In this document: piece after piece, positions 1 to 48,421 of the stretch | Layout: every line of letters begins with the position of its first letter | Numbering within the stretch: position 1 is the stretch's first letter | Source: Kaiparowitsia implicata GSE-PSE-MK54-09C | GTDB taxonomy: Bacteria; Cyanobacteriota; Cyanobacteriia; Elainellales; Elainellaceae | Direction of reading: 5' to 3' | Length of the DNA: 48,421 nucleotides | Assembly: GCA_019359435.1 (NCBI GenBank) | Contig: JAHHHI010000002.1 | Location: 1-48,421, forward strand | Made by a program: the position numbers and the translations under genes | Notes under the pieces: model-generated | The model's database searches: none | Told to the model about the DNA's origin: nothing | Seen by the model: only the letters and a program-made list of their open reading frames with translations

Positions 1-2
1 TT

Positions 3-110
3 CTCGTCAACCTGGTCTCGGGCCTGATTGCCTACGCCTACCACCCCGACAAGCCATCGTTGGGCATCCCAGATGATGAGCTTAAAGCCCTGCCACAAGC
101 CGCTTTTTAA
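3..110 (+). CDS. C-terminal 35 codons of a gene entering from the left (possible transposase end)
   Basis: An open frame without a start runs from the window edge to a TAA at 108-110. It uses GC-ending codons typical of coding DNA here. The peptide begins LVNLVSGLIAYAY and then has a DKPSL motif. A hydrophobic 'NLVSGLIAY' stretch followed by 'KPSL' resembles the C-terminal tail of some transposases (IS982-like ones come to mind), but this is recall, not an alignment. No terminal inverted repeat was recognised downstream. It could equally be the end of an ordinary gene. Confidence 0.4.
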   Translation, partial: LVNLVSGLIAYAYHPDKPSLGIPDDELKALPQAAF

Positions 111-299
111 CGGTCGAACTCAGGTCTATAATTATCTATTCAACCCTATCCCATACCAATTTCAGAGCATAGGAGTCGCACTAAGCCGAGCACTTCATAG
201 GGTGCGACCACAGCCATCCTTCTATCCGGGATGGTGATGCGCCTAGATAAAGAGACAGTGAGACGACAGTCCCCAAACCCGCACTAGCTAACCCGAACA
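111..299. other. convergent intergenic gap with a small hairpin
   Basis: This gap separates the left-edge gene and the radical SAM gene, which converge here. It holds one modest hairpin at 175-208 (GTCGCAC pairing with GTGCGAC across a 20-nt loop). That could serve as a weak terminator. Nothing else was recognised. Confidence 0.4.
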
Positions 300-1895
300 C
301 TATGAGGCGATCGCCACTTCATTCTCATCTGCTGAGGCAACCTCAGCCGGAACAGCCTGCATCTCTTGCCGCTTAAATTCCGCCAGTTGTGATTCAATTT
401 GCTCGCGGACAATCTGGCGATATTCCAAAAAGTGCTCATTGTGAGCACAAGCTGACAGGTATAAATCTGCCACCTTGGGGTTATGGCGCACAATGCTGAA
501 CAGATGATGCCAGAACTTCCAGCGGGTCTCGCGCTTAAACCCTTGCCGCCAGATCACAATCAGCAGCGCTTTCACCAGCACCCACTCGGGCCACTTCGCC
601 GGGGCCGACCAACTGGGGCCACCCATGATCATAAAGCAGCGATAGGTGCGGTCGAGATAGCGCACTGGGTCATAGAGGGCGCAAAATGCCTCAACATATT
701 CAGTGGCAATATCTTCTAACGGGCGCGTGGGAGTAAAGTTCATCAACGTGGTTTGGTTGATGTTGCCATCGGCGTTGTCGCGCAGTCGGCCTTCTTTTTT
801 GAGGCGATGCCACAGAGCCGTGTTAGGCAAGGCTTGCAGCATGGCAAATGTGGTGGAGGGAATAGCCGCCAACTCGGCAAATCGAACGATGCGATCGCCC
901 GCTCCCGCTTTTTCTCCATCAAATCCAATGATGAAGCCAGCCATAGGGCGTAGCCCTGCTCGAATAATGGTTTCTACAGACTCTGTCAAAGAACTGCGCG
1001 TGTTCTGAAACTTTTTGGTGAGCTGCAGACTGTCTTCATCAGGCGTTTCGATACCCAAAAACACCGCCTTAAAACCGCTTTCCACCATCAGCTCCAGCAG
1101 TTCTGGGTCTTGTGCCAGATCGATCGACGCTTCGGTATCAAAGCTAAACGGATACTGGTGGTCGGCCATCCACTGCTTTAGTTTATGCAGCAGCAGCTTT
1201 ACATTACGCTTGTTGCCAATGAAGTTGTCATCCACCATAAACACACTGCGCCGCCAGCCCAGCTCATACAAATGGTCCAGCTCGGCTAGAAGCTGCGCTG
1301 GGTCTTTGGTGCGCGGCTTGCGCCCATACAGCACAATAATGTCGCAAAACTCACACTGAAAGGGACACCCACGCGAAAACTGCACCGACATAGAATCGTA
1401 GGCATCTAGCTCTAGCAGATCATAGCGAGGGATGGGTGTGGTGGTGACATCGGGCTTTTCGCTGGTGCGAAACGTGCCGCTGGTCTCACCTCGCTGAATC
1501 GCCTCCACAAACATGGGTAGCGTGATTTCGCCTTCATCTAAAATCAAGAAATCGACGCCCGCAGTTTCCACTTCGTGGGGCACAGAGGTGGCATAGGGGC
1601 CGCCCACAGCAACGAGCTTGCCGCGGCGCTTGGCCTCGCGCACCTGAGCCAGCATGTCGCCTTTTTGCACAATCATGCCAGAGATGATGACCAAATCTGC
1701 CCAGTCCCATTCTTCTTCGGTAGCTGGGCGAATGTTGCGATCGACCAGCTTGAAGTTCCACTCTTGCGGCAGGATAGCAGCGACAGTGATGAGCCCCAAC
1801 GGAGGCAGCAACACCTTGCGATTAATAAGTTCCAAAATTTTGTCATAGGACCAAAACGTGGGAGGAAAAATAGGATAAATCAATAGCGTGTTCAT
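300..1895 (-). CDS. B12-binding-domain radical SAM protein (DUF4070 type)
   Basis: A 531-residue cytoplasmic protein. The N-terminal ~150 residues look like a cobalamin-binding Rossmann domain (IISG and VAVGGPYAT strands). A radical SAM domain follows with the cluster motif GCPFQCEFC, giving Cys177, Cys181 and Cys184. The C-terminal ~130 residues match the DUF4070 tail in layout. Such enzymes usually methylate or rearrange unactivated carbons using a [4Fe-4S] cluster, SAM and cobalamin. The hopanoid C-2 methylase HpnP has the same architecture, but cyanobacteria carry several paralogues and the substrate cannot be assigned. I chose ATG 1895 because GAGG lies about 11 nt upstream; a GTG at 1913 would add six residues. 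It is transcribed alone, with a short tandem repeat just upstream. Confidence 0.88.
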   Translation of the reverse strand: MNTLLIYPIFPPTFWSYDKILELINRKVLLPPLGLITVAAILPQEWNFKLVDRNIRPATEEEWDWADLVIISGMIVQKGDMLAQVREAKRRGKLVAVGGPYATSVPHEVETAGVDFLILDEGEITLPMFVEAIQRGETSGTFRTSEKPDVTTTPIPRYDLLELDAYDSMSVQFSRGCPFQCEFCDIIVLYGRKPRTKDPAQLLAELDHLYELGWRRSVFMVDDNFIGNKRNVKLLLHKLKQWMADHQYPFSFDTEASIDLAQDPELLELMVESGFKAVFLGIETPDEDSLQLTKKFQNTRSSLTESVETIIRAGLRPMAGFIIGFDGEKAGAGDRIVRFAELAAIPSTTFAMLQALPNTALWHRLKKEGRLRDNADGNINQTTLMNFTPTRPLEDIATEYVEAFCALYDPVRYLDRTYRCFMIMGGPSWSAPAKWPEWVLVKALLIVIWRQGFKRETRWKFWHHLFSIVRHNPKVADLYLSACAHNEHFLEYRQIVREQIESQLAEFKRQEMQAVPAEVASADENEVAIAS

Positions 1896-1918
1896 AAAAA
1901 TGGCGTACCTCACACAAT

Positions 1919-1954
1919 TGGGCTAAAACGTGGGCTAAAACGTGGGCTAAAACA
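1919..1954. repeat. three tandem 12-bp repeats upstream of the radical SAM gene
   Basis: The unit TGGGCTAAAACG occurs at 1919-1930 and 1931-1942, and at 1943-1954 with one change in the last base. It starts 24 nt upstream of the radical SAM start codon, so it probably lies in the leader or promoter. It may be slippage or a repeated protein-binding site. Confidence 0.7.
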
Positions 1955-2315
1955 GTCTGGTTTGACGGTTGGGAGTGCTTCATCCTACTCGTTTGCTCAT
2001 ACACCGCTGTATGGCGGCAAAACCATAGTTTGAACTATCAAGTTTGAACCATGACTCTTCATGGCACAGATTTATCAGTAGACTTAATTGGAAATAATAT
2101 TAGCGACGCTACAGGTAGTGCCAAAGTTAAAATGATTACCTTGATAGGATCTACCTATAGCGCGGCCTCTTATAACCAATAAAGTTTAGTTCAGCTTGAG
2201 AAATTACGTCTGACGAAAGCAATGTCCCAAGCTGCATTGATTGTAGTCGTTTTACTACGAGCGCTGAGTCAATAGCAAGTGTCTGTGGGACGCTGCGTGC
2301 AGGTGAAGTAAGCCC
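1955..2315. other. intergenic region between mscS-type gene and radical SAM gene
   Basis: About 360 bp with no credible reading frame. It lies 3' of the MscS-type gene and 5' of the radical SAM gene, both on the minus strand. It presumably holds a terminator and promoter. I saw no strong hairpin or known motif. Confidence 0.5.
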
Positions 2316-3161
2316 TTATCCCGAATTTTTCTGATAAAGATAGACATCGCGCTGCGGAAAGGGAATGGAGATACCCTCAGCATCTAGCTTTTTCTTGATA
2401 TTTTCATAGGCCGTGAAATAGACGGGCCAGTAGTGTTCGGTGCGCGTCCAGGGGCGCACGGCAAAGTTGACGCTGCTGTTTGCCAGCTCTAGCACGCCAA
2501 TCATGGGCGGCGGGTCTTGCAGGATGCGGTCGTCTTGTGCCAGTGCGGCCGTAATCACCTGCTTGACGCGGTCAATATCTTCGTGGTAAGCCACGCCCAC
2601 CACCAGATCAACCCGCAGAACTCCCTTAGTGGAATAGTTAACGATATTGTTAGCCGTAAGGCTGTTGTTGGGGATGATGACGGTTTTGTTGTCGAGCCGG
2701 CGCATCATGGTGGTAAAGAGCTGGATATCTTCCACAAACCCTGATTCGCCGCCGCCCTCAATCCAGTCGCCCACTCGAAACGGATGGAAGAACACAATCA
2801 GCAGCCCGGCTGCAAAGTTGGAGAGAGACCCTTGCAACGCTAGCCCTACTGCCAGACCCGCAGCACCCAAGATGGCGACGAGTGATGTGGTTTCGATGCC
2901 GAGTTGGCCCAGCGCGGCCAGAATTACGAAGGCGGTGATTCCGTATTCGGCAAAGTTGCTGGTGAAGGAGATCAGGTTGGGATTGAGGGGGGTGCGGTTC
3001 ATCAGCCGCTTGATTAGGCGGCGCAGTTGTTTGGCGATCCACCGACCGATGGCAAAGATGGCGATCGCCGCAATCAAACGCAGCCCAAACTCCAGCACCA
3101 TCGCCTGCATTTGCAGGTATAAAGCGCTCAGCGAATCCAGGTTTACAAGGTCAAAGCTCAT
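2316..3161 (-). CDS. small-conductance mechanosensitive channel (MscS family)
   Basis: A 281-residue inner-membrane protein, close to E. coli MscS (286). Hydrophobic segments lie at about residues 18-42, 68-92 and 95-125. The pore helix is Gly/Ala-rich (LGAAGLAVGLALQGSL), followed by the family hallmark NFAAGLLI and a beta domain containing GDWIE. After it come the strand VIIPNNSL and a cytoplasmic alpha/beta C-terminus. The family gates at high membrane tension to release solutes on hypo-osmotic shock. The protein belongs to the short 'core' MscS class with no extra sensory domain. It is divergent from the racemase at 3267 with 105 bp between, which must hold both promoters. Confidence 0.93.
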   Translation of the reverse strand: MSFDLVNLDSLSALYLQMQAMVLEFGLRLIAAIAIFAIGRWIAKQLRRLIKRLMNRTPLNPNLISFTSNFAEYGITAFVILAALGQLGIETTSLVAILGAAGLAVGLALQGSLSNFAAGLLIVFFHPFRVGDWIEGGGESGFVEDIQLFTTMMRRLDNKTVIIPNNSLTANNIVNYSTKGVLRVDLVVGVAYHEDIDRVKQVITAALAQDDRILQDPPPMIGVLELANSSVNFAVRPWTRTEHYWPVYFTAYENIKKKLDAEGISIPFPQRDVYLYQKNSG

Positions 3162-3266
3162 GGAGATATCATCACGTAATCAGACTCACGACTGGACGAT
3201 ACCACGCTTGGCTGCTGGCTCCAATGGCTAGGAATAAATGCACACTCAACCGATGCGACATAACCT

Positions 3267-3992
3267 ATGCGGATCACTGTGATCAACCCCAACACGACCG
3301 AGACCATGACGGCTGCCATCGGGCAGATCGCCAAGGCCCACGCTGCTCCTAGTACGGAGATCACGGCGATGAATCCGGCGCGCGGCCCAGTGTCAATCGA
3401 GAGCTTTTATGATGAGTATCTGGCAATTCCCGAAGTGCTAAAGCTGGTGCGGCAGCATGACGCTGAAAGTGATGCCATTGTCCTCGCGTGCTGGGGAGAT
3501 CCGGGGATCGATGCAGTGCGCGAGATGACAACGAAGCCAGTTGTGGGCATTGCCGAAGCGTCAATGTATGCCGCCAATGCGATCGCCCCCCGGTGGTCAG
3601 TCGTCACCACCTTGGCCCGCAGCTACCACATGGTGGAGCATGTGGTAAAAAAAACCGGGTTGGGCGATCGCTGTGCATCAATTCGCTGTGTCGATATGCC
3701 CGTCCTAGACTGTGACGAAAACCCCGACGCCGTGCTCCAAGGCCTAGAACAGGGAGGCCGCCTGGCGCTACAAGCCGACCATGCCGAAGCCATCATCCTC
3801 GGCTGTGCGGGCATGGGTGGCATGGAAGCAGCGCTATCGCAGCGACTCGGGGTTCCCTGTGTGGATCCCGTTGCTGCGGGCGTCCGGTTTGCCGAACTGC
3901 TAGTGGGGATGCAACTCACCACCAGCAAACGCCTCACCTACCGCCCCCCTGAGCCCAAACTACGCAAAGGCATGGAGGACAGCCAAGACTAG
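3267..3992 (+). CDS. Asp/Glu/hydantoin racemase family protein
   Basis: A 241-residue cytoplasmic cofactor-independent racemase. The N-terminus ITVINPNTT is typical of hydantoin and allantoin racemases. Two catalytic cysteines lie in family contexts: Cys75 in LACWGDPG and Cys180 in ILGCAGMGG. They act as the acid/base pair that inverts the alpha carbon. A hydantoin substrate is plausible because a hydantoinase-type amidohydrolase lies at 42907-44325 in the same window, but the two are far apart and not co-transcribed. Aspartate or another amino-acid derivative cannot be excluded. The stop codon TAG (3990-3992) lies within the CTAG flank of the MITE at 3989-4119, so the C-terminus may have been set by that insertion. 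Confidence 0.85.
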   Translation: MRITVINPNTTETMTAAIGQIAKAHAAPSTEITAMNPARGPVSIESFYDEYLAIPEVLKLVRQHDAESDAIVLACWGDPGIDAVREMTTKPVVGIAEASMYAANAIAPRWSVVTTLARSYHMVEHVVKKTGLGDRCASIRCVDMPVLDCDENPDAVLQGLEQGGRLALQADHAEAIILGCAGMGGMEAALSQRLGVPCVDPVAAGVRFAELLVGMQLTTSKRLTYRPPEPKLRKGMEDSQD

Positions 3993-4119
3993 GGCGTGTC
4001 ATCAATTCCGACCAAACGCCTGATGCTATGAGCGTTGCCACGCCCGACCCAAAAACGAGGCTAGGGGCTGTGACTGTTGATTTCTGGGATATCAGAGGCT
4101 AATTGATGACAGCCCCTAG
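3989..4119. mobile_element. 131-bp MITE with CTAG flanks, copy 1
   Basis: The element has imperfect terminal inverted repeats: GGGCGTGTCATCAATT at the left and the complement of GGGCTGTCATCAATT at the right. CTAG lies at both ends (3989-3992 and 4116-4119). It folds into two hairpins: GGGCGTG pairs with CACGCCC in the left half, and GCTAGGGGCTGT pairs with its complement in the right half. It encodes nothing. An inverted copy of nearly the same length lies at 23210-23339. Small size, inverted ends and an apparent target duplication fit a MITE moved by an unidentified transposase, perhaps of the IS5 group. The flanking TAGs form the stop codons of both convergent neighbours. Confidence 0.85.
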
Positions 4120-6689
4120 CGTTCTACCCCGGCCAGGTCGGTTGCTGACGCCTCTACACCCCTCTCCTGATCCACAAAGACTTGAACCAGTAAGCGATAT
4201 TCCTTCAGAGTTTCGTCAACCCAGCCCCGATCGCTGCTGTCGGCATAGAGATGCACCACGGGTTCACCAGCATCGGGCAAAATCAAAATCCAGCTATCCC
4301 GCTGGGGGCTAAAGATTTTCACCCCGTCAATCAGTTCCATCGTCTCACTCGCGTGGGTTTCAACCAGGTGTCGCATGAGCGATCCCTTCGCTGTCCAAGG
4401 ACAGCGCACGGTCAGGGTCTTGTGGCAAACCTGAGGCAGCTCAGCGCGAATTTGCCCCAAGGTGCGAATCTGCCCGCCATAGCGCTGATGATCTTGCCGA
4501 GAGAGCAGTTCGATGAGCTTGGCAATGCAAAACATGGCATCAAAGCCGGGATGCAACTGTGGAAAGATGAATCCCATTTCGCCGCTGCCCCCCAGCACCA
4601 CATTGGGATTGGTGTGACAGGCTTCCATCAGCGCAGTGGGGTTCACCTTCGTGCGAATCACTTCGCCATTGTGCCGTCGGGCAATCTGCTCGATAGCACT
4701 AGACGAGTTAACGGGCACAACCACGGTGCTACGAGGATTCTGCAATAGGCTCATGTGCACCATCAGTGCGGTTAGCAGTTCACCTCGAATGGGGCTACCG
4801 CCTTCATCTACCAAAATTAACTGCTCGCCGTTGCCCGACACCTGCACACCAAAGTTGGCCTTGAGCGCTTCGACCACGTGACCCAGCTGACTGAGCAGGG
4901 CTTCGCGGTCAGAGATGGTGGGCACGGTCTGGTTGAGGCTGGCGTTGAGCACAACAGCGTCGCAGCCAAACTTTGCCAGGAGCGTGGGGAGCACAGCGCC
5001 GGATACGGCATAGGCATAGTCCACTACTACTTTAGAGTTGCTGCTGCGGACGGAATCTACATCCAGCATCCGCTCAAAGCTGGTGCAGTAAATTTCTGTG
5101 GCTTGATCCACATACACGATGTTGCCGATTTCCTGCATTTGGGCGCGGCGAAAATCTTCTTTGAAGTAGGCGCCTTCGATTTTCTTCTCACGCGATTTGG
5201 ACAGGTTGATGCCTTTGCTATCAAAGAATTCAATCAGGATGTGATCAGATCGCTCAGGATGCACGCGCACATGGACGCCACCCGCCACATTGCGCACGGG
5301 CGCTACGGCACGCGCTAGGGGTATAGCGGTGGCCTCTAAGTTTTGCACATGCACGCCTACCGACATCAGACCCGAGATGAGCGATCGCGACACCATGCGA
5401 GAGATATTGCGCTGATCGCGAGAGACGCTCACCTGCGACCCAGGCTGAAGGGTAGACCCAAAGGCTGCACCCAGTCGCACTGCAAACTCAGGGGTGATAT
5501 CAACGTTCGCCAGCCCTGAGACACCCCGCTGCCCAAAGAGGTTGCGGTGGGCGGCATGGCCCCAAATTAGGTTCATGTTGGCGATCGCCCCCGGTTCGAT
5601 CCGCTTGCTCGGCCATATCCGTACATCGGGATTAATTAGCGCTTCTTCTCCCACAATTGACAGCGACCCCACCACAGCCCCTTCCAGCACATGAGCGCGA
5701 CGGTCAATGCGAGTGCCCCGAGCCGCAACGCAAGCCCGCAGATGGGCTTCATCCCCAATAGTGACACCGTTCCACACCACAGGGCGCTTGAGGTCGGCGT
5801 CAGCCCCAATGGTGACGTTGTCGCCAATTACTGTATCCGCATCAATCTGTGCCCGCGCTCCGATGTGGCAGTTGCTGCCAATCAGCGCTGGCGTCTCGAT
5901 CGCTGCGCTGGCGTCAATGTGGGTATTTTGCCCGATCCAAATGCCGGGCGATCGCTCCTCATAACCAATTTCTAGCCGCACCTCCCGATGCAGTGCCGCA
6001 TAGTGCGCCTCGCGATAGGCCACCAGATTGCCCACATCGCACCAGTAGCCCCGTGCCACATAGCCATACATGGGCACCCCTTTTTCCAGCAGCAGCGGAA
6101 ACAGGTCTTTGGAAAAGTCGGCTTCTTGACCTGCGGGCAGCACATCCAACAGTTCCGGCTCCAAAATATAGATGCCAGTGTTCACCGTATCGGAAAAAAT
6201 TTCACTGGTGGAAGGCTTTTCTAAAAAGCGGCGGATGCGCTGCTGCTCATCCACAATCACTACGCCAAACTCTAGCGGATTTGCAACAGGTGCTAGCACG
6301 AGCGTGGCCTTAGACCCGCGCTCGTGATGAAAGCGAATCGCCTCAGTCAAATTAATGTCAGTGATGCAGTCGCCACTGATCACCAAAAACGTCTCATTCA
6401 GCAACTCTGCTACGTTTTTAACACAGCCCGCTGTGCCCAGAGGCTGGTCTTCTTCAACGGCATAGGTCATTTGCACCCCAAAGTCGCTGCCGTCTAAGAA
6501 ATAGTCACGCATGACATCAGGTAAATAATGCAGCGTGGAGATAATTTCTGTAATGTCGTGCCGCCGCAGTAAGTTAACGATGTGCTCAGCGATAGGGCGA
6601 TTTAGAATCGGCACCATTGGTTTGGGCAGATCACAGGTGAGTGGCCGTAGCCGTGTTCCCGATCCTCCTGCCATTAGCACTGCTCTCAT
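4116..6689 (-). CDS. nucleotidyltransferase / left-handed beta-helix / phosphomannomutase-like fusion
   Basis: An 857-residue cytoplasmic protein. Residues 1-235 are a sugar-1-phosphate nucleotidyltransferase with the signature AGGSGTRLRPLT and KPMVPILN. Residues about 250-380 are hexapeptide repeats of a left-handed beta-helix. Residues about 385-850 resemble alpha-D-phosphohexomutase. The family is usually called mannose-1-phosphate guanylyltransferase and supplies GDP-mannose for polysaccharides. The mutase half looks catalytically dead: the phosphoserine loop TASHNP is absent from the expected place (residues 468-495), and the metal loop DGDxDR is replaced near 618-623 by SGNGEQ. The sugar-binding loop GGSGEMGF (700-707) survives. 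The start ATG 6689 is preceded by GGAGG. The stop lies in the CTAG flank of the MITE. Confidence 0.9.
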   Translation of the reverse strand: MRAVLMAGGSGTRLRPLTCDLPKPMVPILNRPIAEHIVNLLRRHDITEIISTLHYLPDVMRDYFLDGSDFGVQMTYAVEEDQPLGTAGCVKNVAELLNETFLVISGDCITDINLTEAIRFHHERGSKATLVLAPVANPLEFGVVIVDEQQRIRRFLEKPSTSEIFSDTVNTGIYILEPELLDVLPAGQEADFSKDLFPLLLEKGVPMYGYVARGYWCDVGNLVAYREAHYAALHREVRLEIGYEERSPGIWIGQNTHIDASAAIETPALIGSNCHIGARAQIDADTVIGDNVTIGADADLKRPVVWNGVTIGDEAHLRACVAARGTRIDRRAHVLEGAVVGSLSIVGEEALINPDVRIWPSKRIEPGAIANMNLIWGHAAHRNLFGQRGVSGLANVDITPEFAVRLGAAFGSTLQPGSQVSVSRDQRNISRMVSRSLISGLMSVGVHVQNLEATAIPLARAVAPVRNVAGGVHVRVHPERSDHILIEFFDSKGINLSKSREKKIEGAYFKEDFRRAQMQEIGNIVYVDQATEIYCTSFERMLDVDSVRSSNSKVVVDYAYAVSGAVLPTLLAKFGCDAVVLNASLNQTVPTISDREALLSQLGHVVEALKANFGVQVSGNGEQLILVDEGGSPIRGELLTALMVHMSLLQNPRSTVVVPVNSSSAIEQIARRHNGEVIRTKVNPTALMEACHTNPNVVLGGSGEMGFIFPQLHPGFDAMFCIAKLIELLSRQDHQRYGGQIRTLGQIRAELPQVCHKTLTVRCPWTAKGSLMRHLVETHASETMELIDGVKIFSPQRDSWILILPDAGEPVVHLYADSSDRGWVDETLKEYRLLVQVFVDQERGVEASATDLAGVER

Positions 6690-6868
6690 GGTTCCTCCTA
6701 ACGCCCCAGCCTAATCTGCATGAATCTGCATGACAGGGTGCACCACCGCAGGGTACACACCATCCCCTTCAACTGTGACAGAAATATCCGGGAGCATCCG
6801 GGTTATGTCGGAATTTTTCGACCTGAATGCAAGAAGGTCGCGTTTTCTGCCTGTTAAGAGCGAGATAT

Positions 6869-6882
6869 CCCTCCTAGGAGGG
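6869..6882. promoter_or_regulatory. 14-bp perfect palindrome in divergent promoter region
   Basis: CCCTCCTAGGAGGG lies between the divergent genes starting at 6689 (minus) and 6968 (plus). A dyad of this size in a divergent promoter gap is a plausible repressor operator. No known regulator consensus was matched. Confidence 0.3.
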
Positions 6883-6967
6883 TTCGGTTTTTTGGGAACG
6901 TTCTTGCCGAATCTACTCCGCTTCCTGGCGTACACTAGAAGAAACCTGGCACTGGTGGAGGGCGATC

Positions 6968-7144
6968 ATGGGATTATTAGTATTACTGGCTTTGGCGGGC
7001 TACGGGTGGGGGTCCGTTAAGTTTTGGAAAGGATTTAACCGTACCAATTTCAGCACGAATCGTCTGATGCTAACGATGGCGTGGCCTGTGCTGATTTTTA
7101 ATTCTTCCTATCGGCAAAACTTTAACCGCGCGTTGAAAGGCTAA
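6968..7144 (+). CDS. 58-residue conserved-type small membrane protein
   Basis: An ATG preceded by GGAGG about 8 nt upstream opens a 58-codon frame ending in TAA. The peptide begins MGLLVLLALAGYGWGSVKFW and ends with a basic tail (QNFNRALKG). An N-terminal hydrophobic stretch of about 14 residues precedes an Asn/Arg-rich segment with FNRTNFSTNR, then a second hydrophobic patch (LMLTMAWPVLIF). It may therefore be a small inner-membrane or membrane-associated protein. I recall no family name. The strong ribosome-binding site and protein-like composition support real coding. It precedes the methyltransferase by 118 bp and might be co-transcribed with it. Confidence 0.75.
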   Translation: MGLLVLLALAGYGWGSVKFWKGFNRTNFSTNRLMLTMAWPVLIFNSSYRQNFNRALKG

Positions 7145-7262
7145 GGTATAGGCAAGTTATTTGGGTTGACTCTGTTGCTGCAAACCGCAGACCTATACAG
7201 TGGCTTCGCGTATTCCAAGCAAGAGTATCACCGAATAACGCCCTATACGAGGCAGTAGATTC

Positions 7263-8015
7263 ATGGCGCGTTCTTCTGGGAAGCAGGCTGCGGATGGCAA
7301 TCTGTCGGGGTTTCTCTCCGCAGCACGGTCACAGTCTGGGGGCGATCGCTGGCATGCACAGATTGCGGCGATCGCTCTACGCTACAACAAAGAATTTCAG
7401 CGAGAGCCGTTTGATCTACCCGATGAAGTCAAGGCCATGCCGGTCTACGAAGAATGGCAGGCCGGTCTGCTGGCCGCGAAACTCGCCTCGCCGTTTTGGG
7501 AATTGCTCAAGCCAAAGAAAAACCAGCGGCTGCTCGACTTGGGCTGTGGCGTGAGCTTTCTCATTTATCCCTGGCGCGAATGGGATGCCTATTTTTATGG
7601 GCAAGATATCAGCGATTTTGCCTGCAATACTCTTAACTCTCGCGGGTCTCAGCTCAACTCCAAGCTGTTTAAAGGCGCTGTAGTTGCACCGGCGCATACG
7701 TTGGACTACGGTGACTTGCAGTTTGATGGGGCGATCGCCACAGGCTTTAGTTGCTATTATCCACTGGAGTATTGGCAAGAGGTGATGCAGGCGGTGCGAG
7801 CCGTGCTCAAACCCGAAGGCGTCTTTGTGTTTGACGTCCTCAACCCCAATGCCCCACTGTCTGAGAACTGGGCCATCCTCGAAACTTACTTGGGCGCAGA
7901 GGTTAACCTCGACTCTTTAGACGACTGGAAGGCCCTAATCAAGCAATCGCAAGGCAAAATCGTCAGACAAAAAGCAGGTGAACTGTTTCACATGTTCAAA
8001 ATTCAGTTTCAGTGA
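7263..8015 (+). CDS. class I SAM-dependent methyltransferase
   Basis: A 250-residue cytoplasmic protein. The SAM-binding motif I is LLDLGCGVSF (about residues 90-99). An acidic end of strand 2 follows (YGQDISDFA), then motif III-like FDGAIATGF and motif IV-like LKPEGVFVFDVLNP. The first ~70 residues form an extra helical segment with basic and aromatic residues. Motif order matches the methyltransferase 11/25 group, which acts on small molecules, lipids or proteins; the substrate is unknown. ATG 7263 is preceded by GAGG at a suitable distance. It may be transcribed with the small gene at 6968. Confidence 0.85.
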   Translation: MARSSGKQAADGNLSGFLSAARSQSGGDRWHAQIAAIALRYNKEFQREPFDLPDEVKAMPVYEEWQAGLLAAKLASPFWELLKPKKNQRLLDLGCGVSFLIYPWREWDAYFYGQDISDFACNTLNSRGSQLNSKLFKGAVVAPAHTLDYGDLQFDGAIATGFSCYYPLEYWQEVMQAVRAVLKPEGVFVFDVLNPNAPLSENWAILETYLGAEVNLDSLDDWKALIKQSQGKIVRQKAGELFHMFKIQFQ

Positions 8016-8303
8016 GCTTTTTTGAGACGCCCACGCCAGCATTCCAGCCCACTCTATTCGCGGCTCTTTTGCTCAAGTCATAGTGAAGCGTTAGACCCCG
8101 CCTGCTCTGCCGTTGCTTTATAAGACCATTTTTCTTGGGGTTAGATTGCACAGAGCCTCTAAATGCTGGAGTCATCCTCCACTTGCTCCAATCAGAATCT
8201 ACGGTAATCCCGTCGAGAAAGTGGGCTTAGGTGAACTCATAGAGTACAATTTCGGCTATGCCATTAGGCAAGCATTAGGCCAACCTGACATCCCTTGTTG
8301 CCC

Positions 8304-8855
8304 ATGAGCCAACTCCCTGCATTTCACCCATCTGCTGCCGAGATTTCACGTCATACCCCTGACTCAGAGCCGTGGTTTTACTATTTCGCCTATGGCTCCT
8401 GCATGTGCCCAGTAGACTTGAAGCGATCGCTCGGAGAAGCCACTCATCCCTATGTCATCGGTCACGGAACCCTAAGAGACTATCGACTCGGGTTCTTCCG
8501 GCGATCGCGCTTTCGCAATTGCGGCGTGCTGGATGTGGTGCCAGAGGCTCAAGCCTCGGTCGAGGGGGTGTTGTATCGGCTGCCGATGCGGTTGAGCGAT
8601 CGCCTCGATGAACGAGAAGAGGGCTACACCCACGCGCTGATCACCGTCCAGCATCGGGGTCGCACCTATCGCAACGTCCGCACCTACACCGTGGTCGAAA
8701 AGACCCTCGAAGAACATGCCCCCAACGACTGGTACTTTAACGTGGTGATGCGGGGTGCTACCACCTGTGGGCTTCCAGAGCCTTACTGCTGGCAGTTGTT
8801 CAATCACATGCATCAGCTTCAGCGGCGCAACGTTTCGGCCCTTCGCACCGCCTAA
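8304..8855 (+). CDS. gamma-glutamylcyclotransferase-like protein
   Basis: A 183-residue protein with the family's beta-barrel layout. The substrate-loop signature appears as YFAYGSCM (Tyr30-Met34), where most members have YGSN. Then come RNCGVLDVVP, GVLYRL and an acidic EREEGY segment expected to hold the catalytic Glu. The family cyclises gamma-glutamyl amines or peptides to 5-oxoproline, in glutathione turnover or related pathways. I start at ATG 8304; two in-frame TTG codons just upstream (8295, 8298) are less likely, and no clear ribosome-binding site is seen. It converges on the VWD-like gene at 9031. Asn-to-Cys in the loop is the one odd feature. Confidence 0.85.
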   Translation: MSQLPAFHPSAAEISRHTPDSEPWFYYFAYGSCMCPVDLKRSLGEATHPYVIGHGTLRDYRLGFFRRSRFRNCGVLDVVPEAQASVEGVLYRLPMRLSDRLDEREEGYTHALITVQHRGRTYRNVRTYTVVEKTLEEHAPNDWYFNVVMRGATTCGLPEPYCWQLFNHMHQLQRRNVSALRTA

Positions 8856-9030
8856 AGTCTTAAGTCAGCAAGTCGACACATCTTTACATATTAATTCTCT
8901 AAATCAGAACGACGAATTGTTTGAGGAGGGGGGTGGAAAACTGAGTTCCTCACACGGGGTCGAAGCCTCCTTGCCCCCAGTTATGGCCCAAATTTTCGGA
9001 ATTGATACAACATGCAAAAACGGCGCGGCG

Positions 9031-10527
9031 CTAGAACGGTAGGCGAATACCAGGACGACGACGGCGCGGGATGGGAACCGGAATTCGATCCTGCACCTCA
9101 TCTAAAAGGCGGTCTGTGACTTGATTTAGCACGAGGTTGCCAGCAGCGCTGGCGAAGCTGTTGTCTTGCGTCAGACCTACATCAAAAATGCAGCCTTCTA
9201 AGAACATGGGGTCTACGGCTTCGGCCTGACAGGTGCGCTCGGCGTCACGGACTTGAGTGGGGGTGAGCGATCGCAGCGTCAAAAACGAATTGGGGAAGCC
9301 ACGGTCAGTAAAGGATGCAGTGGTTTGGCCCGGAGCGTAGTCGAATAGTGACTCAGCCGGACTAACGCGCCAGCTATCGGCAAATTCGCGAGACAGTTGC
9401 TCAAAATATAGCGTCTCAGCATCTCTCAACGGAATTGACCGGGGCAGCACACTCGAGAGCAGGTTGCTCACGTTGCCATAGGTCGAGCGGGGTTCGATCA
9501 CCCGACCGCTGCGGGTTTGCATATCGTCTTCGCCCCGAGTGTTGAAGTTGCCAAAAATCCCGGTGTAAAGGGGCAAGCTGGGCATAGTTTGGGCCGCATT
9601 GACCACCACATTGATAAAGGGGAAGTCGCGCCCAGTCGCTAGGCGAATCACCGCTTCTTCTTTTCCTGGCCCGGTAACCGTGTAGTGAATCGTGCCGAGG
9701 CGGGTGATGGTGCCGCCGCGAGGTAGGGTCAGGGTGTTGTCGCGCAGGGTGACGGGTCTGCCGTTGATGCGTAGAGGCGTGCTGGTGTCTGCGTCGGGAA
9801 AATTCTGCACATAGAAGCCAACGCGATCGCCCGCCACATTTAGCGCGACTGCCGTATTCAGCGACAGATCGCGACCGGGCATTCGAGACTGTCGCGCCTG
9901 CACGTCAAACAAACGATCGGCTGACTGCATCAGCACAAATTCCCCCACAGTTTGAAAGCTGTAGCGCAACCCATCAAAGGAAATGATGTGTGGGTCGCCA
10001 TAGCTGGCGGCACTGCTGCTGGGCAGTCCTGCCATAAAATCCGAGGGATTCTCTAACGCTGCGCGCATATTTTCCCAAAAGGCTTGTTCGTCTGGGTTAA
10101 GCGGTGAACCCCCAACGATCGGATCGCCATCCAACAAACGCGAGTCAATATGATGCCCGACTCGGCCTTTAATAATGTCGTTGATGCCGTCAATCGCCTG
10201 CGCCTGCAAAGCGGGATCAAAGCAATCGCTCGGCGAGGTGATGCAGATGGCTACGGCTGCGCCTGCTTCCGCCGCATCCATTGCTGTGGTGGTGCTGATG
10301 ACGCCGCTGCCAACCCCAATTGCCGCTTGGGCTTGAGTGCTGGCCTCAATTACCCGCCGGATGTTGTCTAGGGTTTCGCGAGAGGCCTCGCCAAAATACG
10401 GAGGATAGCCCGCCTGAGCTAGGCTTCGATCGGCACCTGCCATCTGCACGAGCAGCAGCAGTCCACAGGTGATCAGACTCAGCAAGCCATAGGCTAGCCG
10501 TTTGATTGGACGTTGAGGATGGTTCAT
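9031..10527 (-). CDS. secreted von Willebrand factor type D-like domain protein
   Basis: A 498-residue exported protein. A signal peptide spans about residues 1-38 (basic start, then a Leu-rich core, then SLAQA). A linker of ~140 residues follows with two Cys (ICITSPSDC). A VWD-like domain begins at GDPHIISFDGLRYSF, the classic GDPH...FDG start, followed by GEFVLMQS. In the C-terminal half TGIFGNFN matches the usual 'G.CGNFN' motif without its cysteine. Next comes an acidic segment and a Cys-containing tail (RTCQ, LEGCIFDVG), then a basic Pro/Arg-rich end. VWD domains are extracellular adhesion or assembly modules. The function here is unknown. It stands alone, convergent with the gene at 8304. 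Confidence 0.82.
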   Translation of the reverse strand: MNHPQRPIKRLAYGLLSLITCGLLLLVQMAGADRSLAQAGYPPYFGEASRETLDNIRRVIEASTQAQAAIGVGSGVISTTTAMDAAEAGAAVAICITSPSDCFDPALQAQAIDGINDIIKGRVGHHIDSRLLDGDPIVGGSPLNPDEQAFWENMRAALENPSDFMAGLPSSSAASYGDPHIISFDGLRYSFQTVGEFVLMQSADRLFDVQARQSRMPGRDLSLNTAVALNVAGDRVGFYVQNFPDADTSTPLRINGRPVTLRDNTLTLPRGGTITRLGTIHYTVTGPGKEEAVIRLATGRDFPFINVVVNAAQTMPSLPLYTGIFGNFNTRGEDDMQTRSGRVIEPRSTYGNVSNLLSSVLPRSIPLRDAETLYFEQLSREFADSWRVSPAESLFDYAPGQTTASFTDRGFPNSFLTLRSLTPTQVRDAERTCQAEAVDPMFLEGCIFDVGLTQDNSFASAAGNLVLNQVTDRLLDEVQDRIPVPIPRRRRPGIRLPF

Positions 10528-11052
10528 AGCTCAGCCTTATCTACTAACGCGATTGGTGTTGCCCCAAGATGCAGCGGCTGCAACGGCTTTATACTGCCCA
10601 GTCTGGCTAGGGCGATCGCACCTTGCATCGAGACAAATGTGTTAGAGCGATCGCTCCGATGCTTTTCCTGCAAGCCGTTGGGGCAATTGACCTATTGCAG
10701 AGATACAAGCTGCGATCGCACAAATCCGGTTGATCACCCCAGGTGTATGAATTCTTTGCAGAAGCCTGTAGCTGCGGTGCCCCTCGTCGTTGTCTCAGAG
10801 TTCACTTCGGCAAATGCCCAAACCCGTGATGCCGTGTTGTGGTCAGCACGGGTTTGTGTGGTTTCAGATTGGCAGCGCGGGGCGAAACTACGCGATCGCA
10901 CTCACGTCAGGATCGTGCTTTACGCTGACCCTAACTAATGAAAAGAGCGCGCCGCAATGCGGCGCGCTCTTTTCATTAGTTGGGGTCATCAGTTGGGGCT
11001 GCGCATAGCTGACCGATAGACCCGCAAGGCTCAGCAGCAGCAGGAATGGGGA
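10528..11052. other. intergenic region rich in HIP1 sites
   Basis: A 525-bp gap between two minus-strand genes. It contains several GCGATCGC octamers and the long hairpin at 10927-10987. It should carry the promoter for the VWD gene. An open frame on the plus strand exists but has no ribosome-binding site and low-quality composition, so it is not called. Confidence 0.5.
10927..10987. terminator. very long inverted repeat, likely terminator of the M50 protease gene
   Basis: A perfect 23-bp stem (10933-10955 with 10959-10981) closes a 3-nt loop, AAT. Beyond one T/G position the pairing continues for five more base pairs (GACCC with GGGTC). The core is GC-rich (GAGCGCGCCGC) with an A/T-rich base. 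It begins 66 nt downstream of the minus-strand gene ending at 11053. Confidence 0.75.
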
Positions 11053-12165
11053 TTAGGTCGCAACCACTTTTTGCTGAAGTAGGTTGAGAATGGAGGTTTT
11101 CTCTAGCAATCCCAACAGTTCACCGTTATCCTTGACGACCGCAAGTTCAGGGTGTTGATCATCCAACAAGTTGATCACGTCAAGTAGGGAGGTGGTGGCG
11201 GTCACAGTCTGCACTTCGGGCGATCGCACCAGCGACTGCACCGATACATCCCACCAGTCAGTTGTGGAGACCTTCTTCATGTCATCCACCATAATCTCGC
11301 CCGTCAGCTTGCCCGTTTCATCCGTTACTAGGTACTTCTTCCAATCCATCGCGTTGCCAATAATTTTGGTGTTGGCAAACTCTCGCAGTGAACTGGCTGC
11401 CGACACGAGCGGACTGTTGGGAATGATGGCATCTGCCGCTGTGAGGCCGCTGAGCAGGCGCTGCACATTGGCAGCTTGAGAAGACTGCCCTGCATTTTGC
11501 AGAAGGAACCATCCCACCAGCAGCGTCCACACGCTACCAATATTGGATAGCCCCAAGAGCGATGCCAACCCTAACCCAATAGCAATCCAACCAAAGACTT
11601 GGCCGACGCGGCTAGCAAAGGCGATCCCTTTATAAGGTTTGCCCGTGATCTTCCATACAGCAGCTTTGAGGATGTTGCCGCCATCTAGGGGCAGACCCGG
11701 GATCAGGTTAAACAATCCCAGGGCCAAGTTCACATAGGCCAGCAGCGCCACCATCGCGGCCAGTGGGCCAGAAATGCTCGTAAAGGTGCCCACCGCATTG
11801 AGCCAGCCAAATAGGGTAAGGCTGACCAACGGCCCGGCGATCGCCACGCGAAACGATTCACCCGGTGTTTTTGACTCTTCACCCAGGCTAGCCAGCCCGC
11901 CGAAGATAAATAGCGTAATGGAATTAACCTCAATGCCTTGACGCATGGCGACTAGGCTGTGCCCCAGCTCATGCGCCACCACCGAGGCAAACAGCAGCAG
12001 CGCCGTCGTTAGCCCCAGCACCCAAGCCACTAACCCTAATTGGGGAAACTGATAGGCCAACCAAGAGGCGTCGTTCCACGTGATCAACCCCAACACCAGA
12101 AACCAGGAGGGGTTAATAAAGACTGGGATGCCAAAAAGTTTTCCAACCTGAATGCTGCCGTTCAT
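11053..12165 (-). CDS. site-2 protease family metalloprotease with CBS domains (M50)
   Basis: A 370-residue polytopic membrane protein. The zinc motif HELGH lies at residues 65-69 within a membrane segment. The second metal motif LIPGLPLDGG is at 154-163, with an Asp ligand. Further hydrophobic segments lie at about 18-32, 48-62, 108-125, 136-152 and 185-225. The C-terminal ~130 residues contain a CBS pair (weak first repeat, clearer second ending ELAVVKDNGELLGLL). This is the Rip3/SpoIVFB-like class that cleaves substrates within the membrane, with CBS domains sensing nucleotides or energy state. The ATG at 12165 starts the amphipathic IQVGKLFGIPVFINPSW typical of the class. Confidence 0.92.
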   Translation of the reverse strand: MNGSIQVGKLFGIPVFINPSWFLVLGLITWNDASWLAYQFPQLGLVAWVLGLTTALLLFASVVAHELGHSLVAMRQGIEVNSITLFIFGGLASLGEESKTPGESFRVAIAGPLVSLTLFGWLNAVGTFTSISGPLAAMVALLAYVNLALGLFNLIPGLPLDGGNILKAAVWKITGKPYKGIAFASRVGQVFGWIAIGLGLASLLGLSNIGSVWTLLVGWFLLQNAGQSSQAANVQRLLSGLTAADAIIPNSPLVSAASSLREFANTKIIGNAMDWKKYLVTDETGKLTGEIMVDDMKKVSTTDWWDVSVQSLVRSPEVQTVTATTSLLDVINLLDDQHPELAVVKDNGELLGLLEKTSILNLLQQKVVAT

Positions 12166-12580
12166 TGCGTTGCCTCGTTGTAAGTCGAGAGCGATCGTCT
12201 AGGGAAAAGGGCGATCGCTCAAAATTCTGGGTTCAAACCCTGTTTGATTTAGTTCTAGCGTAGCGAATTCCGGCCCTCAATCCATCCGTCTCATAGGGAG
12301 AGATATCCGAATTGTCCCCACACCGACTAGGATGACAATACCAGAGCTTGATTAGGGCTCATGAACTCTTGCCTAAACATTCATGGAGAATAGGTTGCGG
12401 CCATCCCATGGAAACTCCTGTCTAGTTTCAGAGACTGGTTGCGTTAAACAGATAGGCAGAGACTCATGCCTTGCCCCATCTGGGAGAGGTTGAACGCGTG
12501 CGTGGCTTAGTCCACCCTCAACCCAACTGTGTTAACGCTCATGCCATAGAACTCATAGAACCGATTTCTGACATCTGCCT
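12166..12580. other. divergent intergenic region
   Basis: A 415-bp gap between the divergent protease (minus) and HAD (plus) genes. It holds HIP1-type sites near 12190-12220 and no credible frame or strong hairpin. It presumably holds both promoters. A GGGTTCAAACCC stretch near 12228-12239 resembles a tRNA T-loop but lacks the rest of a tRNA. Confidence 0.5.
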
Positions 12581-13234
12581 GTGAACTTGATCTTGTTTGA
12601 TTTTGATGGCACCATTGCCGATTCGTTTGATGTCATTCTCCACATCACGAATCGACTTGCGAAGGAGTTTGGCTATGAGCCCGCCAGCCCAGCTCAAATT
12701 AAGCAACTGCAGAACCTTAACTCCCGCGAAATTATCAAGCACTTGCAGATTCCCGTTTATAAGCTGCCGTTTCTGCTGCGGCGGCTCAAAAGCGAGATGA
12801 ATCAAGAAATTCACTCCCTTGATCCGATTCCGGGTGTGAAGGCTGTGCTCGAACAGATTCATCAGCAGGGCTATCGATTGGGGATTGTCACTTCAAACAC
12901 AGAATCAAACGTCCGCATTTTTCTGCAGCGGCATGGGATGGAGGCGTTGTTTGAGCTGCTCCATGGCGAAGTGATGTTGTTTGGCAAAGCGCGGGTGCTG
13001 ACGCAGGTGCTGCGTCGTCAGAGCCTATCGGTGGCTTCGGTGGTGTATGTGGGGGATGAAACCCGCGATGTAGAAGCGGCCAAAAAGGTGGGGATGAAGG
13101 TGGTGGCGGTGGACTGGGGGTTTAATTCTCATCATGCGCTCCAAGATGTAGAACCGGATGCGCTGGTGAGCAACCCGATGGACTTGCTAGGGGCGATCGC
13201 CCGCCTCAGTCCTCCTTCCTCGCCGCTGGGTTAA
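12581..13234 (+). CDS. HAD-family hydrolase (phosphoglycolate phosphatase-like)
   Basis: A 217-residue cytoplasmic protein starting with GTG 12581. Motif I is LFDFDGTIADS (nucleophile Asp7, acid/base Asp9). A helical cap spans about residues 18-85. Motif II is GIVTSNTES, a Lys occurs in FGKARV, and motif IV is VYVGDETRDVEAAKK. Length and cap type fit the Gph/PGP subfamily, which dephosphorylates small phosphates; Gph itself removes 2-phosphoglycolate made by Rubisco oxygenation. The exact substrate is not determinable. Its last 29 bp overlap the 3' end of rsmA on the opposite strand. Confidence 0.88.
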   Translation: MNLILFDFDGTIADSFDVILHITNRLAKEFGYEPASPAQIKQLQNLNSREIIKHLQIPVYKLPFLLRRLKSEMNQEIHSLDPIPGVKAVLEQIHQQGYRLGIVTSNTESNVRIFLQRHGMEALFELLHGEVMLFGKARVLTQVLRRQSLSVASVVYVGDETRDVEAAKKVGMKVVAVDWGFNSHHALQDVEPDALVSNPMDLLGAIARLSPPSSPLG

Positions 13235-14150
13235 CGGCCTCAGGGCTAGGCTCTTGCCATAGCGTATTGCTAAGCGCGACCCAGTCAGCCACGCTGATCT
13301 CTTCGGCTCTGGCAGTGGGTTTAATGGCTAGGGTGTGCAAAATCTCTTCTAGACGATCGCGCGATACCACTGATTGCAGGTTATTCCGCAGCATTTTGCG
13401 GCGGGTTGCAAACCCTAGGCGCACCAGCCGATCGAGAAAGGCAGGGGCGATCGCCTGGGGCTCAAACAGTCGGGGCGTCAGCCGCACCACCGCTGAATCT
13501 ACCTTAGGTGCAGGCTTAAAGGCTTTGGCCGGCACCGCACAAACCCACTCGCACTCTGCCAAATATTGCACCCGCACCGTTAACCCTCCAAAATCCTTAT
13601 TGCCGGGTTTGGCACACAGCCGTTGCGCTACCTCCTGTTGCACGAGCAGCACAATGCTATCGAATGGGTGAGCATTCGGCTGAGCGATCGTGCCTAGCAG
13701 GCGCATTAAAATCTCGCCCGTAATGTTGTAGGGAATATTGGCAACCACCTTATTGGGCTGGGCGAATGTGGGATGGTCGACTAGGGTGGCCGCTAGGTCG
13801 AGCTGTAGAATATCGGCTTCTAGTAGCAAAAAATTGTCTGCTGTGGCAAAGGTTTGGCGCAGCAGTTGGCACAAATCGCGGTCAATTTCTACTGCAACGA
13901 CCGCGGCTGCGAGAGGCAGCAGGCGCCGAGTCAGGGCACCCCTACCGGGGCCAATCTCCAAAACGCGATCGCCCGGTGATGATTCCTCAGGAGTAACGGA
14001 AGTAGTGGGAGCATCCCCCGACTCTGCACCTGCATCGGGCCGCGTCAGGGCCGTCCTCCTCGATAATGCAGCAGCCCGCACAATCTGCTGCAGCGCAGCT
14101 TCACTAGTCAGCCAGTGCTGGGCAAACTGTTTTCGGGGTCGGTGAGCCAT
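13206..14150 (-). CDS. rsmA: 16S rRNA (adenine-1518/1519-N6,N6)-dimethyltransferase
   Basis: A 314-residue cytoplasmic rRNA methyltransferase that dimethylates two adjacent adenines in helix 45 of 16S rRNA. The N-terminus RKQFAQHWL fits the usual RKRFGQHFL. Motif I is VLEIGPGRGALT, followed by VVAVEIDRDL and the catalytic NIPYNIT (N-x-P-Y). The C-terminal domain has the usual FKPAPKVDSAVV and TRRKMLRNNL. Compared with standard members there is an extra ~30-residue Thr/Ser/Pro-rich insertion between the first helix and motif I (about residues 30-60). The 3' end overlaps the HAD gene tail-to-tail. Confidence 0.95.
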   Translation of the reverse strand: MAHRPRKQFAQHWLTSEAALQQIVRAAALSRRTALTRPDAGAESGDAPTTSVTPEESSPGDRVLEIGPGRGALTRRLLPLAAAVVAVEIDRDLCQLLRQTFATADNFLLLEADILQLDLAATLVDHPTFAQPNKVVANIPYNITGEILMRLLGTIAQPNAHPFDSIVLLVQQEVAQRLCAKPGNKDFGGLTVRVQYLAECEWVCAVPAKAFKPAPKVDSAVVRLTPRLFEPQAIAPAFLDRLVRLGFATRRKMLRNNLQSVVSRDRLEEILHTLAIKPTARAEEISVADWVALSNTLWQEPSPEAVNPAARKED

Positions 14151-14306
14151 GTCAATACACTCGGAAGCGGTCTCAACTCTACGGATCTACAGACTCAAAC
14201 CCAGAATATGGAATCTCTAAAATCACCATCCAACGAGTTGAGAAAACCTACTATTCAGAGGTGGTTCAGAGGCAGTATTGCTGCGTGTCAACTATCCCCG
14301 GCGGCC

Positions 14307-14642
14307 TTAATTTGCGAGGCTATTGTGGCTGAGGGGCACCAGGTCGCCTTGGTGAGTCAGCCCTAACCACATGGCGGCTTGGGACTGAATCGGCTGCCCC
14401 GTGAGGGCACAGGTCTCAGGCTGTTGGGCGATCGCCTCAAAGCTAGCTCGAATGTCATCGCGGGATAGCCTAGCGGGCGCGGCCCCCGCCTTTTGCTGCA
14501 CATAGTTCCATAAAATATCGCGAATCAGCGCCTGATACCCCTGACTGCCCGCCAACGCCTTTAGATGTTCTTTCAGTTCTCGCTCCAAACGGATGCTGGT
14601 CACATCCATCTCAGTTGTTGAGGTTCGGTGTATCGTCGGCAT
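14307..14642 (-). CDS. small ribbon-helix-helix-like protein
   Basis: A 111-residue protein. The N-terminal segment TSIRLERELKEHLKALA followed by a helix with QALIRDILWNYVQQ looks like a beta strand plus two helices, as in ribbon-helix-helix DNA-binding proteins. The C-terminal half has ETCALTGQPI and LGLTHQGDLVPLS, a conserved-looking segment of unknown role. I chose ATG 14642 because GGAGG lies about 8 nt upstream; an in-frame TTG at 14657 would overlap that site. It lies downstream of psaM on the other strand and is not obviously in an operon. It could be a small transcriptional regulator; confidence in function is low. Confidence 0.72.
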   Translation of the reverse strand: MPTIHRTSTTEMDVTSIRLERELKEHLKALAGSQGYQALIRDILWNYVQQKAGAAPARLSRDDIRASFEAIAQQPETCALTGQPIQSQAAMWLGLTHQGDLVPLSHNSLAN

Positions 14643-15347
14643 GCTCTCATCCTCCAAAACGGTTCACGGGAAACGGTTTAAGCCAGTCGGCTCAACAGGG
14701 GCTCGCTGCTTCATCCACCCAGGCATGCTCTCATCTGAGGGCTGTTAGGGGCTTCAGAGATACGGCGGGGCGGCTCGGCGGTTTCTTCAGTTGGTTCAGC
14801 ACCCCATTGTGGCAGTGCCGAGGGGCAATGCCGAGGCATTCAAGCCGAGCTGTCGTATTACAAGTGTAGTATCTCAGACTCAAAATGCACTGTCTTAATC
14901 TGCCCGAGATGAATGGGCGATCGCCCCTACTCTCCCAACTGCCATTCTCAATTGCCGTTGAATTGAATAGTTGAGGCTGTTGTGGCTCATCGATTTAGAA
15001 CATTGTCGCAGAGTGCGCCCTAGAAACTGAGCGGCAGCAACTGTCGCCCGGATCATCATGTCCAGAATTGGCATGAGGGTCACGCAGTCCCGCCAGGCCT
15101 GCTCCACCAAAATGGGGCACCTAGGGCCTGCAGATGTCTCGCATGGATGAGGATCTGCGCGTGCCAACTGCTTTTGTCTACTCTAGGCTCTTGAGCCTGA
15201 ATGTTACAGTCTGTGACAGGATGCCCCAGAAGCTCACGATTTACCTGAAATTGGTTACGGATAGTGTTGGCTGTCATTGCTTCAGAGTGCTGAAGCCTCA
15301 GCTATCGCTTATGACTTAGTGAACTGAATTTATGGAGTGATTTGCAC
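14643..15347. other. divergent intergenic region upstream of psaM
   Basis: A 705-bp gap between the divergent RHH-like gene and psaM. It presumably contains both promoters. The 14-bp string GGCATGCTCTCATC, which spans the RHH start codon at 14638-14651, recurs at 14722-14735. A HIP1 site lies near 14917. No credible gene was found; a 61-codon frame ending at 15319 has no ribosome-binding site. Confidence 0.5.
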
Positions 15348-15443
15348 ATGGTACTGTCAGATACTCAAATTTTTGCGGCTCTAGTGATTGCTCTATTGCC
15401 AGCCGTGATGGCGTTTCGCCTTTCTACAGAACTTTACAAATAG
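15348..15443 (+). CDS. psaM: photosystem I reaction centre subunit XII
   Basis: A 31-residue single-span thylakoid membrane protein, exactly the usual PsaM length. The peptide starts MVLSDTQIFAALVIALLPA and ends FRLSTELYK, matching PsaM at nearly every position I recall (MALSDTQI...FRLSTELYK). PsaM sits near PsaB and PsaI and contributes to PSI trimer stability in cyanobacteria. GGAG lies 10 nt before the ATG. It is monocistronic, followed 58 nt later by a strong hairpin terminator. Light-responsive regulation is expected from the family, but no specific site was identified. Confidence 0.95.
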   Translation: MVLSDTQIFAALVIALLPAVMAFRLSTELYK

Positions 15444-15501
15444 CGCGTCTATTCTGTGTGCTTAATTGTGGGTTTTGGGTATTCTCTTGAATAGGATTTC
15501 T

Positions 15502-15540
15502 ACCAAGTGACATGGCGCAATCAGCACCATGTCACTTGGT
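15502..15540 (+). terminator. terminator hairpin after psaM
   Basis: A perfect 14-bp stem (ACCAAGTGACATGG with its complement) closes an 11-nt loop, followed by GTTTATAG. It lies 58 nt downstream of the psaM stop codon. Confidence 0.75.
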
Positions 15541-16147
15541 GTTTATAGATATCTAATACTCATAGATATTTGGTTATAGATATTTAGGTGGATAGTGAGT
15601 AGGATGAATTGACGCTGATTTTAGATCGCCCTATTCCCCTAAAATGCTTATCGCCTTGATTGGGGGCTAAATTAAATACAAATAAATTCCCCAGCTATTC
15701 ACGGCTCAAACGACTCAGAGATCAAAGCTTGGCTTTTAATTCTGTGAGGCGTCAGGGAATCTAAAGGTTGAATCTAGGGTTCAAGCCCAGGTATGGCTAG
15801 GGTCATAGAAACGCCGCACTCGCCGCTATGCGTGAATTTAGTACCGCTCAGAGTTTGGATTTTAGCGACGGGTGCAACAAAGTTTGATGTAGTTTGAGGG
15901 CCGTTGTTATCAGCTTTTCTTACTTTTCTTAAAGTCTTTGTAGCTAAAATCGTTAGCGACTATTTTCCCAGAAGATTTTGGGCAAAATTTTATATATTTG
16001 CAGGTTTTTCTGGTCTCTAGGCTCATGCTTTTCCCAATTCGGGGTTATAAAATGCCAGGATAGTGGCAGGATATGGGTTGACTACTTTATCCCTCGATAT
16101 TCTGCCCTCTAGACCCCTCTCGCCTTTTCATGTAGGAACCGTTTGTT
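15541..16147. other. AT-rich intergenic region
   Basis: About 600 bp with lower GC than its surroundings. Near 15545-15590 a motif like ATAGATAT(C/T)T recurs three times at roughly 17-bp spacing. Further right there are T-rich stretches (15915-16000) that may belong to the promoter of the gene at 16148. No gene was seen. Confidence 0.5.
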
Positions 16148-16576
16148 ATGCCCGCGACTCAACCCCTTCTGGCTTCACCCAATTCTGCTGAGCGGGTGCA
16201 TCGCCCTATGGTTCGGCGGCGACCTAAGCACATCAAACGGTCAGGCCATCGAGCGATCGCCCTTGAAGCCAGCATCAAGCTAGCCACCAATACAATTTTT
16301 GCTGCCTTGGCGATGGTAGCCTTTGTCAAGCTGCTGCCTCAGGCGCAGGCGCAAAGCCAGAGCCTAGATCTGCTGACTCAGGATGTTGCAGTGGTAAGCA
16401 ATCGAGTAGAACAGCTCCAACATCGCTTTGATCGCCACTTTGACCCCCAACAAGCGCAGAGTGTGATGCAAGAGCAAAGCAACCGGGTTGCGGCTGACCA
16501 GATTCAAGTGATTTGGATGACCCCCGATCAGTCGCAAGCGGCTCAGCCCGCGTCTAGCTACTCGGGTATGAACTAG
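16148..16576 (+). CDS. bitopic membrane protein with short coiled coil
   Basis: A 142-residue protein of unknown function. A basic cytoplasmic N-terminus (VRRRPKHIKRSGHR) precedes one membrane segment at about residues 48-66 (TIFAALAMVAFVKLL). A heptad-like stretch follows (DLLTQDVAVVSNRVEQLQHRF, about 75-98), then a polar Gln-rich tail. This topology (short basic cytoplasmic end, one span, periplasmic coiled coil) resembles FtsL/FtsB/DivIC-type division proteins, but I see no sequence identity to those families, so the resemblance is structural only. It lies 31 bp upstream of the gene at 16608, almost certainly co-transcribed. Confidence 0.78.
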   Translation: MPATQPLLASPNSAERVHRPMVRRRPKHIKRSGHRAIALEASIKLATNTIFAALAMVAFVKLLPQAQAQSQSLDLLTQDVAVVSNRVEQLQHRFDRHFDPQQAQSVMQEQSNRVAADQIQVIWMTPDQSQAAQPASSYSGMN

Positions 16577-16607
16577 GAAACGTCTCTTTCGCCCAGACCC
16601 ATCGGTC

Positions 16608-17402
16608 ATGACCATTCAAAAATTTTCCCTAGATGCGCTTCAGAGGGTTCGGCAGTTCATCCAAGGTGGCCTGACTATTCCTGACCTTGAAAAACAGGCT
16701 CAGGCCACTCAGCAAGACGACATGCCAGAGCCAGAGTCCGTTGATGATTTGAGTGGATTGTTTAGCTTTGGGGGGGCATCTCTAGCTGGGCAGTCGTCAG
16801 CGACCGTGGCAGAGCGATGGATTCTCTCAACCGTGAACCCTGCGGCCCCACTGCTGAAGCTGCCGGGATTGGTGCTGCGGCAGGATCATCGCCTAGTGGC
16901 CTACGTGTATCGCAATCGTTCAGGGAGTGTGGGAGTGGTGTGGGCGATCCCAGAGACCCTGAGCCACACTGCAAATCTAACGAAGGCGCTAGCGGCGTTG
17001 ACCGATGCAAAGACCCCTCCTAAACCAAAGGGAGCATTGCCACACTATATGGAAGCTATTGAGGGCGATCGCACCCCGGTGTCTTATCTAATCGCATCGA
17101 TGCTCAAGCGGGAATTACGAGAATTTGGGGCGTCGGGCGATCGCCGCAACTGGAGCTATCACAAACTTACGGATACTGTGCCCACCACAGAACAATGGGC
17201 TTGGCAAGCGGCTGCCCCCAAAGATCTATCCCCCAAGGTGCGACTGTTACCCGACGGTAAAGCAGCGGTTGAGTTCTTTTCGATTCGTAACACCATGCCA
17301 CGGCGGCTTTATCGTCACCTAGACCAATACCCGACTCAAAGCTACCGTGCCCAGAGTGCCGATAAACCCATCGCAGTGGCACAATCTGCTGTATCGCCTT
17401 AA
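16608..17402 (+). CDS. conserved-type cytoplasmic protein, partner of the bitopic protein
   Basis: A 264-residue protein I do not recognise. It has no signal peptide or membrane span. The N-terminal ~65 residues are helical and acidic (QDDMPEPESVDDLSG). The centre contains alternating strands (LVLRQDHRLVAYVYRNRSGSVGVVWAIP), then a helical part with YLIASMLKRELREFG. Near the C-terminus LLPDGKAAVEFFSIR precedes a disordered tail. It follows the coiled-coil protein by 31 bp, so a joint function is likely. Codon use and HIP1 content match the rest of the chromosome. Confidence 0.75.
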   Translation: MTIQKFSLDALQRVRQFIQGGLTIPDLEKQAQATQQDDMPEPESVDDLSGLFSFGGASLAGQSSATVAERWILSTVNPAAPLLKLPGLVLRQDHRLVAYVYRNRSGSVGVVWAIPETLSHTANLTKALAALTDAKTPPKPKGALPHYMEAIEGDRTPVSYLIASMLKRELREFGASGDRRNWSYHKLTDTVPTTEQWAWQAAAPKDLSPKVRLLPDGKAAVEFFSIRNTMPRRLYRHLDQYPTQSYRAQSADKPIAVAQSAVSP

Positions 17403-17443
17403 ATAAAAACGGAGTTGAGTGGGCGATCTACCTACTCAACGAC

Positions 17444-17492
17444 GTCAGTTCAGGTTTAACAGGGTTTGAGTTTATCCCGCACTCAGATTAAC
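17444..17492 (+). repeat. family B repeat, core-deleted copy
   Basis: This 49-bp stretch aligns with the outer parts of the 124-bp element at 48176-48299. It starts GTCAGTTCAGG and ends TTATCCCGCACTCAGATTAAC, but lacks the GC-rich double hairpin in between. The join falls at GGGTT, a sequence that flanks both sides of the core in the long copy. Confidence 0.65.
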
Positions 17493-17515
17493 AATAATAA
17501 ACCAGCAGAAAAACA

Positions 17516-17556
17516 AACCATCAGAGCATTGCGCACCACGTAATGCTCTGATGGTT
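17516..17556. terminator. bidirectional terminator between convergent genes
   Basis: A perfect 15-bp stem (AACCATCAGAGCATT with its complement) closes an 11-nt loop. A-rich sequence lies on one side and T-containing sequence on the other. It sits between the plus-strand gene ending at 17402 and the fasciclin gene ending at 17641 on the minus strand. Confidence 0.8.
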
Positions 17557-17640
17557 TTGCTTCAGCACCTAACTAAGCATCTAGTCAAACGCTAAAGCAA
17601 TGAGAGCGCCTGTATCTAACTCTCTATCTGGACTTAGCGA

Positions 17641-18252
17641 TTACTGCATGTTGAGCGTGGGCGGAATCAACACTTGGTCAATTGCGTGAATTACACCATT
17701 GCTAGCAGTAATGTCAGGCTGAGTCACCATGGCTTCGTTCACCATAACAGACCCTTCAACCGCCGCGATATTCACAGCTGAACCTTCTACTGTAGCCACT
17801 TCACCCGGCTCAATCTGGTCAGAAGGCACATTGGCAGCCACAACGTGGTAGGAGAGGACCTGGCGCAGTTGCTCTTGGTTCTCAGGCAAAAGCAGCGCAT
17901 CTAAGGTTTCTTGAGGAACTGCTGCGAACGCATCGTTAGTGGGGGCAAATACCGTGTAAGGACCAGCCTCATCTAGGACTTCCGTCATGTCAGCAGCTTC
18001 TAAAGCCTGACGCAATGTGCTAAAAGACTCGTCCTGTTCCACTAAGTCAGCCACAGTCCCTTCATCAGCCATACCCTCAGCTGCCATGGGGTCTTCACTA
18101 TAAGTTCCATCAGCTGGCGCTTCGGTGGTTGTATCGGGTGTTTCTACTTGAGAGTCAGTTTCAGGCTCTGCACAGGCAGCCAGCACAGTAGCAGCACCCA
18201 GGCTCACAAAGCCCAGCATAAATCGCTTGGAAAGTTTGCTATTAAAAAGCAT
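17641..18252 (-). CDS. fasciclin-domain lipoprotein
   Basis: A 203-residue exported protein. The signal ends in a lipobox, LAAC (Cys27), so the mature protein is probably lipid-anchored. An acidic Thr/Glu-rich linker spans about residues 28-65. One fasciclin (FAS1) domain fills about 70-200, with its first motif TVFAPTNDAFAAVP, the central LSYHVV and the second motif NGVIHAIDQVLIPP. FAS1 domains mediate adhesion or cell-surface interactions. I chose ATG 18252 because AGAGG lies 5 nt upstream; an upstream in-frame start at 18282 would spoil the lipoprotein signal. It is transcribed alone with a long upstream region. Confidence 0.92.
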   Translation of the reverse strand: MLFNSKLSKRFMLGFVSLGAATVLAACAEPETDSQVETPDTTTEAPADGTYSEDPMAAEGMADEGTVADLVEQDESFSTLRQALEAADMTEVLDEAGPYTVFAPTNDAFAAVPQETLDALLLPENQEQLRQVLSYHVVAANVPSDQIEPGEVATVEGSAVNIAAVEGSVMVNEAMVTQPDITASNGVIHAIDQVLIPPTLNMQ

Positions 18253-19040
18253 AAGTACCTCTGGGGGAAATCTGATTAACAACAGTTAAAGGAATGCGTT
18301 CACATTTCTTCATGTGTATCTTGGAATACAATAACGAATTATAGCCCTGTTGATCGTCGGTCTTCAGACATAGACTAGGGGTGCCTAGGGCTATGGTTTT
18401 TAGGTGTCAGAGGGTATAGCTGACAAAAAGTTTGAATGCTATATCGCCCAACAGACGCTATTTTCGCGGCTTAACCCAGCCTTAATTTTTTAAGTCGTCA
18501 AAGATTAATTGGGGTGTGTTTTTGCAATGGTTTGCAATGCATTAGGTCGGGTTGAGCAGGGATGCCTTCAATAGATTTAGGGGAAATGTGTTCTATCCTG
18601 CTGCGTAACATTCTGAGTTAAGGGGATGGCGCTGGTTGGGAGTTCCTATACTAGCAGTGGTGGATAGGCTGCTAAACATGGATTTGATGGCGTTGTTTCA
18701 GCCCCGCGCCATGGGGTTGAAACAACGCTAAATTTTTGATGCTCGCGTCTTGAGCACCAAAGATTTAGGCATTTATCGAACTGATGTAGGTTACTAAAGT
18801 TGGCTGGGTTGGTTGACTCTAGATTGGCCCCTAGTCAATGGCGCGATGTTTAGCAGTTTGCTGCGTCAAGACAGTGTGTGAAATGAAGCAAACCTTGTAG
18901 GATGGGCATAGTCAAACCCGCTGTAGGATTGAATAGTCGATGGCTTTATTCGATCCGCTGCGGCGAAGTGATTGAATGGTTGAGCCCTGAGTTGATCTCC
19001 CTGAACCCACATCCTGAGTATTTAGAGAGCGTCTAAAGAT
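18253..19040. other. divergent intergenic region
   Basis: A 788-bp gap between the fasciclin gene and the DUF2996 gene. It contains one copy of the 98-bp repeat family A (18690-18787). The rest shows no credible frame; promoters for both genes must lie here. Confidence 0.5.
18690..18787 (+). repeat. 98-bp repeat family A, copy 1
   Basis: It begins with the hairpin GCGTTGTTTCAGCCCC and a partner ending TTGAAACAACGC. A CTAAA...TTTAG arm with a variable loop follows, then the conserved end GGCATTTATCGAACTGATGT. The same order and length occur at 34888-34984 (opposite strand) and 44443-44540. Confidence 0.8.
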
Positions 19041-19652
19041 ATGCCAGAAGAGAAGAAACCCCAAGATCCTCAAGCCGAAGCGGCTGAGACGCCCAAGGCA
19101 GAGGCCAACCTGGCTACGTCTGTGGATGCTGCTGGCGAATCTGCTGACAAGGCGGCATCTAAAGAGGCGGCTGGCGATGCCAATCCTAAGCCTGCAGCAA
19201 AGGCAAAACCCGCCGGAGCAAAACCGGCTGGAGCAAAACCGGCTGGAGCAAAACCGGCAGCGAAGAAGGAGAAGCCGCCTGCGCTAGAAGATAAGCCTTT
19301 CGAGGAATTTATTAGAGAGCACTACATGCCAGCACTGACTAAGACGCTGGAAACGCTGGGTGTGAGTGATTTAACCTTGGCGTTTGAAAAGCAGCCATTT
19401 CCGGTGCGGGGCGTGGATCAGACTCCTTGCTGGCAAGTCAAGGGGGCATTTCAAGCTGGACAGCGTCAGTTTTGGGTCGGGTTTTTAAAAGACGATATTT
19501 CTGGACAGAAGGTGTTTGCCCAAGCGGATTTCGGTGCACATCCCAGCTTACTGGAGTCGTTTATGATTGACGAACGTCGGGTCAATCTGGATTTGATGGT
19601 GATGTATGTAGTGCAGCGCCTCAATGGTCAAAAGTGGCTGGCGCGGAATTAG
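19041..19652 (+). CDS. DUF2996-type cyanobacterial protein with Lys/Ala/Pro-rich N-terminus
   Basis: A 203-residue protein. Residues 1-80 are low complexity (Glu/Ala, then Lys/Pro/Ala), including a 15-bp direct repeat encoding GAKPA copies (19203-19259, nearly four units). Residues about 88-203 form a compact domain with FEEFIREHYMPAL, LTLAFEKQPFP, CWQVKGAFQAGQRQFWVGF and a C-terminal RVNLDLMVMYVVQRLNGQKWL. This matches what I recall of DUF2996, a family confined to cyanobacteria and plastids with no established function. The basic tail may be disordered and vary in length by repeat slippage. It is transcribed alone. Confidence 0.8.
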   Translation: MPEEKKPQDPQAEAAETPKAEANLATSVDAAGESADKAASKEAAGDANPKPAAKAKPAGAKPAGAKPAGAKPAAKKEKPPALEDKPFEEFIREHYMPALTKTLETLGVSDLTLAFEKQPFPVRGVDQTPCWQVKGAFQAGQRQFWVGFLKDDISGQKVFAQADFGAHPSLLESFMIDERRVNLDLMVMYVVQRLNGQKWLARN

Positions 19653-19764
19653 ACCACAGTAGCCTTGCATGGTGTAATTAAGTGTGCAGTTGAGATTGAG
19701 CGATCGCCCCTAGCCCCCAAAACCCTATAGATTTCAGCGTAGATCAGCGCAGGAGTTGGAGCGG

Positions 19765-21708
19765 ATGAAACGATTCACTCGGTTTCTTGTGGTTGCGGGT
19801 AGTGTGGTGTTGCTATTGGTGAGCGCCAAGGCGGTTGCGTCTCATGAGGCAGAATCACGAGCTGCGTTGCTGGCCTCTAGGCCAACTGCCCCTGCTGTGG
19901 CGTCAGCGGTTGTTGCAGAGATTATTGAGAAGACAGACGAGGCGACGGTAGACGAAATTGGACAGGGTGCGTGGGCGATCGCTCCGACTCTATCAAACCA
20001 GGTAGGCGCAACGACTGAGCCATCTTCCCAAGACCGCGAGTTTAATAGCTCGCAGGTAAATGGTGCTGAATCTGTGAATGCTGATGCCCTGGATGCTGAG
20101 ATTCCCATAGGCGCACCCCAATCACCAGCGGTTTTAACCAATGCGGTGCCGGATGAGGACGCGCTTACGGAGGAACTGCCAGACGAGGAATCGGTGGTTC
20201 CTGAGAGGCCGATAGAGCCACAGACCGACTCTGGCACAGAGACCTTAGATGAGCAAGCCGTTGAGGAATCGACAGGCGAAACCCTACGTGAGCCTGTCAC
20301 GGGCGAAGCGGCAGTGTCTGACCTGCGGCGGCAGATAGAACGGCGGCGGTTGCTGCTAGAAGGCGATCGCCTTTGGTTGTCGGGGCAGCAGTCTGCAGCA
20401 GCGGTGCTCTATCGCCAAGCAAAAGATGACTTAACAGTGGCAAAGGTGGTTGAGCCGCCGCCGCCGTTCTCAGATCCGGCGTTGCTGTCGCCAGAAGGAC
20501 GGGTATATTGGCGAGAGGCCGAAGCGGGCATCCAGCAAAACCAGCAGAGCCGCAGCACTGTAGCACTGGAGTTGCTGGTTGAGCAGGAGCCAGCATTTTT
20601 GCCGGGGCATTTGCGCTATGCAGAGTTGCTTCTAGAAACAGATCAGCCTGCGGCAGCGGTAGCAGCGCTGGAGCGGATTGTGGGGGCCTATCGTCAGGAG
20701 CCAGAGTTGGTTATGGCGCAGGTCAATGCCTTGGCGGCTAATGAGCAGTGGTTGGATGCCTCTATTGCAGCGCGTCAATTTGCCCTGTTCTATCCCGATC
20801 ATGCCCAAGCCGAGGACTTTGAGGCGATCGCCCAAGCGCACCTCGATACCTTTCGCCGCCGCCTGCGTCAGCAATTAACCGGAAATGCGATCGCCAACGC
20901 CATCACCGGCACGCTGGGATTTGCCCTAACCGGCGGTCTATTTGGCCCCATTTCGACCTTGCAAACCTCTATTGCTCTACTGCGAGGCGAATCTTCCGTA
21001 GGCGAGTCTGCGGTTAACAGCATTGCCCGACAGGTTGATTTGGTAGAAGACGAGACCGTCAACGCCTATGTCAGCCATATGGGCGATCGCCTGGCTCGCC
21101 TCACCGGACGCGACAACTTCGAGTATGAGTTCTTTGTGATTAACGACAATCGGCTTAATGCCTTTGCGCTACCCGGCGGCAAAATTTTCATCAACACCGG
21201 GGCTATTCTCAGCGCCAACTCCGAGGCTGAATTGGCAGGTCTGATGGCCCATGAATTGGCACACACGGTTCTTTCCCACGGGTTTCAGCTCGTACTCGAA
21301 GCCAACCTCAACAGCAACGTGTTTCAGTTTTTGCCCTATGGGGGGTTAGCAACCAACCTATCTGTGCTCAGCTATAGCCGCAATATGGAGCGAGAAGCCG
21401 ACGAATTTGGCACTCGCCTGATCGCCACCGCAGACTATGCGGCAGATGGGCTGTATAACTTGCTGACCACCCTAGACAGGCAGATGCGCCGTCCCCAGGC
21501 AATTAGCTGGCTGTCATCGCATCCCGACACGGTGGAACGACTGGGCACCATTGCCACGCAAATGACCAACGCTGGCTACAATCGCTATGCCTACGAAGGG
21601 GTTGATCAACACAACCGCATTCGCCAGCGCATTCGCCAATTGGGCAGCCCCAAACGGTTTGACCAATTCTTTTCTCCCAGTTCAGAGACCCTTGAACCGG
21701 CGCCATAG
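19765..21708 (+). CDS. exported M48-family metalloprotease with helical-repeat N-terminal region
   Basis: A 647-residue protein. A signal or anchor occupies residues about 5-25. An acidic disordered stretch follows (about 35-185), then a helical, TPR-like region (about 190-365; LLLETDQPAAAVAALERIV). The M48 peptidase domain comes next, with the zinc motif HELAH at 496-500 and a downstream Glu ligand in NMEREADEFG. M48 proteins of this BepA/YfgC kind act in the periplasm on outer-membrane protein quality control; BepA carries its TPRs C-terminally, whereas here they precede the protease. ATG 19765 is chosen with AGGAG 9 nt upstream; a TTG at 19756 is in frame. Confidence 0.88.
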   Translation: MKRFTRFLVVAGSVVLLLVSAKAVASHEAESRAALLASRPTAPAVASAVVAEIIEKTDEATVDEIGQGAWAIAPTLSNQVGATTEPSSQDREFNSSQVNGAESVNADALDAEIPIGAPQSPAVLTNAVPDEDALTEELPDEESVVPERPIEPQTDSGTETLDEQAVEESTGETLREPVTGEAAVSDLRRQIERRRLLLEGDRLWLSGQQSAAAVLYRQAKDDLTVAKVVEPPPPFSDPALLSPEGRVYWREAEAGIQQNQQSRSTVALELLVEQEPAFLPGHLRYAELLLETDQPAAAVAALERIVGAYRQEPELVMAQVNALAANEQWLDASIAARQFALFYPDHAQAEDFEAIAQAHLDTFRRRLRQQLTGNAIANAITGTLGFALTGGLFGPISTLQTSIALLRGESSVGESAVNSIARQVDLVEDETVNAYVSHMGDRLARLTGRDNFEYEFFVINDNRLNAFALPGGKIFINTGAILSANSEAELAGLMAHELAHTVLSHGFQLVLEANLNSNVFQFLPYGGLATNLSVLSYSRNMEREADEFGTRLIATADYAADGLYNLLTTLDRQMRRPQAISWLSSHPDTVERLGTIATQMTNAGYNRYAYEGVDQHNRIRQRIRQLGSPKRFDQFFSPSSETLEPAP

Positions 21709-22064
21709 CAGCATCCGCCGCCCTTGGGATCAATGCAACTGAGTGTGAAGCTATGTTGCAACTCTTAACATCCTCCTAATCTCTAGCGCCTGTCATCCTG
21801 ATAGACTAAAGACGTGAAAAGGTTGTGTCAGGCTAGCTTGCGCTGCTGTCGCTGTGCCGCTAGGGACAACGTCACCGCAGCATGTTTATGATTCTGCAAA
21901 GTGATGGTTGCGATAACTGTCGGTAGGTGCGTCCAGAATGTGATCTAGATGGGTTCAGCCAGTAGGCTAGGACGTTGTCTGGAGGCTTGAAGTATTCTGA
22001 CCACGGGTGTCGGCTATCAAAGCCCTGATAAACCAACCCATAATAAGCGAGACTCAAACGAGCA
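21709..22064. other. upstream region of acsF
   Basis: A 356-bp gap before acsF on the same strand as the protease. It should hold the acsF promoter. No strong hairpin, frame or recognised regulator site was seen. Confidence 0.5.
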
Positions 22065-23141
22065 ATGGTTGATTCCTTAAAAAAGCCAGCATTTGAAGAA
22101 ATGCGTCCAGGGGTTAAGGTTCCGACAAAAGAAACCATCCTGACGCCCCGCTTTTATACCACCGACTTTGACGAGATGGCCAAGATGGACATCTCGGTTA
22201 ACGAAGATGAATTGCGCGCCATCCTCGAAGAATTTCGGGTGGACTATAACCGCCATCACTTTGTGCGGGATGAGGAATTCAACCAATCCTGGGATCAAAT
22301 GGATGAAGAAACTCGGCTGCTATTTGTCGAGTTCTTAGAGCGCTCTTGCACGGCTGAGTTTTCTGGCTTCTTGCTTTACAAGGAGTTAGGACGTCGGCTT
22401 AAGACTACTAGTCCGCTGTTGGCCGAGTGTTTCAACCTGATGTCGCGCGATGAGGCCCGTCACGCGGGCTTCTTGAACAAAGCCTTGTCAGATTTTAGCC
22501 TGTCGCTAGATCTGGGCTTTTTGACCAAGAGCCGCAGCTACACCTTCTTTAAGCCCAAGTTCATCTTCTATGCGACCTATCTCTCAGAGAAAATCGGCTA
22601 CTGGCGCTACATCACTATTTATCGCCATTTAGAAGCCAATCCTGAACATCGAATTTACCCAATCTTCCGCTTCTTTGAAAACTGGTGTCAGGATGAAAAT
22701 CGCCACGGCGATTTCTTTGACGCCATCATGCGGGCACAACCCCAGTTTTTGAACGACTGGAGAGCTAAGCTGTGGTCTCGCTTCTTTTTGCTGTCGGTGT
22801 TTGCCACGATGTATCTCAACGACATCCAGCGTTCTGGCTTCTACCAGTCGCTCGGGTTAGATGCCCGGGACTATGATATCCATGTGATTCGCAAGACGAA
22901 TGAAACGGCTGGGCGGGTCTTCCCGGTGATTCTCAATGTTGATCACCCCGAATTCTTCAAACGGCTAGATCATTCGGCTGATGCAAATCTCAAGATCTCT
23001 GAGATCAGTCGCTCTAATGCGCTTGGTGTGGTAAAACTGCTGAAGAAGGTGCCGTTGGTTGGGGCGATCGCCCTTGACATCGTGCGACTCTACTTCATGA
23101 AGCCTCTAGACATGACGACGCTAGAAGGGTCAGTACGCTAG
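22065..23141 (+). CDS. acsF: Mg-protoporphyrin IX monomethyl ester (oxidative) cyclase
   Basis: A 358-residue di-iron oxygenase that closes the isocyclic ring E of chlorophyll, using O2 to convert Mg-protoporphyrin IX monomethyl ester to protochlorophyllide. It acts at thylakoid or chlorophyll-synthesis membranes. Iron-ligand motifs are visible: the Glu in [12 protein letters not shown], the E/H pair of DEARHAGF and the E/H pair of ENRHGDFF. Length and N-terminus ([17 protein letters not shown]) match the family. Cyanobacteria often have a second, low-oxygen isoform elsewhere; which of the two this is cannot be told from sequence alone. A strong terminator follows 19 nt after the stop. Confidence 0.96.
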
Positions 23142-23160
23142 AGTTTCTCGATTGCGGTTG

Positions 23161-23198
23161 CGAAAAAACGGTTCTGGAGTCCCAGAACCGTTTTTTCG
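23161..23198 (+). terminator. intrinsic terminator after acsF
   Basis: A perfect 17-bp stem (CGAAAAAACGGTTCTGG with its complement) closes a 4-nt loop and provides a run of six T in its right arm. It lies 19 nt after the acsF stop codon. Confidence 0.9.
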
Positions 23199-23209
23199 TG
23201 CGAGGGTTG

Positions 23210-23339
23210 CTAGGGGCTGTCATCAATCAGCCGTTGATGGCTCAAAAATCAATAGTCACAGCCCCTAGCCTGTTTTTAAATCGGGCGTGGCAATGCCCAT
23301 AGCACAAGGCTTTTAGTCAGAATTGATGACACGCCCTAG
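23210..23339. mobile_element. 130-bp MITE with CTAG flanks, copy 2 (inverted)
   Basis: This is the reverse-complement relative of the element at 3989-4119. Its ends are CTAGGGGCTGTCATCAATC and ATTGATGACACGCCCTAG. The internal order of hairpins is the same when inverted, with scattered substitutions. It fills the gap between the acsF terminator and the ribosome-binding site of the gene at 23361, so that gene's promoter would have to lie in the element unless it relies on read-through. Confidence 0.85.
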
Positions 23340-23360
23340 ACAGGTTGTGAAGGAGTTGGG

Positions 23361-24212
23361 ATGGGTAGGCTGATGGGCTATAAGCAATGGGGGCAGGCGA
23401 TCGCTCGGTTTCATTTGCTAAAGGGATGCGTGGAATGTGGGCGGGGGTGGCCTTCCATGATTGCTGCGGGGGTGCTGGGAAGCTGCCTATTTGGGCTGGC
23501 GGCATCGGGGGCGATCGCCGCCCCACCCGAGACCTCCGCTCCACCGGCCCAGGCTGATCCCACCCCAACGCTGACTGCGCCTGCTGACCCAAGCCCCAGT
23601 CGCCAAGATGCAGCGGATATGCTCAATCTTGATCCCGCTATTTTGGACGGCAGCCCAGTTCTGCAACGCTGGCAACAGCAAGTGCCCGATGTCCGCAGTC
23701 GGATTCGCCATGATCCCGCTTTTCGCACGCGGGTGCGGCTCGGCTATACCCGCTTTGCGGCCACTGATCCCCGCAGTGGGCTGGCCTTTGGGGTAGAAGA
23801 TGTATTTTTGGGCGAGTCGGGGGTGACGCTGAGCGGAGACCTGCAGCGGACCACAGGGGGCGATCGCACCAATGCAGGTGCTGAGTTACGCTACTATCTA
23901 CTGCCATTGGGCAATTATGTGAATGTCGCGCCCGTCGTCGGCTATCGCAGCCTAGAGACTGATCGGTATCAGACCGATGGGCTGACGGTGGGGCTGCGGG
24001 TGATGCTGGCGCTGTCTCGCACGGGAGCGGCAGATATTGCCCTCAGCCAAAACTGGGTTTCCCCTGGCACAGAGGCAGAAGTGGGCCTGACTACGCTGTC
24101 GGTGGGCTATGCGATCGCCCCCAATGTCCGCATCTCGACTGACCTGCAACAGCAACAGGCCCTCGGAGAACGCGACAGCCGCTACAGCCTGTTTGTAGAA
24201 TGGATGCCCTAA
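23361..24212 (+). CDS. secreted protein with possible beta-barrel C-terminus
   Basis: A 283-residue protein of unknown function. A hydrophobic, Ala/Gly-rich segment at about residues 33-54 (AAGVLGSCLFGLAASGAIAA) looks like a signal sequence preceded by an unusually long 32-residue N-region. A Pro/Thr-rich linker follows, then a segment with VRSRIRHDPAFRTRVRLGY. The C-terminal half has alternating polar/apolar strands (VTLSGDLQRTT, AELRYYLLPLG, VAPVVGYRSL, TTLSVGYAIAP) ending FVEWMP, as in small outer-membrane barrels. AAGGAG 5 nt before ATG 23361 supports the start. It is followed 27 bp later by the DUF39 gene, so they probably form an operon. Confidence 0.72.
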   Translation: MGRLMGYKQWGQAIARFHLLKGCVECGRGWPSMIAAGVLGSCLFGLAASGAIAAPPETSAPPAQADPTPTLTAPADPSPSRQDAADMLNLDPAILDGSPVLQRWQQQVPDVRSRIRHDPAFRTRVRLGYTRFAATDPRSGLAFGVEDVFLGESGVTLSGDLQRTTGGDRTNAGAELRYYLLPLGNYVNVAPVVGYRSLETDRYQTDGLTVGLRVMLALSRTGAADIALSQNWVSPGTEAEVGLTTLSVGYAIAPNVRISTDLQQQQALGERDSRYSLFVEWMP

Positions 24213-24239
24213 TCCCTGTTTCGCCCAATCCCCACTGCC

Positions 24240-25463
24240 ATGCGCACCATTGCCGAGATCAACGACAAAATTCAGCGTCAGCAGGCAGAGGTCTGGACGG
24301 TTGAGGAGGTGAAGGCGCGCACCCCGGAGTTGGGGATTGCCGAGGTGGCTCAGCGGGTGGATGTGATTACCACGGGCACCTTTGAGCCGATGGAATCCTC
24401 AGGGGCGATTCTCAACCTGGGGCATACCGATCCGCCCATCAAGATCTATCAGTGCTGGATGGATGGAGTGCTGGCCTATGCGGGCTTTGGAGCGGTAGAT
24501 CTATATCTAGGAGCCAGCCAGCCTGCGGAGTATGGCGGTGCAGGTGATCCTGACCCCTCCGATGGAACGCGTGATGCCCTGCGCAGCCCGGTGCGGCGGC
24601 GCGGCGGTGGGCATGTGATTGCCGACCTGATTGCGGGAAAGTCGGTGCAGGTGCGCGCGATTGGGCAAGTGACGGACTGCTACCCGCGAGCGTCGCTAGA
24701 AACCACCATCACCCGCGACACCATCAACCAGTTTTACCTCTACAATCCCCGCAACCTATATCAGAACTTTATTGTGGGAGTGAATGGGGGCGATCGCCCG
24801 CTCTATACCTATTTGGGGTGTTTGCAGCCGCGTTTAGGCAACGCCGTGTATTCCAATCCGGGGGCGATCGCCCCCTTATTCAACGACCCCTATTTGGATG
24901 TGATCGGCATCGGTAGCCGCGTTTTTCTGGGCGGTGGCATTGGCTATGTCGCATGGGAAGGCACCCAGCACTTTCCCTTACAAAAGCGACTGCCCAACGA
25001 TACGCCCATTGGCCCTGCGGCCACCCTAGCCCTGATTGGAGATGCCAAGCAGATGGATCCCCAATGGGTGCGGGGCTGCTACTTCAGCAGCTATGGGGCG
25101 TCGCTGATGCTCGGAGTGGGCGTGCCGCTGCCGGTGCTGAATGAAGAGGTGGTGCGCCGCTGCACGGTTCAGGATAGCGAGATTGTGGCTCCCGTGGTGG
25201 ATTTCTCAATTCCCCGGCGAGTGCGACCCACCTTTGGCCTTGTGAGCTATGCCCAGCTCAAGTCGGGACGACTCACCATGGATGGCAAAACGGTACGTGT
25301 CGCGCCGCTGGCCAGTCTGCACCTGTCGCGTCAGGTGGCGATCGCCCTTAAGCAGTGGATCGATGCAGGTAAATTTACCCTCACAACGCCCGTAGCCCCG
25401 CTGCCGAGCGATCGCACCTTCCTCGCCCAAGAGCGAATCAGCTCCCAAATCAATCTGGAATAA
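24240..25463 (+). CDS. homocysteine biosynthesis protein, DUF39 family
   Basis: A 407-residue cytoplasmic protein. The N-terminus (TIAEINDKIQRQQAEVWTVEE), GAILNLGHTDPPIKI and ASLETTITRDTINQFYLYNPRN match the DUF39/HcyBio family as I know it. In methanogens a DUF39 protein works with a ferredoxin-type partner to turn aspartate semialdehyde into homocysteine by reductive sulfur insertion. Cysteines in IYQCWMDG, VTDCYPRA and RGCYFSSYG are candidates for the reactive sulfur carriers. No ferredoxin-like partner or CBS domain is present here. Its role in a cyanobacterium is therefore inferred. A loop-less 40-bp palindrome follows the stop. Confidence 0.85.
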   Translation: MRTIAEINDKIQRQQAEVWTVEEVKARTPELGIAEVAQRVDVITTGTFEPMESSGAILNLGHTDPPIKIYQCWMDGVLAYAGFGAVDLYLGASQPAEYGGAGDPDPSDGTRDALRSPVRRRGGGHVIADLIAGKSVQVRAIGQVTDCYPRASLETTITRDTINQFYLYNPRNLYQNFIVGVNGGDRPLYTYLGCLQPRLGNAVYSNPGAIAPLFNDPYLDVIGIGSRVFLGGGIGYVAWEGTQHFPLQKRLPNDTPIGPAATLALIGDAKQMDPQWVRGCYFSSYGASLMLGVGVPLPVLNEEVVRRCTVQDSEIVAPVVDFSIPRRVRPTFGLVSYAQLKSGRLTMDGKTVRVAPLASLHLSRQVAIALKQWIDAGKFTLTTPVAPLPSDRTFLAQERISSQINLE

Positions 25464-25815
25464 CGTCACAGCGCAAAACGTATTCTAAATAACAAATCAA
25501 AATCTAAAGTTGTGTACAGTATTCAGTATTCATGCATGAATACTGAATACTGTATTAAATGTGGGCTAGGCGTCTGAGCTATTCCATAAAACTAATCATT
25601 GAATAAAGCAAATTCGTTGGGATTTAAGAATTTAACTGTAATTGCTCAATATTTCAGTTAAGAGATATTGAGCAAGGGGCCAAGTGGTGACCCGATAGAC
25701 AGTTCATTACCGCGCAAACGCGCAAACTTTAGAAGATTGAGCTGTTGAGTTGCTAGGGCGCTTAACCGCTCGCGATTGAATTGAGATTTAAAGCTACTAG
25801 CCTATTGAGGTGCCT
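25464..25815. other. intergenic region before the ABC transporter operon
   Basis: A 352-bp AT-rich gap containing the palindrome at 25515-25554 and then TTAAGAAT/ATTCAGTTAAG-like short repeats near 25620-25665 (CAATATTTCAG and AGATATTGAGC form a rough dyad). The promoter of the amino-acid transporter operon should lie here. No gene was seen. Confidence 0.5.
25515..25554. terminator. 40-bp perfect palindrome after the DUF39 gene
   Basis: The half-site TACAGTATTCAGTATTCATG is followed directly by its exact complement, with no unpaired loop. Within each half AGTATTC is tandemly repeated. It starts 52 nt after the DUF39 stop. As RNA it would form a near-perfect hairpin and could end transcription; as DNA it could be a protein-binding dyad or the trace of an element. 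Confidence 0.6.
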
Positions 25816-26490
25816 ATGGACTACACCATGCAATTCTCGGTGGTTTGGAACAACGTTGGCCTGTTTATTCAAGGCGTGTTTCTTACGCTGCAATTGGCGC
25901 TGACATCGATTGCCTTTGGTCTCGTTCTGGGAGTGTTGGGAGCCCTGGGGCGAACCTCTGGCAACAAGATCTTGAATGCGATCGCCGTGGCCTATGTGGA
26001 GTTCATTCGCAATACACCCTTCCTGATTCAGCTCTTTTTCTTCTTTTTTGGATTACCCGGCATTGGACTGCGACTGACGCCGTGGCAAGCATCGGTATTG
26101 GCGCTAGCGATCAACTTTGGGGCCTATTCCACTGAAATTATTCGCGCGGGGATTGAGGGCATTGGCAAAGGGCAGATTGAAGCGGGCATGGCGCTAGGGC
26201 TGAGCAAGCTGAAAGTGTTTCGTCATGTGGTCTTGATGCCCGCCTTGGGCAATATCTATCCCTCTTTAGTCAGCCAGATTGTGATTGCCATTTTGTTTAC
26301 GAGCGTGGTGTCTCAAATTTCTGCCGAGGAACTCACGTTTGTTGGCAATTTTCTGCAATCTCGTACGTTTCGTAGTTTTGAAATTTACCTCACCATTGCG
26401 TTTTTGTATTTGGGCATCGTCTGGTTTGTGAAGTTTTTGGCGTTCTTGATTCAGCAAAAGTTTTTTTCGTTCATGCAATACATTCGATAG
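25816..26490 (+). CDS. polar amino-acid ABC transporter permease 1
   Basis: A 224-residue inner-membrane permease of the HisM/GlnP family. Hydrophobic segments lie at about residues 18-42, 62-85, 90-105, 155-170 and 195-215. The EAA loop that docks the ATPase reads EAGMALGLSKLKVFRHVVLPA-like. The region YVEFIRNTPFLIQLFF is typical of the family. ATG 25816 is chosen because GAGG lies 5 nt upstream; a GTG at 25810 is in frame. It is the first gene of a four-gene operon with a second permease, a binding lipoprotein and an ATPase. Substrates are probably polar or neutral amino acids; the exact range cannot be read from sequence. Confidence 0.92.
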   Translation: MDYTMQFSVVWNNVGLFIQGVFLTLQLALTSIAFGLVLGVLGALGRTSGNKILNAIAVAYVEFIRNTPFLIQLFFFFFGLPGIGLRLTPWQASVLALAINFGAYSTEIIRAGIEGIGKGQIEAGMALGLSKLKVFRHVVLMPALGNIYPSLVSQIVIAILFTSVVSQISAEELTFVGNFLQSRTFRSFEIYLTIAFLYLGIVWFVKFLAFLIQQKFFSFMQYIR

Positions 26491-26550
26491 CCCAATCTCG
26501 TCTATGTCGCCCTTCCATCCGTTCCATTGCTATCTATTGAGCCTCTCGCT

Positions 26551-27234
26551 ATGACTGGTTTTCTATTCGCGCAATCTGCCACTGATCAGTTCACGCTCGA
26601 TGTCATTGTGCGGAATTTGCTGCTAGCCACTCGATGGACAATTGCGCTGTCGGCGATCGCCTTTATCGGTGGCGGCGCGGTGGGCTTTTTGATCATGCTG
26701 TTCCGCATTTCACCAAATAAAATCCTGCGCTATATCAGTGCAGCCTATGTGGAATTTTTTCAAGGGACGCCGTTGATTTTGCAATTGTTTCTAACCTTTT
26801 TTGGGCTATCGGTGCTGTTTAATCTAAACCTGTCTCCTTGGGCCGCGGCAGCCATTGCTCTTACCACCTACACCAGCGCTTTTCTGGGCGACATCTGGCG
26901 TGGGTCAGTGCAGGCGGTTCCCCAAGGGCAATGGGAGGCGGGAACCGCATTGGGGATGACCTATTTCAAACAGTTGAAGCGGGTCATTTTGCCTCAGGCT
27001 GTGCGGATGTCGATTCCGCCGACGGTGGGCTTTGCGGTGCAAGTCATTAAGGGCACGTCGCTGGCATCGGTGATTGGGTTTGTGGAGTTAACGCGGTCGG
27101 CATCTGCAATTAGCAATGTCACGTTTAAGCCGTTTTTGCTGTTTTCTATTGCGGCAGTGATTTACTTCTGTTTGTGTTTTCCCTTGTCAGTGCTCAGCAA
27201 ACAGCTAGAAAAACGGTTTGCTACAGACGGATAA
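26551..27234 (+). CDS. polar amino-acid ABC transporter permease 2
   Basis: A 227-residue inner-membrane permease, paralogous to the gene just upstream. It shares YVEFFQGTPLILQLFLTFFG and an EAA loop (EAGTALGMTYFKQLKRVILP). The two permeases would form a heterodimeric channel. Start ATG 26551 is used; a TTG at 26527 is in frame but would add eight residues without a better ribosome-binding site. The spacer to permease 1 is 60 bp. The C-terminus ends with a charged tail (KQLEKRFATDG). Confidence 0.9.
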   Translation: MTGFLFAQSATDQFTLDVIVRNLLLATRWTIALSAIAFIGGGAVGFLIMLFRISPNKILRYISAAYVEFFQGTPLILQLFLTFFGLSVLFNLNLSPWAAAAIALTTYTSAFLGDIWRGSVQAVPQGQWEAGTALGMTYFKQLKRVILPQAVRMSIPPTVGFAVQVIKGTSLASVIGFVELTRSASAISNVTFKPFLLFSIAAVIYFCLCFPLSVLSKQLEKRFATDG

Positions 27235-27371
27235 GCGCATCCGCCTTTTCCAAGAGGTTTCTAGGTGCTCAAGACTGCGCCTGCTTGAGCCCGGTTCGGT
27301 TCTACCGTTTTCGGTTCGGTTTAGTTCATTTCATTTGTTCACTTCAATGGATTGTTAGAGGGTTTTTCTTT

Positions 27372-28322
27372 ATGAGTTTTCGTCCTTTTCGGGTACTGTC
27401 TGATCGGTGGAGTCTATCGAAGCTGCTCCGCACGAGCGTTCGTAATACGGTACTGATGGCGATCGCCGCCACCGTTCTCACCCTTGGTGTGGCTGCCTGC
27501 TCCACCGGCTCTGTGACCTCACAGAACGTGGCAGGGGATGTTGCCTCGGCTCCGGCTGATGGAGCTTCTGGGGAGGCGGCTCCGGCTGGAGCCCCGATGG
27601 CGTTGGGGTCTACCCTTGATCAAATTCTCTCGTCTGGACAAGTGCGTATTGCGGTGCCGCAAGACTCACAGCCCTTTGGCTCGATGGGGGCAGACGGACA
27701 GCCCCAGGGCTATGATGTGGATGTGGCAAAACTGATTGCCGAGGCTCTGGAAGTAGAGCTAGAGCTGATTCCTGTGACCAGTCAAAACCGCATTCCCTAC
27801 TTGCAAACCAACCGAGCAGACCTGGTGATCTCTAGCCTGGGGGCAACGCCAGAGCGAGCGAAGTCTATCTATTTTTCGCTGCCCTATGCACCCTTTTATT
27901 CGGGCATTTATAGCTCCGAAGGCACGGAGATTTCATCCTACGATGACTTGGGAGGTAAAACCGTCGGGGTGACCCAAGGCGCATTAGAAGATCTGGAGCT
28001 AAGCAACAACGCGCCCGACACCATTACCATTCAGCGGTTTGAAGATAACAGCACAACCGCTTCAGCGCTGCTAGCGGGGCAAGTAGAGGCGATCGCCACC
28101 GGCAATACGATTGCAGCTCAAGTGATCAAAGACAACCCCGATCGCGGTATCGAAAACAAGTTTGTGATGCGCAACTCCCCGTGCTTTATTGGGTTGCGCC
28201 GGGGCGACCTAGATTTGCTGCAGTGGGTCAACGTGTTTGTGATGAACAAGCGCTTATCAGGTGAGCTAGATGAACTGTCAGAGACTTGGTTTGGCGAGCC
28301 GCTCGAACTGCCGTCGTTCTAG
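27372..28322 (+). CDS. amino-acid ABC transporter substrate-binding lipoprotein
   Basis: A 316-residue periplasmic binding protein (SBP_bac_3 family). A signal peptide ends in a lipobox VAAC (Cys43), so it is membrane-anchored. An Ala/Gly/Pro-rich linker follows. The binding fold starts at LDQILSSGQVRIAVPQDSQPF, with the family signature GYDVDVAKLIAEAL and later LGGKTVGVTQGALEDLEL. ATG 27372 is the first start that yields a proper signal; the frame extends upstream over permease 2 but that part is not protein-like. The 137-bp gap from permease 2 may form an mRNA structure that raises binding-protein yield, a common pattern. Confidence 0.92.
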   Translation: MSFRPFRVLSDRWSLSKLLRTSVRNTVLMAIAATVLTLGVAACSTGSVTSQNVAGDVASAPADGASGEAAPAGAPMALGSTLDQILSSGQVRIAVPQDSQPFGSMGADGQPQGYDVDVAKLIAEALEVELELIPVTSQNRIPYLQTNRADLVISSLGATPERAKSIYFSLPYAPFYSGIYSSEGTEISSYDDLGGKTVGVTQGALEDLELSNNAPDTITIQRFEDNSTTASALLAGQVEAIATGNTIAAQVIKDNPDRGIENKFVMRNSPCFIGLRRGDLDLLQWVNVFVMNKRLSGELDELSETWFGEPLELPSF

Positions 28323-28375
28323 GAGTAATCGAGCTTCTGTTTGATTTAGGACTCTGTATCAGTTGAGGATCTGCT

Positions 28376-29161
28376 ATGACTCAGTTTGATTCCATGGGGG
28401 CGATCGCCACCGCAGACGATAGCAAGGACGCTGTCATTGTGGCGCAGGATGTCGAAAAGTGGTATTCCAACAAATTTCATGTGTTGCAGGGTGTGAGCCT
28501 GACAGTGCACCGGGGTGAAGTAGTGGTGGTGATGGGGCCATCGGGCTCTGGAAAATCCACCTTTATTCGCACCTTTAACGCACTGGAGCCTTACCAAAAA
28601 GGCAGCATTGAAATTGACGGCATTAAGCTAACGCCCAACATGAAAAATGTCGAAGCGGTGCGGCGTGAAGTGGGCATGGTGTTTCAGCAGTTCAACCTAT
28701 TTCCGCATCTGACGGTGTTGCAAAACGTGATGCTAGCGCCGGTAGAAGTTCGCGGTTGGAAGAAGGAACAAGCCAAACAAGTCGCAGGGGAATTGCTAGA
28801 ACGGGTAGGCATTTTGAACCAGGCCAATAAGTTCCCCGGTCAGCTATCAGGGGGCCAGCAGCAGCGCGTGGCGATCGCCCGTGCTCTGGCTATGCAGCCC
28901 AAGGTGATGCTGTTCGACGAACCGACATCGGCGCTTGATCCTGAAATGGTGAGCGAGGTGCTGGACGTGATGCGAACCTTGGCACAGTCGGGGATGACGA
29001 TGGTATGTGTCACTCACGAGGTCGGCTTTGCCCGCCAAGTGGCAGACCGCATCGTGTTCATGGCTGATGGGTTAATTGTGGAAGAAGGAACTCCGCAGGA
29101 GTTCTTCGGCAATCCAAAACATGATCGCACCAAGCAGTTTCTGGCGCAGATTTTGCACTAA
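28376..29161 (+). CDS. polar amino-acid ABC transporter ATP-binding protein (GlnQ type)
   Basis: A 261-residue ATPase that powers the transporter encoded just upstream. Walker A is GPSGSGKS (54-61), the Q-loop is in [11 protein letters not shown], the signature is [15 protein letters not shown], Walker B is [14 protein letters not shown], and the H-loop is VTHEVGFA. This is the closest form of the GlnQ/HisP class. The N-terminal ~20 residues are an extension beyond the usual start of the domain. The operon ends here at a strong hairpin (29200-29244). Confidence 0.95.
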
Positions 29162-29199
29162 TAAACACGCAATTCTGGCATACTAGCATAACTGTCATA

Positions 29200-29244
29200 A
29201 GCAATAGAGGGGCGTCACGCGCTGCGTGACGCCCCTCTATTGCT
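29200..29244. terminator. bidirectional terminator between the ABC operon and ndhD1
   Basis: A perfect 21-bp stem closes a 3-nt GCT loop; the arm starts AGCAATAGAGGGGCG. It serves the plus-strand ABC operon ending at 29161 and the minus-strand ndhD1 ending at 29276. Confidence 0.88.
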
Positions 29245-29275
29245 ATGGGTCTAAGGTTGATTTGATGCTGAATCG

Positions 29276-30880
29276 TTATGAGCGATCGCCCACCTCAGGC
29301 GCATCCAACATACCAAAATTCAGCGACTCCAGCGGTGCCGTCGGCGTCAAGGGACGACCTTCTACAGCAAAATAAGCCGCCTCAAGTTGCGCCGTGAGCT
29401 GTGTGGTTTTGGCATCATAAAGCTGCGTCATCAGCTTAGGATAGAACCCAATGCCAATAATTGGAATCAATAGCGATGCAATGATAAACACCTCGCGGGG
29501 TTCTGCATCCACAAGCACCTCGTGCTCCACCAACTCCTTATTCTCAGGCCCATAGAAGATCTCCCGCAGCATCGACAGCAGATAAATGGGTGTGAGAATC
29601 ACCCCTACCGCCGCCAGAACTACCACAATTACCTTAAACGTAGTGTCATAAGCGTCGCTCGTTGCAAAACCAACAAACACCATCAGTTCTGCAATAAAGC
29701 CACTCATTCCCGGCAGTGCCAGAGATGCCATTGAACAAGCGGTAAACATGGCAAAGATTTTTGGCATCTTGCGTCCCACGCCACCCATCTCGTCTAGAAC
29801 CAAGGTGTGCGTACGGTCATAGGTGGCCCCCACCAAGAAGAACAGGCTCGCCCCAATCAACCCATGCGACACCATTTGCAGCATGGCGCCGCTTAGCCCC
29901 AGGTTAGTAAACGACGCAATGCCGATCAGCACAAACCCCATGTGGGAGATCGAGGAATAGGCAATCTTCCGCTTTAGGTTGCGTTGGGCAAAAGAAGTCA
30001 GCGCCGCATAGATAATGTTGACCACGCCCAAAATGACCAAAATTGGCGCAAAGTACACATGCGCATCCGATAGCATTTCCACATTCATGCGAATCAGCGC
30101 ATAGCCACCCATCTTCAACAAAATGCCTGCCAGCAGCATGTGAACTGGTGCCGTTGCCTCCCCATGGGCATCAGGTAGCCAGGTATGGAGTGGAAAGATC
30201 GGCAGCTTCACCGCATAGGCGATCAAAAAGCCGGTGTAGGCCAGCAGCTGAAATTTGATGGGATAGTCTTTCGCCATCAAAGTCTGCATATCAAACGTCA
30301 CTTGGTCGCCATAAAAGGCCATCGCCAGTGCTGCCACCAAGATAAACAGCGACCCGCCAGCGGTATAGAGGATAAACTTTGTTGCTGCATAGAGCCGTTT
30401 CTTGCCGCCCCAAATTGACAGCAAAAGATATACAGGAATCAGCTCCAGTTCCCACACTAAGAAGAACAGCAGCAAATCTTGCACCGCGAACACTGCAATC
30501 TGCCCGCCATACATCGCCAAAATCAGAAAGAAAAAGAGCCGCGGCTTGAGTGTAACTGGCCATGAGGCTAAGATTGCCAGGGTCGTAATAAAGCCTGTTA
30601 GCAAAATGAGCGGCATCGACAGCCCATCGGCTCCCACCGACCATCGCAAATCCAGCGACGAGACCCAAGAGTAACTCTCCACCAGTTGCAGGTCGGGATT
30701 AGACATGTCGTAGCCGGTATAGAAGGCGTAGACCAAAATAGCGAAGTCTACTAGCCCCACTACCAGGGCATACCAACGAATAGTTTTGCCATCTTTATCG
30801 GGGATAAAGGGAATAGCAAGCGCAGCCACAATAGGCAGCAGAATAACGGTGGTTAACCAAGGGAACGTGTCAAGATTCAT
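29276..30880 (-). CDS. ndhD1: NAD(P)H-quinone oxidoreductase subunit 4 (NdhD1)
   Basis: A 534-residue, ~14-span thylakoid membrane protein; one of the proton-pumping antiporter-like subunits of NDH-1. The N-terminus [47 protein letters not shown] and the core [27 protein letters not shown] fit NdhD. The overall likeness is to NdhD1, the form used in respiratory and cyclic electron flow, rather than the CO2-uptake forms D3/D4 (by recall of Synechocystis NdhD1). It lies downstream of ndhF1 on the same strand, with a 441-bp gap, so it may have its own promoter. Confidence 0.94.
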
Positions 30881-31321
30881 GGAAGTCTTTTATGAAGATG
30901 TCGCAGTATAAATTGACGGGTGCAATTGCTGTGTAGTGAGGATTTATCTGGGATGGTTTGAGTATGACATCATCTCCCAAAAAGCTTGTGTATTCTAGGT
31001 TATGACTAGCCAAGATTGAATTTTGATGGTGTATGGATGAGACTCAAATTATCACAGGTGATTGCAAAAGGGATGACCAAAAAGACAGGGATATAGGCAA
31101 GAATAAGCGCGTAATGCTTTCAGAGAAACAAGTAAGTCTTCAAAAAAAACGAATGCTAATAATGGGTAGGAAAATTTGAGTCATTTTTGAGTCATTCGGC
31201 TACTCTAGATCTACTATCCATCATTAAGCCGGCCAACAAGGTTGAAGTGGACTTCAAGCTCTAGGGAGGGGTTTGAGTAGACAGGCCGCGGTTCAACCTG
31301 CCCACTCAAGTTCCTAAAGTC
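30881..31321. other. AT-rich gap between ndhF1 and ndhD1
   Basis: A 441-bp gap with an ndhF1 terminator-like hairpin at one end and probably the ndhD1 promoter at the other. A 48-codon plus-strand frame at 31033-31179 lacks a ribosome-binding site and is not called. Confidence 0.5.
31273..31309 (-). terminator. hairpin just after ndhF1
   Basis: TTGAGTAGACAGG pairs with CCTGCCCACTCAA (11 of 13 positions, plus G-U possibilities) across an 11-nt loop. It starts 12 nt after the ndhF1 stop on the minus strand. No clear T-run follows, so it may attenuate rather than end transcription into ndhD1. Confidence 0.5.
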
Positions 31322-33406
31322 CTAAGTAATACCGGAGACAAGTACCAAGCCCAGAACTGCGCCAAACACGATCAGCGCATAGAACTGCACCTTGCCATTT
31401 TCTAGGTACTTTAGCCCTTCGCCTGTTACCAAGGTCACAAAGCCAGCTAGGTTCACCAACCCATCGACGATGCGTACATCTACTTCCAGCACTTGCTTGG
31501 CTAGCCCACGCACGCCGCCGACAAACACTGTGTTGTAAATGTCATCGATATACCACTTGTTGAGAGAGAGGCGATAGAGCGGCTGAATGGATCGGGCGAT
31601 CGCCCCCGGGTCAATCTTCTTGGTGACATACATCAGCACGGCCAAGGAAATGCCAATTAGCCCAATACCGACGGAACTGCCCGCCATCGTCAAGAACTCA
31701 CCCCACTCAAAATGTTCGGGAATGCCGAACATGGGTAGTTCTTCCACTAGCTCACTAGGGGGATGAATGAACGCCTCAAAATAATTGCCGAAGGGAGTCC
31801 CCACGAGTCCGACTAGAACCGAGGGCAGTGCTAGAGCCACCAGCGGAAACACCATAGTAGCGGGTGATTCATGAGGCACCTCACTGTGGTGTTCATCATG
31901 GTCGTTATGGGCTTCATTGGGTGATTCTGCGGTCAGTTCGGCAGGGTTCATCGCGCCTGGGCCAAACGCCAGTCCCAATGCTTGCAACTGCTCGTTCTTA
32001 AGCTGCTGCTTAATCGCTGCATCGTTGCCGCGAAACTCCCCTTCAAAGGTGCTGAAGTACATGCGGAACATGTAGAATGCGGTGATCCCCGCTGTCAAAA
32101 AGCCGATGGCCCAGAGAATGGGGTTGGCCGCAAAGGTTGACCCCAAAATCTCATCTTTTGACCAGAACCCAGCGAAGGGAGGAACCCCGCTAATGGCCAG
32201 CGTCCCAATTAAAAAGGTGAAAGCGGTGTAGGGCATGTACTTCCGCAGTCCACCCATCAGCCGCATATCTTGCGCTAAGACAGGATCGTGACCCACTACC
32301 GATTCCATACCGTGGATCACCGAGCCAGAGCCTAAAAACAGCATGGCTTTGAAGTAGGCATGGGTCATCAGGTGAAATAACCCGGCTCCATAAGCCCCTA
32401 CCCCCATCGCCATGACCATGTAGCCCAGTTGGGACATGGTAGAAAACGCTAGCCCTTTCTTAATATCGTTTTGCGTAATCGCGATGGTTGCGCCTAAAAA
32501 TGCTGTCGCAGCACCTGTCCAGGCAATCACATCCATCGCTACAGGAATGCCCTCAAACACAGGGTACATCCGTGCAATCAGGAACACCCCTGCGGCCACC
32601 ATCGTTGCGGCGTGAATCAGGGCAGAAATCGGGGTGGGGCCTTCCATTGCGTCGGGTAGCCACACATGCAGTGGAAACTGGGCAGATTTTGCCACTGGCC
32701 CTAGGAACACCAAAATGGCGAAGAACGCCGCTAGCCCTGCGCTTAAGGCCCCAGATTCGACGAGTTGCTGAAGGCGATCGCCCATCACCTCAAATTCAAA
32801 ACTGCCTGTGGCCCAGTAAAGAGCCAGAATCCCCAGCAACAGCCCAAAGTCACCGACCCGGTTAGTCACAAACGCTTTTTGACACGCGTCGGCAGCGCCC
32901 TTGCGGTCGTACCAAAACCCGATCAACAGGTAGGAACACATCCCCACCAGTTCCCAGAACACGTAAACCTGCACCAGGTTTGGGCTAACCACTAACCCCA
33001 ACATCGACGAGCTAAACAAGCTCAAATAGGCGTAGAAGCGGACATAGCTAGGATCATGCGCCATGTAGCCATCGGTGTAAATCATCACCAAGAAAGCTAC
33101 CGTCGTGACGACCACCAGCATCAGTGCTGTCAGGTGATCAATCGTGTAGCCCATTGATAAATGAAAGTCACCAGCTGACGCCCAATCGATGTAGTGATGA
33201 TAGGACGGATGGCCTTGAAGTTGGCTCCACAGCAGCGCAAAGGAGAAGACCATCGCTGCGCCGATCAGAGAGACAATTAGCACCGCGCTAGGCTGTCGCA
33301 GCGCATTGGTCGTTTTGTTGTAGGAGATAAGGCCAACACCCAGGAGCATCGCGCCTGCCAGAGGCAGCACAGGGATGAGCCAGGCATATTGGTACAGGAG
33401 TTCCAT
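31322..33406 (-). CDS. ndhF1: NAD(P)H-quinone oxidoreductase subunit 5 (NdhF1)
   Basis: A 694-residue thylakoid membrane protein of NDH-1 with about 16 spans. NuoL-family signatures include LMLVVVTTVAFLVMIYTDGYMAHD, FVFWELVGMCSYLLIGFWYDR (with V at the first position as YVFWELVG), LPDAMEGPTPISALIHAATMVAAGVFL and the C-terminal amphipathic extension. An inserted His/Asp/Glu-rich segment occurs near residue 510 (NDHDEHHSEVPHE). It resembles NdhF1 by its MELLYQYAWLIPVLPLAGA start. I use ATG 33406; an upstream GTG-like start would add 13 unlikely residues. NdhF1 with NdhD1 defines the NDH-1L complex of respiration and cyclic flow. Confidence 0.95.
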   Translation of the reverse strand: MELLYQYAWLIPVLPLAGAMLLGVGLISYNKTTNALRQPSAVLIVSLIGAAMVFSFALLWSQLQGHPSYHHYIDWASAGDFHLSMGYTIDHLTALMLVVVTTVAFLVMIYTDGYMAHDPSYVRFYAYLSLFSSSMLGLVVSPNLVQVYVFWELVGMCSYLLIGFWYDRKGAADACQKAFVTNRVGDFGLLLGILALYWATGSFEFEVMGDRLQQLVESGALSAGLAAFFAILVFLGPVAKSAQFPLHVWLPDAMEGPTPISALIHAATMVAAGVFLIARMYPVFEGIPVAMDVIAWTGAATAFLGATIAITQNDIKKGLAFSTMSQLGYMVMAMGVGAYGAGLFHLMTHAYFKAMLFLGSGSVIHGMESVVGHDPVLAQDMRLMGGLRKYMPYTAFTFLIGTLAISGVPPFAGFWSKDEILGSTFAANPILWAIGFLTAGITAFYMFRMYFSTFEGEFRGNDAAIKQQLKNEQLQALGLAFGPGAMNPAELTAESPNEAHNDHDEHHSEVPHESPATMVFPLVALALPSVLVGLVGTPFGNYFEAFIHPPSELVEELPMFGIPEHFEWGEFLTMAGSSVGIGLIGISLAVLMYVTKKIDPGAIARSIQPLYRLSLNKWYIDDIYNTVFVGGVRGLAKQVLEVDVRIVDGLVNLAGFVTLVTGEGLKYLENGKVQFYALIVFGAVLGLVLVSGIT

Positions 33407-33920
33407 GAGTACGCCTACTTTATGTTTCTTTACTAGAGCGGGCAAAACCGTTTACATTGTGGCACAGTCTTGCCGGGGTCGAACGAGCGATTGCGCTACT
33501 GCCAAGATTGTTTTTCATAAATAATGATTAAATCCTTTCAGAAAAATAGAATTAGATGCCTATGAACAGATGCCTATGAAAAAATGGCGGTAGATCTAAA
33601 TAGCCTGAGATTGGTATAGGCTCAAACCCCTGAGATGCCGTGCGCCGCGCGGTGCCCCAAAACCGCCCTAACCCGACTTGAGGCTAAATCGACGATGATG
33701 TGGCGCAGCGAGAGTACAGGCTGCGCTGCGCCACATTACCCAGATTCCATCTCCAAACGGCTTTCCAAGCGACTTGCACTCTCGCATGCCGAGGAAGGGC
33801 TGAGACAGCAGCGGGCGATCGCCCAGGTCTATACTCTTCAACCTCAACCAGGTAGCGCAAAACGTTAAGATATTAGACGTTCCTTTTATTGCTGCTGACA
33901 AACGCGCAGAATCAAGAGCC
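33407..33920. other. divergent intergenic region between ndhF1 and cysE
   Basis: A 514-bp gap containing a family B repeat (33600-33683) and a hairpin at 33698-33736 (ATGTGGCGCAGCG with its complement, 13-nt loop). AT-rich sequence near 33510-33600 may belong to the ndhF1 promoter. A 77-codon frame at 33635 crosses the repeat and is not called. Confidence 0.5.
33600..33683 (-). repeat. family B repeat, minus-orientation copy
   Basis: Read on the minus strand it starts CCTCAAGTCGGGTTAGG, then GGTTTTGGGGCACCGCGCG, and ends TTTGAGCCTATACC plus CTCAGGCTAT. This follows the order of the long copy at 48176-48299 but with a shorter GC-rich core holding only one imperfect hairpin. Confidence 0.6.
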
Positions 33921-34703
33921 GTGCTGAACACCTTTGCCGAAGACTTTCGCATCATCTTTGACCGCGACCCAGCGGCTCGCAACTGGCTGGAGGTGCTGTT
34001 CTGCTATCCAGGGCTGCAGGCGCTGCTGCTTCATCGATTGGCCCATGCGCTTTATTGCATCGGCATTCCGTTTTTCCCTCGGCTTGTGTCTCATATTGCT
34101 CGGTTTTTCACCGGCATCGAAATTCACCCCGGTGCCACGATTGGGCGGGGTGTTTTCATTGATCACGGCATGGGTGTGGTGATTGGCGAAACCGCCATCG
34201 TTGGTAACTATGCGCTGATTTACCAAGGGGTCACCCTAGGTGGGACGGGCAAAGAAAGTGGCAAGCGCCATCCCACTCTGGGTGAGAACGTAGTCGTAGG
34301 AGCAGGAGCCAAAGTATTAGGTAACTTGGAAATTGGCAACAACGTGCGGATTGGGGCCGGATCAGTGGTATTGCGCAATGTGCCTTCGGACTGCACGGTC
34401 GTCGGCGTGCCTGGTCGCGTCGTCCATCGCTCGGGAGAGCGCGTTGATCCGTTAGAGCATGGCAGACTGCCCGACTCAGAGGCCCAAGTGATTCGGGCCT
34501 TGGTAGATCGCATTGAAGCTCTAGAGCAGCGTCTGGCTACTCTCCAGGATGAAAGGCAAGATATTCGAGAAGTTGCCCATAGCCTTGTTTCTTCCGTGGC
34601 GCTACAGGCAGAGTGTTTTCAACAGGCACAAGGGGCTAAGGCCAATAGCTGCAAGCTGAATGACAAGGTAATTCAAGAATTTTTCAACGGGGCTGGCATT
34701 TAG
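33921..34703 (+). CDS. cysE: serine O-acetyltransferase
   Basis: A 260-residue cytoplasmic enzyme that makes O-acetylserine from serine and acetyl-CoA, the first committed step of cysteine synthesis; it usually binds cysteine synthase and is inhibited by cysteine. The N-terminal helical domain is short (DRDPAARNWLEVLFCYPG). The hexapeptide helix includes IHPGATIGRGVFIDHGMGVVIGE, with the catalytic His in IDHG, then GVTLGGTGKESGKRHPT. The C-terminal ~90 residues form a cyanobacterial-type helical extension with a possible coiled coil (RIEALEQRLATLQDER). The start is GTG 33921 with a weak AAGAG upstream. Confidence 0.94.
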   Translation: MLNTFAEDFRIIFDRDPAARNWLEVLFCYPGLQALLLHRLAHALYCIGIPFFPRLVSHIARFFTGIEIHPGATIGRGVFIDHGMGVVIGETAIVGNYALIYQGVTLGGTGKESGKRHPTLGENVVVGAGAKVLGNLEIGNNVRIGAGSVVLRNVPSDCTVVGVPGRVVHRSGERVDPLEHGRLPDSEAQVIRALVDRIEALEQRLATLQDERQDIREVAHSLVSSVALQAECFQQAQGAKANSCKLNDKVIQEFFNGAGI

Positions 34704-34887
34704 ATAGGAACCGCCTAGCCGATGGGGTTGCTCCATAGCCAGTAGACAAAACGCTTAGTACGCCTCATCGCCTCAGTTTTGTTTCGAATGCAGGCTGGTT
34801 TGTTGGTGCTATAGCCGATTGTCCGTCTAAGACGATCTAAGACGAACTCAGACGAACGCTTGCAATGTGCTGCCATGCAGCAGTCAA

Positions 34888-34984
34888 ACGTCAGTTCAAT
34901 AAATGTCTAAAGCCGTACTACCCAAGTCTCGGGCAGTACGGCTTTAGCTTATTTAGCCCCGTAGCGTGGGGCTGAAATAAGCTA
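34888..34984 (-). repeat. 97-bp repeat family A, copy 2
   Basis: Read on the minus strand it has the hairpin TAGCTTATTTCAGCCCC...GGGGCTAAATAAGCTA. The second hairpin here is perfect (CTAAAGCCGTACT with AGTACGGCTTTAG). The conserved end CATTTATTGAACTGACGT closes the element. The variable loops have changed by compensating substitutions, which suggests the folded form matters. Confidence 0.8.
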
Positions 34985-35229
34985 CTGAATTCACGTTGAT
35001 CAAGACCTTAGGGCTTATGCACTGTATGTTGCGTCCTAGGAGTGTTGAGTGCTTTTGGCAGGGGCTAGGGTATTTCAGATTCAACCCGTATGTGCGCCGC
35101 CGCTAGACTTCGCCTCAGCTTAATGCTGAGCTCTTCAAAATTTAACCTACTGACTTGAAAGAAGATATATGATCGAAGCTGTGTTCCGTATCTGAATACA
35201 CAGAATTTCGTTGCAGCAGACAAATTTTT

Positions 35230-35249
35230 CGGGGCAGTACAATGCCCCG
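35230..35249 (+). promoter_or_regulatory. hairpin immediately before the ribosome-binding site of the 50-residue gene
   Basis: CGGGGCA pairs with TGCCCCG across a 6-nt loop. The AAGGAG of the downstream gene begins 4 nt later. It could limit or modulate translation initiation, or be the end of an upstream transcript (TTT follows it). Confidence 0.45.
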
Positions 35250-35265
35250 TTTAAGGAGACATTTC

Positions 35266-35418
35266 ATGACTCGGCAACCTGAAAAACAGCCCCAAGCTAC
35301 AACGCCTGACCCGTTAGACGCAACTCGAGAATCCATTGACTTGGACAGCTTTGATCGGTGGGCGGGGGCCGTCAAGCGACAGATGGTCGCCGCGTTGAAG
35401 CGTCGTGGTTCGATGTAG
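35266..35418 (+). CDS. 50-residue small soluble protein
   Basis: An ATG preceded by AAGGAG at 7 nt opens a 50-codon frame ending TAG. The N-terminal half is polar and Pro/Gln/Thr-rich. The C-terminal half is an amphipathic basic helix (DSFDRWAGAVKRQMVAALKR). No known family is recalled. The strong ribosome-binding site and the protein-like sequence make it a likely real gene. It ends 10 bp before the 3' end of the DUF58 gene on the opposite strand. The cationic helix suggests nucleic-acid, membrane or partner-protein binding; this is inference only. Confidence 0.72.
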   Translation: MTRQPEKQPQATTPDPLDATRESIDLDSFDRWAGAVKRQMVAALKRRGSM

Positions 35419-35428
35419 TGACCCTGGG

Positions 35429-36700
35429 TCAATGGCGACTGGGCCCGCTCTGAAGCTGGGGTTGGAGGGGCAGTGACGCATCGATCAGCACCGTCTCGTT
35501 GGCGTCTGCTGAGGCATTGGCTATGGCTATCGATGACGGGGGCGATCGCCACACCACTTGACGGCTGCCCCTGGGGAGCGTTGTTTCTGCTGTAGCGGTT
35601 AGCCAAACCAGCGGGTGCGGGGGCAAGGGCTGCCGCGATCGCCCCTGAATCGGATTAACCATCGCCAGCGTCAGCAGCACATCGTCATCGGGCAATGACG
35701 TCGCCGTAGCGCGACCACTCAGCAGGCCACCATATGCTGTCCACAGACCAACTGGCAATCCCCGCCGCTGGGCATAAAAGTAGAGCGACGCTGCGGCGAC
35801 CACAGCCTGCTCAAACGCGTCTTGATCCCAGTCTGCCGAATTGTCTAGGGCAATAATGACATCTTGCCAATCGGTAAAGGTTTCTAGCTCGCGCACTCGC
35901 AATTCCCCATACCGAGCGCTGGTGCGCCAGTGAATCAGCCGCGTCGGGTCGCCCCAGCGATAGGGGCGGAGGGTGCGGGTCACTCCTTCGGTGCCATCTT
36001 TGGCGAGCGTTTGTCGCTGCAAAACGGGACTGTTGTTTCGCCCTAGGGTATCTAGCAATGAGCAATGCGTCAGCGGCAGCACGGTGGGATATACGATGGC
36101 GCGGGCAGGAACCTGGTGCGATCGCCGTGACCAAAATAGACCTAGCGGCGCTGCCGTTCGCAAATCCACTTGGGCCCACTGATAGACGCCTCGGCGCGTG
36201 GCCAATCGCTGATACTGCCAACGATAGCTCTGTTGAGCGGGCAACTGGGCGATCGCCACAGCTTCTTGCCCACCTAGCTCAGACTCCGCCCAGTCGCGCC
36301 CCTGCAACAGCAGCTTGGGCGTTCGGGTCGGGTTATCAATCCACAACACAGCAGTGAGCGACTCGCCGACACTCACGGGCGAAATGGAGTCGCGCTTGAC
36401 TGCTAACCGTCGGAGCGATCGCCCGGGCAACCATGCCCCCGCCAGCAGCAGCGCAACCATGACCCCGCTAATCGCGTAGAGCCAGCCTGCCATCGTGTTG
36501 GTTGCAGCTGCAAAAAAGAACAGAGCCAGCCCTAGTATCACCCAGCCACTATAGGCAGGGGCTACCCATCGAGTTTCTAACCAGCTATGAAATGACTGCC
36601 AGCGAGTTCCCAACCGTTGGGGAAATGACCTGTCTGACTTGCTCAATTGGGGCGATCGCCCCCTCATCTTTCTACTGGTCGCAGATTGCTTCAGCCGCAT
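35429..36700 (-). CDS. DUF58-domain membrane protein
   Basis: A 423-residue protein. A basic N-terminus leads to two membrane segments (about residues 51-70 and 72-92). A beta-rich region follows, then the DUF58 signature TEGVTRTLRPYRWGDPTRLIHWRTSARYGEL (split here as EGVTRTLRPYRWGD and LIHWRTSARYGEL). A VWA-like part follows with DNSADWDQD, a MIDAS-like DxS motif. DUF58 proteins normally sit beside a MoxR AAA+ ATPase and a transglutaminase-like protein; neither is adjacent here. The function may lie in metal- or ATP-dependent assembly at the membrane. The start ATG/GTG at 36700 is the first in frame; shorter starts are possible. Confidence 0.88.
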   Translation of the reverse strand: MRLKQSATSRKMRGRSPQLSKSDRSFPQRLGTRWQSFHSWLETRWVAPAYSGWVILGLALFFFAAATNTMAGWLYAISGVMVALLLAGAWLPGRSLRRLAVKRDSISPVSVGESLTAVLWIDNPTRTPKLLLQGRDWAESELGGQEAVAIAQLPAQQSYRWQYQRLATRRGVYQWAQVDLRTAAPLGLFWSRRSHQVPARAIVYPTVLPLTHCSLLDTLGRNNSPVLQRQTLAKDGTEGVTRTLRPYRWGDPTRLIHWRTSARYGELRVRELETFTDWQDVIIALDNSADWDQDAFEQAVVAAASLYFYAQRRGLPVGLWTAYGGLLSGRATATSLPDDDVLLTLAMVNPIQGRSRQPLPPHPLVWLTATAETTLPRGSRQVVWRSPPSSIAIANASADANETVLIDASLPLQPQLQSGPSRH

Positions 36701-37228
36701 TCATACCTCTCGGACCATGCCGTATCTATACTGACAGACTTCAATTAATCCCAACTGACCGCATAGACGCCCACAATCTTCCATTCCACCACACTCAAAC
36801 CCACAAAATAGGGTTCCCGATCCTGCTGGAATGTTGATTCAGCTAGGGCCGCATCCACGCCATCGCATCGCAAGAAACACATTCAGCAACAAATTCCATC
36901 GGTAAGGCTAAAACCGTTGATGGTCAGCCCTTTTGTGTCTTGGTACCTTTCTGCCGCCTGGACATTGGAGGCTCACGTTGATTCAAGGGTTTTAGACAGT
37001 AGTTTTAGTTAGATAATCGGGAAGGAGTACATCGCTATCCATTTCCCTCTTGCCTTAGCCCTTGCTCATTATCCTCACATCAAACCTTCCTTGCTAGGGT
37101 TCCATGCCATCAGCCCCAGTGCTGCAACAAAACAGAAACCTCTATCCCTTGTGGAACTTGACCGTGAATCGGGCACCATGAGGTCAAGCAAGTTATAATT
37201 TCACGGGAATGTCACTTAAATAATCGTT
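36701..37228. other. divergent intergenic region
   Basis: A 528-bp gap between the DUF58 gene and the gene at 37229. It holds no convincing frame, hairpin or recognised repeat. A 25-codon frame at 37105 lacks support. Promoters for both sides are expected. Confidence 0.5.
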
Positions 37229-37555
37229 ATGAAAAGCCCTCTGGTTAATGCTTTTTTTGTAGGTCGCGCCCTGGCCGAAGCCCTTGGAGAACAGACAGAG
37301 AGCCTTGTGACTAATACCTTGAGTGAGCTGGGCAAGTTTGATGCTGAACAAAGAGAGCGGTTACGTAACTTTACAGAACAAGTGCTAGAAAAGGCGAGCC
37401 GCGAAGAAGATCGCGTTGTGCAGGAAGGAATTACGCCAACATCGCGCTTTTATACGGCAAATGGCCCAGACTTGCAGGCTACCGTGGACGAGCTACGAGC
37501 AGAAATTGCTCAGCTTCGCACCGAGTTGCAATCCTACCGCAGCCTCTCTAATTAG
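37229..37555 (+). CDS. DUF6825-like cyanobacterial/plastid protein
   Basis: A 108-residue helical protein starting MKSPLVNAFFVGRALAEALGEQ, followed by TLSELGKFDAEQRERLRNFTEQV. A C-terminal coiled coil occupies about residues 80-103 (LQATVDELRAEIAQLRTELQSY). This resembles the family annotated as DUF6825 or 'thylakoid lumen protein' in cyanobacteria and chloroplasts, from memory. There is no clear signal peptide, so a lumenal location is doubtful. It precedes the ABC1-type kinase by 44 bp, so the two may be co-transcribed. Confidence 0.72.
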   Translation: MKSPLVNAFFVGRALAEALGEQTESLVTNTLSELGKFDAEQRERLRNFTEQVLEKASREEDRVVQEGITPTSRFYTANGPDLQATVDELRAEIAQLRTELQSYRSLSN

Positions 37556-37599
37556 TCGTGTGCTGCGGCTTTGAACCCTTTAGCTATTCCTAAACCCGC

Positions 37600-39450
37600 G
37601 TGTCTGGTTCCTCCAACTCCCATTCGTCTACCCCCTTCAGTCCAGAACCAGCCGTTGCGGCTGGTTCTATTGATGCGTCTGAAACCCATTCTCTGACTGA
37701 TATTCCTCCGTCCGACAAGCCCCAGGCTCTTCCAAATCCCGACGTGGTTAGCCCTTCTTTCTCTATTGGCAGAGTTCGTCGTGCCAAATCCTACCGATGG
37801 AACCGCGAGCGCTACTCGCAGCGTCGACGCTATGTAGATATTTGGACATTTGTGCTGCGGTTGCTTTACGCCCAATGGCTCTACAAGAAGCCGTGGAGCT
37901 ATCCCACTGGGGCAACTGACGCTGCCAAGGCCTTACGGCGGCGCAAGCTGGCAGTGTGGATTCGAGAGACTCTACTAGAGTTAGGGCCAACTTTTATTAA
38001 GGTGGGTCAGCTATTTTCGACACGTGCAGATTTATTCCCCAGTGAGTTTGTAGAGGAGTTGTCGAAGCTTCAGGATAAGGTGCCTGCGTTCAGCTATGAA
38101 CAGGTAGAGGCCATTATTCAGCGGGATCTGGGTAAGTCAATCCCGGAACTATACCTCAGCTTTGATCCAATCCCCCTTGCTGCTGCTAGCCTAGGTCAGG
38201 TGCACCGGGCTCAGTTGCATTCTGGGGAAGAGGTTGTTGTTAAGGTGCAGCGCCCTGGCTTAAAACGCCTGTTTGAAATTGATTTGGCAATTCTTAAAGG
38301 TATTGCTGGCTATTTTCAACGCCATCCCAGTTGGGGGCGAGGGCGTGATTGGTTGGGCATTTATGACGAGTGCTGTCGCATTCTCTGGGAGGAGATTGAC
38401 TATCTCAATGAAGGGCGGAACGCAGATACCTTTCGACGTAATTTTCGGGATCAAGAGTGGGTGCAGGTGCCACGGGTTTATTGGCGCTACAGCAGCCCCC
38501 GAACGCTCACTCTGGAATACATGCCGGGGATTAAGATCAGCCACTATGAGGCGCTAGAGGCGGCGGGGCTTGATCGCAAGCTGCTGGCTCAGTTGGGGGC
38601 AAAGGCCTACCTGCATCAGCTTCTGAATAACGGGTTTTTCCATGCCGATCCGCATCCGGGTAACATTGCGGTGAGCTTAAACGGCTCACTGATTTTCTAC
38701 GACTTTGGCATGATGGGACAGGTGCAGCCTGCTACCCGCGAGCGGTTGATGAATACCTTTTTTGGCATTGCCCAGCGAGATGCAGATCGGGTCGTGGCCT
38801 CTCTCGTTGAGCTGGGTGCGCTGACAGAGACGCCTGATATGGGGCCAGTGCGTCGTTCAATCCAGTATATTCTGGATAATCTGATGGATCAGCCGTTTGA
38901 ATCGCAATCGGTGACAGAAATCAGTGATGATCTCTATGAGATTGCATACGACCAGCCATTTCGGTTTCCGGCTACGTTTACGTTTGTGATGCGGGCATTT
39001 TCTACTCTGGAAGGGGTAGGAAAGGGGCTGGATCCAGAATTTAATTTTATGGAGGCCGCAAAACCCTTTGCGATGCAGATTATGGCAAATGGAAACAGCA
39101 GCGACACCAATACATTTTTGAGCGAGATTAGTCGGCAGGCCGCGCAGGTTGGCAGCTCGGCTTTGGGTCTACCCCGTCGCCTCGAAGATACGCTGGAGAA
39201 GCTGGAGCGGGGTGATGTGCGAGTGCGGGTGCGATCGCAAGAAACCGATCGAGCGCTGCGGCGACTGAGTAGCATTAATATGGGGTCACATTATGCGTTG
39301 TTTGCAGGAGCCTTCTCCCTTTCTGCAACGATTTTGGTGGTCAATAATTTAGTATGGCTAGCGGCCATTGTGGCGGCGATGGCGGCGATCGCCCTAATTG
39401 CATGGGTGCGTCTGATGATCAAAATCGACCGTGCCGACCGTATGTTTTAA
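37600..39450 (+). CDS. ABC1/UbiB (AarF) family atypical kinase
   Basis: A 616-residue protein. Residues 1-65 are a Ser/Pro-rich tail. The family kinase-like core follows: the KxGQ motif (TFIKVGQLFSTR), the Ala-rich loop (AAASLGQVHRAQL), the invariant Lys (VVVKVQRPG), the catalytic-loop equivalent FFHADPHPGNI and the metal site YDFGMMGQ. Two membrane segments close the protein (about 565-600). UbiB/ADCK members support quinone synthesis; in cyanobacteria and plastids ABC1K proteins regulate prenylquinones and thylakoid lipids. Cyanobacteria have several paralogues and the substrate is not known. The only initiation codon upstream of the core is GTG 37600. Confidence 0.9.
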   Translation: MSGSSNSHSSTPFSPEPAVAAGSIDASETHSLTDIPPSDKPQALPNPDVVSPSFSIGRVRRAKSYRWNRERYSQRRRYVDIWTFVLRLLYAQWLYKKPWSYPTGATDAAKALRRRKLAVWIRETLLELGPTFIKVGQLFSTRADLFPSEFVEELSKLQDKVPAFSYEQVEAIIQRDLGKSIPELYLSFDPIPLAAASLGQVHRAQLHSGEEVVVKVQRPGLKRLFEIDLAILKGIAGYFQRHPSWGRGRDWLGIYDECCRILWEEIDYLNEGRNADTFRRNFRDQEWVQVPRVYWRYSSPRTLTLEYMPGIKISHYEALEAAGLDRKLLAQLGAKAYLHQLLNNGFFHADPHPGNIAVSLNGSLIFYDFGMMGQVQPATRERLMNTFFGIAQRDADRVVASLVELGALTETPDMGPVRRSIQYILDNLMDQPFESQSVTEISDDLYEIAYDQPFRFPATFTFVMRAFSTLEGVGKGLDPEFNFMEAAKPFAMQIMANGNSSDTNTFLSEISRQAAQVGSSALGLPRRLEDTLEKLERGDVRVRVRSQETDRALRRLSSINMGSHYALFAGAFSLSATILVVNNLVWLAAIVAAMAAIALIAWVRLMIKIDRADRMF

Positions 39451-39643
39451 TCATCCGTCTCGCTACACGCTAGGCATGAGGATGTCTGAACTACGGGTAC
39501 TATGGGTGCATCGTTAGCTTCAATTTAGTCAAGATTTAGTTGAGATTGCGTTCAGCCAATTAATATCAAAGGTTGCTGAGGGCACACTACACTAGCGACC
39601 AGAATTCACGACGAGACCTTTCGCTTTCTCCCATTGTGACGCT

Positions 39644-40396
39644 ATGAAATGCCTTTTCTCGGGTCTGACCGATCCGGGACTTATCCGTTCTGTAAATCAA
39701 GATAACTTCCACATCGACCCAGCGGGTCGGTTTTTTGTCGTGGCGGATGGTATGGGCGGGCATGCAGGTGGGCAAGAGGCAAGCCGCATCGCCACGCAGA
39801 CCATTTGCACCTATTTGGAAGACCACTGGGCCACCGATCAGGTCTCGTCAGAGCTACTAGAGCAAGCGCTGCTCGGCGCTAATCAAGCAATTCTGCAAGA
39901 CCAGGCAACGCATCCCGAACGTTCTGATATGGGGACGACTGCTGTAGCCGTCATTTGTCGCAATGAAGAGTACTGGTGCGCCCATATTGGGGATTCTCGA
40001 CTTTATCGCTTGCGCGGAGCCACGTTAGATCAAATTACGGAAGACCATACTTGGGTTGCACGAGCGATTAAGGTTGGGGATTTGACGACGGATCAGGCGC
40101 GGGTGCATCCCTGGCGGCATATTCTTTCAAAGTGCTTGGGACGTGAAGATGTGCGCCACATTGATGTGCAAGCCGTGGACGTGCGACCGAGCGATCGCCT
40201 GCTGCTATGCAGCGACGGCCTAACTGAGGAACTGTCAGATCATCTCATTGCGATGCATCTAAAGACAATTCGTGCCTGTGATAAGGCGGCGGCGGCCTTG
40301 GTGAACGCCGCGCGGGAGAATGGAGGACGAGACAATATCACTGTGGTGATTATGGTTGCAGAACCTAATATGTCCCAGAATTCATTCAACGCGTAG
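39644..40396 (+). CDS. PP2C-type serine/threonine phosphatase
   Basis: A 250-residue cytoplasmic phosphatase. PPM motifs are in order: LIRSVNQDNFHI (first acidic motif), FFVVADGMGGHAGGQEAS (metal-binding DGMGGH), MGTTAVAVI, CAHIGDSRLYRLR, ITEDHTW, LLLCSDGLTEELSD and GGRDNITVVIM. The length is that of the minimal bacterial PrpC/Stp class, which antagonises Hanks-type kinases or regulates signalling proteins. No kinase gene is adjacent. It is transcribed alone after the ABC1-type gene, with a 193-bp gap. Confidence 0.93.
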   Translation: MKCLFSGLTDPGLIRSVNQDNFHIDPAGRFFVVADGMGGHAGGQEASRIATQTICTYLEDHWATDQVSSELLEQALLGANQAILQDQATHPERSDMGTTAVAVICRNEEYWCAHIGDSRLYRLRGATLDQITEDHTWVARAIKVGDLTTDQARVHPWRHILSKCLGREDVRHIDVQAVDVRPSDRLLLCSDGLTEELSDHLIAMHLKTIRACDKAAAALVNAARENGGRDNITVVIMVAEPNMSQNSFNA

Positions 40397-41232
40397 TTGG
40401 CTTTGCAGCTTTAAACCTGCCTCTGCCTCTTTAAACCTGCCTCTGCCTCGATGTTTAATGCGGCTGGTACACCACAACACCAGGGCTACGAAACTATGAA
40501 CAGTGGTCTAATCATCGAACACTGGCGTCTCTGGGCGTCCAACAGCAGTTGGACGCCGGTGGACTACGGTCGAACTAGCAACAGCTGAGCATTTGGCAGA
40601 ACGCGTAAATTGACGCAAATACGACTTACAACCCTTGTGATAAAAGGACTTTTTAGCCGTCGCGCCACAGCACAGCGGCTAAAGAGTGATGCCGTCTCAG
40701 AAAACTGAAGGATTCTTTACATCCTCGACTGCATTTTTCATAATGCTGCAAAACCTGAGTGGGCGCAATGGAATGGGCGATTGCTCCTTTGTCAAGCAGA
40801 TTATATGTTTATCTCGAACATTTTCATATTTCTTAAATTGTTAAAACTACCTACAACCTGAGCAGTGAGCATAATTGCTCATGCTTAGTAATTGGTGCAG
40901 CTCTACTTCTGAGGGTGAGTCTTTAATTGGCCTCAAACCTTCATCAGTACAGGGTCGTATACCCTTCTTGCATGGTTTATAGAGTCTGGCCAATCGCTTT
41001 CATCTAAAGAAGTACACTTTAGGGGGTGGGCAACTTTGTCAAATGATTGTTATCTTTTGTAATATTCAGGTAGAGGTGATTTAGGTTGCGGCACCCTGTG
41101 GGGAACTCGCAAGCTAGACAGCCGACATCAGGCTCACATCACACTCAGTAGAGAAAGAATCACCTTGCGTAGAGGTTGCTTCTGCCCCTGTTGAGTCAGT
41201 AAGGCCAAAACCACGAAACCAAGGAGTCCGTT
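40397..41232. other. long upstream region of nblA
   Basis: An 836-bp gap. A 20-bp unit TTAAACCTGCCTCTGCCTCT is tandemly duplicated at 40411-40450 (last base differs). A 10-bp hairpin (GGCGTCCAAC with its complement, loop AGCA) lies at 40534-40557. AT-rich sequence occupies 40800-41070. A regulatory region of this length suits a stress-induced gene such as nblA. I did not find a convincing NtcA (GTA-N8-TAC) site. Confidence 0.55.
40411..40450. repeat. two tandem 20-bp repeats
   Basis: The unit TTAAACCTGCCTCTGCCTCT occurs at 40411-40430 and 40431-40450, the second with a final G. It lies just after the PP2C gene. It looks like simple duplication. Confidence 0.7.
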
Positions 41233-41427
41233 ATGGATCAGCAAATGGATCTAACCCTGGAGCAGCAATTTAGTCTGCGCTCGTTTGAGACACAGGTAGA
41301 GCATATGAGTCGGGAACAGGCTCAGCACTTTTTGGTAAAGCTCTACGAGCAAATGATGCTGAAAGAGACCATGTATCAGCATTTTCTCAAGCACCAGTGG
41401 GGCATTGAATCAGGCCCTGGCCTCTAA
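41233..41427 (+). CDS. nblA: phycobilisome degradation protein NblA
   Basis: A 64-residue protein that binds phycobiliprotein alpha subunits and recruits Clp protease to dismantle phycobilisomes under nitrogen or sulfur starvation. The sequence follows the family: LTLEQQFSLRSFETQVEHMS, then REQAQHFLVKLYEQMM and the end YQHFLKHQWGI. These form the two helices of the NblA dimer. AAGGAG lies 8 nt before the ATG. The C-terminus is a few residues longer than some homologues. It is monocistronic behind an unusually long upstream region. Confidence 0.96.
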   Translation: MDQQMDLTLEQQFSLRSFETQVEHMSREQAQHFLVKLYEQMMLKETMYQHFLKHQWGIESGPGL

Positions 41428-41786
41428 GGGCACCCATGTCGCAGTTGGCGACCTCCCTCTCTTGCTTCTTTCTCATGCAGGATAAAGCTGGGGATGCCTG
41501 GGGCGTCTGCTCGATGTGACTCCTTCCATACGATTTTGAGCCAATGTTGAGTAATGGGCAGTGAGGCATCTAACGTCTAGGCCTAACGTGTTAGACCGCT
41601 CTCAGCCAGATGAGCTTTGATAAAAGAATCAACTAGCAAAATTGAGTTGTAAGAAACGCATGGCACGCAGCGAATGCTTATAACGTTTGCTGATATGTGC
41701 AAAGTATGGGTTCTGAGAAGAGAAATGTTAGGGTTGTGGAAGCAGGCACCAAGCCCTCGTCAATTCGTTACCCATCGCTAAGGTTT
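41428..41786. other. intergenic region between nblA and the stress protein
   Basis: A 359-bp gap. The reading frame of the stress protein extends upstream to 41697, but without a ribosome-binding site. No strong hairpin terminates nblA visibly. Nothing else was recognised. Confidence 0.45.
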
Positions 41787-42662
41787 ATGTTTCATAGCGC
41801 GCTGATTTGCACCGATTTTTCGGATGGCCTACACCGCCTGGTGAATTTTGTTCCCAGTTTAGTGGCGGGTGGGTTGAACAAGCTGGTGTTTGTGAGCACG
41901 GTGCCGATCACCAGAGATGTCATGCCCCGTGCTAGCTCTGAGCGGTTAGAGCATGTGCGCGATCGCTTCTCGGCGGCAATGAAGAACGTGCCAGAGGGCG
42001 CAGAAGTTCATATTGAGGTGGACTGGGGCAAGCCTGAAGACCACATCCTGGCAATGGTGAAGCGGCATAAAGCCGATGTAGTGATTCTGGGCACACCCAG
42101 CCGCAGCTTGCTCAACGAAAAAGTATTTGGTAGCACCACGGTTGGGCTATGCCAGAGAGTATCCGTGCCGGTGTTGATTGTGCGACCGCAGCTTGTGTCT
42201 GCTTATACGGTTGAAGAGCTGTCGTTGCGGTGTCGTCACCTGTTTCGTTATTTACTGGTGCCGTTTGATGGCAGTGATACGGCTCGCTACATTGTCGATC
42301 GGATTAAGCAGCAGGTTGGGAACAGTCCCGATTCGTCGTTGAAGCAATGTTTGCTGTGCTGGGTTGTTGAAGTGGCCCGACGCAACGCCAGTCTGCAAGA
42401 AAGTGAAATGAAGACGGCTCAGCAAGCCTTGGCTAAAGTAGTCCCAGAGCTAGAAGCACTAGGGCTAGAAGCAGAAGGCAAGGTTCTAACCGGCAATGCC
42501 ATTAATGAGATCTTAGACGTGGCGGTGGACTATGACATTAGTGCGATCGCCCTATCTTCTCGCTCGATGGGCAAGTTGATTGAGCTATCAGTTCCTAGCT
42601 TTACGGGCGAGGTGCTGCGGCGCAGCTGGCATCCGGTGGTCTTCTTCCCGCCGCAGCGTTAA
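41787..42662 (+). CDS. tandem universal stress protein
   Basis: A 291-residue cytoplasmic protein with two UspA-like domains. Domain 1 (about residues 1-140) starts MFHSALICTDFSDG and has ADVVILGTPSRS and the nucleotide-loop region GSTTVGLCQRVSVPVLIVRP. Domain 2 (about 155-291) starts FRYLLVPFDGSDTARY and ends SFTGEVLRRSWHPVVFF. Usp domains bind ATP/AMP and respond to starvation or stress. I choose ATG 41787 because AAGG lies close upstream and domain 1 begins there; ATG 41706 and GTG 41697 are in frame alternatives. Proximity to nblA may reflect a common starvation theme, with separate promoters likely. Confidence 0.86.
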   Translation: MFHSALICTDFSDGLHRLVNFVPSLVAGGLNKLVFVSTVPITRDVMPRASSERLEHVRDRFSAAMKNVPEGAEVHIEVDWGKPEDHILAMVKRHKADVVILGTPSRSLLNEKVFGSTTVGLCQRVSVPVLIVRPQLVSAYTVEELSLRCRHLFRYLLVPFDGSDTARYIVDRIKQQVGNSPDSSLKQCLLCWVVEVARRNASLQESEMKTAQQALAKVVPELEALGLEAEGKVLTGNAINEILDVAVDYDISAIALSSRSMGKLIELSVPSFTGEVLRRSWHPVVFFPPQR

Positions 42663-42906
42663 CACCGCTTGGCAAATTTTCTCAATTAAAAGCGCTCCTG
42701 TGTAGGCTGCTAGGCTACGCATGCTTCGAGCGCAGCCACTTCCTGCAGTCCGATGCCGTGTGCTGGATTGTTGAGCTTGAGCATATCGATTCTTGTGGAG
42801 ATATTGCGCTCTAGAAAAAGTATTGTGAACATCCCCCCTGTTACCTAGGATGAATCGGGAAAGTCGGCGTTTAATTGCAGACAGCACAGGCCAATGAGGG
42901 GGCAGC

Positions 42907-44325
42907 ATGACAGATGATGTATTGATTCAGAATGGACGCATTGTCACAGCGGTGGATGACTATGTGGCCGATCTGCTGGTGCGAGACGGACAGATAGAGG
43001 CGATCGCCCGCCACATTGACCCATCGCCTACCATGCAGGTGCATGATGCAAGCGGCTTGCTCGTGCTGCCGGGCGGCATCGACGTCCACACCCATATGGA
43101 ATTTGACCTGGGTGATGCCCAAACAGTAGACACCTACGAAACCGGAACTCGCGCTGCCGCGTTTGGGGGAACCACCACCATTCTTGACTTTGCCCTGCAA
43201 GGGCATGGACAAAGTCCCAAACACGCCTTAGATCAGCGGCTGGCGCTAGCAGAACCGCAAGCCTGTGTTGATTTTGGCTTTCATGTCATCTTGACAGATA
43301 TCAACCCTGGCTCGTTGTCGGAACTGCCAGATTTAATCAATGCTGACGGGGTGTCGAGCTTCAAAATGTTTATGGCTTACCCTGGCGTGCTGATGGTGAG
43401 CGATGGCGACATCTTTCGCTCGATGCGGGCCGTGGGAGCCCACGGCGGCATGATCAACCTCCACGCTGAGAATGGTGAGGTGATTCAGGTGTTGATCGAA
43501 GAGGCGCTAGCCCAAGGCAACACCTCACCCAAATTTCATGCCCTCACCCGCCCCCGCATTATGGAAGCCGAAGCGACGCACCGCGCGATTCGCCTAGCTG
43601 AACTGGCGGAAGTGCCGGTGTATATGGTTCATCTGTCGGCTAAAGAGGCCCTGGATTCGGTTGTAGAAGCGCGCGATCGCGGCATTCCTGCGTTTGCCGA
43701 AACCTGTCCCCATTATCTATTTTTGTCGATTGAAGACTACGATCGCCCAGGGTTTGAAGCCGCTAAGTATGTGATGACCCCGCCACTGCGCGAGCATGAG
43801 TGCCAGCATGCGTTATGGCGCGGGCTGCGATTTGATGATTTGCAGATTGTTTCGACCGATCACTGTCCCTTCTGTTTTAACGAGAATCCCCATGGGTTAA
43901 ACAAGTCAAAGCAAATGGGCCTTGGCAATTTTGAGCGAATCCCAAATGGTGCGCCGGGGGTAGAGTTTCGCCTGCCGCTGCTGTTTGATGGCGGAGTCAA
44001 CCAAGGCCGTCTCACCCTTAACCGCTTTGTGCAGCTAACGTCGACGGCTCCAGCCAAAATGTTTGGGATGTTTCCCCGGAAGGGGGCGATCGCCGTGGGC
44101 AGTGATGCCGATCTCGTTCTTTTTGATCCAAATCAACCCCAAACCCTCAGCGCCAGCACCCACCACTCTCTCGTGGACTATACCCTCTATGAGGGCTTTC
44201 ACCTCTTGGGCAAGGTGGCTAAAGTCTTTCTGCGGGGGCAGATGATCGTGAATGGTGACGAGTGGCTGGGGCAAGCCGGGATGGGGCGCTATCAGCGCCG
44301 CGCTGCCTCTGGCCGAATACTGTAG
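42907..44325 (+). CDS. hydA: dihydropyrimidinase / D-hydantoinase
   Basis: A 472-residue amidohydrolase that opens cyclic ureides such as dihydrouracil or 5-substituted hydantoins to N-carbamoyl amino acids. Metal ligands are visible: His61 and His63 in DVHTHMEF, the carbamylated Lys153 in SFKMFMAYPG, His186 in NLHAENG, His242 in MVHLSA and Asp318 in STDHC. The substrate-binding Tyr is probably the one in MAYPG (Tyr158). Length matches the family. GAGG lies upstream of the ATG. The racemase at 3267 could convert L- to D-hydantoins for it; no carbamoylase is present in the window. It could instead act in pyrimidine breakdown. Confidence 0.93.
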   Translation: MTDDVLIQNGRIVTAVDDYVADLLVRDGQIEAIARHIDPSPTMQVHDASGLLVLPGGIDVHTHMEFDLGDAQTVDTYETGTRAAAFGGTTTILDFALQGHGQSPKHALDQRLALAEPQACVDFGFHVILTDINPGSLSELPDLINADGVSSFKMFMAYPGVLMVSDGDIFRSMRAVGAHGGMINLHAENGEVIQVLIEEALAQGNTSPKFHALTRPRIMEAEATHRAIRLAELAEVPVYMVHLSAKEALDSVVEARDRGIPAFAETCPHYLFLSIEDYDRPGFEAAKYVMTPPLREHECQHALWRGLRFDDLQIVSTDHCPFCFNENPHGLNKSKQMGLGNFERIPNGAPGVEFRLPLLFDGGVNQGRLTLNRFVQLTSTAPAKMFGMFPRKGAIAVGSDADLVLFDPNQPQTLSASTHHSLVDYTLYEGFHLLGKVAKVFLRGQMIVNGDEWLGQAGMGRYQRRAASGRIL

Positions 44326-44327
44326 AA

Positions 44328-44557
44328 ACCTCAGGTTGGGTCAAGTTCGAACCCTACCTAAGCCGTGCGCGTATCCAAGACTGTAGAGCACCGCGCGTCG
44401 CACGGCGTCCTAAAACTCTTTTAACCCAACGCAAGCTCGACAGCGTTGTATCGGCCCCGCAACACGGAGCTAATACAACGCTAAAGTCATGTTATCTGCG
44501 ACGCGGGCCGCAAGGTCTTAGGCATTTGCCAAACTGACGGTTGATCCAACCTGAGGT
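44328..44557. repeat. 230-bp composite repeat with 17-bp inverted ends
   Basis: The left end ACCTCAGGTTGGGTCAA and the complement of the right end TTGATCCAACCTGAGGT match at 16 of 17 positions. Inside lie a family B-like unit (44328-44440, minus orientation) and a full family A unit (44443-44540). It fills nearly the whole gap between the convergent hydantoinase and dciA-like genes. It may be a non-autonomous mobile element that carries both modules. Confidence 0.75.
44443..44540 (+). repeat. 98-bp repeat family A, copy 3
   Basis: It starts GCGTTGTATCGGCCCCG and pairs with GAGCTAATACAACGC. CTAAAG...CTTAG brackets a variable GC-rich loop, then GGCATTTGCCAAACTGACGG closes the unit. Order, orientation and length equal copy 1 at 18690-18787. 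Confidence 0.78.
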
Positions 44558-44596
44558 CGTAGAACGAACCTACCCACTTGTAAAATGAAGCGTGCC

Positions 44597-45202
44597 CTAA
44601 TCGGCAGAACCGTTGGGAGGCATGGGTGAAGAGGGCGTTGTCGTAGACCACGCGACTGCCGCACACAGCCCACAGACTGACCAGCGCTCTAGCTCGCCGG
44701 GCGGGCAATGGCATTGACAGCGGGGGCAAAGTGGCAAATGCTGCGCCTGCTGCTGCACAGCCTGGGCCCACTGCTGGAAGGCGGTGTCTGGGGTAGTGGC
44801 GCGGGCCTGGGGCAGGTGGGTGTAGGGGGCAGCGTCGCACTGGCTCGGGTGGTTGCGCCATACTCGTGCCGAGTCAGATAGCGGCTCCCCTGTGGTGTGG
44901 CGTGGCTTGGTGTGCCATTGGGCTGTAGAAAAGCGAATGTCTGTTAGGTTCAGGGATAGCTCAGCGTTGAGCTTTTCTAAGATGCGCACTCGCTCAAACA
45001 TTAAGTTTTGGGCCCAGCCCGAACTAGAGGTGCTGACGCTGAGCACTTGGCGCTGAATCCCCATGGGGCGAGTTTGTGCCGCTACCGCCGTCCCAACAAT
45101 GCGTTGCCAGCAGGCTTGCAGCTGCTGAAATTGGCGACGGGTGAGCCAGCTGTCTTGGGTTTCGATCGCCCCAATAAGACGCGGCAGAGAATCAAAGGTC
45201 AT
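44597..45202 (-). CDS. dciA: DUF721 / DciA-like protein with C-terminal zinc ribbon
   Basis: A 201-residue protein. The N-terminal ~95 residues are the DUF721 domain (LQACWQRIVGTAVAAQTRP, then LSVSTSSSGWAQNLMFERVRILEKLN). DciA loads the replicative helicase DnaB in bacteria without DnaC. The middle is variable. The C-terminus holds four or more cysteines spaced as a zinc ribbon (LCPRCQCHC...VCGLC), which I believe cyanobacterial DciA proteins share. It ends with a disordered tail. ATG 45202 has a good DUF721 start (FDSLPRLIGAI). It is convergent with hydA across the composite repeat. Confidence 0.82.
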   Translation of the reverse strand: MTFDSLPRLIGAIETQDSWLTRRQFQQLQACWQRIVGTAVAAQTRPMGIQRQVLSVSTSSSGWAQNLMFERVRILEKLNAELSLNLTDIRFSTAQWHTKPRHTTGEPLSDSARVWRNHPSQCDAAPYTHLPQARATTPDTAFQQWAQAVQQQAQHLPLCPRCQCHCPPGELERWSVCGLCAAVAWSTTTPSSPMPPNGSAD

Positions 45203-45550
45203 GGGAACTCAACACTGCGATGGAGGCTGCTCTCTATTCTGACGTGTCTAACGCTAATTTAACGCCCCGACTGAGCACGTTGGTAAAGCAATTTTTTAAA
45301 ATAGCGTGCATTGCGATAATCCCTTGCTATCATTAGCAGTCAATGTCGTGCATGCTTTTTTACCCACGTGCGAGCCAGCAGGGTTGAGCTATCAGCACGT
45401 TGAAATGGTGGCTCTTGCCGCTGGGGTCAAATAGTTTAATCGGTTAGAAGATTCAAGCAGACAGTGTCATTGGACTGAGTTAGTTTAACTGGACGGATTC
45501 AAAGAATAGCGTGCAGCATCGAGACGACACTTTACGCCACTTCTGTCTGA
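45203..45550. other. divergent intergenic region
   Basis: A 348-bp gap between the dciA-like gene (minus) and the SPOR protein gene (plus). It includes a T-rich patch near 45290-45300. Promoters for both genes should lie here. No gene or strong hairpin was seen. Confidence 0.5.
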
Positions 45551-46936
45551 ATGCTATCGCTAGAGTATGCCACGCGTTACAGTCTCTCGTTTTTAGACCC
45601 TCACTGGTTGAAGGAGTTTTTGACCATGCGCCGCCGGATGATTGCTGAGCCAGAGGCTGCCCTTTCTTCTATGGTTCATCCCAAGCTGCGGGCCACGCTG
45701 GGGTGTCTAGATACCAAGCTAGATGACGAGTTAGTGCGGTATCGTCGGGCTCAAAAGCTGGCGCAGTTGCAGCAGCAAGGGTCGGTTGATGCATCGCTAG
45801 CGGCGGCGAGTATGCAACCGCCCCGGCTCAAGCTAGAAAAGTCGCAAGCGACGCTGCAACTGCCGACTATGCCTGTGGCACAAGGGGCGATCGCCCCTCC
45901 TCCGATTGCAGTGCAGGGCTATGGGCCACAAGCCGAGAGCGCAACGCAACGGTCGCGAGGGCTAGCGCTGGATGAGGATGACCCAAGCGATTATCTAGAA
46001 TCGACGGAGCAACTTCTCCGCAGCTTAGACGATGAGCCATCATCACCCCGGCGCGAGCAGGCGGGTGTCATGTCTACGGTGTTTACGCCGTTGGGCTTGG
46101 GGTCGATGCTGTTGCTGCTGCTGTCGAGCATCACCTTTGGCTATTTGCTGATGAACCCGGCTAATTTTCGGCAGTTGACGACAGGTCGATCGCCCGAGAC
46201 CGCTGCTCCGACAGACGCTGTTCCACCTGCTCCGACCCGTTCCCTCCAGGGGCGATCGCGCCCCAGTGGTGTGGAAGGGCCAGATCTCTCTGCCCAAGAG
46301 TTTCGCCAAGTCGATCTGGGTAGTCTGAGCACACTGGAGCAGGGCGATCGCCCTCGCCAATCCGAGTTTGCAGATTTAGAAGCACCTGCCGAGGTTGAGG
46401 TTGAGGGTTCTGCAGCGGCGGATGATGCCTCCCAAACCCGCAGCCGCATTGGCACCGAGGCCGAACTCTCTACCGTGCAGCAGCTCGCGTCTGAGCGCAG
46501 TGGAGCCCGCAGTGCGTCTAGCACTGCGCCTGAAGCTGCAGCCAGCCCTGCGCCCCAACCCAGTTCTCCTCCCGTCGAAATTCCCCGTCCGCGTGAAGCC
46601 CAGGTTGAGTCTCAGCCCGCACCTAGCCCAGCAGTCGTCGCGCCTACGGCCCCCGCTCCGCAAGCGGCCCTGCCTGTACCGTCGTCGATACCGTCTGTTG
46701 CACCGGCGCCGTCTTCAACGGCTGCTGCATCTAGCTACATCTATGTTGTGGCCGACTATGTGGGCGATCGCTCCCTCAATACAGCGAGAGAGGTGGTGCC
46801 CGATGCCTATGTCCGCAATCTATCGAGTGGGGCAGTGGTGCAGTTTGGTGCCTTCAGCAGTGCTGCTAGTGCTGAATCACTAGTCCGAGAGCTGCAACAG
46901 CAGGGGATTTCTGCCCGCACCTATCGCGGCAATTAA
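45551..46936 (+). CDS. single-span membrane protein with C-terminal SPOR-like domain
   Basis: A 461-residue protein. The N-terminal cytoplasmic part (1-175) starts with a conserved-looking segment (ATRYSLSFLDPHWLKEF) and then a helical, Gln-rich stretch and acidic patch. One membrane span lies at about 181-202 (LGSMLLLLLSSITFGYLLM). A long disordered Pro/Ala/Ser/Glu-rich periplasmic linker spans about 210-390. The last ~70 residues match SPOR topology (VVQFGAFSSAASAESLVRELQQQGISARTYR). SPOR domains bind denuded septal peptidoglycan, so a role in division or wall remodelling is likely. The histidine kinase starts 3 nt after the stop. Confidence 0.8.
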   Translation: MLSLEYATRYSLSFLDPHWLKEFLTMRRRMIAEPEAALSSMVHPKLRATLGCLDTKLDDELVRYRRAQKLAQLQQQGSVDASLAAASMQPPRLKLEKSQATLQLPTMPVAQGAIAPPPIAVQGYGPQAESATQRSRGLALDEDDPSDYLESTEQLLRSLDDEPSSPRREQAGVMSTVFTPLGLGSMLLLLLSSITFGYLLMNPANFRQLTTGRSPETAAPTDAVPPAPTRSLQGRSRPSGVEGPDLSAQEFRQVDLGSLSTLEQGDRPRQSEFADLEAPAEVEVEGSAAADDASQTRSRIGTEAELSTVQQLASERSGARSASSTAPEAAASPAPQPSSPPVEIPRPREAQVESQPAPSPAVVAPTAPAPQAALPVPSSIPSVAPAPSSTAAASSYIYVVADYVGDRSLNTAREVVPDAYVRNLSSGAVVQFGAFSSAASAESLVRELQQQGISARTYRGN

Positions 46937-46939
46937 AGC

Positions 46940-48034
46940 ATGGCAAAACTCGGGCTGCGATCGCGCCTGTTTCTTTCCCATATGGCGGTGATGCTGGTGG
47001 GAATGTTGATGCTGACTGCCATCAGCCGCTACTCCTCCCCTCGGTTTTTTGTAGGATTTCTCGAAACGCTCGACGATGGTGACTTCAGCGTCGAAACCCT
47101 GCGCAAGGAGTTAGTCTCTGGGTTTAAGTCGGCGTGGGGGCAAGGGGCAGTGTGGTCGGTGATTGCGGGCGGATCTGCGGCGGGCGGGTTGAGCTTTCTA
47201 TTGGCGCGGCGTATCATGCAGCCGCTGATTGAGCTAGAAGAAACCACCAAAAAGTTTGCCGCTGGAGACCTGGCAGAGCGCGTACCCCCCAGCCATATCC
47301 CAGAGTTTAACCAACTGGCGGACAGCTTCAACCGCATGGCCTCTGACCTAGAGGGCATGGAACTGCAGCGGAGAGAGATTATCACCGATCTCACGCACGA
47401 ACTGCGAACCCCACTGACAGTGGTTGAAGGCTATCTAGAAGGCCTCGCAGACAACACCATTCAGCCTTCGCCTGAGGTTTATTACCTCTTGGCAACAGAG
47501 GCAAAGCGCATGCGTCGGTTGGTTAACGATTTACAGGAGCTGTCTAAAATCGAGGCGGGTTACCTGCCGATCAATACTCAGTCCATTTCGCTGCCACCCC
47601 TACTGGGCGCTATTGTGCAGCGATTTAGCGAACAATTGCTGCATCACGATTCTCTGATCGTATATGTGAAGCACGCCCCCGATTTGCCGCTGGTGCGCGC
47701 CGATGCCGGGCGGGTTGAGCAGATTTTGCTGAACCTGATCATCAATGCGTTGCGCCATACTGCCGAGGGGGAAATCTGCGTACAAGCAACCCAACGGGGG
47801 CAGTGGGTCTGGGTGTCTGTCTCGGATACGGGCACTGGCATTAAGCCTGAGGATCTGCCCCATATCTTTGAGCGATTTTGGCGATCGGATCGTGCTCGCC
47901 ATCACCACTCGGGCGGAACGGGAATTGGACTGGCGATTTCACGCCGCTTGGTGGAGCTTCAAGGCGGCCAGATTGAGGCGGATAGTCAGGTGGGCGTGGG
48001 CAGCACCTTTCGCTTTTCATTGCCCGTGGCGTAA
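46940..48034 (+). CDS. membrane sensor histidine kinase
   Basis: A 364-residue inner-membrane kinase. TM1 is at about residues 10-28, a short ~45-residue extracytoplasmic loop follows, and TM2 is at about 68-90. A HAMP domain (about 90-142; RRIMQPLIELEETTKKFAAGDL) leads to the HisKA box with phospho-acceptor His153 (DLTHELRTPLT). The HATPase domain has the N box (ILLNLIINALRHT), G1 (VSDTGTGI), F (IFERFWRSD) and G2 (GGTGIGLAI). The layout is BaeS-like. No response regulator is seen downstream within the window. Its 3-nt spacing to the SPOR protein indicates one transcript and perhaps a shared signal from the cell wall. Confidence 0.94.
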   Translation: MAKLGLRSRLFLSHMAVMLVGMLMLTAISRYSSPRFFVGFLETLDDGDFSVETLRKELVSGFKSAWGQGAVWSVIAGGSAAGGLSFLLARRIMQPLIELEETTKKFAAGDLAERVPPSHIPEFNQLADSFNRMASDLEGMELQRREIITDLTHELRTPLTVVEGYLEGLADNTIQPSPEVYYLLATEAKRMRRLVNDLQELSKIEAGYLPINTQSISLPPLLGAIVQRFSEQLLHHDSLIVYVKHAPDLPLVRADAGRVEQILLNLIINALRHTAEGEICVQATQRGQWVWVSVSDTGTGIKPEDLPHIFERFWRSDRARHHHSGGTGIGLAISRRLVELQGGQIEADSQVGVGSTFRFSLPVA

Positions 48035-48421
48035 CTGGGGAGGCCGGAGCATAGGCGATCGCCCCGTAACGGTGGTTCTCGAGCTCAATAACTCTCCCGA
48101 TTTGCAGGCTCATGACTTGAACGTTGAGAGAGGGCTAGTTTAGCGTCCTAAGCTTGAAGTGAGACATTAAATTGCGTCAGTTCAGGTTAAGAGGGTTTTG
48201 GGGCATCGCGCGACGCGCGATGCCCCAAAACCCTTAATGTGCCGTGCGCGTCGCGCACGGCACATTAAGGGTTCGAGCTTATCCCGAACTCAGGTTAACG
48301 TGAGTTCGACAAGGATCAGAGTGCCGAAAGGAAGGCTGAGGGTTACGCTCAAAGTATTGAATTCTAAGCACCTCAGCCATGTCTTTGAGTCTAGCGCGCC
48401 TCGACCTGACCCAAATCTTCT
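48035..48421. other. right-edge intergenic region with double hairpin
   Basis: After the histidine kinase the sequence contains a HIP1 site and then the family B repeat at 48176-48299, whose hairpins may terminate the SPOR-kinase operon. The last 40 bases hold an ATG at 48379 with a frame open to the edge; it is too short to judge. Confidence 0.5.
48176..48299 (+). repeat. family B repeat, full 124-bp copy with twin hairpins
   Basis: It starts GTCAGTTCAGGTTAAGAGGG and ends TTATCCCGAACTCAGGTTAAC. The core holds two perfect 19-bp stems, each with a 3-nt loop (48193-48233 and 48231-48271), sharing the CCC at 48231-48233. The first carries GGGGCATCGCGC, the second GTGCCGTGCGC. Other copies are at 17444-17492 (core missing), 33600-33683 and 44328-44440. 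Confidence 0.78.

Follow-up and report, generated by a model that had tools for sequence, protein, structure and literature searches.

Two convergent genes meet at a short inverted-repeat element

The window analyzed here is a stretch of 48,421 nt from the cyanobacterium Kaiparowitsia implicata GSE-PSE-MK54-09C (contig JAHHHI010000002.1, positions 1-48,421). Near its start, a racemase-family gene and a gene for a nucleotidyltransferase fusion protein converge on a short, multicopy, non-coding MITE with terminal inverted repeats, and the stop codon of each gene lies at one border of this element. The features of the locus are as follows, in window coordinates.

3267-3992, plus strand: Asp/Glu/hydantoin racemase family gene, 241 aa (PF01177, 3.5e-55; end compared with orthologue tails)
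4116-6689, minus strand: nucleotidyltransferase/phosphoglucomutase-like fusion gene, 857 aa (PF00483, PF02878, PF02879, PF02880; end compared with orthologue tails)
3990-3992, plus strand: racemase stop TAG, TA probably from the target and G from the element
4116-4118, minus strand: nucleotidyltransferase stop TAG, TA probably from the target and G (complement of C4116) from the element
3992-4116, plus strand: MITE, the mobile unit proper, 125 bp (copy census and consensus)
3992-4007, plus strand: left terminal inverted repeat GGGCGTGTCATCAATT; the IS5-family elements L250 and L253 have the same sequence at each end
4101-4116, minus strand: right terminal inverted repeat GGGGCTGTCATCAATT, identical to the left repeat at 14 of 16 positions
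3990-3991, no strand: left TA, probable target duplication (TA at 83/92 left ends tested, and outer/inner base test)
4117-4118, no strand: right TA, probable target duplication (TA at 75/80 right ends tested, and outer/inner base test)
4061-4064, no strand: internal CTAG, start of the MITE's inner right-end-like motif, kept in most related MITEs aligned

A first-pass annotation of this DNA had proposed that a 131-bp MITE fills the gap between the two genes. Genome matches, terminal-repeat counts and the copy census all bear out a multicopy MITE in this position, and the border repeats that delimited it (3989-4007 and 4101-4119, 19 nt, 89% complementary) are real. Its limits needed correction: 16-bp terminal repeats bound a mobile unit of 125 bp, and the outer C (3989) and outer G (4119) are assigned to the target. 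The placement of both stop TAGs inside the border CTAG tetramers (3989-3992 and 4116-4119) was correct.

Searching the organism's own 6.72-Mb genome with a 139-bp query yielded 40 near-full-length matches at 94-100% identity, self included, these being the best 40 of 205 first-look candidates. At up to 2 mismatches, the left terminal repeat occurs 144+148 times (1+1 for a reversed control pattern) and the right one 136+157 times (0+0 for its control); since only 2 positions distinguish the two patterns, their counts overlap. Roughly 290 repeats set against 0-2 in the reversed controls show that the terminal repeats do not recur by chance. The places listed by these searches formed 150 clusters in 134 regions (829 kb), all of which we examined, and they hold at least 145 copies. 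Exactly 125 bp is the length of 91 of the 145, and the 140 copies of at most 145 bp have a median identity to the consensus of 94%, in a sample biased toward copies with intact ends; for copies lacking an exact end the 40 scored matches were the sole source, so degenerate copies are under-sampled. The window itself contains a second, diverged copy (23213-23336, minus strand, 85% identical to the consensus), which is intergenic and sits on no stop codon of the listed open reading frames.

The longest read-through of the MITE consensus is 37 codons. As RNA, the element folds at -43 kcal/mol (z -2.45; 2 of 200 shuffles folded equally well), which we take to be what the inverted repeats give. Neither a terminator nor a promoter was found for it, nor an Rfam family at gathering score.

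Three further genera, each represented by one genome (G012, G031 and G034, the G031 copies coming from 20 regions among the places listed), have MITEs that largely keep the length, both ends and a central block surrounding the internal CTAG, and diverge in the arms. This comparison rests on an alignment of 17 distinct relatives' copies (right end with at most 1 mismatch) plus the consensus, and on a second alignment of 10 copies, 8 of them from relatives. Each half of the MITE is bounded by its own inverted repeat (3992-4116; L251:1392-1516; L257:1501-1626; L264:816-941). The left tip and the inner repeat covary between the own genome and the others (GTG/CAC versus GCG/CGC). L265 and L275 are among the exceptions, and the covariation amounts to about one event and is no proof of structure.

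Other repeats are found in or near some copies. In L050 (element 2938-3183), a short inverted repeat of another kind, TGCAGCGTCA...TGACGCTGCA, lies in the MITE's internal CTAG with CTAG on both sides, and is perhaps a second CTAG-using family. A third repeat, made of long GC-rich palindromes, occurs within a MITE copy in L044 (element 2938-3192) and near an insertion sequence (IS) fragment in L216 (~1700-1860).

The MITE probably derives from an IS5-family insertion sequence

The ends of the MITE are common to transposase-bearing elements of related genomes, and it is on this basis that we assign it to an IS5-family element. L250 (840 bp) and L253 (829 bp), both from related genomes, contain transposase reading frames and carry GGGCGTGTCATCAATT at both ends, and the protein of L253 matches NF033580 (IS5 family transposase) with E=1.1e-90. 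Among the matches listed, 9 of the 36 family genomes, one of them the own genome, have the exact MITE ends. A relative, 77% identical over 829 bp, resides on a plasmid of Leptolyngbya sp. BL0902, where it is annotated as an IS5 family transposase. Beyond the ends (up to ~21 bp), comparison of the MITE with L250, L253, L255 and L330 gave only short, chance-like BLAST matches. Judged by its ends, the MITE probably derives from an IS5-family, IS427-like element, the IS427-group label of these parent-type ISs being one that we infer. The BL0902 plasmid copy (L330:601-1433) has a PAS-domain gene on one side and a GGDEF fragment on the other, both on one strand, as though it interrupted a single coding region; the PAS reading frame continues into the end of the IS, where it stops.

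Several other elements were considered as the parent and rejected. IS630 elements prefer CTAG, and a TA target within CTAG is a feature that the MITE has in common with IS630/Tc1-mariner MITEs. At none of the 9 DDE_3 loci of the own genome, some of which are cut by contig ends, are MITE ends paired: eight show nothing end-like below 5 mismatches, and the ninth, L212, has one such site ~0.7 kb from the DDE_3 match and no partner end. The own genome's full-length IS5-family copies, L214 and L215, lack ends with fewer than 4 mismatches, and their transposase shares 28% protein identity with that of L253. The fragment L216, with GGGCGTGTCATCAAAT and an apparent transposase C-terminus, is a relic present at a single place. 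Two further IS5 copies, L217 and L218 (~1473-1664), run off contig ends and show GGGCGTGTAGACAATC tips after CTAG; these tips are related to those of the MITE, and neither copy qualified as the parent on that account. L217/L218 may represent a helper still present today that the assembly has truncated. For the matching IS, the own genome yielded fragments and no intact copy.

The duplicated target is probably TA within YTAR

The first-pass annotation had taken CTAG to be the duplicated target. Among the 145 copies, CTAG stands on both sides of 83 and TA on both sides of 124. Variants in the outer base appear one-sidedly (18 TTAG/CTAG and 8 CTAG/CTAA, with 1 TTAG/CTAA), and the two-sided forms TTAG/TTAG and CTAA/CTAA are absent from all 145; inner-base variants also occur (5 CTAG/TTAG and 4 CTAA/CTAG). 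When each end is judged only on copies found through the exact opposite end (83 left and 75 right ends), the base outside TA deviates 23 times against 8 for the first or last base of the element (p=0.011); a biased variant of the count gave 22 versus 4, and we use the fairer one. One copy, in L097, can be compared with a paralogous unoccupied site in L060 that has a single TA, and the two differ in the outer base (CTAG in one, CTAA in the other). The L253 IS is preceded by CTA and followed by TAA.

We conclude that the duplicated target is probably TA within YTAR, mostly CTAG, rather than CTAG itself, and that the terminal G and C of the element would rebuild CTAG at each border. With TA duplicated and an element G or C completing each border tetramer, each stop consists of target TA plus one element base. 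At the focal site, duplication of TA and of CTAG predict the identical sequence. The literature offers something to both versions. The portion of PMC9241763 available describes an IS5-group element with direct repeats of the 4 bases CTAG, which speaks for duplication of CTAG, whereas most IS5/IS427 elements listed in Table 2 of PMC3281130, likewise a partial source, measure 832-865 bp and make 2-bp duplications.

Both genes end at about the same residue as their orthologues

Another proposal of the first-pass annotation, that the element had reset the C-termini of both proteins, does not agree with the sequence obtained by removing it: there, both TAGs lie in frame in one and the same CTAG. 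The lengths of the two proteins are also close to those of their orthologues. Nucleotidyltransferase orthologues span 851-861 aa (29 loci, approximate lengths) against 857 here, and racemase orthologues 231-266 aa (28 loci, approximate lengths) against 241, the closest (74%) also having 241. None of these 57 orthologue loci has an element end near the stop in a search allowing up to 3 mismatches; the sole end-like site is in L189, with 3 mismatches, ~900 nt beyond the stop.

The geometry of the target leads to the same result. An in-frame TAR within a YTAR target is already a stop, so a border TAG is never new after a clean insertion. The in-frame stop that follows insertion is TA plus the G of the element; thus any TAA or TAG that the element hits becomes TAG again. 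Since the outermost element base completes each stop once more, both proteins would be left unchanged. Insertion in the other two frames would add, according to the consensus, 37 or 29 codons at the left end and 6 or 18 at the right.

Stop codons among the landing sites

To place the focal site among the others, the element and one TA were removed in the 124 copies with TA on both sides (the other 21 of the 145 were left out), and one duplicate place (tandem copies in L126) was dropped, leaving 123 unique sites. Genes were called with our own hexamer caller, which yielded 830 genes and 77% coding sequence. By these calls, 24 of the 123 sites fall on the stop codon of a gene (25 genes in all), 94 are intergenic and 5 lie within genes; the tally of copies abutting stops that the first-pass annotation had called for is therefore 24 of the 123 sites in the regions sampled.

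Of the 25 stop-abutting genes, 19 have a Pfam match, and some of the remaining 6 may be miscalled. With the two focal genes set aside, the domain reaches to within 5 positions of the profile end in 15 of 17 matched genes (for example PF02390 173/173, PF02410 98/98, PF21893 141/141 and PF00977 226/228). C precedes the stop at a frequency of 0.379 for TAG, 0.384 for TAA and 0.314 for TGA; it is no commoner before TAG than before TAA, and there is thus no sign that past insertions made CTAG stops.

Occupancy of CTAG, counted without unoccupied tetramers within 200 nt of a region end, was 20/144 at stop codons, 4/49 at 1-15 nt downstream of genes, 15/91 at 16-50 nt and 20/164 at 51-150 nt downstream, 14/263 near 5' ends, 17/253 far from genes and 3/1870 within genes. 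The first-pass annotation had offered, as its other option, that insertion favors sites where a stop already exists. This holds weakly when stops are compared with all non-coding CTAGs (odds ratio 1.73, p=0.06; 1.53-1.60 and p 0.15-0.22 with stricter gene sets) and fails when they are compared with CTAGs up to 150 nt downstream (20/144 versus 39/304, p=0.77; p 0.57-1.0 across four gene sets). Stop-specific targeting is unsupported once 3'-flanking CTAGs are the yardstick, and the similar occupancy of the two classes makes stops ordinary safe sites rather than special targets.

Origin of the double stop

Among the 123 sites, the focal one is the only double stop, and no other of the 141 convergent gene pairs was seen to share a stop. 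None of 124 unoccupied CTAG stop sites is double, so double-stop targets are rare. In the part of PMC2174442 available, convergent genes are described as overlapping by 4 bp via CTAA, TTAA, CTAG and TTAG, the same tetramers as YTAR. The racemase and nucleotidyltransferase genes are adjacent neither in 29 family loci (flanks up to 1.5 kb) nor in 46 further genome-contig loci (flanks up to 4 kb), and none of these loci contains an orthologous empty site; the ancestral overlap is therefore not seen directly.

Insertion into a 4-bp convergent overlap is the simplest and most likely history of the double stop, and we consider the following account as a whole to be likely. The MITE would be a non-autonomous derivative of an IS5-family, IS427-like insertion sequence, inserted at a YTAR tetramer by a transposase supplied in trans, with duplication of TA. 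Its target here would have been a single CTAG at which the convergent racemase and nucleotidyltransferase genes overlapped by 4 bp, the tetramer providing the TAG of the racemase on one strand and that of the nucleotidyltransferase on the other. Insertion would have split this shared palindrome, the G and C of the element replacing the third base of each stop, so that both genes would keep TAG, their proteins would be unchanged, and the stops of the formerly overlapping pair would come to lie 123 bp apart. YTAR sites are where the MITE occurs across the genome, and selection presumably removed insertions within genes; YTAR stops would then be safe in the same way as other 3'-flanking CTAGs.

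The main rival to this account is homologous recombination between one MITE copy at the racemase stop and another at the nucleotidyltransferase stop, which would leave both proteins unchanged without the genes ever having shared a CTAG. The 123 sites have 246 borders, of which 25 coincide with a gene end (~10% per side), so that recombination at random would be expected to produce a double stop in ~1% of cases; the rarity of double-stop targets and the lack of racemase/nucleotidyltransferase adjacency in every relative examined also speak for it. Recombination predicts, however, that the ancestral 3' neighbor of the nucleotidyltransferase gene should be found beside a MITE on the matching side. 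A survey of the downstream neighbors at 29 nucleotidyltransferase and 31 racemase loci, which covered 829 kb plus the window with short flanks and matches of at least 45% identity, returned one match within 1 kb of a MITE, a gene from L176/L177, the two best nucleotidyltransferase matches (78-80% identical). In the own genome the MITE lies ~26 bp past the 3' end of this gene and not at its 5' end, where the break would be expected. We regard recombination as unlikely.

Two other readings appear less probable still. A transposase that actively prefers stops or gene 3' ends, for instance via termination or supercoiling between convergent genes, would accord with the occupancy of 3'-side CTAGs (stop to 150 nt, 59/448), about twice that of 5'-side and distant ones (31/516). 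Selection against promoter damage explains this difference equally well, and the parity between stops and downstream CTAGs in all four gene sets argues against a preference for stops, which we judge improbable. That the insertion truncated one or two once-longer genes at a border TAG has in its favor that CTAG contains TAG on both strands and that in-gene insertions do alter gene ends in other frames, as in the PAS gene of L330, which ends LGRVIK. It runs against the YTAR rule, under which an in-frame border TAG arises only where TAR was already a stop, against the orthologue-like tails at loci with no element end near the stop, and against the complete domains at most stop-abutting genes, and it seems to us very improbable.

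The insertion account explains how a mobile element can sit on two stops without harm to either gene. The YTAR tetramers are exactly those in which genes of both strands can terminate. The explanation needs no more than the sequences of the target and of the element's ends, and it should hold for every TA-duplicating element with G/C ends. It supplies a testable rule to tell which IS families can treat stop codons as safe harbors, and a route by which overlapping convergent genes may become separated. We speculate, with considerable doubt, that the YTAR target and an element with G as its first base and C as its last form a stop-proof insertion grammar, maybe maintained by selection, which would enable high copy number in a gene-dense genome and the splitting of overlapping convergent genes.

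Comparison with known systems

The closest relatives of the MITE are the IS5/IS427-like ISs L250, L253, L255 and L330, which have the same or nearly the same 16-bp ends and CTAG/CTAG or CTAG/CTAA flanks. Those in L250, L253 and L255 are 829-840 bp long; the MITE differs from these elements in having no transposase gene, and its own genome retains only fragments of a matching IS. Nezha, reportedly described by Zhou et al. in 2008 (cited in PMC10969869) as a MITE of cyanobacteria, is likewise a short inverted-repeat element.

RUP of pneumococcus, as far as the partial text of PMC2229807 goes, is 107 bp long, has 108 copies and TA-containing targets, and shares its ends with an IS. It thus resembles the MITE in being short and multicopy, in its TA-containing targets and in having ends common with an IS. 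RUP is thought to be mobilized by an IS630-type transposase, whereas the MITE described here has IS5-family ends. PMC2759123, in the portion available, reports the loss of a normal stop codon to a repeat. Preservation of stops by IS ends is not described in the parts covered of PMC10969869, PMC9241763, PMC3281130, PMC3119063, PMC2229807, PMC2759123 and PMC2174442, which came from literature searches that covered few subscription papers. Finally, 4-bp convergent overlaps employ the same YTAR tetramers that the MITE uses as its target; they are a property of compact gene ends and not a mobile element.
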